From assembly GCA_963575645.1 (NCBI GenBank), contig OY754467.1, forward strand, positions 31,741,108 to 31,805,107: DNA of 64,000 nucleotides, in the 5' to 3' direction. Under the pieces are notes generated by a model. It ran no database searches and was not told the DNA's origin. It worked only from the letters and a program-made list of their open reading frames with translations. A program made the position numbers and the translations under genes. This stretch comes from Xanthostigma xanthostigma. Taxonomy: Eukaryota > Arthropoda > Insecta > Raphidioptera > Raphidiidae. Of the stretch, positions 1-64,000 are shown piece after piece (position 1 is the stretch's first letter; every line of letters begins with the position of its first letter).

Positions 1-625
1 CATCATAGTTTATGAATATAGAATCTGGAATATATATTGAGTCGTCGGGGACAACGTAAACAAAGCGTCTAAAACAAATGATGTGGCTAAGATCGGATTC
101 TGTATTTCCGGCTTTTACATAATTGATAGGTGAGACCAATTTTAGATTGTTTATGCTTTTTAATTTTTCTTCTAGTATGTTGTTCGGGATAGTAGGGCTG
201 ATGTTTGATATCATCAATTTTTTAGCGGGAGTTACAAGCCGTCTAATGTTGATTTGGTTGTCTTCGATTATAATGGAGTTGTGTTTTTCAATAAGTTCAT
301 CCACAATTTTTTTATCAGACAAATACATACATATTCTTCCATTGGATATGCGTGACGCTGCTAAAATATTTTTTCCCTGGACAATTTTTGCGATCTCGAC
401 AATGTACTGTTTGATTTTTAATCCATCGACTGAGTTGAGGATAATGCCCTGGTCTTTCTTTGGAACATTGAACGTGGTTGGTTTTTTCAGTGCTGCAGCA
501 AAGGTTGGTTGGTCTGATGAGTTATTTGCAGTGTTTTGTGATTGTTGTGGGGTTTCCATGTTTGGTTTGTATGATACAGTAGGGGTAGGTGAGATAGTGT
601 GGTTATTATCTAATATAGTTGTCAT
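1..625 (-). CDS. LINE ORF1 (gag-like), N-terminal part, runs off window
   Basis: The reverse strand is open from an ATG at 625 to the window edge, 208 codons without a stop. The first 45 residues are rich in Asn, Ser, Gln, Thr and Pro. A conserved-looking block follows, with KKPTTFNVPKKDQG (about residues 47-60) and RRLVTPAKKLMISN (about 128-141), then an HIICFRRFVYVVP segment near 181-193. This arrangement resembles the first ORF of I/Jockey-clade non-LTR retrotransposons of insects, normally an RNA-binding chaperone with C-terminal CCHC knuckles; those would lie outside the window. The plus-strand ORF over the same bases is only its antisense. Family identity is from memory of such proteins, not from a search. 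Confidence 0.65.
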   Translation of the reverse strand, partial: MTTILDNNHTISPTPTVSYKPNMETPQQSQNTANNSSDQPTFAAALKKPTTFNVPKKDQGIILNSVDGLKIKQYIVEIAKIVQGKNILAASRISNGRICMYLSDKKIVDELIEKHNSIIIEDNQINIRRLVTPAKKLMISNISPTIPNNILEEKLKSINNLKLVSPINYVKAGNTESDLSHIICFRRFVYVVPDDSIYIPDSIFINYD

Positions 626-671
626 TTAGTGTATGTTTGGTTGCCTACACAGAGCATTATAAAATGCGTGA

Positions 672-690
672 CGTCCGCAAAGTGCGGACG
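672..690. repeat. Hairpin in LINE leader
   Basis: CGTCCGC and GCGGACG are perfectly complementary 7-mers separated by 5 bases, 47 bp ahead of the ORF1 start. It could fold in the 5' UTR of the LINE transcript; any role is inference. Confidence 0.5.
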
Positions 691-1114
691 CGAACCAGTA
701 GCGATAGCAGCGCGTTGCTGGAAAGATATCTAGATGTCTATAATACAAGTATATTTGATAATAATTAAAGAGAGAAAAAAAGAAAAAAAAATAACCTAAA
801 AAAAAATTGTTTTAGAAAATTAAAGTTAAATTTCAATCCGTTTAGTAAGAGAATAAAAAAATAACTTACTGGATAAAGAAAAACTTTATAACTTAAAGAA
901 CGACGGTTTTGGTACGAAAAATGCAGTATAACTACAAGAAAAGTACAAAACCTATCAGCGTAAAAAAAATACGTGCACTCAATATCAATCGGCGATTGAC
1001 CTCCAATTATTTTTATCAATACTTATTTCATTATTTTTATTAATAAGCTGAAAACCTATGATATCAGTTATACTAAAACTTCTTAACTGGTTTTGTATTT
1101 GAATGTAAATAATA

Positions 1115-1225
1115 ATATAAGATAAGATAAGATAAAATTTATTAGCAAGAAATTATACATATTATGTACGGAAAAATAAAACAATTTCCTAGACAGCGGG
1201 CCCAATACCTGCTGCTTGACTAAAC
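1115..1225 (-). mobile_element. 3' tail of a truncated LINE
   Basis: Read on the minus strand, a short GC-richer stretch (about 1195-1222, with a GGGCCCGCTGTC core) runs into an AT-rich UTR. It ends in repeated TTATC units at 1117-1137. A short simple-repeat tail in place of poly(A) is typical of I-like and RTE-like LINEs. No ORF remains, so this is a heavily 5'-truncated copy. Confidence 0.5.
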
Positions 1226-1734
1226 AAAAACAAATGAATATTAATATCGAACCAATAATGTTTTGAATGGTATGGTTTCTAGTTTTTAATTAATATCCAC
1301 TAATGACTAAGAGCATTCCACTAATTATCTGAAAAATCAATTTTAAAAAAGTTTAAAAATTGTTATAGATAAGAATATTGGAAGAAATAACAATAAAAAT
1401 CTTAAACAATTTTCCAGCTTTAGTAATAATTACCCGCTCTTCCACCACATATACCCGTGCATACACCATAACTGACGTTTCTTAGCCGTGGCCAAGGAAT
1501 TGGGGGTTTGTTATAAGCAAGCCTTACTCAATCAATTTTAATGACATTCCTATAATGATCTCAAATAATCTCAGGCATTTTTGTCACACAAAATAGAGTT
1601 AAAGAACCTCTCTAAAGACATAGAGAAATATACTCTCTCAAGAGTTGTGTAAAATTTTAATTTCAAATGTGATGACAGCAACGTTATACCTAAAAGAAAT
1701 TTACAGCTGATCAAACAAGGTGGAATATAATATA

Positions 1735-1765
1735 TTACGTTATCAGATATTATCTGATAACGTAA
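1735..1765. repeat. Perfect 31 bp palindrome
   Basis: TTACGTTATCAGATA is followed by one T and then its exact reverse complement. The GTTATC/GATAAC core recalls the TTACGTGATAACGT ends of the repeats at 34.4 and 62.0 kb. It is too short to assign to a family. Confidence 0.55.
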
Positions 1766-1819
1766 CTTTACTTAGTAATGTTACTTCTACGACCCGCGTT
1801 CGAGACATTTCAGCAAGTT

Positions 1820-2420
1820 GTTTTTTTTAGTAGGATTTTTTTTGACCCTCCAGTAAGATGTTCACACGTCAAAAACGACATATATTTGCTTTTGGTTCAA
1901 AAATTTATTTAACGAGATTTTTATACTGTTCACTTTGCTGGTCTCCAGCTGGATTGACGGTCGTTATAGGCTGAATAAGGCGAATATATTTCGAACTGAA
2001 TGCATTAAATACCATGTTAGTTTATTTGTGGTGTTATAGTAATTGTCCGACTACGGCGAAGTAAAAAAGGAGGGTTATGAGTTTGACCGGTATGTATGTA
2101 TGTATATTCATCTGTTCCATCATAACTTCTAAAATACTTATCATAATTTGACAAATGAGGTATCGTTGGAAGCGTTTTGATCGTCCGCTGGTTATAGGGT
2201 ATGTAACTTCACATTAAATTAAATATGGCGCCCTCCAGAAGAACTGAAAAAAATTTTTTCTTCATACCTCGATCGAAAGTACATATTTCGGAATCAATTG
2301 TAAGGCGTTTTGGTGGAATAACACACACTGATACGGGAAGTGTGTACGTTCGGGCGGCAGTAAAGTAAAAATAACCTATAAACTGTTGTTTAGATGTCGT
2401 TTCCATAGCAACCCTATTAC
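1820..2420. repeat. Degenerate dispersed repeat related to 27.4 kb
   Basis: The stretch around 2085-2200 has GTATGTATGTATGT followed by ACAAATGAGGTATC and a GTTTTGATCG-like segment. A similar order (GTATGTATGTATGTCC, then TGACAAATGAGGTATC, then GTTTTAGCGC) occurs at 27445-27560. The shared phrases mark an old dispersed repeat family with unclear ends. Confidence 0.4.
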
Positions 2421-2564
2421 ACTTTAGCTAATAGTCGCGAACAGCTGTAATTCGTGTTTTTATGTAAAACATGCAAGCTTCTTGCTTGGAATTTATCCGT
2501 GTTTTTATGTAATTAATTAATAAATGTCTTTAATAAGCGTACTTACGAACGTAGTATTAAGAAA

Positions 2565-2643
2565 AATAGTATACACTACAAGGACCGAAAATTTGATAAC
2601 AAGAATATCAAACTTTCGGCCCTTGTGGTGTGATATACTATTA
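2565..2643. repeat. Foldback repeat, ~34 bp imperfect arms
   Basis: The left arm (2565-2599) and right arm (2604-2643) are inverted copies built around ACTACAAGGACCGAAA and TTTCGGCCCTTGTGGT, with a 4-6 base loop. It lies directly beside the larger palindrome at 2697-2871. Confidence 0.6.
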
Positions 2644-2696
2644 ATGATGCCTTGTTGGGATCAAATAAGAGGACTTAATAAGCACATATCAAAAAT

Positions 2697-2871
2697 ATAT
2701 ATATGTTACGGTAAATGTAAACTCTTGGGAAATGTACACATTTACCGTAAAATGTGCCGGAGAATGTGTACATTAAATGTAGATATTGCGGCAAATGTAC
2801 ACATTCTCCGGCACATTTTACGGTAAATGTGTACATTTCCCAAGATTTTACATTTACCGTAACATATATAT
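2697..2871. mobile_element. Palindromic element with ATATATGTTACGGT ends
   Basis: Two arms of about 77 bp (2697-2773 and 2793-2871) are reverse complements with only one or two mismatches, around a loop of about 20 bp. Each arm itself contains inverted pairs (ACGGTAAATGT with ACATTTACCGT), so the fold is hierarchical. Both termini read ATATATGTTACGGT inwards and sit in a TA-rich target. The same terminal phrase closes the palindrome at 62888-63035, whose interior is unrelated. Confidence 0.65.
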
Positions 2872-2972
2872 TGTTAATTGATGCTCGCAGCTTTGCTTGC
2901 AAGCACCCGATAATTGGGAATAATCACGAAATTACAACACCCGCAAATAATTTAAATAACGAGTAAGCTCAC

Positions 2973-3218
2973 AAACTAAAACCCGACTACTGAAAAATCA
3001 CGCTCTAAAAAGTATGAAACAAGAAAATATGCTACCTCATATATATATATATATAGCGCCCTCTTGATGTATGCGTGATACACTTTGCCCTAAAGCTTAT
3101 GATCGCTTACTACTGTTAAAATGTATTGTTTTGATAGAGTAGGCCACATACGACCACGTCTATATTCTTGTTTCATACTTTTTAGAGCGTGATTATTCAG
3201 TAGTCAGGTTTCAGTTTT
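2973..3218. mobile_element. MITE with ~50 bp terminal inverted repeats
   Basis: Left (2973-3025) and right (3167-3218) ends are inverted copies around CGACTACTGAAAAATCACG and GCTCTAAAAAGTATGAAAC, with about 90% identity. The 140 bp interior includes an (AT)n run at 3039-3054 and no ORF. I could not settle a target-site duplication. Confidence 0.7.
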
Positions 3219-3730
3219 AGAACTTACTTTTACCCACTTACTATTCATCATTATGTCAACTCAAAGACATTAGTTCGAGAAGATCAGTTCATCACAATAC
3301 AATGGTGTTTCACAAGTCACAGATTCGTGAATCCCGTAAGTACCTAGTATAGATATCAGCGGGTCGTTTTCTTTGACCTACGCCTGTGAACATTTTACGG
3401 CATTGTATCGTTTATATCTTGTTTTTAGTGTTTTTCAGACGCCCTTAACAAGTTAAATGCACCGGGTTTTTAGTTCTGTTTCCGTTTGTGCTGCGTTGTG
3501 TTGGGCATCAGCTGCCGAGCGCACAGCTAAACTGGATTACGTCTTTTTATAATCACTCGCGGGGCCTTAATGTCGCCTCCTCAAACAGAACACTCTGAAC
3601 GTATCTGCGATCAAAAAGCAAAACAGCGCATGTCGATTTTTCGGTAAAACGAGATCTAGGTGTGCGCTCAAGATCTTGCAGCAACTGAAAATTGGGTTTT
3701 TTACGAGTAAAACCTAAATTATGGTAGTTC
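3219..3730. other. Intergenic, no recognised feature
   Basis: This is moderately AT-rich unique-looking sequence with no ORF above 60 codons and no inverted repeat that I could see. Confidence 0.5.
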
Positions 3731-3734
3731 ATAT

Positions 3735-4327
3735 TGTAACAAAACTACTGTAGTCTGTGGCGGAAACTATTTATTTGCAATAATAAATGTTTAACAAATC
3801 AGTAAAACACACAAACGAAATACAGAAATAAAAACGTTAACAGAAACAAAACTAATAGTTCTAAATAATAAAAATAGAAGACTAAGTAACAGAGAATTAA
3901 GAGTCACTAAATTATATACAAAAAATGTTTACAACACAGGAATACAACGCAAAGTTTATCAGCACACTTGTCTATTAACTATATAAATCATTTATGTAAA
4001 ACTACTCACTAAAGTTATAATTTATTTTCACAGTATAACTGAATAATTTATGTAGTAATGCCAGAGCACTGTATCAACACAACTCACGAACAGCTCGAAT
4101 ACTGACTGACTGCCTTGCTCACTCTGCTCGCCTTATATAGTTTTGGCCCACGCTTCTATCGAATGTTCTGGACGAATCGAGATTTCTTCATTTACATCTA
4201 TTTTCCTCTCCAAGCGATTCTAAGAAATCGGGTCTAAAGGTCGGGTGTTTTTTTACCTGTTTCCATTGTTGTTGGTTCTAGTAGTTTTTACCGATTCCAT
4301 AGGCGTCCCATCAAGGGGCACGCAACA
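3735..4327 (-). mobile_element. Solo LTR of a Gypsy-type retrotransposon (fossil)
   Basis: The segment is bounded by TGTAAC...GCAACA on the plus strand, so on the minus strand it starts TGTTGC and ends GTTACA. It is flanked on both sides by ATAT (3731-3734 and 4328-4331), a 4 bp target duplication. On the minus strand it has a TATA box (4133-4139), then a downstream region with AATAAA at 3770-3775. This is the U3-R-U5 order of an LTR. No internal region follows on either side, so it is a solo LTR left by recombination. ATAT targets are typical of the 17.6/297 side of insect Gypsy elements. The intact ends suggest modest age, but a solo LTR cannot be dated by LTR divergence. Confidence 0.75.
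4132..4200 (-). promoter_or_regulatory. LTR core promoter with heat-shock-element-like motif
   Basis: On the minus strand TATATAAGG is followed about 25 bases later by a GTCAGTCAGT stretch fitting an initiator. About 20 bases upstream, around 4155-4165, AGAACATTCGATAGAAG places GAA and TTC blocks in alternating orientation, as in heat-shock elements, although one spacing is 4 rather than 2 bases. This is a property of the fossil LTR; activity is inference. Confidence 0.4.
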
Positions 4328-4908
4328 ATATATTTAGGGTGGAATGAATGATATTACCCGAATTTGTGACTTTATGTTGAAACTAAGGCCTGCGAGTTTT
4401 ACCAGTCACACGACTGATATACTTCGACCCGAGATATTTACGATAAAACTTTTAGACCACAATTTTCTGACGGCCTAGCACACATAAATTTCTCAAAAGT
4501 AGTCCACGCATTTCATCCCACCTCCACCATTTTTATTTAGTCTCCTTCTCTCTGTTATAAATTAATTTGGAAGGTGTAGGCAGTGACTAATACCAAGTCA
4601 ACCAGTTTTGTCACTCGATCAGTATTTTTGTCTTAAAAAATGCAGCACGTCTGATTGAAATATCATTCAGCTACTCTTGGGTAGTGCATTTGATCAGCCA
4701 CTCGTACATAATTGGCTAAGCTAACTCAAACACGTGCGTGATTGTGTTGCAAAAAAACAAAAGTTGGTGACAAAACATTAAAGGTTTTGACAGTATCTAA
4801 TTCGTCTCCCGGAAGGACTCTATACTGTGCTAATAAAGGTGTCCCAAAATTAACGCAAGATTTGAATTAAATAGAAAACACAGTTTTTAGTCTTCAGATT
4901 ATTATTTT

Positions 4909-5562
4909 ACCATTCCAACCCACAAGTGGGGAATGGTACTAGTTTAGGTCAAAAATCACTTTTCAAAAATTTTACAATATCTTTTCGTTTTGAGATAGCC
5001 CGAATCCAAAAAACATATTTTTGGAAAAACTCTGTGCGTCTGTTAGCCTGTGAACACGATACAGGTCAAACGGATGAGAAGATTGAAACAAAATTTTGGG
5101 AGGATGTTTGGTATGCAAATATGAAGAGCCCTATTGTTTTTGGGGAAAATCGGCGCATGCGCAGAAGATATATATGCTAAAACGGTATTTTTTATATAAT
5201 AATGGTATACTTTTCATAACGGTTTATTATTCTATTTATTTTTTCAAGAAAGTTTTGTTTAAAAATGTTTTTTCTAAACTTTATAGTTTCGGAAATATTT
5301 TGAAAATAAAAAAAAATCATCCGCTCTTTTGTTTTATGGATCTGTCAGAAATAAACTAGTGAGGCATGCTTTGATTAATTTTTACCTGACGTGGAACATA
5401 CTATGTAGGTAACCATGGCAACGAATAGTTAATATCATATTGAATACTAGACATTACCCGCGTCACCTCATGCGATATCAGAAATTTTATTTTCTTTATT
5501 ATAATCAAATGTCAACATTTTTGAAGTTGGAATGGTCTCGTCGCCCAATTGGCTAAAATTTT
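4909..5562 (+). mobile_element. Hairpin-ended non-autonomous element, copy A
   Basis: This 650 bp element starts with a hairpin at 4910-4936 (CCATTCC..CCCAC aa GTGGG..GGAATGG) and ends near CCAATTGGCTAAAATTTTT. Its near-3' phrase GTTGGAATGG is the complement of the 5' CCATTCCAAC. Copies lie at 36387-36992 and, inverted, at 38456-39106. Body phrases shared by all three include GGAAAAACTCT, GATGTTTGGTATGCAAATAT and CTGTCAGAAATAAACTA. The longest ORFs (84 and 87 codons) are not conserved between copies, so it is non-coding. It is inserted in the mariner relict. Confidence 0.75.
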
Positions 5563-5571
5563 TTTATTGAA

Positions 5572-6070
5572 TCATAAACTACATACGATATTTATGGAAT
5601 AACACATCGGAAAAATGGCCTCCAGGGCTTTGCTGGCACATACGCACTCTTTTGTCGAAATATTCCATGAGCATTTGCATAAATGTGGCTGAATTTTGTT
5701 GATGCAGCATTTAATTTCCTCCTGTAATGCACGGGCGATTGTGGGCTTGTTGACATAGATTTTTGACTTCAAATAACACCATAAAAGAAATTTAATTATG
5801 TTAAATCACACGATCTAGGGGGCCAATTCTTATCACCGAAACGAGAGAAGACACGACCAGGAAATGTTTCATGCAGTAATTGAATTATTTCACGGGTTGT
5901 ATGGCATGTGGCATCGTCTTGTTAAAACCGCATATTGGCCACATCAATATCATCCAATTTCGGCAAAAGAACTGTGTTATATTTTGTATGAAATTTTTGA
6001 ACTGTGGTCATCAAAGTCTCAATATTTTAGAGATATTGTTCAATAATGAAAACACGTCGTTGTATCGTTT
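5572..6070 (-). pseudogene. Mariner transposase relict
   Basis: Reading leftwards, RVFIIEQYL near 6050 matches the N-terminal helix-turn-helix start of insect mariner transposases. A deletion then joins this to the catalytic region, where LLPKLDDIDVANMRF, QDDATCHTTREIIQLL, FSRFGDKNWPPRSCDL and KSKIYVNKPTIARALQEEI are plain. In intact relatives these read LDDIDLDDVWFQQDGATCH and WPPRSCDLTPLDFFLWGYL. The aspartates of QDDATCH and SCDL are kept. Stop codons interrupt the frame after the HTH, just before QDDATCH and after SCDLT, and the rest needs more than one frame. Identification by motif is firm, and the gene is non-functional. Confidence 0.85.
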
Positions 6071-6204
6071 AACGCTCTATTTTTACTAACCTAGTGTTAG
6101 TAAAACGCTCAGCTATCACATTGTTTTTATTCAGGGTTACCAACAGTTTACTGCACAAATGGCGGCAAATTCAAAACTTGTATTAATTTTGGGACACCCA
6201 GTAT

Positions 6205-7324
6205 TTAATTACTAACAAGCTTAATGGGGTGGCAAAGCCATAAAACAATGTAATGCATATCCGTTGTTAGATTTTTTCATGTCGCTTATTTACGTTGTGA
6301 AACTATAAGGATTAGTTGCTGCCTGCAATTTCTACTACAGCTTCTTGATCTGAAAATATAGACAAAATTAATCAAAATTTCGACATAAGATGTTTTGTCG
6401 TGTGGTCACACATAAAAATTATAACGATGCCACTCTTGAATATGACAAGCAGACTGAACGTCGCTTACCTTGTCACTTTTGTTTTTTATTATTGTTTGTT
6501 TTTTGTTTCTTCTTTTAAGGTTATGTTTGCTGTACTTAAAGTCATCTCTGTATAGGATTTTCAAAGTTATTAATGCGACAATTAAAATTTTTAGAATATA
6601 ATTCACTAACGTTTTTATGTATCATTCATTGCTATTGTTTTTATCGTGTGTTTATATAGTTTTAATATATTATTCTCCACTTTCTGGTACAGGTGCCCTC
6701 CTGATACATAATAATCCAAGCACCCACCGTAAAAAAGTTTACTGGACAATTAGTTAAATTTTACTACATATTGCATTTAACAGATTGTATGATGAAAAAC
6801 ATATAATTGGTGGCAAACTAATAAAAAGTTTTTAATCGTTTTTTATCATTAGTATCTCAAATACGGTTCAGTACTGTTTGATAAAAATACAAATAATAGA
6901 AGTACCAAATTATTTACAATTATCAGCGTCTGCAGAGCATTTTTTTTTTCATACCTGGAAGACTTCACCCTATAGTTGAATAAATGTTACATTTTCAATA
7001 TGAAGAATCAAATTCACCGTGTCAAAAGAGTTTTACTTCAAAAGATTGGAAGGCAAACAATGATAATTGTATATAGCCGGTAGGTACTTCTGTATAATCT
7101 ATATAAATTTCGTCAAGTTGTGTTGTCATACTCAAAATACCGACAGCAAAAAATTATCAATAATATTATCAATAATAAAATTTTAGTAGTGTTCTTTATT
7201 AGACTTTTGTACAGTGGGGGCTTGAACGATAAAATATCGATATATATTTAACAATCATATACCTACGATAATCATACTAATCAATATTGAATCATAAAAC
7301 AATTAACAAAATTACGTTTTTTTG
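6205..7324. other. Intergenic with one dispersed repeat
   Basis: Most is AT-rich without genes. Around 6945-7150 a segment starting CATACCTGGAAGACTTCA and continuing with GATGATAATTGTA-like phrases matches 42700-42890 in order, so it belongs to an old dispersed family. The rest shows nothing I can name. Confidence 0.45.
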
Positions 7325-7760
7325 TTAAACCACTAGCCGCCGCCCTCGGCTCCGCACGCGATTGAGAACAAACAATTTTTTATAGCATAGTTTTACAGTC
7401 GGCTCCATCGTATTGTAGTCTGGGTCCCGCTCGGTAGCGACATTGCAGTAATGGAGTCTTTGGCTCCACCGTATTACAGTCTTGCCTTGCGGGGCTGTAC
7501 TACGCTTGTCAGCAATATCGCAGTAGATGGAGCCTCCGGCCAGGTTATATCTACCCGTACTTCCACCATAAAATTCCTCTATTTCCACCATGTACTCAAA
7601 TTTAATTTAACCAGTTTATTTGGAATTTTTATTTTTATCAAAGTAAATTATATGGTGTGCTCGTTTTAGTGAAAGAATATTTAGAATCGGTTCAGCAGTT
7701 TCAAAGATTATCCCGCGCATAGAACAAACAAACAAATTTTACCTCTAAAATACAAATAGC
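7325..7760 (+). mobile_element. RTE-type LINE tail / derived repeat
   Basis: GC-richer sequence starting CTAGCCGCCGCCC, with duplicated GGCTCCACCGTATTACAG and TTGCCTTGCGGGGCTG phrases, is followed by a tail near 7685-7745 reading AATCGGTTCAGCAGTTTC and AACAAACAAACAAATTT. The head-plus-tail order is that of the non-coding 3' part of RTE-like LINEs common in arthropods. Partial relatives lie at 11783, 12455, 14205 and 56655. The ORFs here (88 and 72 codons) are shadows of the repeat. Confidence 0.55.
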
Positions 7761-8265
7761 ATAGCTGATAACACAACAACAAAACTTTGTTGTGTCGTTT
7801 CAACGTCTTTATTTAAATGTTCAAGGTTATACGAGGAAATCGGTGAGTGTTTTCTTTACTGGCGCTACGAACATTCTATTATTTACAAATGTATAAAAAA
7901 TGTTTATGTTTTTAAAGAGTTTTTTATTTTGTAATTATTGTTTGTTTTTGTTTCCATTTTCAAGACTGTTTGTCTTTCATCTAGAAAATTTCAATTTACG
8001 AAAGCTATTTATATCTTGTAAATAATTCTTATTAAATAATAATGTAAATAGTTTTAATGAAAACTTAAATCAAACAAAACTTTCTTGCTACAGGGACGCG
8101 CCACCATGAATGACATAACAAAAAAATATATTTTCTCACAGTTCCTTCTAAAGTAGTACTTATATGTATATATATGTGTACAGGACTGTAAAGTAATACG
8201 CACTAGTGTGCTAAAGTAATACAAAACTGGTGGCGCTATACCTACTCCAAAGTGTCAGGTATTTT
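7761..8265. other. Intergenic, no recognised feature
   Basis: AT-rich sequence without an ORF of interest. A short motif pair GTAATACGCACTAGTGTG / CTAAAGTAATAC near 8193-8222 recurs loosely at 41625 and 62505. Confidence 0.4.
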
Positions 8266-8745
8266 TTAACCGACTTCAAAAAAGGAGGAGGTTCTATGTC
8301 CGCCTGTATATTTTTTTTTTATGTAAGTTCACCGATTTCTCCGTCAATTATGGACCGATTTTCAAAATTTTTTTTATATTCGAAAGAGTGCATTTCCGAG
8401 GTGGTCGTCAGGACCTGATGGTGGAATCCAGAGAAATCGAGGGAAACTCTCAAATTTCAAAGGCACGCATATTTGTCCTACCCATTGCAATACTTTATCT
8501 AACACTAAAAAAAGAAAAATAAAAAGTAAAAAAAAAAAAAAAGTAAAAAATAATAATTATTGTTATTTTTAGAGTCGGTGTCACATCGGAATTCGAAAGT
8601 AGCAATTTAAATCTTACATGTCTCTAGTTCTCTGAATAGATTTCATTTTGGCTGACACTGACTCCAAAAATAACAATAATTATTATTTTTTACATTTTAG
8701 TGCATATTTTGAAGTCGGTTCAATTTTTTTGTTAAAAATATTTTA
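8266..8745 (+). mobile_element. CCGACTTCA-family element, copy A
   Basis: It begins TTAACCGACTTCAAAAAAGG and ends GAAGTCGGTTCAATTTTTTT followed by GTTAAAAATATTTTA. CCGACTTC and GAAGTCGG thus form short terminal inverted repeats. The body (about 8280-8520) aligns with copy B at 13090-13582, sharing CCGATTTCTCCGTCAATTAT and GAGGGAAACTCTCAAATTTC. The 3' part is a palindrome (8543-8582 with 8653-8692). There is no coding capacity. I recall close relatives in many Lepidoptera and other insects; this is not verified. Confidence 0.75.
8543..8692. repeat. 3' palindrome of copy A
   Basis: The arms are AT-rich (AATAATAATTATTGTTATTT, then TAGAGTCGGTGTC) and their inverted copy (GACACTGACTCC...), about 40 bp each, around a 70 bp loop. 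The loop end reads GATTTCATTTTGGCTG, the reverse of the CAGCCAAAATGAAATC found in the loop of copy B. Confidence 0.75.
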
Positions 8746-8769
8746 TTATAACGTACTATTAGCAGTGAT

Positions 8770-8890
8770 GTTTGTTCACAAGTGATCTGTCCATAATTTT
8801 GAAAATGAAGTGAAACCAGTTATTTTATAGGAGGTAGGTACGTGCAAAAATATCATATATATCTCGTGGGTAATGATATTACGACACATA
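8770..8890 (+). repeat. Dispersed repeat, TTTTATAGGAGGTAGGTAC family
   Basis: The order CTGTCCATAATTTTGAAAATG, TTTTATAGGAGGTAGG, CAAAAATATCATATATA, GATATTACGACACAT recurs at 63065-63190 and in parts at 41830-41930 and 61960-62290. No ORF or clear ends. In the 62.0 kb copy it is interrupted by another repeat. Confidence 0.5.
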
Positions 8891-8987
8891 ACCGGACCAA
8901 ACCATGACCGTGCTATGAACGTATCAGGCACGAAAAGAAACACGACACGCACTACTACTTAAGCCCACTGCAACGGATCGACAGCGT

Positions 8988-9074
8988 TTTATGCCCGTAT
9001 ACAACCCGTATGATGCCCGTATTCAACACGTATTATGCCCGTATGCAATGCATATTATGCTCGTTCGGTATCCA
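8988..9074 (+). repeat. 22 bp tandem repeat, ~4 units
   Basis: TTATGCCCGTATACAACCCG and its variants follow each other at a 22 bp period (three full units and a decayed fourth) inside the outer element. Confidence 0.7.
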
Positions 9075-9528
9075 TTCAATATGCAGCACCAAATATGCCA
9101 TTTTCGCATAGTGTTGCGTGGACACTTTGAAATGTTGCCAATTTTTTTTTAATCAAATATACTATTAGAAAATGAACTGTTAGACATCCGGTAATGATTG
9201 TCATGATTTTGAACGAGGAAGAAGAAAAAGAAAACCAAAAAAGACTACGCTATTGGATTCACGATTCTTTAAGAGAACGGAAAACCAAGAGAGAATATTA
9301 AACATTATTCATGTACTTAGTAATTGATGACGTACAAAAATTTGTTCAGTATTTTAGAATGTCTATAACATACCATTTTACCGAATTGCTGAAGAGGATT
9401 GAAAATGATACGCGGCTTTAACCCGTAGCATACCCGGTTGGACAACGTCGCGTGTCAAGCACGGAGCGTATCAGCACCGACAAAATATTCTAACCGTAGA
9501 TTTGTTGCCGGCCCGGTCATGGCACGTT

Positions 9529-10067
9529 AGGCCGTTTGTCCACCGCCGCCGTCACCGGGACATCATCGAGAACGAGATTACTTCGGGCCGAGAGTTTAGA
9601 TGACGTGACGGCGATCGTGTGTCCACCGCGAGCTCAGTTCTAGAGCTTCGTCGCGCCACGCAATTTTTCTCAAAATTTTATCTTTGGACACATCCTTTGT
9701 TTTATCCCACAAACAGTCTTTACTCTCTCCAAGTTCAATAAATGTATAGGTAAATATAATATTTTAATTTGTTAGCCATTTTTTTACAAATTTTATGATA
9801 GACATAACAAAAACCGGGCGAACGGCGCGGTGCGACGGTAGTGTGTGGACAAGAACAAACGTGTTTTTGTATTTCCGGCACATCGGCCCGTCATAAAACC
9901 GTGCCGAGTTCTAGCGGTCACGCCGAACTACTCGAAAAATCGGCGGCCGGGATGACGGCGCTCGGGTGACTGGCGTGCGGTGGACACATGGCCATAGTAA
10001 ATGTATGTATCGCTAAATCGGCTCCGTCATCTCGTTCTCGGTGACGGCGGCGGTGGCCAAACGGCCT
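9529..10067. mobile_element. GC-rich nested MITE
   Basis: The ends AGGCCGTTTGTCCACCGCCG (9529-) and its inverted copy AGGCCGTTTGGCCACCGCCG (to 10067) continue for about 45 bp through CCGTCACCGRGAACGAGA. The flanks CACGTT and CACGGT resemble a short target duplication with one change. The element is markedly richer in GC than the window and has no ORF. Confidence 0.75.
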
Positions 10068-10546
10068 CACGGTGTTAGTCAGTGACGGAACGGTCCAGTT
10101 TCATACTATTTCATGGAATGAATATTTTTTTGCCTGACACGTTCCTATTACGGTCATGGTATGACACTGTGTAGTGGGCAGAGACCTTAATGTCTCAAAA
10201 ATCCAAGCAGACTTTAAAAAATACTATTATTCCTTCGGAACCATATTGTTGACGATTCTTGTGTAGTGGAAAGCTATATCAAAATATATATAGCCAGTGC
10301 TATATCTTTCAATTGAAATGAAAAATAAACGTCTGACTTGACCCACGCGCCCGTTAAAAGGTTAAATATTATAACAAGCTAAACTTTGCCCAACTTTAAC
10401 ATTTCTTTTTTGCCGTCGTTTCTGTATTAAGAGTATGTCGTTGTATTTAGAAGTTTTCCTCGGATAGAGGGTTTAAATTTTTATCTGTTATGTGGGCTTC
10501 TAATATTTATATAGTTGCACATATCGCGTGTTCTGGAAATATACAC

Positions 10547-10720
10547 TTTTTAGGGATCCGTACTAAAAGAGTCTAACCGGAACCCCATCGTTGTGACAAC
10601 GTTGTCCGTCTGTCAGAGGCTTCTAGAGTCTAGAGTTCTTTACAAAATGAGAAATCGACTTGAATATCCTTGGTTCAAGCACGAAAATAATATTTAAAAA
10701 ATTGAATTTTTTTCTGAGAG
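10547..10720 (+). mobile_element. GGGTTCCGTACC-family fragment
   Basis: AGGGATCCGTACTAAAAGAG, CGGAACCCCATCG and GTTGTCCGTCTGTCAGAGG in this order match the 5' part of the elements at 28480 and 40949. Only the head is recognisable. Confidence 0.5.
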
Positions 10721-10849
10721 GGTGTCAACTGTCAATATAAGTATGCAAAATATTTATTTTCGACCTAGGCGTGTGCGGTACCATTGTGTAGAGTTCGCTA
10801 AGTAGAACACGACCGAATTTTAATACTAACTGTACCCGGCCACGCGTTT

Positions 10850-11060
10850 CTGTGGCACAGTTGATTTGCGTGTGTTGCTGTTACCCTCAACAGATGGTGC
10901 TCCCGTTGCCGTAAAATATAGCATATGTTGCTTTAATGTCATATCGCCATAAAATAATTAGTATAGCGTGTGTTGCTTTAGCGTCCAACATATGGTGCTG
11001 TTTTTCAAAAAAAGCATGTTTTCACCTGTCACAGGTGTGACATCTATACAATAGGCATAT
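10850..11060. repeat. Direct-repeat cluster TGTGTTGCTTTAGCGTC
   Basis: GCATATGTTGCTTTAATGTC (about 10922) and GCGTGTGTTGCTTTAGCGTC (about 10965), and the pair CAACAGATGGTGCT / CAACATATGGTGCT, form an imperfect direct repeat of about 45-90 bp. The family is unknown to me. Confidence 0.45.
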
Positions 11061-11780
11061 AAAACACGCGCGTATTCAAAGGCAATGTTGTGTTAAAATT
11101 TCAAAGCAAAGAATTTTCCGAGATTTCAGATTTTAAACAATATATAGATTATAAAATGTTATTGAAAATTGTGATTAGTAATATTAGAATTTTTTAGTTT
11201 TTTTTTTAGGGAAACCCTCAGTGCACTCGTACTTGATCAGTTATTTTATGTATACGACAGTACTTAATCTTGAAAAATGATGTGACGAAAAACGGGACAG
11301 ATATTATACCCAGTAGTGGGAGTAGTAATTATTGGATACATACGCAAAATGTTTACACTTACTATGAGAGTACCAACTGAATTCACACATACTAGTGGTT
11401 AAAAGCATTTCAAGAAAGGAGCAGCAACGTGAAACGTGAACCGGAAAATTTAAACCGTAGAACTACGTTCGTTAACGAGAGCGGTTCGGGGTATAAATTG
11501 ACAACGACTCATTTATACTACAAAAATTCCCGTTTTTAATTTTTAAATGTGTTTTGTGCAATGTTCCATAACAAGAGTTTCCAGAGAGCTAATTATAGTG
11601 TGCTAAATTCAGTTTAGACAAATTGTTGCGATGTTTTAAAAGAAAAAACAAAGAAACACAATATAATAACAATATAGTGTTTAACATCTTTCACAATGCT
11701 TGTGTACAGAATATTAAAACCAAAGGATATATTGCGAAAGTATTTTATATCGTGTGAACATAGAACTATAAAATATAGTT
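11061..11780. other. Intergenic, nothing recognised
   Basis: AT-rich sequence without convincing ORF, inverted repeat or repeat-family match. Confidence 0.45.
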
Positions 11781-11782
11781 TA

Positions 11783-12480
11783 CTAGCCACTACCCGCGAT
11801 TGCGATGAAACACGGCTCTACCGTATTGCAGTTTCGCCTAACGGGGTTGTATCCCGCTCGACAGCGATAACAGTAGTGGAGTCATTGGCTCCACCACCGT
11901 ATTACAGGCTTGCCGCAGCAAGGCTCCACCGTATTCTGATGCCATTTTCAAACACAATTTTTTAACCATTTTAATTTTGGGAGGAGGACGCACAACAAAT
12001 CACCAAAGTTTCATCGTAGTCGGAAGAATGGTATAATAATAAGTAGTAATAATAATAATAATGCTTTTAACGTCCGTTTTTAACTTCCCGTTATTTTCTA
12101 CAATTTTTGAACTTCAATTTAATTAATTGCAATGGGCGAATGAAGGAATTTTTAGGAAATTAGGATAAGGTAGGCAAATTTTGAGCACAGGAGTTTGACA
12201 GGTACGGCCATGGCCTTGAATAAGGAACCATCTCGATATTTATCTGGAATTATTGAGGGAAGTCATGAAAAACCTCAACAAGTACAGGAATTACCGTTTT
12301 TCGGCGAGAGGCAGTGGGAAAAACTCCCAACCACATCCTATCTCGCCGGGATTCGAACCCGGTACCTCCCGAATGCCAGTCTAGTGCTCTCACCGCTACG
12401 CCACCCCGGTCGGTGACGAATGGTATAAAAACGCATTCATGATTATATATTATACTAGCCGCTACTCGCGACTTCACATA
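11783..12480 (+). mobile_element. RTE-type tail split by a SINE
   Basis: From 11783 (CTAGCCACTACCCGCGATTG) the phrases GGCTCCACCACCGTATTACA and CAAAGTTTCATCGTAGTC follow the pattern of the 7325 repeat. A SINE interrupts the downstream part at 12037-12417, and a second head CTAGCCGCTACTCGCGACTT appears at about 12455. Confidence 0.5.
12037..12417 (-). mobile_element. Full-length tRNA-derived SINE
   Basis: On the minus strand the head contains a Pol III A box (TGGCGTAGCGG, 12393-12403) and a perfect B box (GGTTCGAATCC, 12349-12359). The body follows, then a TTATTATTATT tail at about 12045-12062. Exact 11 bp direct repeats GAATGGTATAA flank it at 12026-12036 and 12418-12428, so both ends are defined. 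The 3' half matches 32790-33055 (GTGCTCAAAATTTGCC, CTTATCC, CCTTCATTCGC, GAAAATAACGGGAA). Such an element would be mobilised by a LINE machinery in trans. The ORFs of 73 and 103 codons across it are shadows. Confidence 0.85.
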
Positions 12481-13080
12481 CGATTGAGCTGAAACACGGC
12501 AGTAACAACAATAATAGTGAAGACAATCGTATTGGTCTTGTCTAAAGAGACTGCGCCCCACTCAACAGGGTAAATCTTGCAAGTGTAAGTTTTGAACAAC
12601 TTCCACATATTCCAAATTTTTTCAATAATAAATTGAAAATGTAATAGATACTTTTGTAATTTTCTTAGATTAGAACAGGAGTCTTGAAAATGCTATGCAA
12701 ACAAAAGCCATTTTTAAAACCGAGAGCTCGTTTCGTTTGTCTATAGCGGACCTTCTCAATAACCGACAACTAGTCAAATAATTGGTTAACTCGCCATCAA
12801 AAACAAACATTATTTTGTGGAAAAATCTAAAGAAAAGAAATAGTTAATCTAAAACTAAGTGAATTGGTGTAATCGATTCTTTTGTTTTCTTTGCCGCTTT
12901 ACTGAAGAGGAATCGAGGATTCGCCGGAAGTGCATTCCAGATACATATACATAAATGGCTTAAAAAGGGCGAGTCACAGAAACTGTCCAGAAGAGAAGAT
13001 TTTAGCTGTCAGCGTTAAGAGTGGGGTAGTAAATACGTGACTAGTTGAAAATTGTAATAAGTCAGTCTTGACAAAAATAC
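12430..13080. other. Intergenic, mostly unassigned
   Basis: After a short RTE-type head near 12455-12500 I see AT-rich sequence with no gene or clear repeat. Confidence 0.4.
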
Positions 13081-13089
13081 ATAGGGTTA

Positions 13090-13582
13090 TTAACCGACTT
13101 CAGCAAAAAGGAAGAGGTTCTATGTTCGACTGTATATTTTTTTTGTTTCTTTTTTTATGTATATTCACCGATTTCTCCGTCAATTATGGACCGATTTTCA
13201 AATATTTTTTTTATTCGAAAGAGTGCACCTCAGAGGTGGTCCCATCGGAACCAAGTCAGGATCTGATGATGGAATCCGGAGAAATCGAGGGAAACTCTCA
13301 AATTTCAAAGGCACGCATAATGTTTTTTATGTATGGTCACCGATTTTTATTAGTGTTATATTAACACTAAAAAGAGAAAAATAAAATATTTTTAACAAAA
13401 AAATTGAACCGACTTCACACTAAGAAGTAAAAAAGAATTGCGTATTGAAATGTTTTGGAGTCGGTGCCAGCCAAAATGAAATCTATTCCGAGAACTACAC
13501 CGACTCCAAAATATTTCAATACGCAATTCTTTTTTACTTTTTAGTGTGAAGTCGGTTCAATTTTTTTGTTAAAAATATTTTA
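13090..13582 (+). mobile_element. CCGACTTCA-family element, copy B
   Basis: It starts TTAACCGACTTCAGCAAAAA and ends GAAGTCGGTTCAATTTTTTT plus GTTAAAAATATTTTA. The body matches copy A. The 3' part is a palindrome with equal arms of 85 bp, 13382-13466 and 13498-13582, around a 31 bp loop. The outer 45 bp or so of the right arm match copy A's end, but the inner arm sequence (AATTGCGTATTGAAATGTTT) is unrelated to the corresponding AT-rich arm of copy A. Confidence 0.75.
13382..13582. repeat. 3' palindrome of copy B, 85 bp arms
   Basis: The arms are reverse complements apart from a few mismatches (TAAGAAGTAAAA versus TAAAAAGTAAAA, GTTTTGG versus ATTTTGG). The loop contains CAGCCAAAATGAAATC in the orientation opposite to that in copy A. 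Confidence 0.8.
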
Positions 13583-14200
13583 TCCGCATTGCTATGCAAA
13601 AAGTCATAGGTACTAATTTATCGTTTCGTTTGGCAGTCGAGGCAAATCGTCTCCAGAGTTATTTGGAGTCGGGTAAATGGAAAGCATTCAAGGCAGCTTT
13701 TTGGAAAGCTCAGCGATGTTGCTGAAGCTTCACTCTGTATAAACTGCAGCAGGTATACAGTCCACACAAATATAGTGAAACTTGAAGTTTCTGTATAAAC
13801 TTTATTAAGTTTTATGTGTCCCCGGTGACACTAGACAGAAACAACTGGTGACTTTAACAGTTCGCTACATCAAATGTGTTGGTATTCTATTTACAGTTCA
13901 TAGACCTGGCTTACTCTGTAACAGAATCGAAAAACTGTCAATAATGACTGCCATCAAAATTCCATTTTAAATATTACAAAGTACGGTTTTTTTGTAATAT
14001 TATATTTATGCTAATTTACAATTTGCATATTGTATAATATGTATTATATTTTTATTCGGAAAATGGATACACATCGACGAAGTCGTCTGCATCTACTTCA
14101 ATATGCAGTATATATCGGTTATAACGACTTCTTCTCATATCCGATTGTCATTTTAAAACAACAAATGGACAACCATGTGAATGAGATGACACACGACAGC
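13583..14200. other. Intergenic, nothing recognised
   Basis: AT-rich without a supported gene; the 78-codon ORF at 14030 runs into the next repeat and has no recognisable motif. Confidence 0.4.
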
Positions 14201-14204
14201 GAAT

Positions 14205-14475
14205 TGGCTCCATTGTATTACAGTTTTGCCTCACGGGGGCTGTGCCCTGCTCGGCAGTTACAATAGTAATGAAGTCTTCGGCTTTACTATATTACAGTAC
14301 TCTTCTTTAAAACGCTATTTTTATATACTTTGATTTTTTTCCAGAAACCTTCGCGACCGCGTCCACAGCTCACTAATGTTTCATCTTTATTGGATGAATG
14401 TTAGAGGAACGCAGAGATCTCGAACAGACAGACGAACGAACATACATTTTTATATTTTATATGTTCATATAAATT
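14205..14475 (+). mobile_element. RTE-type tail fragment
   Basis: GAATTGGCTCCATTGTATTA, TTGCCTCACGGGGGCTG and, downstream, a GTTTCATCTTTATTGGATG plus GAACAGACAGACGAACGAAC tail follow the order of the 7325 repeat. Confidence 0.5.
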
Positions 14476-15945
14476 TAACGACTTCCTAAAGTGGAGTGGA
14501 TTGGGAATTTCAAACCGGTAAGTCACGAATCGAAAAATGTTTCCTACAAAAACTGTAGAGTCGAGCTCCCCCGATATTTTTGTATAATTTGTGACCGCAT
14601 GTCGGAGGGGGCGGCGAAGGATAGGCTGCTTTAAAGTTCCGAAAATCCGTTTTTACCCCATAATTCGACCATTATTATCGGGGGGAAAAATGTTCCTACA
14701 AAAGTTGTACAGAAAAAGAATCCGCGTAAGCTCGTCCCAGACAGAGTCTGATCAGATAACCCGTTCGCGAGATATCAACAATTTAGTGCACAAAATTTTA
14801 AAAAATTGAATCCATTTAAAAAAAAACATTGCAGCTAGAAATTTAATTTTCTTTTTATTACAAAGGTACTAAAGACGCGGTGAGTCAATTAGAACCGGCA
14901 GGAGAGGGGGAAAACGATTTTTTTTAAATCTCCCATAACTTTCAATTCAATTGAATTTTGCTGTGTAGCTAAGAAAAAGTAATTTTGACGATATTACATA
15001 AGAGAGAGTTTATATAACAATACTTTATTTCGCCCACCAGCAGTTGACTTTTAGAGAATTTTTTTTCACTTGTCACATAAAAGTAGATAAAAAAAACGAA
15101 AAAAATGGCATCTGGTTTAGGTTGACACGTCAATTAGAACCAAAGTTATGGGAGATTTAAGAAAATTCGTCGACAATTTTATTTATTTATTTATATTTTT
15201 TATACTAAGTCTAGTTCTGCGGATTTCATTGTGTCAGGCGTTAAAACCGAAACCATATGATTGAAAATCAGTTATTGTAACCGGTTTGTCGTTATAGCCA
15301 ATGTCGTATTATTCAATATATTTTGTTCATATTTAATACAAAATTTAGACGGAATTCTTGTTTGGTCGTTACAGTCGGCAAATGGCAATGTCGTTATACA
15401 CAATGTCTAATATTCGATATTGTACTGTAATAATAATTTATAGAAAAATTTCTTTATGAACAGAAATCTGTTTTCGAGTGTCAGCCTATTTTATAGTATG
15501 CCTACAGCTAAAATATTTTGTTCCTTTTATCACGTTGTTGAAAATGTTTAGTTATCAAATTGGAAAAATTTTAAATATACAACCGGTTACCATCAGGACT
15601 CAAACCTGAATTGTCTAATTTCGCGTTGGTTGGTTTTATCAATTATTCTACATAGTCTCTTTTCAAAAAGCTACAATTTGTTTAGATTTCGAGCAAAATT
15701 AACCTAGGATTTAACTTCTTGTATGAACGCACATTCCCGCTGTTGTCGAGATTCAAAAATTTTTTTTTTAATTTTCCGACTATATTTTTTTATATTGTAT
15801 TTGAATTTTTCAGATGAAAAACATTAATACGATAATTTGTTTTTATACTCGAGGTCTGCAGTGGTAGGACAACGTTTGTCTATTGGGTCTGCTAGTATTC
15901 CATAAAAAAAAACAATATTAATTATAGTGTCACCTCGGTATATTC
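14476..15945. other. Intergenic with a weak inverted repeat
   Basis: Around 14925-14960 and 15125-15165 the phrases AAATCTCCCATAACTTTC / TTATGGGAGATTTAAG are inverted to each other, with TCAATTAGAACC present on both sides, suggesting a decayed element of about 280 bp. The rest is AT-rich with no gene. Confidence 0.4.
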
Positions 15946-15949
15946 AATG

Positions 15950-16148
15950 AATTCAAAATACAGAAATTGAGACCAAAAAGAAAACAATTTTTATTTGCTT
16001 ACTTTATTGATCAACGTTTCGGCATCTAATTGTAGCTTATTTAAGATTCTGAAGAAGATTATAATTAGATGCCGAAAGGTTGATCAATAAAGTAGGTAAG
16101 CAAATAAAAATTGTTTTCTTTTTGGCCTCAATTCCTGTATTTTGAATT
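15950..16148. mobile_element. Palindromic MITE with CCGAAA..TTCTGAAGA core
   Basis: Arms of about 85 bp (15950-16034, 16060-16148) are inverted copies: AATTCAAAATACAGRAATTG, CAATTTTTATTTGCTTAC, TTTATTGATCAAC, TTTCGGCATCTAATT. They are about 93% identical, with a 4 bp indel (GTAG). The centre reads TTCTGAAGAAGATT. The inner phrase (CGTTTCGG, TCTGAAGAAG, CCGAAA) recurs in the palindromes at 39.7 and 56.3-57.0 kb, although the outer arms there differ. Confidence 0.8.
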
Positions 16149-17450
16149 AAAAAAAAAAACAACGTAATTTTGTTAAGTTAATTGAAATTGAAAAACTGTA
16201 AACTGAGTTGTAAATTTCATTTGATATTAATAGGAAAAAAATTCTAAGAATATTTTTTTAAATTTATTTTCTAACCAACATAAAATATAAAAAAAATATA
16301 AATTTCAGATATAAATATTGAAGAAATTCAACAAACGTACTGGATACAAATGGGTACACTACCTACAGAGACATAGTACCTACACTACCCACTATGTATG
16401 TAGTCATAGACCTAAACGCACACATAAAAATAATATGTCATAATAATGTCAGTTAGAAGATAAAACAATGCGAAAGTGAAATGTGCGTCTGGGGACGGCC
16501 AGGCTCCATTACTGCTTGGACGAACTATACACACACTGGCTATAGAGTATAGTAGTAACAACGCAGTATCTAACCAGTAACCACCTTAGTACCTACTATA
16601 GTTTAATACATATAGTACCACTTTTCTGTCCGCCACTGCAGTACACTGAACTCCGATCTTGATCATGATACAAATAAACATTGTTTCAGATGAACATACG
16701 CGTGCGTCCTTCGGAAACAATATATTTTAGATGAATTCGTAATATCGTGAAACGTTAAACCAATAGTAACGCTAGAAAATTTTCCGCGCGGATGAAAAAT
16801 AATATGCATGTTCTCATTTCTGTTTTAGTACTAAACGCTAAAGCAAAACGTGTCTAAGCTCATGATCAAATTGCATACTTAAGAGTAGGTATTTGTGTCA
16901 TCTGTGATAATTAGTATATTAACTATAAACGACCATTGACAAAATCAAATCGAGGTCAGAACAAGCCAAGTATATAAAACTGTTTACACATAAACATAGA
17001 AATCCACGAATGGTTCGCAATATTCATTTTTTAATGTGTATATTGCAAAGTCGAAATTCGAGTTCCTTTAATAAAAATTGGGACAACGAGAATGAAGATC
17101 TTTAGTAGCGAACCTCCCCAAATTTCTGCTATAGTGACTCGCTGAAATGCCACGGAGACATATCGAAATGTGTCGCGGAAGTAATGATTGTGATAGACAG
17201 TTCGAACAAATGTACAGAGCGCATGATGGTCAGTTGATTATAGCTGGGTCTACCAATAGAGAGCCTTTTATCTATACTCTAGAGTCTAGACAGTGATGTC
17301 GCATATTATTTTGTGCTATAAAAATAAACCTTTTTTGAGGTTATATATAGCTGCCATCGTATTCGAATATGAATATATTTCTTGAGAGTACAGTGGTAAG
17401 ATCGATAGCAGTTACTATTAATGTTTTGCCTTTTGAGCCATACTCTAGAG
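16149..17450. other. Intergenic, no recognised feature
   Basis: AT-rich. I see no gene-like ORF, tRNA or inverted repeat. Confidence 0.45.
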
Positions 17451-17453
17451 CAG

Positions 17454-17745
17454 CGGTTTTCAAAGTGTAAGACGCGATCACCTAAGGTTATCGTGCAGCT
17501 GTTTCAAGGGGGTCGCGAGCTATAAAGAAATGTGACCAAAAAAGTTCAATTATTTATTTTCCCACCCAAAATACAAAATAGCTTGTAAAATATTAACATT
17601 TAAGTGTATAGCTACCCCGCAATACATCTAAAAATTTGGCTTTTTGAGTGCATCTAGATTTTCAGGAAGGAACCCACGAGAAAATAAATCGGTGTTTTTT
17701 GTTCCTAGGAGCGATTGTGGTTTTAAGACGATTGAAAAACACTAG
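17454..17745. mobile_element. hAT-like MITE
   Basis: The left end CAGCGGTTTTCAAAGTG and right end TTGAAAAACACTAG are roughly inverted and fit the CAGTGGTTTTCAAA-type termini of hAT elements. GGGGGTCGCGAGC follows near the left end, a usual companion of these ends. No 8 bp duplication is visible, so the boundaries are approximate. Confidence 0.5.
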
Positions 17746-17835
17746 AATGTTTTGCAAAAGTCGGCAAATTGTCTTTCTAAAGCAATCCTAACGGAAAAAA
17801 AACTCGGGTCGCAGTGCAAAACCCTGCCGACAATA

Positions 17836-18343
17836 TAGTGTATTTGCTATAATAGGCAGTGTGGCTTTATTATGTGAATTTAATCCTTTTGTCTTTGGAC
17901 AAAATACAAAATTTAACCCCTTAATACATCCCTTAAAATAATATTTTTTTCTTAATTTCGATATTGCTATCAATTTAGCAAATTAAATTCACCCTTCACT
18001 AAGTAAATCCATATCTACAAACTAACGTTTTCATAAAATTTTTAAGTCCGGTCCTGCCGGGCCGATTTTAATAAAATTTTGGCAGCACATTTTTATCTTT
18101 ACTAATGGGTTAAATTTCAATTTTGAAACGATTCCGAGAAATTTTTCGGTATTTTTGGGCCCAAAAACATTTTTCAACCCCTAAAACCTACCCTTATAGT
18201 GGCCCGATTGGGCCCATTTTAAATAGGCTTCGTGCGGTGATGGATTCCAACATGTGGACCAAATTTCGTTCAAATCAATTAACTCCTTCGAAAGTTATTG
18301 CCCGTACACTTATATATATATATAAATATATATATATATAAAT

Positions 18344-18374
<31 letters not shown>

Positions 18375-18512
18375 CATATATAAATAGACTTTTCCAAAAA
18401 TGGTGCCAAAGTGTTTAGGAGGCTATGAAACGTCGAGAAATTTTGGTCCGACCCCTAGGTCCCGCCATCCGACCGACGCCAATAGTGTAAGTGCCTTATG
18501 GCAAATACACTA
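17836..18512. mobile_element. TIR element with (TA)n interior
   Basis: TAGTGTATTTGCTATAA at the left end is inverted at the right end as TAGTGTATTTGCCATAA, followed by GGCA on both sides. The interior contains TCGGTATTTTTGGGCCC, TTGGGCCCATTTTAAAT and a TA/AAATA microsatellite at 18309-18378. The ORFs of 61 and 72 codons show no transposase motif; non-autonomous. Confidence 0.65.
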
Positions 18513-19445
18513 ATTAGCTGGTTCCATCAATGGCGGTACATCGAAGCTTCGAGTTAAATGGACGATAGATTAAAGTTCAGTGCCATCTGTATTTTAACAT
18601 AAAATGGCTGTTGGGTTATTGAATCCTAGAGTAACCACATACAGAGCCGTTAGGCGTAATCTATTGTACATGCATTCAATTCAGCAATGCACTGCATGCA
18701 ACAACTATGCAACATCTAATCTAACCAACCATCGTGATATTCTATTATACATGGAAATATTTATACGCCTTGAGATAGTCTTTCGGATGAAATTGCAACT
18801 GTTCAACAACAACCTAGTGTATACAAGCTGTTCGATTAATGTTTTATAATATACAAGGTGATTTAGACCAGGAAGCAAAAAAATCGTATTTATGATTGAG
18901 TTTTAAGCTAAACATTTTGATCAGATTCGTTCCGGTCAGCTTTTATTTTGAAGGTTTTGGAACAGTTTTTTTAACAGATTTATTTATTTTCAAAAAAAAA
19001 AAACTTTTACCTTGTATACCTACTTGAAGTTCGTGAGTGCAACAAAATAACTGATATCAAATTTCGAGAGTGCAGTAATATTGCACGAACTTATTGACGA
19101 CGAAAAATAAAATCATGGTTTTATAAAGCATTTAATAATTTATGATGTCGATCGATGAGTTTGTTCTATTAATTTTTTTACTCGAAACTCGATATTAGTT
19201 ATTTTTAACGCACTCGCGAGCTTTTAAGTTTAGATTGTAAATATTTTTGCTTTGTTGAGAATATCAGTCATTTTTGTTTTATTGATATAAATATTTGTAT
19301 TTTAAATTTTAATAATAATTGCCAGTTTTTGTAATATATGAAAAAATATTCATTTATTTATAATCTATGATGACACAGATACTTAATATGTAAAAATGAG
19401 CAGTTACGTCATCTCTTGGTATAAAAATGAAATGCCAACGTGTAT
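18513..19445. other. Intergenic, nothing recognised
   Basis: An 81-codon ORF at 18604 has no recognisable feature and looks like chance; the rest is AT-rich. Confidence 0.45.
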
Positions 19446-19480
19446 TTATCTGTGGTCAAAAGGCAAAGAGACTTATGTCA
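19446..19480. repeat. Left TTAT duplication and terminal inverted repeat
   Basis: TTAT (19446-19449) followed by CTGTGGTCAAAAGGCAAAG. Confidence 0.85.
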
Positions 19481-19780
19481 ATTTTATATGTTTTTCAATA
19501 TGGCCAATTTAAGATTTAAACATTAACAGAAAATCAGTCGTTAAAAATTGCTGCATAATATTTATAACGTTTGACGAACCACACAAAAGGCAACATTTTT
19601 ACTGGTTTTTGTTAACCTAAGTGCAATATTGTGCAGAGAAAATTTAAAAAAGTGACTTAAGCCTGTCTTCAAATATTAAGTTACTGAAAAAAACAAACCT
19701 AACACAACATAAGTCTATTTACTAATTTGATTGTTATAATTAAAATGAATGCAAGTATATATAAGCCATTTTAGCAAAAC

Positions 19781-19786
19781 TTTATT
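19781..19786 (-). terminator. Candidate poly(A) signal of the transposase
   Basis: AATAAA on the minus strand, 200 bp after the TAG and 120 bp after the downstream in-frame TAA. Confidence 0.4.
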
Positions 19787-19985
19787 TGCGAAAAAAAACA
19801 ACTTATTTTATAATCAACACACTTGTATAATAAAAAATTAAAAATTCTTCATAAAAAAGATAGAAATAAAAGGGAAAAAAATAAACATTTTTATATGATG
19901 CAAGTTATTAATCTTCGTCATCGGTTTCTTGTGTCAAATCAGGATGATTGTTCGGCATATTTGACGTAATTAAATTTTGATAGAA

Positions 19986-22225
19986 CTAGTGAAATTCTTC
20001 ACTAATTAATGGCAGAACTGAAATCAAGTCGCGCTTTTTTTCTGTAGATATGGGAATTGAACCAGAATAGCATTTTTTAATTTGAGTTTCTATATTTTTG
20101 TTGCTTACCCCTCGTCGTTTTAAATTTAATTTCTTAAATGGCTCATCGTCGCTAAGAGAATTTTTGTACATAATAATACCAAGATCAGCTTTAGTATAAC
20201 GTAACCATTTCACCTTTTGCCATACAAACTTGTTGCCTTCTTGATCGACCTTACGGAACATAAAATGAGTTGTTAAAAGAGATGCAAAATCTAAGAAGCT
20301 ATTTTGATCCATTTCAATGACCTCAAATTGCTTTTTTGTTCCGGCTGTCCTCACGAACTGGTACCAGTCTCTGGGATGATGTATTTTTATGGAGGTCTTT
20401 CTTTTTTTTCTTTCAATCACGGAATGGTCGACGTCGCACTCCATGTGGGAATGTCCGGAGACAAGAAATTTGTGGTCAATGGTGTCAATATTTTCGTTTG
20501 AATACATGGATACTAAAAACATTACAGCAACGTGAGAGTTTTTGTTTTGTCCTCCGCATGTATCACTATAGAAAGTAATATGTTTTATGTCTTCAGTTAA
20601 AGTTTTTAAATGTTTAAAAAGACATGAAGCAATCTGGTTCCCGCCTCTCCCGCCAATAGCTTCATGCCACATATAGCAATATGGCTGATTGGAAACACAG
20701 TCGTGGACAGTCAAATTGAAAGTCCACAGCTGACGTTTGTAAAATGAAATTGATGTGCGGAGAAAAGGTGTCGGCAGGCACTGTTGGAGGTCGAAAGTAT
20801 AAACCACAGAAGATTTATCAGAACGAGATTTTTCTTTGTCCTCATCCTTTCTTTTAAAAGCCATATCTGCTTCCCTCTGGTGCTCCTCTGTTTCCTGTTT
20901 TATTTTCTCTTTTTCATCACCTTCTGTTACAGCTAATTTTGAAGCAAAAAGATCGCACTTATAACATGTGTCAGCCTTCGGTGATTTAAATTTAAGATTT
21001 AAACTTTTAAATATTTCAGAATATTTTTTAATAGAAACAGGATTTTCATATTTTTCACGGTATAACTGATACATTGTAGATAATGTTAAATCGCTGGAAA
21101 GATATTTTTTGGATGTGTCTCTTCTTGTGTAGTGGCTTTCGTAAGATGGAAAGCTACAGATGTGTTCTTTTATTTGGGCCAGTCTTTCTTGAGATATTAT
21201 GTTCGAAGGTGTATGCTTGCCTCTTTGATCAGGAGAAGTAATCCCACCAGGAGACTCAATCTTTTTTCTTATAACAGTTTTTATAAATTTATCACTCTCA
21301 CCAAATGTTTTTTTAAAACATTTTTGGCATACATCAGTTTTTTGAAAATCATTTAGTTCCAAGAAATAATTGTACGTCCATTGGCGATTTCTAACGACCG
21401 TTGAACTTTTGTTCAGTCTTTGAGTTTTTTTGTCATTTACTGTAATTAAACTAGCCATGTATGCGACTCTAAGATTGTAATTGCCTAGGGCCCAATACTT
21501 ATGGAAAATTTCAGATTGCTGTTCAAAACTAACCTTATTCTTGCACTGTTTTCGGCATTCTTCTAAATGCGAACAAACTCTTGGTTTTATAATTTTACCT
21601 TTCTTCGTTTTATATTCTTCATCTTGATTACGTTTTCTCTTTCTAGTTTCTCTAGTTTCCTTTATATTATCAGTTTCTATTTCCGACTCGTGATTTTCTT
21701 CAAGACGTCGTTCTATTTCTTCTGCTACCGCCTGAACATCAGATAAATCTGATTCCGATGGCTGGTAATTAGGATCAGCATCACTGTCATCAAATGGCTC
21801 GTTTTCAATTTCAATGTCAATAATATTTTCATACATATTTTTTACGGTTGTAATATCAAACATTTCAGTATTCACAAAACTGCTACCGGTTTCGTTGTTA
21901 GCGTATATTTTAAATATCTGCCCATCCACGAATTGCGTATTTACTTTTTCATTGGTGCTACCTAGAAAAATAATATAATTATTCGAAACGCGATTTAAAA
22001 AATGAAAACAAAGTTTTAAATAATTTACAGTTTATTAAGAACATTAATTTAAAAAACTCGGGTCGCAGGGCGAAACGATTGTTATTAAATTAAAGTTCTT
22101 AAGTGCAAATTATTTAAAACTAATGTAAATTGTAATTATTATTAATATTATTTATTATTACCTGAAGGTTCCGGTTCAGAGTTCCCACGATCAACCATTT
22201 CCAGCATTTTCCTGGCCCTACTCAT
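19986..22225 (-). CDS. Transposase, GGQNKN (DUF7869-like) type, two exons
   Basis: Exon 1 is 22225-22162 (MSRARKMLEMVDRGNSEPEPS), then a 200 bp GT-AG intron, then exon 2 from 21961 to the TAG at 19986-19988; phases agree and give 679 residues. An acidic N-terminus (about 60-125) is followed by a Lys/Arg-rich stretch. Cys-rich segments follow at CSHLEECRKQC (about 151), DVCQKCF (about 231) and DTCYKCDLFA (about 352). A catalytic-looking core has YTFDLQQ (Asp412), FYSDTCGGQNKN (Asp488) and HSHMECDVDHSVIE (about 525-538), which would supply the third acid. Beyond the TAG the same frame stays open for 25 more codons to TAA at 19908, encoding FYQNLITSNM... and an acidic end, so the TAG may be a recent nonsense change. 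It is unlike any host gene. Confidence 0.8.
21962..22161 (-). other. Intron of the transposase gene
   Basis: The donor CAG|GTAATA and acceptor TTTTTCTAG|G join exon 1 (phase 1) to exon 2 and restore frame through Gly22. It contains AAAAAACTCGGGTCGCAG (22051-22068), an 18 bp string also present at 17797-17814. Confidence 0.7.
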
Positions 22226-22809
22226 TGTTTCACAATAATACACAAATAAGTTCAAATATATCACAAATAAACTGTAGTTATTCACAAACAGCCCTTTTCT
22301 GTTACTCGCTCACTGATTAACATAACAGATATTGCATCAGGAAAAAGGTACTAAATTCGACATTAGTACGTTAATTTAAAATGTATCGAAACAGAAAAGA
22401 GGCTTATATATGTTTTAAATACAGTCACTTCCAAAGAGAAGAATGGTAAACGGACTTATGTACACTTAAAACCGTACAATTTGTAAAGTAGAAACAGCCA
22501 ACAGTATATCAGATCGACATAGGCTTCTTTGTAACTATACCTAATTATTTCTTTAAAAAAAGAAATAGTTTAACGGACAAAACAGCCTATGTACACTTAT
22601 GATCTTATTTTATTAAATTTAAATGTGACTTTAAATCTTATTTGACATAGTACCTTTTTCCAGTTGCTATTTGAATCACTTCTGACTTAAGCCTTTTGGC
22701 ATACCTACATCAATTTTACAAGAAAACAGCTACACTTTAGCCCTTTTTACAGTAGAAAGAGTATCAAAAATTACATATACTAATATAAAAAAGTAAATTT
22801 CCAAAAAAT

Positions 22810-22844
22810 CGACTTAAGCCCGTTTGCCTCTTGACCACAGTTAT
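22810..22844. repeat. Right terminal inverted repeat and TTAT duplication
   Basis: GACTTAAGCCCGTTTGCC, then CTCTTGACCACAG, ends at 22840 and is followed by TTAT. Confidence 0.85.
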
Positions 22845-24840
22845 ATTCCTGTAAAGAAGGCTCTTTTGTAGATCACCTGTCTCACGAATTCGACGACCTA
22901 CTGATTATAATGAGTCAAACAAATAATCACATTTATTCTGTAGTTACAAAGCGCTTGGATTTTTCTCGATATAATATCTAAAATTTCGCTTTACACGAAA
23001 CCCCTTATAGAGGGGTACTACGCTATTGTGATTACCCATATCTGACTATCGATATCGTAACGCATATTATATATCTATTCAGAGTAAAATGAAGCAATAA
23101 TGGTAAGTGAAACTCTAGGATTCGGAGCTTATATTTTTCAAACAGACATTCAGCCTTTGACTAATAGAACTGGACAGCTAGTTGCAGCTTCTTTTCTCAT
23201 AGAAGCAGTGTAAAACGATCATCGTCAACATCTTTCAACTCTTTTGGTATATTGGGCATGACTCAACGTTCCAAAGAAGCGGTAGTTATAAAATTATGTG
23301 GTTCTTTTTTTTCTGTGTAAAATACCATCTGGTTATTTTGTTTATACTGTTTTGTTTTAAGTGAGTGTATTTGAAAGTCAGAATATTTATTTAGAAATTA
23401 TGTAAGCTAAATTTTTGTGATTTAAAAAATCAGAATAACTTAACGTTTCAAAATTTGACATAATGTTCTCTTACATTATAGAGGTTGATGCGTTACAGTT
23501 CCAATCAAAATTAAGTCGAATTCTAAATGGGAACTTTTCCATAATACATTTTTACAAAAGGTTATAAGTTGATGCTGCCAATAAATTATTGTCATAAAGG
23601 CATAAATAAATCATTTTTTTAATATTAATGAATTATTTCAGTATTTTACATGGACTAACTTTTGAAATTTTTGTACAAAGTTAGGTTAGAAAAAATAAAT
23701 TTATATAAATTACATATTTTTTGCAGTAAATAATTAAAAAAAGAAATTAGAAGTAATAAAAATTAAAATTAAATCATTAAAAATTGCAAAATTGTTAAAA
23801 TTGTTAAAATTGTTAAAATTGTCAAGAATAAAAGTCCATAATCGAAAAGTGCTAAGGTTTAATAATTTTATTTAAGTATTGATTAAAAGTCTCCTAATTA
23901 AATTGTAAAAAATATTAAAATATGCGTAAGACATCGATGCTTTAGATAATTAGTTTTCGGAACTGCTGACATTATTTGGTTATTTGCAAAAAAATAAAAT
24001 GTATCTACGGTTTGCATGCTAGGTTGACATATTTTCCATAAGACTACATATAAATTTTTTTTTTAATTTTTAACTTCATAAACCTCCTAATAATTTTGGA
24101 TTTTCACAGAAAATTTTGTCATGAAAAACTATCAAAAAAACTTTATTTCAGATTTTTTTCATTATCTTCGTAAGACGGGCCAACCTCCTTAAAAACAGAC
24201 TGTAATTAGCAACCGCTCTTTACATAGCGTTTCCGTAGCAGCGCCATTATATTTAAAAGCTGTAATTCTTAGTTTGGCCAGAGAATAAAGACTGTGTAGA
24301 AGATTTTCTGTGTTACATTTGGCGATCACTCCAAAGTGCAATTCCCACCCCAATTGTCCAGATGGCAATGCGGCGCACTCAAGCTTTGAAACCGCTACGC
24401 CAGGTAGCGATAAATATTAAATTCAGTTTCACACCATGATATTTTTCATAATTTTCTATCAACTTAAAAAAAAATTCGACAATAATTGATTAAATTTTTA
24501 TATTTATTTTCTACGGTGTTTAGATAAACGCTCAAATGTACTTCTGAAAATGAGAGATACACCTCTGTACACCGCCACTAAACCTCAATCGTGTTATTAT
24601 CTAACAGAAACAAGACAAACTAAAACTTATGGCCACACTGTTCCATTAGAAATAAACTTCTATACAGTATCTCTTCTCTGGTTTTGCTGCAACTGGAAAA
24701 ATATGTCGTTAAAAGTCTTGACAGCAAGACGTGTGAAGTTCCATTTCTAAATAGTCAAAGCATTTAGCACTCTTCACAATTATCATATCGTTCTGTGACT
24801 CGTATATAATGAACAAAATAATTACACTGTTTGACATTTG
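22845..24840. other. Intergenic, AT-rich; one 9 bp tandem repeat
   Basis: No gene seen. At 23787-23822 the unit TTAAAATTG is repeated about four times. Near 24395-24412 CGCTACGCCAGGTAGCG is the reverse of a TGGCGTAGCGG A-box-like phrase, possibly a remnant SINE head, but no B box lies at the right distance. Confidence 0.4.
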
Positions 24841-24844
24841 TCCT

Positions 24845-25110
24845 GAATCAATTTTTTACATTGTACCATGGTCGTCGTGACAACATAAAGCTTTTTGTTT
24901 GTTCGTCGTGTTGACGCTGCTCACAGATAGCGTCGTTCAATTTAACTCGTCCGCTGCACACATCCGAGAGCCTGCCGGCGAACTGCAAAGTACGCTGATG
25001 GAGTTCGTCACGCGACGACCAAACCGAGAAAGCACTGCGCAGCATCATCTACCGGCAGAACTGCAACTGTATTCCCGAGTTTCTGCATTAGCAAGTACAT
25101 ACTGTATAAA
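24845..25110. other. GC-richer unassigned segment
   Basis: The base composition rises above the surroundings and both strands are open for 66-86 codons. I recognise no domain. It may be part of a decayed element. Confidence 0.3.
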
Positions 25111-25116
25111 ATCAAC

Positions 25117-25145
25117 GGTCACAAGGCAAAGAGGCTTAAAGGTAG
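25117..25145. repeat. Solo end related to the Sola-like element
   Basis: GGTCACAAGGCAAAGAGGCT matches the TIR of 19450-22840 (GGTCAAAAGGCAAAGAGACT) with two differences. The partner end was not found, so this is a fragment or one end of a decayed MITE. Confidence 0.5.
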
Positions 25146-25217
25146 AATTTTTTATTTAACTAGGGACGGAAAATGAAGTTTTTGATGTTATAGTTTGGCG
25201 CGTTATATGAAGAAACG

Positions 25218-25720
25218 ATGTAACACTAAACTGTAACACGCACACTGTAAAACTAATGCTGTGTTACAAAAAGCGTTGTCAAAAAATTTAATTTGACAAT
25301 GACCTTAGATTGTGATCATACAATTACAATTTACGTTCACATGAACAGCCTAATGTCGTATTCAAACTCCCTGTCATTAGGTACATTGTAGGTACTCACA
25401 AAAAACAAATATAGAAAAAGACCGCTTTTCAAACTAACTTTTGATCAAGAACCATAATATAAAAACGTTGTTTCGAAGTGGCAACTGTACAAAAAATGAT
25501 ATTAAATACATGTGTACCTACACTGCAGTTTAAGAAAAATATCGTTTCAATCGATCACTAATTTTTCGAACAGGATCGATTAATTACTCTACTATGCTTT
25601 TTATATGGAGAACTATATGTATGTTCACAATGTAAGGTCATTGTCAAATAAGATTTGTTGACAACACTTTCTGCAACTGAGCATTAAGTTGTAACACGCA
25701 CACTAAGCTGTAACATCTAT
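25218..25720. mobile_element. MITE with ~85 bp inverted ends (TGTAACACGCACAC)
   Basis: Left (25218-25305) and right (25635-25720) ends are inverted with about 80% identity, sharing TGTAACACGCACAC, ACTAATGCT/ACTTAATGCT, GTTGTCAA and TTTGACAATGACCTTA. There is no ORF of interest inside. Confidence 0.6.
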
Positions 25721-26420
25721 AGTCTTCGAGGAAAAAAATCAGGAAAAAGCCAAAGATAGAATTCGAGGTTCTTTATTGTACTAGGCGGTGGACGATAGGT
25801 GCGATTTTTTAAAGAGGTCATCGGCATTATTTAAAACACACTAGCTTAAATCGTAAAAAAAAATCGCACAACGATGCGATGTTTGAATGATTTTTAATCA
25901 TTTTTCTATTTTTATGAGACGATTCGACGGCAAAATTTGACTGTGATTCGGCTGTGATTCGGATGCCAAAATTTCGAACGTGCACAGGGCCTTCATTTGA
26001 TAAACACAGCAAGTGTTTTTTTTACTCATATTTCGCTCAATTTTGGTTGTACGACCTCGGGAGGCCTCTTAAACGAATGGAGAGGAAACACTCTACCTTA
26101 TATGTATGTCTGAAAGACGCGCTCAAAACGTTAATTCGCAGTTTAAAATAGTCGGTATGTTTTTTTTTTTTACTTAGATTTGACTGTGCAAATATGTATC
26201 CAAGAACCACTAGAAAAATCATCGTCTAACTTAAATAGAGAAATACCATCAAATAAGTCCCATTCGTATGACTGAAACGACAATATACCAGTTTGTTGTA
26301 GATTACGCCGACATTTTCGGAATAAAAATCTAAAACCTGGTGCATCTAAAAACTCTCAGTTCTAAAAACAGTCAGTGGTCGATTACAAATGCCAAATACT
26401 CGTCAATAAGATTACCGGGA
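25721..26420. other. Intergenic, nothing recognised
   Basis: The ORFs of 61-66 codons overlap on both strands and show no motif. Confidence 0.4.
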
Positions 26421-26426
26421 AACAAC

Positions 26427-26480
26427 TTTTGGACAATTTTACGTCAAAGTTCCCCAACTTTGACGTAAAATTGTCCAAAA
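26427..26480. repeat. Perfect hairpin, 25 bp arms, 4-base loop
   Basis: TTTTGGACAATTTTACGTCA plus AAGTT is followed by CCCC and its exact reverse complement. No mismatch in 25 pairs implies recent origin or maintained symmetry. Confidence 0.8.
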
Positions 26481-27440
26481 CTTCGAACTTAATATTTTAT
26501 ATACTTATAGGCTGAAAAAACTTACAAATTAAAAATTAATTTTTAATCATGCCAAAGAAATATAACTTCCAATGCACCCATGTTTCTTAAATTTAATATC
26601 TGCGGAACACGTCACTAACTGCACACCAAATTTTATGTCCCAATGGTTAGAGATCGGCCAGTTAGGAGTGTCGTTCTTTACCATTTTGGTATGAAACCCT
26701 AACCCCACTTTATCTTACTAGTGTGCAACATGAAGGTCTATCCAAATTCCAATATATCGAAAATTGGCCATTATTTCAAGAGCACTCAGTTTTAAAGCAC
26801 GCCAAGTTTCTAGAATTTCTCAAATATAAGTAATAACATAAGCCCTGTCAAAAATAGATTTTTAAAAAATGTTATCTTTCCCGTGGTGCTGTCAACCCTG
26901 GCGTTGGCTTTTAACGAGGAGTAAACAAAAATCCGAAGATACATAAAAAAATGTATATACGTCATTTGGTTTTGAGACCGCAAATAGAGTATATTATAGT
27001 GAATTGAGACTCCTGGCATGACGATGGGAGCGCATTAGCGCCGGAGCTCGGGTTCATATCCGGCCGGATGCCGCAGTTAGTTAGCTGCTTGCACGTAAAC
27101 ATTCACCGTCGCCGCACTAGTTTATACGGAATGTTAATTTGCAACGGTCACGAAACGTGGAAAGTACAACCTTTTCGCGCGCATAGAGCTTCATTATGTT
27201 TGTTATATTGTACACACAATCTTGTAAACATAACCTGCACGTTATGTGTACCTATCCCGAAATGAATACATAACCTAACTGTTATGGTGCGTTTCATGGG
27301 GATTTATTAGTACCTTTTTTACTGTTGAAACTGTGATCGTTCTAACAAATGGCCAAACCGACTCAATCACTGGATGATTGTGAAATTTTTTACCCGACTG
27401 CATCAAAGCTAAAAAGGAAGGATATATACATACATGTGTT
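26481..27440. other. Intergenic; weak tRNA-like B box at 27050
   Basis: At 27049-27062 GGGTTCATATCCGG resembles a Pol III B box, with GACTCCTGGCATGACGATGG upstream as a poor A-box candidate; possibly a decayed SINE. Otherwise no gene. Confidence 0.3.
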
Positions 27441-27600
27441 TCGTCGTAATGTATGTAACTATGTATGTATGTCCAATTCTGTGTTCCCTTGTGAAACAAA
27501 AACCGCTCGACAGATTTTGACAAATGAGGTATCACTGGATTCGTTTTAGCGCTGAGAGTTTCTTAGGCTAGGTGCATAAGGTTGCGAAAAATGTAATATG
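27440..27600 (+). repeat. Dispersed repeat related to 2.1 kb
   Basis: GTATGTATGTATGTCC, ACAGATTTTGACAAATGAGG and GTTTTAGCGCTGAGAG match the order at 2085-2200. Confidence 0.4.
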
Positions 27601-27724
27601 GTGGATGATAGATATCAAAATATAAAACAAATTGCTCATATCTATATATGAATTCTAGAACTAACAATTAGAACTAAAATAAAAAATAAAAAACATTATT
27701 AAAAAAAAAACATAAAAACACGAC

Positions 27725-28223
27725 TAAGGCCTCTTGTTAACGACAACAGATAACGGCCCGATTTTTATGACGCGCGATGGGCTGACGCGCAGTGTTCAAT
27801 AGGTTAGTTAGGCATGTAACCGTTGCAACAAAACTCAACGGATACTTGCACGTCGCCCCTGGGCGCGACGGCGGTCGGTCCGATGCAGTGGACCACGTCA
27901 TTTTATAGAAGTCTGTTGACGACGACAGATGTGCGCGCACGTTTTTACCTATACCTACCTACCTTGTTCTGCTTATTGTGAATATGGAGTTTGAAATTGA
28001 TATTGATATGGATTTATTAATTAGCTTTGTGCTGGGACAAGACTAGAAAATTACAAAAATAAACAAGCAAGACATAATATACTTGCACTTCTTCGCCCTT
28101 CAAGTAGAGAACTGATATCGATAACAATGGGCGCGCTTCACGTATATGTGGATCGTGTACAAAGGTAATCGTTTCGCGTCGGCCCGTTACCCGTTGACAA
28201 AACGGTCGTTAACAAGAGCCCTA
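27725..28223. mobile_element. TIR MITE with TCTTGTTAACGAC ends
   Basis: TAAGGCCTCTTGTTAACGAC (27725-) is inverted at the right as TTAGGGCTCTTGTTAACGAC (to 28223). The GC-richer ends enclose about 460 bp without an ORF of interest. Confidence 0.7.
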
Positions 28224-28268
28224 AGATGGTCTTACAGAAACTAAACAAATAAAAAAAGTATATTAAAA

Positions 28269-28452
28269 AAAACTCGAGCACGCATAAGTGCGTCTAACTA
28301 AAAAGCATGTCGGAAAACCTCAAGACGCAGCAGGTGAAGAGATAATTTGTCTCCTTATTCTGCTTTTGAATGGGTCCCCACCTTCTGCGTCTTGAGGTTT
28401 TTCGATATGTTTTCTTCTTTTTAGTAAGTCTCATCTGTGTGCAGTTGAGTTT
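28269..28452. mobile_element. Palindromic MITE with AACCTCAAGACGCAG arms
   Basis: The arms 28269-28345 and 28376-28452 are inverted copies: ACCTCAAGACGCAGMAGGTG in the inner part, AACTAAAAAG / TACTAAAAAG and AAACTC in the outer part. The inner arms are nearly exact and the outer arms diverge. Confidence 0.65.
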
Positions 28453-28479
28453 CTGATTTGTTTAAAATAATTTCTTTGT

Positions 28480-28958
28480 AGGGTTCCATACCTCAAAAGA
28501 AAAAAGGAACCCTTATAGGATAACTTCGATGTCCGTCATTCAAGACCCTTTTTCTCAGGAACGCGTGGAGGTGTCAACTTGAAATTAATATCAAACACTC
28601 AGGTGGGTAAGTCCTTGGAACTTTGGAAAATTCAAACTTCTACATCAACAAAAGATATGGTCAGTTTATGTCGTATATTTTGACACTCGCAAGGGAATCA
28701 AAACCTACAGGGTACTTTCCGTTGACCTAGAATCACTAAATTTGGCAAGAAACAATGTCTTGTAGCACAAGTAAAGGGAAAAATCCGAAAACCGTAAATT
28801 TGTAGTTACATCACAAAAAAAAATATTTTTTTGCAATTATAAACTTATTTGCATCTTCGAGACTCAATTCCCGTGATGAACGAACTATTTACATACCTAC
28901 AAGTTTGTACGGAACCCTCGGTGCGCGAACCCGGCTCTCTGCACTTGACTGTTTTTTT
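28480..28958 (+). mobile_element. GGGTTCCGTACC-family element
   Basis: It starts GGGTTCCATACCTCAAAAG and GGAACCCTTATAGGATAAC, and ends GTACGGAACCCTCGGTGCGC then GCACTTGACTGTTTTTTT. Head and tail carry inverted GGGTTCCRTAC/GTACGGAACCC. I recall this repeat as widespread in Lepidoptera. It is non-coding here. Confidence 0.65.
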
Positions 28959-28959
28959 A

Positions 28960-30150
28960 TCCATTTGATCTGTTATTAGTGTACTTGCCTGTACATCTTA
29001 ACTAATAAAATAGAAAATACTCGTATCTGTTCGTCAAACAAAAGCACTCCAATGGTGGAGCTTTGGCATTAAGAAATTTACACAGTACATTGTGCTTATG
29101 GCAAATCCAGATGAATGATATCTACGTCATTCCCTTATGTTAGAGGAAAGACCGGGCCGGGGAGTTAGTAATATACAGAATCACCGACAAACGTACGGAG
29201 ATCATCAGCGTCGAACTGGCCATATAGTCAAGGTGGCGTTTGCGCGGGCCCCCCACGGGCCTGTCTAGCCGCGGTAGGTAGGATAGTATCCTATCTACCA
29301 TTATGCAGTCTCGGGTCCCTGGCTTGTGAGGAGCCACTCGGGCCCTTCCGGACCCAGTCCGACCCTGGAGATCATTCCTTAGTTCATTTTAAGAAAAGCA
29401 AGTTTCTATGTAGAAAGATCCAAAAACGCATTGCTACGTAGTTCCAGCCTTCTACCACCCACTTCACTGCAGAGATTACGAAAAATTGTAATATTCAACT
29501 GGAATGCACTTTAATAATGCGTTTTCGAATTTCCATCAATAGAGTCTTTTTTGTTAAAAAGCATCTAAGGAATTAATTCCCGAAATTCGTCAATGCCATA
29601 CGATATATGGCGGTCGGAACGTGGAACCAGAAAATCTCGACGGTTTGACGTCATCCTTAACGATTTGGTACTATTTTTGAAAATGCCTATTTGAATATGT
29701 TTAAATGTAAAATGTGCGCATTCGGATTATTTTGGAGGTTGAAAAAAATGTAGAGCTCAAGGAAAGTGAAAATTTTAACGAAATCTCGTTGCAAAATTGC
29801 AAATTAATACAACAAAGTATGCTCTTAAAATATCAAAATCATGCAGACAGGACCGGAGATGATTAAAATTGAAGACTAAACTTAATGATTTGCCCTATTT
29901 ATACCTGTTATTGTCTCGAACTACCTACAAGGCTTGAGTAGAACCTGCGTATATTAGTGTAGTACAAATAAGTCAAGCGAAAGTTGCATTGAAAAGTGTA
30001 AGTATGGTTTACCGAAAGTGCAAACTGTTGGTACACCTATAACAAACGAACAAATGATTCTGAGCATGTTCTGAATAAATTGTACGTGCGCTTACCAAAT
30101 ATATAAATGACACATACGAGACAGATTTCACTGAATACAGGTCAGTGTAT
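28960..30150. other. Intergenic with a GC-rich patch at 29130-29380
   Basis: The patch 29130-29380 is far richer in GC than its flanks, with GCGCGGGCCCCCCACGGG and CGGACCCAGTCCGACC. The minus strand is open for 65 codons but resembles nothing I know. The rest is AT-rich without a gene. Confidence 0.35.
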
Positions 30151-30153
30151 CTT

Positions 30154-30603
30154 AAGGCCAATGCACACGAGGCTGATTTTGCCGCTGAAATTGTTGCTAT
30201 ATTGGTTGCGAAAATTAAAATGACGTCACTGCAATCTCGCGAGCGTGGTCGCAAGGTGGATTTCAAAATTAGAACCGGGATTATTTTTCGTACTGGTTTG
30301 TCTGCTTGTTTTGAGCAAGAACCAATCAGGAAACAATATCTTGTCAAGTGGGAGACATGGGCAAGCGCCCGCAAACCAATATGGCGTCAGTTCAGAGACA
30401 ATAAACGTTCACTTTTGTTAACATTCGAACTATCACTGCACGCGCACCAAACTCATCGAGAAATCCAGCTATACACGTATCGTGTGAAGCGAACACATAC
30501 CTAAAAGCCATCACGGAACCCAACGCCATAGCACGCACGAAACCTAGCAGCCAAATCTAGCAAGGAATCTAGTGGCAAAACCAGCCTCGTATGCAGAGAC
30601 CTT
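30154..30603 (+). mobile_element. TGCACACGAGGC MITE, copy 1
   Basis: AAGGCCAATGCACACGAGGC (30154-) and its inverted partner AAGGTCTCTGCATACGAGGC (to 30603) bound a 450 bp non-coding element. The interior phrase AAGAACCAATCAGGAA is found in reverse orientation in copy 3 at 60245-60666. The two overlapping ORFs of about 120 codons are on opposite strands and are not kept in copy 3. Confidence 0.75.
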
Positions 30604-31667
30604 TACACGTTTCTAATATTCTATATTTGTAAATTTCCAAACTCTTAAACACATCTCTCAACGTGCGTTAGAAGAAAATTATGCATTCGCTTTTTGGTGT
30701 TTTTAAGTAATTTTTTAAAAATTCAATGTTTTCACACCAAAAATGCCATCTCTCTTTGAGAGATTTTTTAATAAAATTGTTATTATGAACATTTTTTAAA
30801 TCTCGTACTCTTTTCAAAGTATACTTACTTGCCATGACAAGTTCAAAACCGTTATGTAATTTTTTTACTCATATTCATAGCTTCAAACAAAACCTTTGAG
30901 ATTTCGAAACATTTATACTATTTTAGGAAGTTTATCGTCGACGTTACAGAAAAAAATATTTCAATATAAAAATTTATAATGCAATCTAAAAGAATAAAAT
31001 ATTTAACGTTGCGCCTATGATGCGTTGGTTTCCATTTTGAAAAAAAAATATTATCACCCTAGAGAGTTTCTGCCTGAAACTGAAAGAGTGCTTTCAACAA
31101 TTTTAAAACTTTTCACCGTTCTTTTTTTTAACACTTGTATGAATAAATATTGTGAGAATAGCTATTATATAAAAGTTCAAAATTTACAATTTTATTGCAC
31201 TTTAGGAATTGTACTAAAATTTTATATGACTTTAGAAACTGTATAGTTGATAAAAGTCACAAAATTCCTAGTTAGCATATTCACACGTAAAAACTGGATA
31301 ATAATATTTTTAAGGTCACTAAATTCTATGACGATCTGGGTCTAGTGCCAATTTACATTTTCGATTTGTGATTATTTTTAATAAAATACCCTGACATATT
31401 TTTACCAGTTCTCAAATTAAAACCTGGGAGCTAGGAATTTGCAGAACGAAACACCATATAAACACGATTAGTTGTTACATTTTTCAAATTAGTGACAAAA
31501 TTATTTTTCTTTCGACAGATCTATCTTTAATTACTAGTCATTAAAGCGTTTGTCTCGTCAAACCAATTCAGAAAACCAATTTTTAGTGCCAAAAATGTAT
31601 CGAAAGAATTTTTTGAAATATGGAAAATTAATGTAGTTATTGTGTTTCGAATGGAATAACTATACAC
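30604..31667. other. Intergenic, nothing recognised
   Basis: Very AT-rich; no gene or repeat seen. Confidence 0.45.
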
Positions 31668-31790
31668 AGGCCGCTGCAACACTAGGCTGGTTTTGCTGCT
31701 AGAATCGTTCCTGGCTGCCGCGCTGGCAATGAGGATGGAAACGACGCGAGCTCGCGTGCCTGGTCACAAGATGGATTTCTAAATTAAAGT
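31668..31790 (+). mobile_element. TGCACACGAGGC MITE, truncated copy 2
   Basis: CAGGCCGCTGCAACACTAGG, CTGGTTTTGCTGCTAGAATC and CAAGATGGATTTCTAAATT match the left third of copy 1. Confidence 0.6.
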
Positions 31791-32789
31791 AAGTAATTTA
31801 GGAAAGACAAAGCGTGAGTTCAGTTCCAACGATAAGTGTTTACTTAAAAAATAAAAATTGAAATAATGTTTTAAAATTGATTTTCACACAGTGTCAATGC
31901 CGATTGATAATTTTAAGTAAGATGATGCTTCGATAGAGATTTTTAACAGTCTTGGCACTAAGTAACATTGTATACAAAAATTTAGCTTGTAGGAACTTAA
32001 CAGATTGCCTACTTTTATTGCTTGAATGACTGGATTTTAGCTAGTATCAATAAGTGGACTGATAAATAAAATAATGAGAAAGAGGGAGAAGGATGGGGGA
32101 TGGAGGAGAAGAGGTGATCAGTAGCCACTAAATGAAGTTTTTTTTTCTCTTCCGGCGAATCAATGATCAGTAGCCAGCCTGATTGTATGCCGAAAAACGA
32201 TTCCAGGGTGACGGTACGGGGAAGATAGAGAGGGTTTTAGTGTGTAGGGGGTCTTATCCTGAATCCCACACTACGCCATGAATGATCGTAAAAAGAATTT
32301 CTCCCTGACAAAAAAAATATCAATAAACCAAACCACTTATAAAATTGCGGTACTGGGAATCATTAAATCTATTGTAAAAAGTTGAAGAGATTTTTTTAAA
32401 CGTTGTCGAGAATATCGATCAGTACCATTAGAATGTTTGCGACAAAAAAAACGAAAGAAAAACAATAAATATAAACGATTAACAGTAACGTGGATGGTTT
32501 AACAGTTCGAGTAAAAGAAAGAACAGTTCCCCGGTTTCTTCCGTTATTTATTGATGTTGTCAAAAGTATTTAAGTTGTCGAGATCTGAGATATCAGAACA
32601 AAGTTCTTAGGACAGACAACGGTCAGTAAAAGTTTTAATATAACAAGAAATAGAAAAAATAATTATTGAGAAGTTGCTTCTTGATCGCTATCTTTCTTCT
32701 GTCAGCCAAAAGAAAATAAGCTGCAGACAGACAAACGAACGTGACGTGTTAACAGATTAAGGTGCGGATTGAATATATTTGTTGGGCCT
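31791..32789. other. Intergenic, nothing recognised
   Basis: Contains a purine-rich stretch (GAGAAAGAGGGAGAAGGATG near 32075) but no supported gene. Confidence 0.4.
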
Positions 32790-33055
32790 AAATCTAGTAA
32801 GAATTTCAAGAATAATATCAAAATGGTTTCTTATTCGTCCTGTGCTCAAAATTTGCCTTCCTTATCCAAATGTCCTAAAATTCCTTCATTCGCTCATTCC
32901 TATTTATTAAATGGAAGTTTAATAAATGTAGAAAATAACGGGAAATGTGATCTATAGAAAATAGTGATGGTGCGAATGGCGTCTGTTATGACATAAAGTC
33001 GAGAAACGGACGATAAACGCATTATTATTGTTATTATTATTACTATAATATTTAA
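32790..33055 (+). mobile_element. 5'-truncated SINE copy
   Basis: It matches the 3' two-thirds of the SINE at 12037-12417 in the opposite orientation: GTGCTCAAAATTTGCCTTCC, CCTTCATTCGCTCATTCC, GAAAATAACGGGAAATG, and a final ATTATTATTGTTATTATTAT tail. The tRNA head is missing. Confidence 0.75.
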
Positions 33056-33166
33056 ATGACAAGCTCTGAATTCCGGAATTCTAATCTGAACAGTTTATTT
33101 CATACAGTAACATTTGACATTTGATGTAATCTGATTGGAGCAGTCTAGCCAAATAAAATTTAGCAG

Positions 33167-33343
33167 ATTCACAATCGAACCAATGGTGTTTACAGGGATT
33201 CAAACTCGGACCAACGGCGCTCAAAGGGATTTAGACTCGGGCCAATAGTGTTCACGGAGATTTAGAGCCGGACTAATAGTGTTCATAAAAATTCATTTTC
33301 GGATCGATATAGGGTTCAATAAGATTCAAACTCGAACGAACAA
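33167..33343 (+). repeat. 31 bp tandem array, ~5.6 units
   Basis: Units begin at 33167, 33198, 33229, 33260, 33291 (33 bp) and 33324 (partial). Consensus parts are ATTYARACTCGGACCAAT and GTGTTCACAGGG. They differ by 15-30%, so the array is old. Confidence 0.8.
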
Positions 33344-33479
33344 CAGCCACTGTATCTGATCTCACTCACACAATAAAATTAGAGAGAATGCACAGTCAGT
33401 TTTCTATGTCAATGATTGAAACAAAGATTTTCAATATTAAATGAAATTGAATTTATAATAAATGAATAGCGGTATACGA

Positions 33480-33720
33480 TATATTAAGTATGCTCGTCAC
33501 AACAAGAGCCCGGTCCTATATTTCAGCGTTCACGTGCAAAAGGGCAGAGAGAAGCGGCGGCGTGTGTCGGTCCGCTAGTCTGCTGGAGGGCAGCGGTACT
33601 AATTGGCCCGCGGCACCGATAGAGAACGGCTCAGCTCAACAACAAACACGTCCCGATCGTGACCACCCCCACACCTCCACCCCTTAAGTTCTATGTCCGG
33701 GGCCCTTACTCGAAACAGCG
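33480..33720. other. GC-rich, CpG-containing patch
   Basis: About 200 bp with GAGAAGCGGCGGCGTGTGTC and GGCCCGCGGCACCGATAG, much higher in GC than its flanks, with 64-65 codon ORFs on both strands and no recognisable domain. It could be a promoter region, an exon of an unannotated gene, or a GC-rich MITE remnant. Confidence 0.3.
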
Positions 33721-34044
33721 AATTACTGCTGCAGTTTGTTTGTTGAAATATAGCTGTAATGGTATAAGACCAAATAACGCATTTATGTCTCAATTAAACA
33801 TTTTTTAGACAAGATATTAAAACCAAAAAATCTGATTTTATTTTTGACTTTTCGGAAACTTTTTCCTAAATGGTGATCCGTTCGCCACTGTTTTGTGTTA
33901 AATTTTCAGTAAAATAAGATTAATAAAATTTAAACATTTAATCAGTATTTTATCAACGGGTGAATCTGGAATTGCGAGTCTGGCAGAGCGTTTGCGGTTA
34001 TTTCGCTTCTGCGCAGCATATGACATTTGCAAAAAAAATAAACC

Positions 34045-34325
34045 AAATTGATTTTTTTTTAATCTTTTATTTTAGCATCTATATAATCCAGAAATAAAAA
34101 TCCCAGACTATTTTGTCTGTTTTAAAGGACCTGATCCGCCCGAATATATTTAATTAATACGTATTCGCTAAAAATATTAACGTCTCGATAATGATAATTA
34201 TGCGTAGCCATACCTACGAGAGAGAAAGTTTATCGAGATGCTTATATTTTTTGCGACAAAATAGTTTGTGATTTTTATTTCTGAATTATATTATAAATGC
34301 TAAAATAAAAGATTTAAAAAAAATT
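34045..34325. mobile_element. Palindromic MITE, ~60 bp arms
   Basis: TTTTATTTTAGCATCTATAT on the left is inverted on the right as TTTTATTTTAGCATTTATAA. AGAAATAAAAATC and ACTATTTTGTC follow on both arms. Its right end abuts the TTGGTTGTCTGTAAAGTCGG repeat. Confidence 0.65.
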
Positions 34326-34530
34326 GGTTGTCTGTAAAGTCGGTTTACGGACGATAGTTTTACGTGATAACGTATTCCGCTCGAATATCATATTTAATAA
34401 TTACGCACAGGGTCAGGCGGAACGTTAGGAACGTTACACTTTTTCGTGCATGCAGCCGGTGTTTCATTTTTTTATATTGACGTGATTCATCAATTTATAA
34501 GACGTTATCACGTCAAAATGTGAAACCCGA
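34319..34530 (+). mobile_element. TTGGTTGTCTGTAAAG repeat, copy 1
   Basis: AAATTGGTTGTCTGTAAAGT through TTTACGTGATAACGTATTCC to GACGTTATCACGTCAA. It matches 62005-62190 at about 90%. TTACGTGATAACGT and ACGTTATCACGTCA form inverted ends. It is non-coding. Confidence 0.65.
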
Positions 34531-36380
34531 AACTTTCTGAATCGCACTAGCCGAGTTAATATTCAGTTCGATATCTAACATGAAGAATTGAAATTTAAGT
34601 AGATATTACCTTTGGGCACAGTTAATTGTATATTATACACGCTTAGCAACTAAGAGCATAAGAAATTTCAGTAATAGCGCTGCTAAGAAACCTGGTCGGC
34701 TTTATTTAAATCACGTAAAGTTAAAGTGCTTTTAACAACAAGAAACTGTTCTAAACTGAAGTTCAAACGAACGACTCAAAGGATTCTCAGAGACAATGAC
34801 CTACCTATATCTGCTGACACACAAGAACATTGGTAATTAAGACCAATTTGCACCTTAAAAAACGAACTGAAACACCGTCAAGTGCCGGACACTTTTTACG
34901 AAACCAATAATGGTTAGGCAGTACCTACCAATTTAAAAATGTTTTTTAATATAGTTCAAAGTCATCTATTAAATGTCACTTGATGGTATAGTTGGTATCC
35001 AAATCTAAAGTAAAGGGTATATTTGTTACTCGCAGCATCGCCTACCGTTCGCAATTTTTCATTCTCCTATAAAATTGTGCGTAAAATGACCATTTTTCAA
35101 ATAACTAATAATAATTAAACAAAATCTTTAATTATCAAAAATTTTATGTCTAATGAGATATAGTTGTCGGTCTAAAAAAAACATAATATTAATTATAATT
35201 ATTATTTGGAAAAATACAAAAAATATATATATTATTTGACGTTTACTTTCACGAAAACTACTGGCGCCGCTAGCGGACGATAGAGCGGGATTGAACTGCC
35301 TTGTTATTATTGTTTTAAACCGCGAAGCTTCTTAATAAACTATATGACAGGGAGCGCGACGAAAACAACAAATGATGGCCACATGAAATCATACCATTGC
35401 ATGGTGTACCTATTGCTCAGTCCACAAATCACGCTGCGATCGATTCAGTTGTACCCACTTTATACTCTACACCCGACCAATACACAAATGTACTCCGAAT
35501 AGTACGGAAATCGCAATCACACAATTAGAGTGCAATCATATATTTGTCTTTTTTTGTGATAACAGCACGTTGGTTCGAATTGATTGCTGTCATAGATAAC
35601 AGCATAGAACTTTTGATAAAAAGAAATATATGTAAGTCAGTATTTAATAGGCACAGAATGACGACAATATATTATGCGTTAAAATGAGATTGTTTTCTGT
35701 TTAGAAATTAGCATCTTTTTCACCGCACGCGCCGTTTGCCGGATCGCAAATACGATAGGTGAGGTCTTTTACATCATGGTGTACCGGATTATCACCTCAC
35801 ATTGTATGCAAATGGATCCCGTTACTTCTGTTAAGTTATTTCACAACTGACTTGTTGAAATTGTAGACATTAAAAGCTACAGTGTATAAAAAAAAAATAA
35901 AATATTGTATAGACAAGTGCCTGTATCAAATTTTTTGACCGTTGAATTTGCTTTTATGTCTGGCATTTTATATTGTACTTTCTGACCGACGCATTCTTTG
36001 TAATGACAAAGAATGTGACATGTTTTTGAAAGTGTGTATTGTATTTTGTTCTGTTCGATTCTATACTCCAGGCCAGCGGGTTGGCACAAGCTCCCCTTCC
36101 ACTTTCTTGTTTGCATAGAGTCTACCACAACAACAAAAATAATGTTATAGAATGAGATCAAGTGGTAAGAATGGTATAAATTAGATAATAATGGTGCTCA
36201 AAAATAATTAAAGATTACATGCTAAACATAACATTGAAAAATAGTGATTGTGATAAAAGAAGGTGTTATAAACTATTATGAAAAGCGATTGTGCACTAAA
36301 ATGAATCAAAATAAACTTGGGAAAACTTAAAAGTTCTACTGATATTTAGTTAGTTATACTTTTAGTTAATTATACTTTTT
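34531..36380. other. Intergenic; one perfect small hairpin
   Basis: No gene found. At 35992-36015 CATTCTTTGT AATG ACAAAGAATG is a perfect 10 bp-arm hairpin. Confidence 0.45.
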
Positions 36381-36386
36381 TATCCA

Positions 36387-36992
36387 ACTCAATTCAGTTG
36401 GTAATGACCTATATTCTATAGCATTACCAACTGAATTGAGTCTATTTACAAAATTCACTTTTCAATATTTTACAATATTTTTTCGTTTTAGGGACCCCTG
36501 AATCCAAAAAACACATTTTTGGAAAAACTCTCGTGTGTTTGTTAGTCTGTCTGTGAGCACGATACAGGCCAAACGGATGAACGGATTGAAGCCAAATTTT
36601 GGGAGGATGTTTGATATGCAAATATGAAGAACGATATTGTTTTTGAGAAAAATCGGCGAATGCGCAAAACATATAACTATGTTTTTAATGGTATACTTTT
36701 TAAAACGGCTTATTATTCTATTTATTTTTTCAAGGAAAAATCAGCTGTTCTTTTGTTCTGTATATCTGTCAGAAATAAACTAATTAAGCATGCTTTGATT
36801 AATTTTTACATGACGTGGAATATATTATGTAGGTAAACATGGCAACAAATAGCAAATAACATATTGAATAATAACCATTACCCATGTGACCTCACGCAAT
36901 ATCAGAAATTTTATTTTCTGTATTTTACTATGTCAAATGTCAATAGTTTTGAAGTTGGAATGATTCCGTCGCCCAATTAGCTGGAATTTTTA
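36387..36992 (+). mobile_element. Hairpin-ended element, copy C
   Basis: The body matches copy A (4909-5562), with a shorter middle. Its 5' hairpin is a different sequence: ACTCAATTCAGTTGGTAATG (36387-36406), a 15-base loop, and its exact reverse complement (36422-36441). The 3' end reads GTTGGAATGATTCCG then CAATTAGCTGGAATTTTT. Confidence 0.75.
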
Positions 36993-37089
36993 AGTTTTGT
37001 TGCACAATATTTCTTTCATACAGCTATAAATTTATGTATAAACGTACATACGTGTATTTTTTTCTCAATCACAAACTCACGTTTGTCGC

Positions 37090-37440
37090 ACAAAGTGTCA
37101 CATAGGGATAGTTAGCAATGGTTTGAGAGAGGCACTTTCTCTGTTAAGGAAAGTCTTACCCCTCACCGTTCAGTTCCTTGCTAGCATTCCCTACAGCAGT
37201 GACGTGCCCAAGGGACAAAGGAATGTGGGAGATTGCAGGCGGATTGAACCCTTTCTTAACTTCAGCTAATGGGAAAAATGTCTTGCTGAACGTTATGATG
37301 TGAAAAGAGAGCGAGAGAGAGGGGGAGAAAGAGAGACGCGTGACTTTACCCATTTGAACCACGTTTAGTTGTGCCATCAGTGCTGAGATTAAATCAAACA
37401 TTTACCCTTGCTAATCTACACACATACTAGAACTCTCTTT
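37090..37440. other. Unassigned, with (GA)n microsatellite
   Basis: A GA-rich run lies at 37308-37338. An 81-codon minus-strand ORF has no recognisable motif. Confidence 0.35.
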
Positions 37441-37865
37441 TATGTTTGACAAGTGTAAGTTTGCATTTTATGCAGTTAGTAGTACAGTCACATTTCACAC
37501 CATGTAAAATTACAGTAGAATCTCTCTTTAAATTTAAAAACTTTACACAAAACGGGTATAAAAAATTTACACTTGTAAATAGACCTGCCTTTAATTTATT
37601 AGATTTATTTACTAATTCACCACATAAGATGAAAAAAATGTCTGCTTAATACCACACGGTAGAAGTGAAACTCTCTCACTCATTTACCGATATTCTTCTG
37701 CGTCCTCACTCGCTCACTTATTGCTAAAAAACAATGCACAGTTTTAAGTAAGGTCTACCAAGAGCATTTAAATGGAATAAAAGAAATGACTTCTCGTTTA
37801 AAGTTACTAGATTTGACAATGTACCGAAATCGTCCACCATTTCGAGACGTTATAGACCAAGAACA

Positions 37866-38402
37866 CGAATCCGCTAGACCTACATCATTTCAGTACTACT
37901 AAGATTTTATCAGTACCTAAATGTAGAATATTTAGTTAAGAACCTATCCCAATTTGCTAGCTTGAAAGCGGGGGGCTTTTAGAGAGAACATGCTTCTGAA
38001 GGTACAAAAAAAAATGTGCTTACCTACGTACGCAATGGTATTATGCAGGCATATTATGAGTGCGAGAGAATTATATGATTTTTTTTGTTTGACAGCTTCA
38101 TGAAATGTAGATTGTTAATTTGTTTCCATGAAGTTTCTCTCTCTTAAACTCATGGACTACTATGTGTGTGTGTAAAAAAAAACCTAAAATAAACCTAAAT
38201 TTCATGAAGCTGTCAAAAAAAATCATCTAATGCTCTCACATGCATGCATAATACCACACGTTTTATGAGCCTTTGGAGCCTGTTATCTCTAAAAGGCCCC
38301 CGCTATCAAGCTGGCAAATTGGCATACGTTCTTAACTAAAGATTGTACATTTACTGATAAAATCTTAGCAGTACTGAAATGACATATGTCTGGCGGATCT
38401 GG
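37866..38402. mobile_element. Long-armed palindromic MITE
   Basis: Left arm (37866-38110) and right arm (38190-38402) are inverted copies of about 80% identity over some 220 bp: CATTTCAGTACTRCTAAGAT, TTAGTTAAGAAC, CAATTTGCYAGCTTGA, TGACAGCTTCATGAAAT. The spacer is about 80 bp and there is no ORF. No duplication was identified at the ends. Confidence 0.7.
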
Positions 38403-38455
38403 AATCTTGCTATATTAGATTCAATTAAAATATATAAAAGTTTTCGTAACTAAGG

Positions 38456-39106
38456 AAAAATTCCAGCCAATTGGAGGACGGGACCATTCCAACTTCAAAA
38501 ATGTTGACATTTGACAATAAAGAAAAGAAAATTTCTGATATCGCGTGAGGTGACGCGGGTAATGGCTAGTATTCAATATGATATTAACTATTCGTTGCCA
38601 TGGTTACCTACATAGTATATTCCACGTCATGTGCAAATTAATCAAAGCATGCCTAACTAGTTTATTTCTGACAGATCCATAAAACAAAAGAGCGGATGAT
38701 TCTTTTTTATTTTCAAAATATTTCCGAAACTATAAAGTTTAGAAAAAAAATGTTTAACAAAACTTTCTTGAAAAAATAAATAGAATAATAATCCGTTATG
38801 AAAAGTATACCATTATTATATAAAAAACACCGTTATAGCATATATCTATTCTGCGCATGCGCCGATTTTACTCAAAAACAATAGGGCTCTTCATATTTGC
38901 ATACCAAACATCCTCTCAAAATTTGGTTTCAATCCGCTCATCCGTTTGACCTGTATCGTGTTCACAGACAAACAGACGCACAGAGTTTTTCCAAAAATAT
39001 GTTTTTTGGATTCGGGGGACCTCAAAACGGAAAGATATTGTAAAATTTTTGAAAAGTAATTTTTGACCTAAACTAGTACCATTCCCCACTTGTGGGTTGG
39101 AATGGT
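38456..39106 (-). mobile_element. Hairpin-ended element, copy B
   Basis: It is an inverted copy of 4909-5562 with about 93% identity, keeping the same terminal hairpin (CCATTCC..CCCAC aa GTGGG..GGAATGG on its own plus strand) and the near-3' GTTGGAATGG. Copies A and B are close, so this family was active more recently than the mariner it entered. Confidence 0.8.
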
Positions 39107-39660
39107 AAAAATAATTACAAATTTAAATTGTGTGTAAATGTAATTGTACTGTAAATTGTTGTGATTTTTTTAACTGCAGCCTGAAGTCACGCAAGACTTA
39201 AAATTCACTATTTTGTCAGTTGGTCAAATTGGGGCGGTTTTATTGTTATCATGTATTTTTCTAGCATGTGGGTAGAATGGATTGATGGTACTTTGTAAAT
39301 AATATCATTCTCGTTTGTTTTGACTGTCATTTGTTAGTCAGTTAACTAATTTCTCTATATTATACTATCGCAGCTGTATTCCTTGTTGCGTTCTCTTTAT
39401 TTTTACTGCCCTCTGTTAACGAGCTGACTGGTTCCTCTAGTGTTCCTTGTTTTGCCTTTTCATTTCTTTTTTATTATACTATATAGTACCTACCGTAGTT
39501 GTGTCTTTTTATTTGTTTTTTACTGTCATCTGTTAGAGAGTTAGCCGTGGGCCCCCAAGTGTTAGAGCCCACAAAAATTGCATTGTTATTATGCTTTTTA
39601 AATACTTTTTCATTAATAATGAACATATATCTATTCTGAAATTTGATTAACGTCTAATTA
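39107..39660. other. Intergenic with a hAT-like end at ~39547
   Basis: GTGGGCCCCCAAGTGTTAGAG resembles the interior edge of the MITE at 48562-49369 (GGCCCCCAAGTAGTGTTAGC in reverse), so a partial relative lies here. No gene. Confidence 0.35.
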
Positions 39661-39668
39661 GAACTCTT

Positions 39669-39904
39669 CAATAAATAAAATCATCCACCAATTTTTCAGA
39701 GAATTATATTAATAAAATATAATATATAATAATAATAATTCAATACATTAACGTTTCGGTCAGGATTTGGATATTTATTAATTTTTATATTTTTTAGATC
39801 AATTATGAAGAAAATCCAGACCGAAACGTTTAATGTATTGAATTATTATTATATATTTTTGTTAATATATTTGTCTGAAAAATTGGTCGACAATTTTATT
39901 TGTT
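39669..39904. mobile_element. Palindromic MITE with CGTTTCGG core, copy 1
   Basis: Arms (39669-39770 and 39810-39904) are inverted: AATAAATAAAATYRTCSACC, AATTTTTCAGA, AATTCAATACATTAACGTTT then CGGTC. The centre is AATTATGAAGAAAATCC. The outer arm matches 56290-56360 and 56510-56620. Confidence 0.75.
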
Positions 39905-39972
39905 GAACATATCTATTTCATTATATTCTATGGGATAGTAAAAATAGTTAATATTGATGGCTATCATTACCA

Positions 39973-40078
39973 TCGGTGAATTTTGAGAACCTTTTGGATG
40001 AATTTTTACACTTTTCTGGGTGAATTTTGACACTTTTTTTGGTGAATATTTGACAATTTTTTGGGTGAATTTATAGTA
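39973..40078 (+). repeat. ~23 bp tandem repeat
   Basis: GGTGAATTTTGACACTTTTT-type units recur four to five times with indels. Confidence 0.6.
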
Positions 40079-40129
40079 GGTACCTATTATTTGTTTGATT
40101 AGATCTGATTTTGATGTTTTTAAAAAGGA

Positions 40130-40215
40130 ACTTCAAACTCCAATTAAAAGATTCTTAATCTAACAAAAAATGGGGTCCTGTTGTGCTAATAAGCCCTAGA
40201 CCCCATAAAATCTAT
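40130..40215 (-). mobile_element. hAT-like element end
   Basis: Read on the minus strand, CAGGGGCGGATCTATAGATT then TTATGGGGTCTAGGGC is the same type of terminus as at 49369. The partner end is not clear. Confidence 0.5.
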
Positions 40216-40948
40216 AGATCCGCCCCTGGAGTTACCAGATTCCTCTACACTAGTACCGCGGTTGTTTTCTTTTCTCTTTACCCCCACCACTATATCCGTC
40301 GCGGAATATTTCCTACCTTACGCGCCTTAAAAAGTTTCATTTAAAAAAAATAAGAATGTATTTTTTCTTATCATTATAATTGAAAAATGTACGCCAGTGA
40401 AGCACAGACGCTATCGGCAATTTGCGACACGATGAAGTATAACCAAGAGTCATTTGAAATTTAGATTAGATTCATATACATTTCAAGTGCGTTTTCTTTG
40501 ACAACAAAACTTTGTATTAGTTAGTGAAACTTTGTGTTGTTATACGATTGTTAAATTCGCGAGCATCCGCGCACCGCACGAAACGCTTCTTCATTTTCAC
40601 TATCTACATAAATTCATTTCGTTTCTTCTTCTTTTGCACATTGCTGCACAGAGTTACATTCAACTTTAAAAGTTATTGTTTCGAACCAAAAATTATATTT
40701 ATCTCGTCTACTTTTGCCGTTCACCTCTTCCCAGTTTATTATCTGTGCTTTTATCAACTTTGTAGGCAATAGACACCCGTTATTCCTGACTGACCGCCTT
40801 CTATAAATGCTACATTTGCTATTCGTCTTCGGGTCCTCGGAAAATGGGTTGAAGGTCTACCGATGATCACAAGAGTTTTTCAAAGTGATTTTAAAAATTT
40901 TGTCAATTGATTTAAAAAGGTTACGTTTTTTTTAAATCTTTACTTTTT
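40216..40948. other. Intergenic, nothing recognised
   Basis: An 82-codon ORF at 40524 is hydrophobic and Phe-rich, as expected by chance in this composition. Confidence 0.4.
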
Positions 40949-41466
40949 AGGATTCCGTACCCGAAGGGTGCCCAACGGGACCCTATTACTAACCGTCCGC
41001 TGTCCGTCCGTCTGTCAGTGGGTTGTATGAAATTTTCACAGAGTGTGTATTCTATTGTCGCTATAACAACAAAAATAATGAAAAACCAAGATGGCGAATT
41101 TAAAAATGGCCGCCATGCTAATTAAAAAAAATCTCCGATTAAGCTGATAAGCATGCGTGTTCAGTCCTATTAACAATATACGAAGATCAAAGAACAAAAT
41201 ATGGCGAATTTCAAAATGGCCGCCTTACAAATTAAAAAAAAATCCGATTAAGCTGATATTGGACATGCGTGTTCAGTCCTATTTCAATTACACGAGAATG
41301 AAAACCAAGGCGACAATTTTCAAAATGGCCACCGAGTAAATTAAAAAAAAATCCGATTAAGCTGGCATTGGTCATGCGTGTAAAAAGTACATAGTGTTAT
41401 AATATCTTGTACGATGGTACGGAACCCTTCGTTTGCGCGTCCAAGTCGCACTTGACCGGTTTTTTT
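40949..41466 (+). mobile_element. GGGTTCCGTACC-family element with tandem interior
   Basis: It starts AGGATTCCGTACCCGAAGG and GTCCGCTGTCCGTCCGTCTG, and ends GGTACGGAACCCTTCG, then GTCGCACTTGACCGGTTTTT. The middle (41081-41385) holds three diverged units of about 109 bp. Confidence 0.7.
41081..41385 (+). repeat. ~109 bp tandem repeat, 3 units
   Basis: Each unit contains AAATGGCCGCC-like, TCCGATTAAGCTG and CATGCGTGTTCAGTCC phrases; units start near 41081, 41190 and 41299. Confidence 0.75.
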
Positions 41467-42690
41467 AAAATTGCAATATATCGAAGTCACTGAGTATAAG
41501 TATTATTCGACTGTTAAAATTTATTTATCAGGAAAATATATTTTATTTTACGAATGAAGTTATCATTAACTGAGACACTAATGTCCAGTTGTAGAAAGCA
41601 CTTTGTCAGAAAATGATTCGTTTACGCACTAGTCCGTAAAGTATTACAAAAATAATTTGATTTCACCATTCCGATGGTAATAGCTTTGTCAGTTACCATT
41701 CAAACCCAAATATGACCAACAAAGACAAGCATAGTGGGAGTTTCCATCGTAAACAGCCAACATATGATTCCAATATGGCCGAACTGATCTACTTATCAAA
41801 AATAATACAAATATACTTATTATGATGTTAAAATCAGATATTTTGTAGGAGGTACGTACAAAAAATGTAGTATGAATCTGATTGCAATATTTTTTATTAC
41901 TCGTGTGATTGTTAAAAAGCTGACCGCTCGTTTACGATCTCGATACCTAAACTACTATTTCGAAATATTTTTTGACCTAATTTTAAATAATAATCGTTGT
42001 CTGTTTGTATCAAAGTAGATGTTTTCACACTTAGAGTTTTCTCGTCTGCTAAAATTTATTTATCGAGAAAATTAACATTAAGAGCCACGACCAACATGTT
42101 ACTTTTTGTCGTGAGGATTTGTGATTAAGTCACTTGAAGATCATTAGATGTAGCTACTAATGGAGTACAAGCGTAATGCCGTCTTTGCTGAAATACACAA
42201 CTGATGTATTACGAGATATTTCGATTGTTGTGTTGTGTTTGCATGGTTTAGAGAGCATCTTTTTGTATGTAATCAAGCGGATCGCGTGCACATTTCTCTA
42301 TTGTGTTGTGTCGCGATGCAATTATCCCTTACTCTTGATTTTCGCTACAGAGAAATGTGTTTGTATTTTAATCATCAAATTGCGAAATATCCAAAATCGC
42401 TCGTTTACGATACAAAATTTAACATGTGTGTGCTGGCCCTAATAATAATAATAATACTTTTCGTGCATATAGCCAAAGTTGCTGAGCATGTAATTTAAGT
42501 AAAAAAAAAAAAAATAATAATAATAATAATAATAGACTATCATAAGCCGTGTATACATTTGCGATCCGAACCGCTCACGGAAGGTTCGTGTCATGTTCGT
42601 TAATGTCACACACTTGAATTCGCTCGAGAAACATTGGGAAAAGCCATATTGCACATACCGTTAAACTAGCGGTATATGCTCTATTATCGT
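41467..42690. other. Intergenic with repeat fragments
   Basis: A fragment of the TTTTATAGGAGGTAGG family lies at about 41830-41930. AAT trinucleotide runs lie at 42440-42457 and 42514-42533. The ORFs of 71-88 codons at 42176-42654 overlap in several frames and look random. Confidence 0.4.
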
Positions 42691-42890
42691 TTTGCAATTT
42701 TTTTTGCATACCTGGCAGATTTCATATTCCAAATTTATTCATTTTCTCTCCAAATGAATAAATTTGCAATATGAGATCTACCAGGTAAAAATGTTCAAAA
42801 CAGACGATGATAATTGTAACTAATTGATACTTCTCTTCTTTATAAATTTCAGCTCGTAGTTGTTGAGTCGTATTCAAAAGGTATAAACAA
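42690..42890 (+). repeat. Dispersed repeat with internal hairpin
   Basis: CATACCTGGCAGATTTCATA (42707) is inverted at TATGAGATCTACCAGG (42771), and AAATTTATTCAT with ATGAATAAATTT between. The downstream GATGATAATTGTAACTAATT matches 7060-7080. Preceded by TTGCACATACCGTTAAACTA, seen again at 45515. Confidence 0.5.
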
Positions 42891-45800
42891 TAAGGAGTGA
42901 CAAAAAAATTTTATTCGTCTGCCATCGATTTGATTTTTTTTATTATAATATCTGGTAAATTTTACAATAAAATTTCTGTAGTGTTGTTCACAGAGCTTAG
43001 ACTATTATCCTACCAACCAAAGTAGTCTACCAAAAGAATATAACATAGAGTTCTTTATTCAGGGAAAGCGACATGATTTGTACTTAATATGTGTTAAGGT
43101 ATACAAAACCCCCCTGAATGGTAACCGGAGACGTTGCTTATGCAATATCCAGCTGTGTCAATATAAGGTGTGGATTCACTGATGCACATCTTAGTGAAGT
43201 GTCAGAGGCGTAACGGCATATACATCATTGACTGAACTTGTAGTTCACGGGATTTGTTAGAGAGATGTGTGTGATTTAATGCAAAAATGCCTATAAATAT
43301 TAATTATTTATAAGCAAGAGCTTTCCCGTGTCAATAATCGCATCACCCACTACACGAAAACTTCTTCTCCGCCTATCATTTCACAGTATTTTAGCAGTCT
43401 TACTTCTCTTTCGCACAGACATTCTTTGGTTGGACGCACAGTATAATCGAAACAGTAAATTAATCGAACAATATGTAAAACATTCTTGCCGAATGCACGC
43501 ACAAATAACTATTAGTCTATCTATAAACTCCTTTTATACTAACACTTGGTTCACTTTTCAGTGTTATTTCACGCTGTCAAAACTTTTAATTTATCGTACA
43601 TAATTTATTTCCATTGCGTTGTAAAGACTTTATTATGTGCGAAAGGTTGCGATTCTACATCTACTCAAGGGACGACAAAGTACAATATTTTATTCTTGTT
43701 TTATGTGATTTTACAGACTCTAAATTAAAATTTTCTATACTATTTACAGATTACCTCATGTTTCCAATAAGTTTCAATTCCCTCGGGCTTCACTGTTTCG
43801 TTTGATTCCATTCGATTTGATTTTCATATCACATGTTTTATATTGTTAATATTAAATTGTTTTGTTAGCTTTAGTTGAGTTTTTTTTAACATAAATATAT
43901 TTTAAGGATTTGAGGTTGTATACCTCAAATCCTTAAAATAGGCAAAAGTATTCTCACCGCATATTATTGGTAACGTCTAAAACTTCTACTCTGCATGGTA
44001 CAGTTTGTTATACACCAATACAGAGATATATATTAGTATTCATTATACATATTATGAATGATTTCTAAAATAGAAGATATCGCGAGAGCGTCGCATCCTA
44101 ACTGCAAAGAAATCTTTCAATTTCATTGCGGTTAGTTGACAAAAGATGGCGGATGTTAAAAATGTTTGAATACGCTATTGTCAAGTGTCGACATGCATTT
44201 CATAATGTATGCTGTAAGTTATTTTTTGAAAATATTTTTTTCGCATTAATAAAATTTTTATGTTTTACCGGTATATTTTTTTAACAATTTAGTAAACCGT
44301 TCTAAAGTCTTGGATATTACTTACTTATACCAGATATAAAATTAATTCATTTTTCGGTGATTTTATATATGTATCCGTTACATATTCTCAAAATAAAACG
44401 CAACGCTTTGAACTTTTATTTTATAACAATTGTTTTGCTCATACATTTGTAATATTATCAACAGGATCGTTTTTAGTTAATTTGGTGTTCTAAGCAAACA
44501 GGTAGGTTTTCAGCATCATCTCTCTGAATTCTTCCATAAACAAGTATATCGCATAAGGAGTCGTCCTTAAATGAGCATGTAAACGACTTTCTTTTTTATT
44601 AAATCGTTGAAATGAGTTCCGTCTAACTAATTTGTGAAGTCCAATAAACACTTATTTTTGTGAAATGTCTAATTTATGGACCCAATCCTAAGTGTCTTTC
44701 CCAGAAACAAGCATGAAGAAATAATATAATATTTCTTTCGTTGCAAATTATAACAGTATAAAAAAATTTCTTCATCTTACTTTGTAAATGCAAACATGAA
44801 TCAGGCTGGATGGTTACGTTTTAGTTTGAACTAAAATCCTAGCTGAGCCCCTGAGCACACTAAATATATTATTGAATCAGACAGTGTGTTTATTTTGTCT
44901 TGTCAAATAAACACGATTTTTTTAACCCTGGAATAATTCTCCTAGTCATTTTCATATAATTTTAAGATAAATATAAATTTGTGGCAGGCGGAATTGCCAT
45001 TATATATTTTTTTTAATATATTTTATAAATGAATTAATGTTTGTTTTAAATAATAATTCTCATGAGAGAAAAAAAACAGCTTGTTTAAAAACATACGCAA
45101 TATATTTTCATAATAATACAAAACGTAATTTTTACAATGTACAACAAGTTAAAATTACAAGTGATAACAATTATTGGGTCTATTATACGTATTCTCATTG
45201 GACAACATAGGTCATAGAGTAAAATATCGGCGCTGTAATTAACTGTCGTTTAACTAATATATAAATAACATACAGGTGTTTCAAACCGATCACCTACGGA
45301 CAGTACAATAGATAAATAAGAAAATTATGAGCAGAAAATCCTTAGACATTTTTTAATCCGGTGTATCGATAATTTCTTTGATTAATTTATACCAATAATA
45401 ATTTAAGTGAAATACAGACAAATATTAATAAACCACTCCTACTCCCCAACTTATTGGTGACAATTACGATACATCGGATGTCTATGCACTTTTAGCTCAA
45501 AAACTTTTTCTCTGTTGCACATACCGCTAAACTAGCGTGCTCTATTATCGCTTTGCGCGTCAGAGCTGATTTTCGTTCATACAAGAAGTTATATCTAAGT
45601 TAATTTCACACGAAATCGATTCAATTTGTAGCTTTTTGTAAAGATGAGATTATGTTCTATAAAACAGAACCATTTTTAAATCGATTCGAGTTCATAGTTA
45701 CTACTAAAATTGTAATTGAAAATCACGACTAGAAGTTGTCGGCTGGTCTGTACGTACGTACGTCCGCGCTCTACAGATCGCTATTTCGGTCAGATCGCCT

Positions 45801-46860
45801 TGGTTTATATTTTATTCACTTTGTTTACTATCAGAGTAGAACCCTATTTATATTCTATGAAATGTGTTCAGTAATTTAATTTTTATAAACAGTTTTATTT
45901 TATTATTTTTTGACAACTAAAAACAATATAATAATTACTGTGTAAATTACCATAGAATAAGCGCTACGCTTCTATACCATAATAACAGCAGCACAACCAT
46001 CAAGCTTCCGCGTATAAGCCGTTAAATCAGCAACGACAAGAACCCGGGTTCGATTCCCGCCGAAATCACTGATTTTTAATTTTTTCCCTCTTCCATTTAA
46101 TTCCACTTGACATTTATATATTATATATATAATTTTTTATTTTTTCAAACTTAAAAAAATATTTTTTCAATTTTTTAAAATCTTTTTCAATTTGCAATTA
46201 TATATTTATTTCTTTAAATTTTTTTATCTTACTTTCATTTTTCAATTATTTTTTTCAATTTTTATCACAGTAGAAACCTTGCGGGATGTGCACTTTTGGT
46301 TTTGTCAACTATTTCACTGTACCGTCCTTAAACCATCGATCTGAGACACATACCTATATAATTATAGTGTATTCATGGAGATTCATCACAGAACTGAAAT
46401 CAAATTAGTTTTTTTGATAGAAGAATAATGACCAGATTAAATAATACCACACTCATTCCTATTTATTTAAACATTTTATTTTACACTTCTAAATTATAGA
46501 AAATTTTCCAGAACTTATTTCAAATGAAAATTAGTATTTCAACGCAGTTTTCCGAAAAGTTTGTATTGTTTTTTTTTGCCTACGGCACTGTACATGTAGT
46601 TACTATAAGCAAATATAAAAAATGTAATTAATTTTTTTAAAGTCTGAATTATTCTAACAATTTTTTAATCCGGCCCTGTTTGTTTGTTGGTTTGTATGTG
46701 CACTCGAAAGTTGCCATTTATCTCGAAAACGGTTTGACCGACTCAGGTGTGGTTTTCTGTAAAGGGTTTGTAAATCATCGCCGTTACAATGAAAATTTTA
46801 CTGTCAACGCGCCTAAAGAAGTATAACTACAATAATATTTTGCAAGAAATCTCTAAAAAC
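42891..46860. other. Long AT-rich intergenic region
   Basis: No gene supported; the 91-codon ORF at 43328 has no domain. A hairpin with 18 bp arms lies at about 43901-43941 (ATTTTAAGGATTTGAGGT and its complement). At 46047-46057 GGTTCGATTCC is a perfect B-box match, preceded by no convincing A box, possibly a SINE remnant. Confidence 0.4.
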
Positions 46861-46864
46861 TTTA

Positions 46865-47260
46865 AAATAAAAAAACAAAATTTAAAATTAAAAATTTAGA
46901 AAAAACCCACGATGGATATAAACGTAGACGTTGTAATAGAAAAAGAATTATACCAAATTTTAAAATCAAATAATCAATGAAAATCCGTCGGGGGCTGCCA
47001 TTCGCTGCCCTGAATTAAGAATAGGAGAATATCAATTAAAGACTACAATTATTTACGTACCAAACGTGATTTCAATCAGCCACATACTCTAAAATATCAA
47101 TATTTTAGTTCATTTCAAAGCAGAAAATTGCAGTCACCGACGGATTTTTCTTTGATTACTTACCTCCTTTAAGTCGGGGGATTTTAAAATATTTTCTATA
47201 ACCACGTTTACATCCATCATGGTATTTTTCAAATGTTTTAATGTTGTTTTTTATTTTTAT
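46865..47260. mobile_element. Palindromic MITE at 46.9 kb
   Basis: GATGGATATAAACGTAGACG on the left is inverted on the right as GATGGATGTAAACGTGG. Further in, GAAAATCCGTCGGGGGCTGC pairs with AAAATCCGTCGGTGACTGC in reverse. The arms are about 80% identical, near 150 bp each. There is no ORF. Confidence 0.6.
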
Positions 47261-47802
47261 TGACCATTAATTTCAGTGTTATTAGAAAAAATACCATGTG
47301 TTACTCAGGCAGAAAGTTGATATTAGTCATTCGTGTGATTGCAACCGTAGCTTTGCACATGTGGCAAACTTCACACTTGTGACATAAAACAGAGTAGGTA
47401 CTAGTTTTTTGCCGCCGAACGATATTGGGTATGACGTGCCACTATGTAGCGTACAGGTACCTAAGCTACCAGAATATGGCTATGGTTAAATAATGAATCT
47501 CCATCGAACGACACCAGCAACTAGCTCTTTATAATTCTACGCCGGTGGTTCTTAACCTTTCAATTTTTTGCACCAGGCCTTATAGAAGTGCCACACAAGG
47601 CTAGTTTTCTTTTTTTTTGAAGTGAAAACTTCTTTAGCGGCGTTATACACTTTTTTTGTAATGGGTAAAAAATGTTAAACTCGCGTCAGGTGTCAGGTAA
47701 AGTAAGAACTGGGTAAGCGAGAAAACGCTCTAAGTGAGAGTAATTGCAAGGTACCGTGTGGTTTATTACTGTTAGTATGTTATGCCACTACACTAATAGC
47801 CA

Positions 47803-47889
47803 TCGGTGGCCGAGTGGTCTAAGGCGCTAGTCTTCGCTGACGTCAACTCTCGGCATCACGGGTCGTGGGTTCTAATCCCGTCCACGCCG
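47803..47889 (+). tRNA. tRNA-like unit (SINE head or tRNA pseudogene)
   Basis: The A box TGGCCGAGTGG (47807-47817) and B box GGTTCTAATCC (47868-47878) are correctly spaced for a Leu/Ser-class tRNA with a long variable arm. The ends TCGGTGG and CACGCCGA pair over most of the acceptor stem, and GCC...GGC makes a D arm. The anticodon stem is poor, with at most a weak GTC/GAC pairing around TTCGCT. I therefore prefer a tRNA-derived SINE head or pseudogene over a working tRNA. Confidence 0.55.
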
Positions 47890-47986
47890 AAAACAAAAAT
47901 TGTCTTTTTTTAATCACGAATCAAAATCGTTGTCAAAGTTTAAGTGTGCGTACTACCCGCAAGTGGTTTTACCCCATCAACACGTA

Positions 47987-48112
47987 TTACAATTTCTATA
48001 CAACTGTATATAACTGTTTACATGATAACGCGCGTTCATGCGTTACATGATAACGCGCGTTGAACGCGCGTTATCATGTAAACAGTTATATACAGTTGTA
48101 TAGAAATTGTAA
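47987..48112. repeat. Perfect palindrome, 52 bp arms, 22-base loop
   Basis: The arm 47987-48038 (starting TTACAATTTCTATACAACTG, ending AACGCGCGTTCA) and the arm 48061-48112 are exact reverse complements. The loop repeats TTACATGATAACGCGCGT from the arm. A smaller perfect inverted pair CGCGCGTTGG g CCAACGCGCG follows at 48114-48134. Confidence 0.9.
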
Positions 48113-48561
48113 GCGCGCGTTGGGCCAACGCGCGTTGAACGTCTCTCATATAAACTAGGCCTAGTCATATCATGATGTACTCAATTTTCGCAAAACAATT
48201 ATTCTAACGATATTTTGACAGCTAACTCCACAAAAGGTTCCTTTTAGATAAGTCAAATTTTTTAAACAAATATAAAAATTTGTCATTGTGCAAAACAGAT
48301 TTTTGGTGGTAAGGCAACTAAAAAAACTCGGCCCTGAGTTAAAATCATGAACGCCAGGTTCAATGGCGTAACAATAGGGTGACAGAGAGGTCCGAGAGGT
48401 CGTTAGGACAGGAAAAATCCAACATTTAATTACAAAATTTGGTAAAAAATATTAATTGTGCATTTAATCAATTTAAGTAAGGTATTAACTCAAGAGCATA
48501 CACGAATTATACAAATATCTACTTTACTTCGCGATTTATAAAGATGAAACTACAACGTGAG

Positions 48562-49369
48562 CAGGGGCGGACCGTGAATTTATGGGGCGCTGGGCTAACA
48601 CTACTTGGGGGCCTACCTGTCAAAAAAAGTGTTTTCTATAATGATGTATACTATAGGTGTTTATTTTTATTTTTTTTAATTTTTCAGTCCCATTAGCATT
48701 GGACCTAAAAAAATTCTCCCAAAATTTGAGCTTTCTAGATCAAACTTGTGAACGACGCAAAACGAGTTTGTTTCCCACTTAATTAACATGGGAAAAACGA
48801 CTTTTTTACTCAAACATGGATAGCTGGTAGGATGTTCGTTTAAACATTTCCATAATAATGAATTAACGAATTTAGTGTACCTACTAAGGACCTTTTTTGT
48901 GGGAAATTCAATTCTCTTCAAATTGCTGTTATCAAAAATAAATAAAAAATATTTTTTATCAGCCATCCATGTTTGAGTAAAAATGCCGTTTTTCCCATGT
49001 AAATTAAATGACAAACAAACTCGGTTTGCACCTTTCACAGGTTTGATCTAGGAAGCTGAAATTTTGGGAGAATTACTTTAAGGTCCAATACTAAAACATG
49101 AGCCAATGGGACCGAAAACAACCACATAAAATAATGTATACGGTATAGGAAAAAATTAGGTCAATGAAATATTTTATTTATTTAATATAACTTAGACACA
49201 CAAACAGCAACTGTAAGACATTATTGCAAAAGAAATTAACATACTATGTCTAATTATTTTTTTTTTAATTCGTAATAGTGTCCATTGTCTTCAATGGTGA
49301 CTGGGGGCCCTTTATATCCATGGGGCTCTGGGCTGCAGCCCAAAAAGCCATTATATAGATCCGCCCCTG
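48562..49369. mobile_element. hAT MITE with exact 8 bp duplication
   Basis: The ends CAGGGGCGGACC and CAGGGGCGGATC are inverted, and the target duplication AACGTGAG is exact at 48554-48561 and 49370-49377, as expected for hAT. The core (about 48680-49110) is a palindrome with inverted ATTCTCCCAAAATTT, TCTAGATCAAAC and GGGAAAAACGRCWTTTT. The 120-codon minus ORF across the core is a by-product of the palindrome. Confidence 0.85.
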
Positions 49370-49379
49370 AACGTGAGGC

Positions 49380-49466
49380 TTTTTTATATTAAAGGAGGGC
49401 CGCATCCGATGAAGTTGCCACGGGTCAGGTTAAGAATCGTGGCTCTATGTTATATTATCTAAAAAT
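49380..49466 (-). terminator. Irk 3' UTR entering hAT-like sequence
   Basis: After the stop at 49467 the transcript crosses 17-20 bp of unique sequence and enters the hAT-like end (to 49449). TTTAATATAAAAAA at about 49385-49397 offers an AATATA-type poly(A) signal. Use of it is inference. Confidence 0.35.
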
Positions 49467-49669
49467 TCAAATAATAGATTCTTCAGATCTAGCTAGCAGA
49501 TTCTCGTCTATTACTATTCTATTCGTAGGACAATCAACTGCATCAGTTGTCTTTTGACCAACGTCTACTACGCTTTTCCTATGCGGCGGTGGATCTTGTA
49601 AGATTAGCGTACATTTATTGTTCTCGTCTTCTTCGACCTTCAGGTTGCCGTCCAGCTGCACTACGTCAC
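49467..49669 (-). CDS. Irk: Irk exon 4 (C-terminal tail)
   Basis: Acceptor TTTCTAG|GTGACG in the right phase. It encodes [10 protein letters not shown]...ARSEESII and a TGA. The tail has acidic and PPPHRK segments. It is divergent, so the join rests on phase and splice sites. Confidence 0.75.
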
Positions 49670-52600
49670 CTAGAAACATTAACACGTTAATAATAATTTA
49701 TACGTCCTTTTTGGCAAATGCAAAGCGACAAGCCACTCACAATTTCATTATAACAGTTGTGACAGCCATAGCCAAATCTAGAAATACATTTTTATTCCTG
49801 ATTTCTAAGTGAATTCATCTCGCGACAATACGTTGCCGACAAATTATCACTATTATTTATATCCATAACCATTTTAATAACATATTTAAGGCTATGATAT
49901 GACATAGTGGCATTTTTAATGATATGTATATAGCTTATCAAAGCACATACACAGGTTATGATCAAGGAAAGTAAAAAAGTATATTGTAAAAATCATAATA
50001 AAAAATTGTATACATATACCAAAAACACAGCTAATAAACAAGTAATTTTTTTAAGTCATAAAAAATTGTACATAATATACCAAAAACACAATTAATGAAC
50101 AAGTAAAGTAAAACAATATATCGAAAAAATCCCTATAAAAAATTGTACAAAAATAAATGTTTAACTATTATTATCGTAAAAATAAAATAAATGATTTACG
50201 TGTAAATTTATAAAAAAATTAGGGAATCATGAAAACAGAATATGTTACAATGAATTGTCTCGCAAGAAATTGTCGTAGCGATGAATTGTCGTGCGACGAA
50301 TTGACTGCTATGAGTTATGCGATAAATTGACGGGATACCCTTGTTTTTGGTAGGTACGATTTTCAAAGCAGAGAAAAAGTACTTTAAATGTTATCCTACT
50401 CCCTATAAAATACTTGATTTTCATACATGTAGGTAAACTGATTTCAGATCAATGACTATCTGGGCGCTAATAAGCACAGTACAACTTGGACAGTCGCTAA
50501 CGCAGACACTCCAGTAATCCGGATTCTTCTGTTAACATTTAAAATTTAACATTTTTATGAACAAATAACCGGATTTGACTGCCTTGGTAAATTCAAGAAA
50601 ACATACGGCATACGTTTTCTAAAGGTTTGTGGTGAAAAACTTTCCTGTGATGTAATTACCGTATCACAATTACAAGAAAAATGTCGAGCTTTGATTCACG
50701 AAATGGGCTTAAACATTAAACAGGTCTACAATAAGTTCGTTCCGAGCAGCCAGCAAACGGTTTCGAAACCACCACCCGCATGCGCACTAGGTAAAACGAA
50801 GCTATTAGTGGCAATTTGAGAACACGTTTTACCTACTGCGCATGCGGGTGACGGTTTCGGAACCGTTTGCTGGCTGCTTGGAACGAACCTAATGCTTCGA
50901 ATCGGCGGCCATTTAGAGAACTTTATCTAATACTGTACTATTGCACTGTATCTAGAACATAATGGAGGTTATTATGTTACGAAATTATGGAAAAAATTAG
51001 CGTCAGCGAGTTTGAAGTTAGTCGAATCGTAATATCATTACGTTCGAGATACATACTACATGCTTTTTCAATATAGCAAAAGTCGATTTCCAGTCGAAAT
51101 GTATCTAATAATAAAGTAGGATTTTTTATAGTCGTTTAAATTTCTAAATTTATACTATCATTCATGAAACTGTATTTATGATTCTCTATCAAGCTGAACA
51201 TAAGATTAGTAGCAAACAAGCAAAATAAATGAAAAATTTTTAATGGATGTAACACATACACGATAAACAGAATGAGTAAAGCACCGTTTCCAACGATACA
51301 TGTAAGAGAAGCATCGTTTACACCGCAACACTGTCGCTATCAATAGCTGCTTGAACTTCACTTGGTATACGACGAAGAGACATGGAATCAATATCTGTGA
51401 CCACCAAAGAAATAAAATAAAAAAAAATTAAGCAATATTTCTAAAAAATAATCACACTTCTCATGGATTATAAATAGAAAAAATTACTGTCGCAGTTTCG
51501 AGTGTAGTGCTAAGGTCTCCAAAGACCATTAAATTTTTTTTTAATTACCACTTTAATATAGTCTAAATATGCATTTATTGAAATACAGTACTCTCTCTTC
51601 AATTCGTCGTTCGATTATTCAACGAACCTTTTAATTCGTCATTTTTAACTGATTGAAAGCAATCCAAATTCTTAAATTCATCACGTCGCTTAAATTCGTT
51701 GATATCTGTCTCAATAAAGTTAATATTGCTAAATATCTGTGACTCTTTTTTGTCACTATATATACAGTGCAATCCGACAAGAAGTTGGTTTTCGTGAGGG
51801 CGTATCAACGAAAGAGTATTGTACGTAATATATTCTAGAGTTAAAAAATGCATATTATTCTAAACAGCGCAACACGTAAGATTGCATAATATATTCGACT
51901 AAACTGCATTTTATTTTTTATGCAAATAATAAAGGTCTGATTAAAAATTCAACCTTAACAATGAAATAAATCATAATGAGAGGGGAATTTGATTATCATA
52001 CTGTCAATCTCACAATAATGTGAATAGAATTTGATTAAATCCATGATTAAACAATATGGTGTATGAATAACAATGAAGATCTGATTTTAATAAAACGACC
52101 AACTTATAATCTCAATAAAACAATAACAAAAAATCAAATGGTTTTTACATCTGATTTATTGCGATTGTGACTAAAGTCAATTACACTATTTCTACAGGTT
52201 AACCATAGAAACATACTTGTATATCAGGATCTATCAGAACCTGTCGAATTTTAAAACGGTGTTACAATAAAAATATAATTTTGTTCACAACCTGCTAATG
52301 CAGTTCCATGCAAATAACAAAACTCCAGGCCTCTCTAATATGATAAGAAAAATGATCTATTCACGCAAACAATTTTGATTGTAACTTGGAATTCTCTTCC
52401 GAGAAAGTATGAATTTTTTTCTCAAATTTACGTAGATTTTGAGATTAAATTTTTAAATTCAAGAATATAATATGCAGATAGTTGCATACATCTATAATTA
52501 ACTACATCTTAATGGTTCCTAGGGGGCGCCGTTCATATTTTGAGAAACACTGCACTAGTGGATCCATATTTTAAGAAATCATATCTTCAACAAATTATTG

Positions 52601-55600
52601 GATATCTATTGAAAAGAAGACTGTTAAACAATGGTGGGCAAATATACCCATATGTTGGCAGATTCTGTGTGTGATATGTATGGATTAAAGAAATGATTTT
52701 TATGTTACGAGTAATTCTTATAAATACAAAATGTTACCAATAATTAATTAATATTTATTTAAGAAAGTTCCCAATACCACTTAATGAATGTATCCCATTT
52801 ATATTAATTAATTTAATGTTTTTAGTTTCCTAACATAGTCTCCAAAGTAAACCTTATTCAAATCCATGCTCTATAGTGTCAGTCTACAAGCAAAGGCACA
52901 ATAGTCTTTGAATGTTTTTACTTGTCAATTTTTTACTATCGTCTGAAGTCAAATTATTTTTTTTTTCTCTAAGAGCGGTGTAATTTACTTTACATATTAT
53001 ATTTAGTACCACAAAATCTTTGATTCTGAATTTTTTAGAAAATTATAATTTCTGCGATAGCGTTGATTGCTTGTAAACTGACAATATACAAAACGGTTGC
53101 AAAACATAATAGTACTATTATCATTAAATTAAAAGTCATAATTGTGTTGCCAACTTAACATTTCTATGTATTTGTAAGTGATTGCAGAATAGTAGCTTAC
53201 CTAAAGGTCTAAATTCATCTTGAGCTCTATAAAATTCAGCGAGATCACGTCCTGAACACAAAGGAGTATCAACTTGAAGCGTATGATCAAAATTTGAATA
53301 ATCTACTTCATATCCTTGCCTTTCTTTATTATAACTTACAACTGGATCAAACCTGTGACCCCACAAAATTTCCGTAGCCAAATAGCTTGACCTGGCTTGG
53401 GTAGTCTGACCAGTCGATTCGATCGTTCCTTCTAAAATGACTACAATTTCAAACCTTTCTTGCAACAAATCAGCCGCGGAAAAATTATATAACGGCGAGT
53501 CTTCATTTATTTTATGGACTATTGTCAATGGCCAAATAAAAAACAGATCGTTGCTACAACCATCAGCTCCGACTTCTAGTTCACTCTGAAATTGACTTAA
53601 TACTTCGCCTTCTTTGGTGGTTCGTGAACGGATTAATTGGGCTCTGATATTAGCACCGATAATATGCGATTTGCGCATGTCGCCCACACGGAACATGAAG
53701 CACAATTGGCCATCGCGTTGACAGATTACTGCGTTTCTTGAGAATAACAAGGTTTGAGTTCGATGTTTGGGTCTGGTCATTTTGGCGAAAACAATGCCGA
53801 CCATGAAAGCTTGAATCATGACACCAGTGATACTTTGCATGCACATTATGAAAATAGCCTCTGGACATTCTTCGGTGGTACTTCGAGAACCATAACCTGA
53901 AAAATTTTATCTGTAATCTAATGTACGAAAATTGCCTCAATTTGAATGAAATATTCAATATCAACTCCAAGATAAGAATATTAAAATTTATTAAAAAATT
54001 TCTGAAAATATGAACACTTTAGTGACACTTTAAAATTATGCACCAAAAAACGGGAAAATTGGTATTTTTTGCTATTTTTATTAATTCATAAGAAGAGTAC
54101 GGAAGTAATTTTGTGAATAAACAAAAAAAATACAGCAAATCCGAACAATCATAAATGATAATTATTCCATTAACAGTCAATCCAATACGGTGCTTTCTAA
54201 AATGACTAAAATAACCCTTGTACATTTAGTATAACTTTTTTGATATATCTAGTAAACATTTTAGAAATCCTCCCCATTTTAGAAAACTATAAAATAATGA
54301 CAATTAGAATCATCCAAAATTCTTAATTACTAACATTATATAATTTCACAACAATAATAATAGATCCTTACCTATGGTATGTTGTGTTTCTATACTAAAC
54401 AAAAAACAGGAGGCAAACGAATAAATCTCATTTATGCAAGGCGTCCAGTTGGCATCTTCTTGATTCGGCGGTAAATGCTGTGGTTCAAGATCACCGTGAG
54501 TGAAGGCAATCAACCACCAGATGGTGGCGAAACAAAGCCACGATAGAATGAAACTTGCTGCAAATACCAAAAGCGTCCAGCGCCACTGGGTATCGACCAG
54601 CGTTGTGAAAATGTCCTGCAGGAATCGGACCCGACGACGTGATATCCGCGATTGTAAAACATTGCAATCACCGTTCTTGAATACGGCGCGTCGACGAATC
54701 TTTCGACTTACGCCATAACGAAATCGGCTTCTAGTGGAAGAAATAAAAAAGAGTTAAATATCCTGAAATTATCCACAAAAACATAGCTTTTAACGCTCCA
54801 AAGAGTATAATAATCATTCTCAGTTAAATCATGTCAATTCGTAATGTTATATTAAAAATCTAAATCCCGACTTTCATCATAACTAGGTGTCCACACCAAT
54901 AATAATATCTACCATGCCAACAACTAAACAATTCTCTAATATATGATTATTTGCTCAAATGAAACTATTTTTTCTTAGCAAGATCAATTAATTTTCTAGG
55001 CTCTATTGGAGTAGAATCTTTAGTAATCTAGTATTAATTTATTAATGCATTAAAGCTGTATAATTTTGAACAGTAAATTAAACACAAACATAAGATAAAC
55101 ATTGATTAGTTATTTAAAAATTCACGGATGCTATAAAAATAATTTTTGATTCAAATGCTATTTCAAATCTTTACACAATAATTTTAAGACATTAATTTCA
55201 TGTACCTAATCTAATGGGTAAGTTTTCAAAAATAAAAGGATGATTAGTTCGCCTTGTTTTGAATTTTGAGAAAGAACACGTTATTTCGTATCATTAAGAA
55301 ATAGTAGAAATAATTTTCAGCTTAATTTTGTGCAGTCAATCAACGCCAGTACATTTCGTTAATATTTGTTTAATATCACGAACTTCACTCTTTGCTTTGC
55401 TTTTCATACATTCGTTGATCTAATCGAAAAAACAAAAAATACTTAAAGTAATAATAATAATAATAATTATTATTATTATTATTATTAAAATACTTAAAGT
55501 AGAGGAGCACCTTCTGACACAATCTCCCAAACGTGATTTCGCAGGATAATATACCCCCGGTGATAATTCACCCGGACTTCCAGGTGTATATGGTGATCCG

Positions 55601-55677
55601 GGAGTAACTGGAGTAGCTACTATTCTTGGATTTTTTATATCCCATTGCATTAATGGCTGTTTAGATGGTGAGCCCAT
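49467..55677 (-). CDS. Irk: Inward-rectifier potassium channel (Kir / Irk)
   Basis: Four exons (55677-55511, 54730-54372, 53896-53201, 49669-49467) join in phase to 474 residues. The channel is a tetrameric plasma-membrane K+ channel that sets resting potential and K+ transport, for example in Malpighian tubules and salivary glands of insects. Visible features: a Pro-rich N-terminus with TPVTPGSP repeats (20-40); an amphipathic segment [16 protein letters not shown] (90-105); TM1 about 107-131; outer cysteines 154 and 186, the conserved Kir disulfide pair; pore helix and filter TIGYG (174-178); TM2 about 189-213; the RPKHRTQT lipid-contact region after it; and the immunoglobulin-like cytoplasmic domain to about 390. 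Gln204 occupies the position of Asp172 in mammalian Kir2.1, which predicts weak rectification. The end ESII fits a class I PDZ ligand. Insect genomes carry several Irk paralogues; I cannot tell which this is. Confidence 0.9.
50732..50893. mobile_element. Foldback MITE in Irk intron 3
   Basis: Arms of about 65 bp (50732-50797, 50827-50893) are inverted with about 92% identity: GTTCGTTCCRAGCAGCCAGC, AAACGGTTYCGAAACC, CACCCGCATGCGCA, TAGGTAAAAC. The loop is about 29 bases. It is GC-richer than the intron. Confidence 0.8.
52505..52552 (-). mobile_element. hAT-like element end in Irk intron 3
   Basis: Read on the minus strand, CAGTGTTTCTCAAAATATG then GGCGCCCCCTAGGAACC is a typical hAT-type terminus. 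The partner end was not found. Confidence 0.45.
53201..53896 (-). CDS. Irk: Irk exon 3 (TM2 and cytoplasmic domain)
   Basis: Acceptor TTTTTCAG|GTTATGG, donor TTTAG|GTAAGC; 696 bases covering residues 176-407. Confidence 0.93.
53897..54371 (-). other. Irk intron 2 (475 bp)
   Basis: GT-AG intron; no element recognised in it. Confidence 0.85.
54372..54730 (-). CDS. Irk: Irk exon 2 (TM1 to selectivity filter)
   Basis: Acceptor CACTAG|AAGCC, donor CATAG|GTAAGG. It encodes residues 56-175 and the first base of Gly176, so the intron splits the TIGYG filter motif. Confidence 0.92.
54731..55510 (-). other. Irk intron 1 (780 bp)
   Basis: AT-rich. It contains the 15 bp direct duplication and ATT-repeat foldback at 55436-55501 just inside the exon 1 donor. 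Confidence 0.7.
55436..55501. repeat. 15 bp direct repeats around an (ATT)n foldback
   Basis: AAAATACTTAAAGTA occurs at 55436-55450 and again at 55487-55501. Between them are 36 bases of ATAATAATAA... turning into ...TTATTATTATT, which fold on themselves. Confidence 0.85.
55511..55677 (-). CDS. Irk: Irk exon 1 (N-terminus)
   Basis: ATG at 55677, 55 codons plus 2 bases. The donor is AGAAG|GTGCTC, a weak GT site, chosen because it alone keeps phase with exon 2. Other N-terminal exons further upstream are possible. Confidence 0.7.
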
Positions 55678-56260
55678 TTTGTTTTATCATTACAATAGTC
55701 ACAAATACACGCACACTGACTACTTTTTCTTATTGATTTATTTATTTATCTTTTAATTAAAATAGAACGCCGACCAAGCATTTTACGTTATTAATTCCAA
55801 AATTAAAAATGAGTCAGTTCTAATAAACATAATATTTACACTTGTTCCACTATTGCAATTTATAAAAACACAATTAATTTTAAAACATTCTCACGTCCAC
55901 AAATAAATAACAACTGAGACGTAACAACTGTTGAATGCATTGAATTTTTAAATATCCCTCCAGTTATTACGACGTGCGAAACTGGCTAAAATAATTTGAC
56001 TATATTCTTCTTAGCATAAAATTGCTAAAAGATGATAATTTATTGATGTTAAACAGATGTGACGTCAATTATTTGAACTAGTTATTACAAGAAAATAAAG
56101 TAAAGAATATCACACTTAAAAACGATAATTTGACTAAGTTGACTAAATAATCCGCAAAATTAATAAGATAACACTAAAAACTTTTTCAAAACTATGATTA
56201 ACACTTAAAATTTCAAATGACCGAAAGGTTTTAATTTTTTTTAAATTTTATATACATTAT
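55678..56260. other. Upstream of Irk exon 1
   Basis: AT-rich, probably 5' UTR or first intron; no promoter motif or further exon could be identified. Confidence 0.4.
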
Positions 56261-56479
56261 TCAAATCTTTGATTAATGTCTGTTTAGTACTCTTCAATAA
56301 ATAAAATTATCGACAATTTTTTCAGAAAATTATATTAACAAAAATGTATAATTATAATTCAATAAATTTACGGTTCGGTCCAGATTTGGAGCTTTTTCAG
56401 AATTGAGCTAAAAATATAAAAATTAATTAGTAAGTACCTGGGTGACCGAGCTTTGCTCGGAAAGTTAAATAAAATACCT

Positions 56480-56612
56480 ACTCAAATCTTTGATTAACGT
56501 CTCATTAGAACTCTTCAATAAATACAATTATCGACCAATTTTTCAGACAATATATTAACAAAATATAATTAATACATGTCTGAAAAATTGGTCGATAATT
56601 TTATTTATTAAA
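56480..56612. mobile_element. Small palindromic relative nested at 56.5 kb
   Basis: ATCTTTGATTAACGTCTCAT, TCTTCAATAAATACAATTAT and ACCAATTTTTCAGACA are followed by the inverted TGTCTGAAAAATTGGTCGAT. It lacks the CGTTTCGG core. Confidence 0.65.
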
Positions 56613-56654
56613 ATACCTACTGATATGCTGATATCGCCAAAACTTTGAGAACCG

Positions 56655-56745
56655 TAGGTTCTCTGTCGCTTCCCTTTGTGGAGCCTACGTCTCCACCTTG
56701 GTTACAGTCTTACCTCGCGGGGCTGCGCTCGTTTAATAATATAGG
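56655..56745 (+). repeat. RTE-type repeat fragment
   Basis: GTGGAGCCTACGTCTCCACC, TTGGTTACAGTCTTACC and CGCGGGGCTGCGCTCG match the 7325 family. Confidence 0.5.
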
Positions 56746-57062
56746 GATTAGTTTCTAAGAGAATTCAGTTCCAAAGAAAGAAAAAAGTAATTTTTTCTTT
56801 CTTTTAAGGTACTTACAATTAATATATTATCTATGACTATACGTCTATACTGATTAAAAATTGTTTGTGTTTATTTTTTCATTAATATTTCATTAATTTA
56901 AAAAACTAAACTCAATTCTATTAGAAACTAATTAATTTTTATATTTTTAGCTTAATTCTGAAGATCTAAATCCGGACCGAAACGTAAATTTATTGAATTA
57001 TAATTATATATTTTTGTAAATTATAATTGTCAAAAAAATTATTTGATAATTTTATTTGTTTA

Positions 57063-58230
57063 TTTACATTATATTAATATTTGCGTATTTTAAAATAACA
57101 CGCGCACTTGTCCAGCATGGACCATCACGACCAGCACAGCACAAACATGCAACTTGTCACACAATAGACCAGCATAAACAAGCACAAACTAGCAAATTTT
57201 AGTGCGGGATCACGGACGACACATCTCTAGCACAGTGGACAACTTGCAGACGACCGACTGACGGTCGTTGCTGATTGCAGGTGCTGGTCTTATGTGAAAT
57301 ATTACGTTAAATAACATGGGTACCTTCAGAACTGTGCGCAATCTTTAAATCGTACTGGAATAAAATTACACTGCTAACTGGGAAAAAATATCAAAGTTTA
57401 AAAATAAAATAAAAATTATAATTCGAAACCATTGATTACCAAGCAGTAATTAAAAATTTGAAACAATGCTGGTGTTATCGGCTATTTTGAAATCAGATAA
57501 AGTTAAAAAACATACCGTGCACATTTTTTTTATTTGATAAAAAAAGAACAAAAAAATACCGCATGTGATAATTCAGAGTGTGAAAATGAATAGCGACTGA
57601 ACAGATTTTTAACAGGTGGAAGTTTCAGTCTGAAAAGTATTAAATTAACTACGTTAATAAAGCTGGACCTTTTACTAATGTATTTAATTACATAATCCAG
57701 GGTTGAACAATGCGTTATCAACAACAAAAAATGTATATTATACATTTTACATATCGATTCCAATCTATTCCAATATCACAAAGTTTGGTATTTGTCATGG
57801 ATCAGTAACTACTAAACCGATATGTTGTTAAATGTTAAGACAAAAGGGCAATGAATGGTGAGCGAAAACGTAAAGCAAGTCGAGAATCCTGCATGCGATT
57901 TTGGAGCGAAGTTGGCGAAGGTTGGCATTAAACTGCATAGAGGATAAATGAGAAATTTGTTGCTCTTAATTTTTCATTACCAAATTAAAATCTACCCGGA
58001 CGAAACTATTAGATAATGGATAACATATACATATTGTACATAATAGATGGTCGACATAAATATAATATACACACAACGGTATTGGGATCTTTTATTTCGT
58101 TTTTTGTTTTTTTTTGTATTCTGTTTAACGGGGAAACGGACATCAAATTTTTGTGTCTGTGTGTTTGCACCGGGATCACTCCAAAATGACTAGACCAGCC
58201 TTGAAAACACTTTGTATACCTGCTATCAGT
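57063..58230. other. Intergenic, nothing recognised
   Basis: Around 57105-57215 short near-repeats of CCAGCATGGACC, ACCAGCACAGC and ACAAACTAGC occur. No gene. Confidence 0.4.
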
Positions 58231-58232
58231 AA

Positions 58233-58688
58233 GGCTAGTTTACACAGTGCGAGCTGCTGACCAGACAGTAGACAGCTACTCGGCTTGTCTACTCGTACGC
58301 CAGTAGCTCGGCTCGCCTTTGCTGTCTACACAATACGAGTAGCTGCTGTCCAGTCTTGCGAGTTGCCACGATGTCGAATTCGTTAAACATTACGCAGGCG
58401 CAGCACAAAACACGGGTTCCGCTTAGTAGACTATCCCGCTCGCACTGGCGAGCTACTGCCGAACGCGTCCAAACGATGCGAGCGACGGCTGAGCTGCTGT
58501 CATGTACGAGTTGCTGGCGGGCGAGCATGCGAGTGAAAACAAAAAATGTTGAAGTAACTCGGATGCGAGCTACTGTCTAACTCGCACGGGCGAGTTACTC
58601 GTAAGTGACGTCCAAACAGTGCGAGTTACTGCAGTGCAGCTACTCGGCAGGCTGACTCATACGCTAGCTCGCACTGTGTAAACTAGCC
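58233..58688. mobile_element. GC-rich MITE built of GCGAGYTACTG repeats
   Basis: GGCTAGTTTACACAGTGCGA (58233-) is inverted exactly at the right end (to 58688) for about 22 bp. AGTA lies on both sides (58228-58231, 58689-58692). The interior repeats GCGAGCTGCTG, CGAGTTGCTGGCG, GCGAGCTACTGC, CGAGTTACTCG and their complements at least twelve times. ORFs of 74-79 codons on both strands are by-products. Confidence 0.8.
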
Positions 58689-60240
58689 AGTACCTAAGCG
58701 CAAGTGACAACGATCAAAAGCTACTACAGTGTGCTCTCTCTCTATCTAAGAAAACTCTCGCTTAGAACACCATTCTTTTTCTATTCATTACAAATAAGGA
58801 AGAGGTATAGCTGCATCGATGCACACATCCTTAATTCGTTCTCAGCCAAATAGGGTACATGCTTTGTATAATTTTAATTATGCTAAATATTACATACATA
58901 AGCTCTGCCTAATTTATACATAAATTGACAGTGAGGACCTCTCTGAAAAAGTTCTGTCAGTATATATGAATTCATAATCAAAAAAATGTACACGTAAAGT
59001 ATTGAATACAAAATCATAGTATCAGGAGAACATGTACACGATGAGGGATGGTACTTTACATTTAAATTAATATTAGGAGAACATAAGGGCATAGAAGGTA
59101 TTCTTAAGCAACGATGATTTCTTGTAACAACTTGCTTTTGATAATGGCACACAGTGTTATATAAATTTCTTTCCACTTCGTCTCTAAGCTAATATTTGCT
59201 TTTTTATTTGGAAGAAAAAAAAACAAGAACTTTGATTGCCATAATCATTAACACATACTTACAAGTTTCAGCAGTAGGCATCAAATATAATAATAAATGC
59301 AAAATCGTTAGAGATAAATCATTAATTAATTTTTCCGTTTCAGACGTACTACAAACACTAGGATGGCAGAAATGTTGAAAAGAAGAGACCCAAGAAAATT
59401 TAGAAAGTAAGATAAAAGAAATATCGTTGATTTTGTCAATTAAAGCTAATCTAAAAGCTCACTTGTTCGAAAACAACTTTTAAAAATTTAAATTTAGATG
59501 CCTCTTGCATATAAATCCAGACACCTGACGTATCTTTAAATGTTGTTGTATCTGTGTTGAAATATACTGTTAAATGCGTTAATTATTAAAGTAATTATCC
59601 ATCATACGCCAAAATAAACAAATATATGATATGGCGGTAATTATATCATTCTATTTTTTTCACATCAACCTATTAAAAATCTTTCAATGTTGTTACTGGA
59701 CCTTGTATTTATTATTACCAGATAATCGAGCACAAAATTGAAGTGCGTAAATAAGTATATCTGAATGGCCAATTATTAACATGGAGCAAATTTATTTTAT
59801 TTTAGCGCGTTTATTTTATTTTTTTATTTATCAGAACCGGAATCTAATATGATATTAATCCTGATGATAGCTAATCAATACTAATAATAAAACTTTAAAA
59901 GAGCGTGTGTCTGTCTTTTTCCGGTTTCAATGAAAGACTCCTCAACTCAAAGAAAAATACTACTTTATAATCAACTTCGTCCTCGTTAAGGTAGAATTCT
60001 CATCCAAAAATACTAGTTTACATATCTAGGGATGAAAGTTGAGTTTTTTTGTAAGTTCTTTCCATATAACATAAAAAAATAATATTCAAACATTTTAAAA
60101 TCTGAAAAATGACATTAAAAATCCAGGGTGGTAAATGGTGCCAACTAAATTATGTAATGCCTGCGTATATTTAATTCAATAAATCTTATCTTTATTATCT
60201 TATATATCTATTATTGGATGAATCTCATATTATACGAGTA
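58689..60240. other. Intergenic with an RTE-type fragment at 59.88 kb
   Basis: CTAATAATAAAACTTTAAAA followed by GAGCGTGTGTCTGTC at 59880 resembles RTE/LINE-derived repeats of insects. The 97-codon ORF at 58883 has no domain. Confidence 0.4.
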
Positions 60241-60244
60241 TGTA

Positions 60245-60666
60245 AAGGCCACTGCACACGAGGCTAGAAACGCTGCTAGATTCCTTGCTAGATTTGCCTA
60301 CTAGTTTTCTAGCGTTGGTTTTATTGATCGCTGTTAAGTACTCGCTTCACACGAGACTATTTTTCAAGTTTGTTTTGTGGATAGATCTGGTGCGCGCGCA
60401 GTGATAGAATATAAACACAGAGCAAAACGTGTCTGTTGTCTGGCGTGGGCGTTTGTCAAGTGCCCACGTGAAGATACTGCTTCCTGATTGGTTCTCGCTC
60501 ATACCTAGCCGCAAATCTAGCAGGAAAAATAGCCCCTGCTCTAATTTTAAAACCTATCTTCTGAGCTAGCAAGGCAGCCCGCAGTGACGTCATTTCCAGC
60601 TTCGTACCCAGCCTACCGGCTAGCAGAACTCCTAACAGCGTTTCTAGCCTCGTGTGCAGCGGCCTT
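60245..60666 (-). mobile_element. TGCACACGAGGC MITE, copy 3
   Basis: AAGGCCACTGCACACGAGGC (60245-) and inverted AAGGCCGCTGCACACGAGGC (to 60666) extend through TAGAAACGCTG. The interior is inverted relative to copy 1 (TTCCTGATTGGTTCT, TGACGTCA). TIR identity is about 97%. Confidence 0.8.
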
Positions 60667-60819
60667 AGCATTATGTTGAAACAGGACCAGCAAGTTTTAA
60701 TAATCGCACGAGGTATATATAGTATTATTTGCACGTTACCTTCTATAAAACAGCTGATTTTCACATCATTTCTAAAATTATTGACAGTTCATCTTTGAAC
60801 AAACAACATTTCCAGTAGT

Positions 60820-60960
60820 AAGTTATAAAAAAAAAGACATCAACTGACAGACAAGCATATGATTTACTATAGAATTGGTATAGCGCTACCAATTTTGTTT
60901 TACATTGCAGCACTAGTGAAGAATGGGTCACTGTAGGTGTCTGCATAAATGCATGTAAGG
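60820..60960 (-). repeat. Relative of the 62.4 kb palindrome
   Basis: AACTGACAGACAAGCATATG, ATTTACTATAGAATTGGTAT and GCACTAGTG match phrases of 62437-62616. Confidence 0.5.
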
Positions 60961-61960
60961 CAGCTATTTTATACAGGGTAGTAACTATATATATATATGT
61001 AGCAAACATAGTCGCGAGTACAGGATAGTTTTAAATAAATTGGAACAGGTTAACTACAAAGTAATTTTGTTTCGCATAATAATTTGTAAATTTTCTCACA
61101 TTATTCACGAGTTTTAGCAAAAGAAATATATTCTGAAGTTTCAATTAAAACAGAATATCAAAAATTGCGAATTATGAAATCAATTAATAATAATTACCAA
61201 TATTTCAATGATATGCAAGCACTGTGAAGAATAATTATCTTAATACAATGTTGAAATCAGAGTTCAGTGAACGTGATGATACTTAAATAAGAAAAAAGTA
61301 CGAAAAAGAGATACGAGTTGGTAATAAAAATGTACGGCATGTGCTGTTATTGTAATCAAATTAATTATAGTGGTGATTTAATAATTCCCGTGCTTCAATT
61401 GTTCCAACATAAAGCGCTATAAACAAGTGCCATCAAAATAAATGACTGTACATAAAAGAGCTTTTATTGCAATGGTCTTGAAGAGCGTGGAAAATACAAA
61501 ACGATCGAAAAACATTACTAGTTAAAGTTTCAACCTTTGAGTATCCATAAAATTTATTAATGATTAGTTTTAAGCGTCGTATTTATTACATAAATTAATA
61601 TAACAAAAGAAAACAGTAGGTAGGCTATAGACTTATTATACGATGTGGACAATTTTTAGTTGAACTAGCCAGTTCCGTTGGCCAAACAAAATATGAATAA
61701 AGAATATAAAGCTCGACCCCTACAAAACAGCTGCTTTTTATGTCTGTAAAGCGGTTATAATATGACCCTTTTTTGGACTAGTGCATAAAATAATAGAAGT
61801 TATAGAAGACCAATTCCAAGAATAAATAATTTTTATATCTCTGTTAGTTGCCATTTAAATCCATAATATGATGGACAGAGATCAGAGCAGACCCTGAACA
61901 GTACACATAAATACCAATAGGTATGACCGAATGTAAACTCTCAAAAATATTAAAAATACA
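60961..61960. other. Intergenic, nothing recognised
   Basis: AT-rich, no gene or repeat seen. Confidence 0.45.
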
Positions 61961-61964
61961 CCTA

Positions 61965-62290
61965 TTATGACGTAAAAATCAGCTATTTTATAGTAGGTAG
62001 TTGAAAAAAATTGGTTGTCTGTAAAGTCGGTTTACGGACGATAGTTTTACGTGATAACGTATTCCGCTCGAATATCATATTTAATAATGCACGCACAGGG
62101 TCAGGCGGAACGTTACGGCGGAACGGAACGTTACACTTTTTCGTGCGTGCAGCTGGTGTTTCATCAATTTATAAGACGTTATCACGTCAAGAAAGAAAAT
62201 ATATATCTTGTACGTAATGCTATTATTACACGTGTGATTGTTAAGTTCGTTGACGCTAGTGTAACACAATGTCACAACTCGTAACATAAT
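61965..62290 (+). repeat. TTTTATAGGAGGTAGG-family copy interrupted by insertion
   Basis: TTTTATAGTAGGTAG ends at about 62000, and AAAATATATATCTTGTACGT, TTACACGTGTGATTGTTAAG and GTCACAACTCGTAACATAA resume after 62195. The order otherwise matches 63095-63210. Confidence 0.55.
62005..62190 (+). mobile_element. TTGGTTGTCTGTAAAG repeat, copy 2
   Basis: It matches 34319-34530 from AAATTGGTTGTCTGTAAAGT to GACGTTATCACGTCAA. A short duplication, GGAACGTTACGGCGGAAC, is specific to this copy. It splits another repeat, which shows it as a mobile unit. Confidence 0.65.
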
Positions 62291-62436
62291 AACTGCATTT
62301 ACATACGAGATGTATAAACTATTATTTTGCACTATACTCCCTATAAAATAACTTCTTTTCATAGACGTATAATTGTATGCCTGTTTAAATGCATTTAAGC
62401 AGTAAATTATTTTGTATTAGTAGTATTGTAATAAAA

Positions 62437-62616
62437 AAATTGACTGACAAATAGTGATTTACTATGGAATTTTTTAGCACGGTAAAGTTGTAAATTTTAC
62501 TGTACATATCACACTAGTGCTGTATTTTTTTTCTTTCTCTCTTTAAAATAAAAAAAAACTGATCGTGATATACCAATTCCATAGCAAATCACTGTTTGTC
62601 TGTCAGTTCTTTTTTT
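62437..62616. repeat. Palindromic repeat, ~38 bp arms
   Basis: ACTGACAAATAGTGATTTAC and TATGGAATT are inverted on the right as ACTGACAGACAAACAGTG and CTATGGAATTGG. Confidence 0.65.
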
Positions 62617-62639
62617 ATAACCTATTAGCGCCCCGGTCC

Positions 62640-62887
62640 GGATTCACCCGAAATTTGTAGTTTGTCACCGTTTTTTCGTCGACTTTTATTACAAAATTTG
62701 TCTCCACGAAAAGCCATTTTATTTTAACGCGACAATATAATATAGCCTATGTCCATACTGAAGATTCATTCAAAATAGTTGTAAAATAGTTTTTCAAATA
62801 GGTGCAATGGTTCCGGAGATTACCTACCCTCCACTTCACATTCACACAAACTCACAAAATTCACACTCTCTCTTTATAATATTAGTA
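62640..62887 (+). mobile_element. RTE-type LINE/SINE tail
   Basis: CGCGACAATATAATATAGCC, CTATGTCC, GGTTCCGGAGATTACC and a final CTCTTTATAATATTAGTATA make the typical 3' end of arthropod RTE-like elements. A palindromic element abuts its last base. Confidence 0.6.
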
Positions 62888-63035
62888 TATATGTTACGGT
62901 TAATACAAGAAAGTAGTTAATTCGCGAATTAATCGGCTAATTACCCGAATTAACCAATCCTTGACGTTGGTTAATTCGGGTATTAGCCGGTTAATTCGCG
63001 AATAAACTACTTTCTTGTATTAACCGTAACATATA
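62888..63035. mobile_element. Palindromic element with ATATATGTTACGGT ends, copy 2
   Basis: Arms of about 67 bp (62888-62956, 62967-63035) are inverted: TATATGTTACGGTTAATACA, AGAAAGTAGTT, AATTCGCGAATTAA, CGGCTAATTACCCGAATTAA. Within each arm TTAATTCGCGAATTAA or its like is itself palindromic. The end phrase equals that of 2697-2871; the arms beyond are different. Confidence 0.7.
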
Positions 63036-63059
63036 GATTCGAAGTGACGTCAGCTCAGA

Positions 63060-63230
63060 AGTGAACTGTCCAAAGTTTTGAAAATGAGGTGAACAATAGC
63101 TTTTTTATAGGAGATATGCAAAAATACCATATATACCTCATACGAAATGGTATTACGACTCATGTGAATGTTAAAACTCGTCGGCGCTCCTTTTAAACAT
63201 AATGTCATAGCTCGTCAGATAATAACCATT
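63060..63230 (+). repeat. TTTTATAGGAG-family copy
   Basis: AACTGTCCAAAGTTTTGAAA, ATGAGGTGAAC, TTTTTTATAGGAGATATGCA, ATGGTATTACGACTCATGTG; matches 8770-8890. Confidence 0.5.
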
Positions 63231-64000
63231 AATAATTATTTGTACCCTATACTTATAACACACAATATATAACACATGACAATTTTCTTACTCATTCACC
63301 ACAAAACAAAAATGATAGAACGCCCCCACATAATAATCTAAGAATAATGCATAACGCAAACACAATTTGCAATCTTAATAAATTCAATACATTTAAATAA
63401 TGCTAACGTAATAAATAACTTTTCAAAAATGCAAATAGACTTTTAATCAAACCACTAATAAATAAAATTGCTATTGTAAACTATTTTCCACAAAATTAAA
63501 TAATCAATTAACACTCAATTCGCTCTAATAAATTTATTATAACAATTCACAATAATTTAATTTTTCACATTTAAAATATATTAAACCGGTACGTGCTAAT
63601 ATTTCCCAATTTATTCACAAATCACACAAAAAAATGAAAACACAATCGTACGCAAAACAAACCAACATTAATTTGTTTACAGTCGAATTGCAACTGACAC
63701 ATAAAACAAATGAATTGAAATAAATATTACATCGTGTGATATAGGTGATATTTTTTTTTACTTTTTTCCATGTATAAGTTGCGGTTATCAGTAGTCATTG
63801 CCTCTCCTTGAAAGATTATCACAAATATGTATTAAAAAGTCTCGTGATTGTCGCGGTTTGCTCATTTGATGCGATATTGTCGTTCGCGCGCGGAACATCT
63901 GAACGTCAGAAACATATGAATATAGTTTGTGTACCTATTTACATGTGCATATAATATGTTCACTTGTTTGTGTTGTGACATTTTCTCATATGAGAGACAT
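63231..64000. other. Intergenic, nothing recognised
   Basis: AT-rich to the window edge. A short GC-richer stretch at 63840-63910 (GTCGTTCGCGCGCGGAAC) might belong to a promoter, but nothing supports it further. Confidence 0.4.

Follow-up and report, generated by a model that had tools for sequence, protein, structure and literature searches.

The closest described relatives of the element studied here are DINE-1 and the HINEs, which are non-autonomous Helentrons. They are short and non-coding, with T-rich borders, subterminal inverted repeats of 12–15 bp, the 3' one of which is internal, and a 3' stem that varies between species (PMC2374699, PMC4067079); in DINE-1 this stem varies yet stays self-complementary (PMC2374699). 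Members of the class insert between two T residues and make no target duplication, a short stem-loop follows their 3' subterminal repeat, and their termini are shared with an autonomous RepHel element in the same genome. A GTCY-rich microsatellite is a feature of DINE-1 in Drosophila, not of all HINEs, and six MITEs from Bombyx and Rhodnius (PMC3845634) are counted among the DINE-1-like elements that had been annotated as MITEs (PMC4067079). Canonical Helitrons, such as Helraiser and Lep1, also have a hairpin near the 3' end; they insert between A and T. The stem sequence of the Helraiser hairpin is exchangeable, whereas altering the loop was as damaging to activity as removing the whole hairpin (PMC4778049). 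Copies of Galileo and Foldback-like elements differ in how long their inverted repeats are and how these are structured, and template switching has been invoked (PMC4168063). Outside transposons, template switch mutations are reported to re-pair stems and invert loops in RNA genes, where a single event can alter several bases of the two stem halves in step, lengthen the stem, or invert the loop (Monttinen and Loytynoja 2022, PMC8794818). In that study compensatory change combined with an inverted loop was very rare, at 6 of 9,931 cases, and no more frequent than in simulations. An earlier note on the DNA analyzed here regarded the turnover of palindrome arms as undescribed, a view contradicted by the published accounts of hairpin template switching (PMC8794818) and of DINE-1 stem variation (PMC2374699).

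Two Copies Share a Body and a 3' End

The window, by which we mean the whole 64-kb stretch of DNA that was analyzed, contains two copies, c1 and c2, of a small non-coding transposon, probably of insect origin. The copies and the parts compared between them are as follows.

8266–8746, + strand: copy c1, as aligned to c2
13090–13583, + strand: copy c2, as aligned to c1
8266–8471, + strand: c1 shared body, aligned to c2 body 13090–13319
13090–13319, + strand: c2 shared body, aligned to c1 body 8266–8471
8472–8500, + strand: c1 linker, dissimilar to the c2 linker
13320–13362, + strand: c2 linker, dissimilar to the c1 linker
8711–8746, + strand: c1 36-nt 3' end, identical to 13548–13583
13548–13583, + strand: c2 36-nt 3' end, identical to 8711–8746, containing the 3' subterminal repeat

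Of the 204 columns in which the bodies align, 193 are identical (a divergence of ~5%), and there are 28 gap positions in addition. The 3' ends match at all 36 bases, with a mismatch at the very next base. These values bear out the claim of a common body and end. The dissimilarity of the linkers, upstream of the palindrome, is absent from the earlier note; part of the c2 linker (13323–13346) is similar to c2's own body at 13151–13174 (91.7%).

Within the window, blastn at E values up to 1e-3 returned only c1, c2, and short poor or A/T-rich pieces, and thus no third copy. Exact patterns from the body, the 5' end, and the 3' end had no match in viral contigs, two exact patterns had none in genome contigs, and blastn of c2 found none in phages and plasmids. 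A 16-base loop word occurs in 24 viral loci; since blastn of c1 and c2 aligned at most 24 bases there, these occurrences were taken as chance. An assembly artifact was judged improbable because the copies differ in flanks, body, linkers, and loop lengths. Insertion of another MITE into the 3' end of just one copy was rejected, as the inner stem, the loop stretch, and the 3' end are common to both.

The Element Resembles DINE-1 and HINEs

The subterminal repeats of c1 are a 13-mer and its partner.

8269–8281, + strand: c1 5' subterminal inverted repeat, 13-mer ACCGACTTCAAAA, partner at 8707–8719
8707–8719, − strand: c1 3' subterminal inverted repeat, exact reverse complement of 8269–8281

The 3' repeat of c1 is internal and stops 27 nt short of the 3' edge. 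In c2 a AACCGACTTC pair is retained, with 11 of 13 bases matching the 13-mer at either end. The element shows the 12–15 bp subterminal inverted repeats with an internal 3' member that characterize DINE-1 and HINEs, along with a short, non-coding build, T-rich borders, and a 3' stem of variable sequence, and we infer that it is most like this class. Both insertions can be read as T/element/T, though these are only two sites, both AT-rich. Sliding of the edges gave at most a chance-like duplication of 4 bases in c1 and 3 bases in c2, at different edges. The last 26 nt of c1 can form a 6-bp A/T stem, which was equalled by 14.7% of 2,000 shuffles and by 3.5% of 3,000 random 26-mers from the window.

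There are also differences from the described members. In c1 and c2 a long palindrome is found on the inner side of the 3' subterminal repeat, whereas the stem in DINE-1 and HINEs lies a few bases outside it, and the arms span 46–86 nt here compared with 7–11 nt there. In mite HINEs the 3' repeat is 38–60 nt from the edge, compared with 27 nt here. Unlike the 5' block of DINE-1, neither copy contains a tandem pair of GTCY on either strand; single GTCY words on the given strand number three in c1 and one in c2.

Other classes fit less well. A canonical Helitron was rejected: the 3' hairpin near the end is shared, but c1 and c2 have subterminal inverted repeats and lack a 5' TC and a 3' CTRR, their edges being TTAACCGACTTC and TTTTAT. 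A TIR-type MITE with target duplication does not accord with a 3' repeat lying 27 nt internally or with the lack of a duplication consistent across both copies. Galileo and Foldback-like elements, for all their likeness in the variability of inverted repeats between copies, are bounded by long terminal inverted repeats and have a transposase of the P superfamily, neither of which was seen in c1 or c2. A match to a sequence word of the element in PMC3422249 is a primer and gives no family name.

Palindrome Arms Match within Each Copy and Differ between Copies

Immediately inside the 36-base 3' end, both copies contain a palindrome.

8538–8583, + strand: c1 palindrome 5' arm, 46 nt, 93% complementary
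8653–8698, + strand: c1 palindrome 3' arm, 46 nt, 93% complementary
13381–13466, + strand: c2 palindrome 5' arm, 86 nt, 98% complementary, includes an inverted copy of the element 3' end
13498–13583, + strand: c2 palindrome 3' arm, 86 nt, 98% complementary, stops at the element 3' edge

Compared with dinucleotide shuffles, folding was more stable for both 13381–13583 of c2 (z −25.9) and 8501–8746 of c1 (z −6.9). With its 86-nt arms, the c2 palindrome exceeds the length given in the earlier note.

Edit distances were determined for the four arms, two per copy, over their common 38–40 bases. Within copies the distance is 2 (c1) and 1 (c2), while all four between-copy pairs stand at 9. Seven arm columns group by copy and none by side. 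Eight of the nine edits between c1 and c2 are mirrored in both arms, and two of these eight are indels. The claim that the arms are self-matched in each copy is thus upheld; that they are different sequences holds to the extent of the nine edits but was overstated, as the arms still align over 38–40 nt when the shared anchors are included. Without the anchors the likeness is weak: 6.5% of 5,000 shuffles did as well as the observed edit distance of 9, as did random pieces of the window in two draws of 5,000 each (1.3% and 5.7%), and over a narrower arm core the likeness of c1 to c2 gave P = 0.32. The core of the c1 arms consists of simple AT-rich sequence, in which short matches come cheap. It is not the reverse of the c2 core (score −3.0, under the shuffle mean of −1.1).

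Substitutions are more frequent in the arms (7/38) than in the body (11/204; P = 0.012), also when only mirrored ones are counted (6/38; P = 0.033). Since the copies agree much less in the arm core than in the body (193/204) or the loop (29/30), the change is local to the arms. When four arms were simulated as mutating independently, without selection, seven within-copy columns arose in 0 of 20,000 runs at each of the per-branch rates 0.03, 0.06, and 0.12 and in 1 of 20,000 at 0.20. In one other inverted-repeat family of the window that was checked, there was no consistent excess of within-copy likeness.

These data bear on whether the arms could have diverged by independent mutation with selection for hairpin pairing, each change being compensated pair by pair. 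Selection of this kind was put forward for DINE-1 3' stems (PMC2374699), and Helraiser with the stem alone exchanged kept ~90% of its activity (PMC4778049), implying that a stem may drift if it remains paired. However, eight mirrored differences, including two indels, would have had to accumulate despite a body divergence of only ~5%. The simulations did not produce the pattern either, though they included no selection. We regard this explanation as very improbable.

The Loop Is Inverted

8625–8654, − strand: c1 30-nt loop stretch, matches the c2 loop only when reversed (29/30)
13468–13497, + strand: c2 30-nt loop stretch, 29/30 to the reversed c1 stretch

The loop is 75 nt long in c1 and 31 nt in c2. 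Reversed, the loop stretch gave a local score of 28, compared with a maximum of 13 in 2,000 shuffles, whereas in the forward sense the score was 7, at chance level. The reported opposite orientation of the loops is therefore confirmed. The importance of the Helraiser loop fits badly with a loop that turns freely, if the two hairpins have equal tasks (PMC4778049).

The likeness of the loop and the 3' end is relevant to a second explanation, in which c1 and c2 would stem from separate old subfamilies, their long-diverged 3' palindromes having been joined to a similar body by recombination or rolling-circle copying, with no recent rewriting of the arms. The linkers before the palindrome are also dissimilar, as such an exchange would have it, and new 3' ends are reported for bat Helitrons (PMC4778049). 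Yet likeness in the loop (29/30) and over the 36-nt end (36/36) is no lower than in the body, which is unexpected for an old module unless the arms alone evolve fast, and a process that matches the arms would still be required. An exchange of modules thus seems unlikely.

Arms and loop together agree with a third explanation, in which the inverted arms undergo ordinary gene conversion and recombination with each other in the chromosome, as in larger palindromes. This would account for both the matching of the arms and the turning of the loop without any step peculiar to transposition. Nevertheless, arms of 38–86 nt are short for homologous recombination, and these processes alone leave unexplained why the c2 5' arm was extended precisely as far as the 3' edge. 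We consider this explanation quite unlikely.

Probable Recopying of One Arm from Its Partner

The outer edge of the c2 palindrome is the exact base at which the homology of c1 and c2 stops, and the inverted copy of the 36-nt end in the c2 5' arm is missing from the 5' side of c1. The outermost six bases of the c2 arm, ATAAAA, are also part of the c1-shared sequence that precedes the palindrome, an overlap that has the look of a template switch at a short match. The outer arm may instead have decayed in the A-rich stretch of c1 rather than been gained in c2.

In the reading we favor, which is probably correct, a DINE-1/Helentron-like element underwent an inverted template switch that recopied one arm from its partner, the turning of the loop being due to a switch or to arm recombination. 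One arm would first acquire differences, which an inverted template switch would then carry over to its partner, so that the copy remains self-matched yet drifts from its sister copies. In c2 the recopying would have taken in the 3' end of the element, giving the 86-nt arm, and the loop would have been turned by an inter-strand switch or by recombination between arms. The pattern agrees with the footprint of a template switch, in which reverse-complement copying of the partner arm in a single event would account for clustered changes. The switch itself and its timing are inferred, and in c2 the direction would be from the 3' arm to the 5' arm; two copies give neither polarity nor rate. A similar pattern would be expected if the arms had undergone gene conversion or if sequence had been exchanged with another member of the family. 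At minimum, changes in one arm followed by a single recopying of the other, in one lineage only, would be enough, and simultaneous rewriting is unnecessary. Thus, of the proposal that the arms must have been rewritten together, for example by snap-back synthesis or template switching, correction inside the palindrome is the best-supported reading, but neither the necessity nor the simultaneity follows.

Most simply, then, the pattern reflects a known mutation process, one arm being rewritten from the other by copying errors inside hairpins. The RNA genes in which this process is reported have short stems (PMC8794818), in contrast to the long DNA palindrome in a transposon, with its inverted 30-base loop stretch, found here. 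If the pattern held in many copies, the family would serve as a natural archive of template switching in long hairpins, the body acting as its internal clock, and would give the frequency and direction of arm recopying and any link to transposition; two copies illustrate the process and measure nothing.

It is also conceivable, though doubtful, that the arms were recopied during transposition, a single-stranded intermediate with a free 3' end at the element edge serving as its own snap-back template. Mobility, and not slow chromosomal mutation, would then renew the arms, extend them precisely to the edge, and turn the loops, and each active lineage would carry its own near-perfect arms in a "flip/flop"-like manner. 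Flip and flop forms are known from parvovirus terminal hairpins.

The inner stem resembles the subterminal repeat in 12 of 13 positions in c2 (0 of 300 shuffles) and in 11 of 13 in c1 (1% of 300 shuffles), an 11/13 likeness that also occurs at four unrelated places in the window. This suggests that the palindrome arms may be short versions of the element placed head to head.

Two copies of one family with palindromic 3' regions

The copies c1 and c2 of a short non-coding repeat family lie in the same orientation with a spacing of 4.8 kb, in a window with a G+C content of 33.5% over its 64,000 bases. The repeat family and a potassium channel gene in the window would suggest an insect source, probably lepidopteran, as background rather than as a finding of the analysis.

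8266-8746, element copy c1
13090-13583, element copy c2
c1 palindrome, arms of 46 nt, 93% complementary, 69 nt between them
c2 palindrome, arms of 86 nt, 98% complementary, 31 nt between them

The earlier note's claim of a common body and end is borne out, as 193 of 204 aligned body positions are identical (with 28 gap positions) and the last 36 bases are the same. No open frame of at least 110 codons overlaps either copy. The linker of c1 is dissimilar to that of c2, which carries at 13323-13346 a 24-base, 91.7% direct-orientation copy of its own body (13151-13174), adjoined by a small hairpin.

Compared with dinucleotide shuffles, both 3' regions fold better (z -6.9 for c1 8501-8746 and -25.9 for c2 13381-13583). 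Inverted repeats are not rare in the window, with 62 pairs of at least 24 nt within 300 bases; among the 25 longest, several are overlapping pairs from one simple repeat. Other near-perfect short-loop hairpins lie at 2697-2871 (78 nt, 99% complementary) and 47987-48112 (52 nt, 100%), and are perhaps foldback or MITE-like elements.

By its sequence features, the family looks like DINE-1/HINE, the non-autonomous Helentron elements; DINE-1-like elements are reported from many Lepidoptera (PMC4067079). As in the published description (PMC4067079), the family has subterminal inverted repeats, the 3' one internal, T-rich borders, no long open frame and, as far as two AT-rich insertion sites can show, no consistent target duplication. 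However, its 3' repeat is set 27 nt in from the edge, compared with 38-60 in mite HINEs, its short terminal stem is not clearly better than chance, and it lacks the GTCY tandem; membership is therefore not claimed. The ends of a canonical Helitron are absent. A separate repeat pair, 34314-34476 and 62001-62173 (99% alike over 88 bases), carries AAAGTCGGTT, a near match to the element's subterminal word.

Arms match within each copy and differ between copies

The shared arm was compared at 8543-8580 and 8656-8693 in c1 and at 13427-13466 and 13498-13537 in c2. Edit distance is 2 within c1 and 1 within c2, but 9 in each of the four between-copy pairs, and 8 of the 9 differences between the copies' arms are mirrored, in four clusters. 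The alignment has 40 columns, of which 30 do not vary, 7 divide by copy, none by side and none crosswise; of the 3 others, one is a mirrored one-base gap at which the base differs between c2's arms. When the four arms were simulated under independent mutation, at least 7 by-copy columns arose in 0 of 20,000 runs at each of three rates, and a fourth, the highest, gave this in 1 of 20,000. The arms are self-matched, as had been proposed, and they do differ between copies, but not wholly, since they align with 9 edits.

The arms are best read, from their alignment, as homologous and drifted. Without the shared anchors, likeness between the cores is weak, and when the core is drawn more narrowly its likeness does not exceed that of shuffles (P 0.32), so the core may have been replaced locally rather than have drifted. 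Divergence between the copies is greater in the arms than in the body: substitutions number 7/38 in the arms and 11/204 in the body (P 0.012), or 6/38 when mirrored ones alone are counted (P 0.033). The arm core, picked after the data were seen, has 7/21 (P 0.0004).

As a control, we used one other family in the window with inverted arms at more than one place.

39656-39717 and 39857-39918, control arms
56293-56333 and 56514-56549, with 56572-56612, control arms

Within-copy distances are 11/62, 6/41 and 2/36, and between-copy distances run from 3/36 to 6/41; consistent within-copy excess likeness is absent in this one family, whose arm pairing at 56 kb is ambiguous.

The loop is inverted

The opposite loop orientations noted earlier are confirmed. 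With one loop reversed, those of c1 and c2 match at 29/30 positions (score 28; maximum of 2,000 shuffles, 13), whereas the forward comparison scores 7, the chance level. The c1 loop is 44 bases longer. Because the arms are symmetric, turning of the loop equals turning of the whole palindrome, and therefore a single recombination or inter-strand switch is enough.

The outer edge of the c2 palindrome

The 5' arm of c2 includes the element's 3' end in inverted form. Both the palindrome and the c1/c2 homology end at base 13583, and further out the two sides show no relationship. At the inner boundary, the bases ATAAAA, which are the outermost of the arm, are also part of the pre-palindrome sequence shared with c1, as expected of a switch at a short match. 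Since in-place copying need not halt at the element edge, these features suggest, but do not prove, that the 5' arm of c2 received its copy of the end before or during insertion there. The opposite history, in which c1 lost its outer arm via the A-rich stretch 8507-8553, may apply instead.

To judge from its sequence, each palindrome arm could be a reduced version of the element, with the two opposed to one another. The inner stem resembles the element's subterminal repeat at 12/13 positions in c2 (13453-13465, 13499-13511) and at 11/13 in c1 (8567-8579, 8657-8669), the latter likeness also being seen at four unrelated places in the window.

Template switching as a candidate mechanism

The simplest account would be inverted template switching, in which one arm is recopied from its partner; this would remove within-copy differences and permit divergence between copies. 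The earlier claim that both arms must have been rewritten together does not follow, one event in one lineage being the minimum. In RNA genes, Monttinen and Loytynoja describe multiple compensatory changes, stem-half insertion and loop inversion; compensatory change with loop inversion accounted for 6 of 9,931 cases and was not enriched, whereas loop inversion alone (69 cases) was (PMC8794818). According to Yang and Barbash, the DINE-1 3' stem varies among species, with compensatory mutations suggested (PMC2374699). For Helraiser, swapping the stem alone is reported to have left ~90% activity, and an altered loop to have been as harmful as no hairpin (PMC4778049). By analogy with Helraiser, the stem tolerance would fit drifting arms, but the loop sensitivity would be at odds with a loop that turns freely, unless the palindrome has another task or none.

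No description of this family's arms was found in the literature searched, in which subscription journals were mostly outside coverage. The observation, made on two copies, is real and well posed. Its pattern agrees with a mutation process already known and with the stem turnover that has been reported for elements of this kind.

Other features of the window

12345-12404, minus strand, weak tRNA-like match (29.9 bits; Rfam cut-off 29), at which ARAGORN finds no tRNA; possibly a SINE or tRNA remnant
19986-22031, minus strand, open frame of 681 codons that matches DUF7869 (E 1.8e-6) and may derive from a transposon
53136-54753, minus strand, pieces of a gene for an inward rectifier potassium channel
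4941-5563 and 36439-36991, two copies of a dispersed repeat of ~600 bases, pieces 77-92% alike
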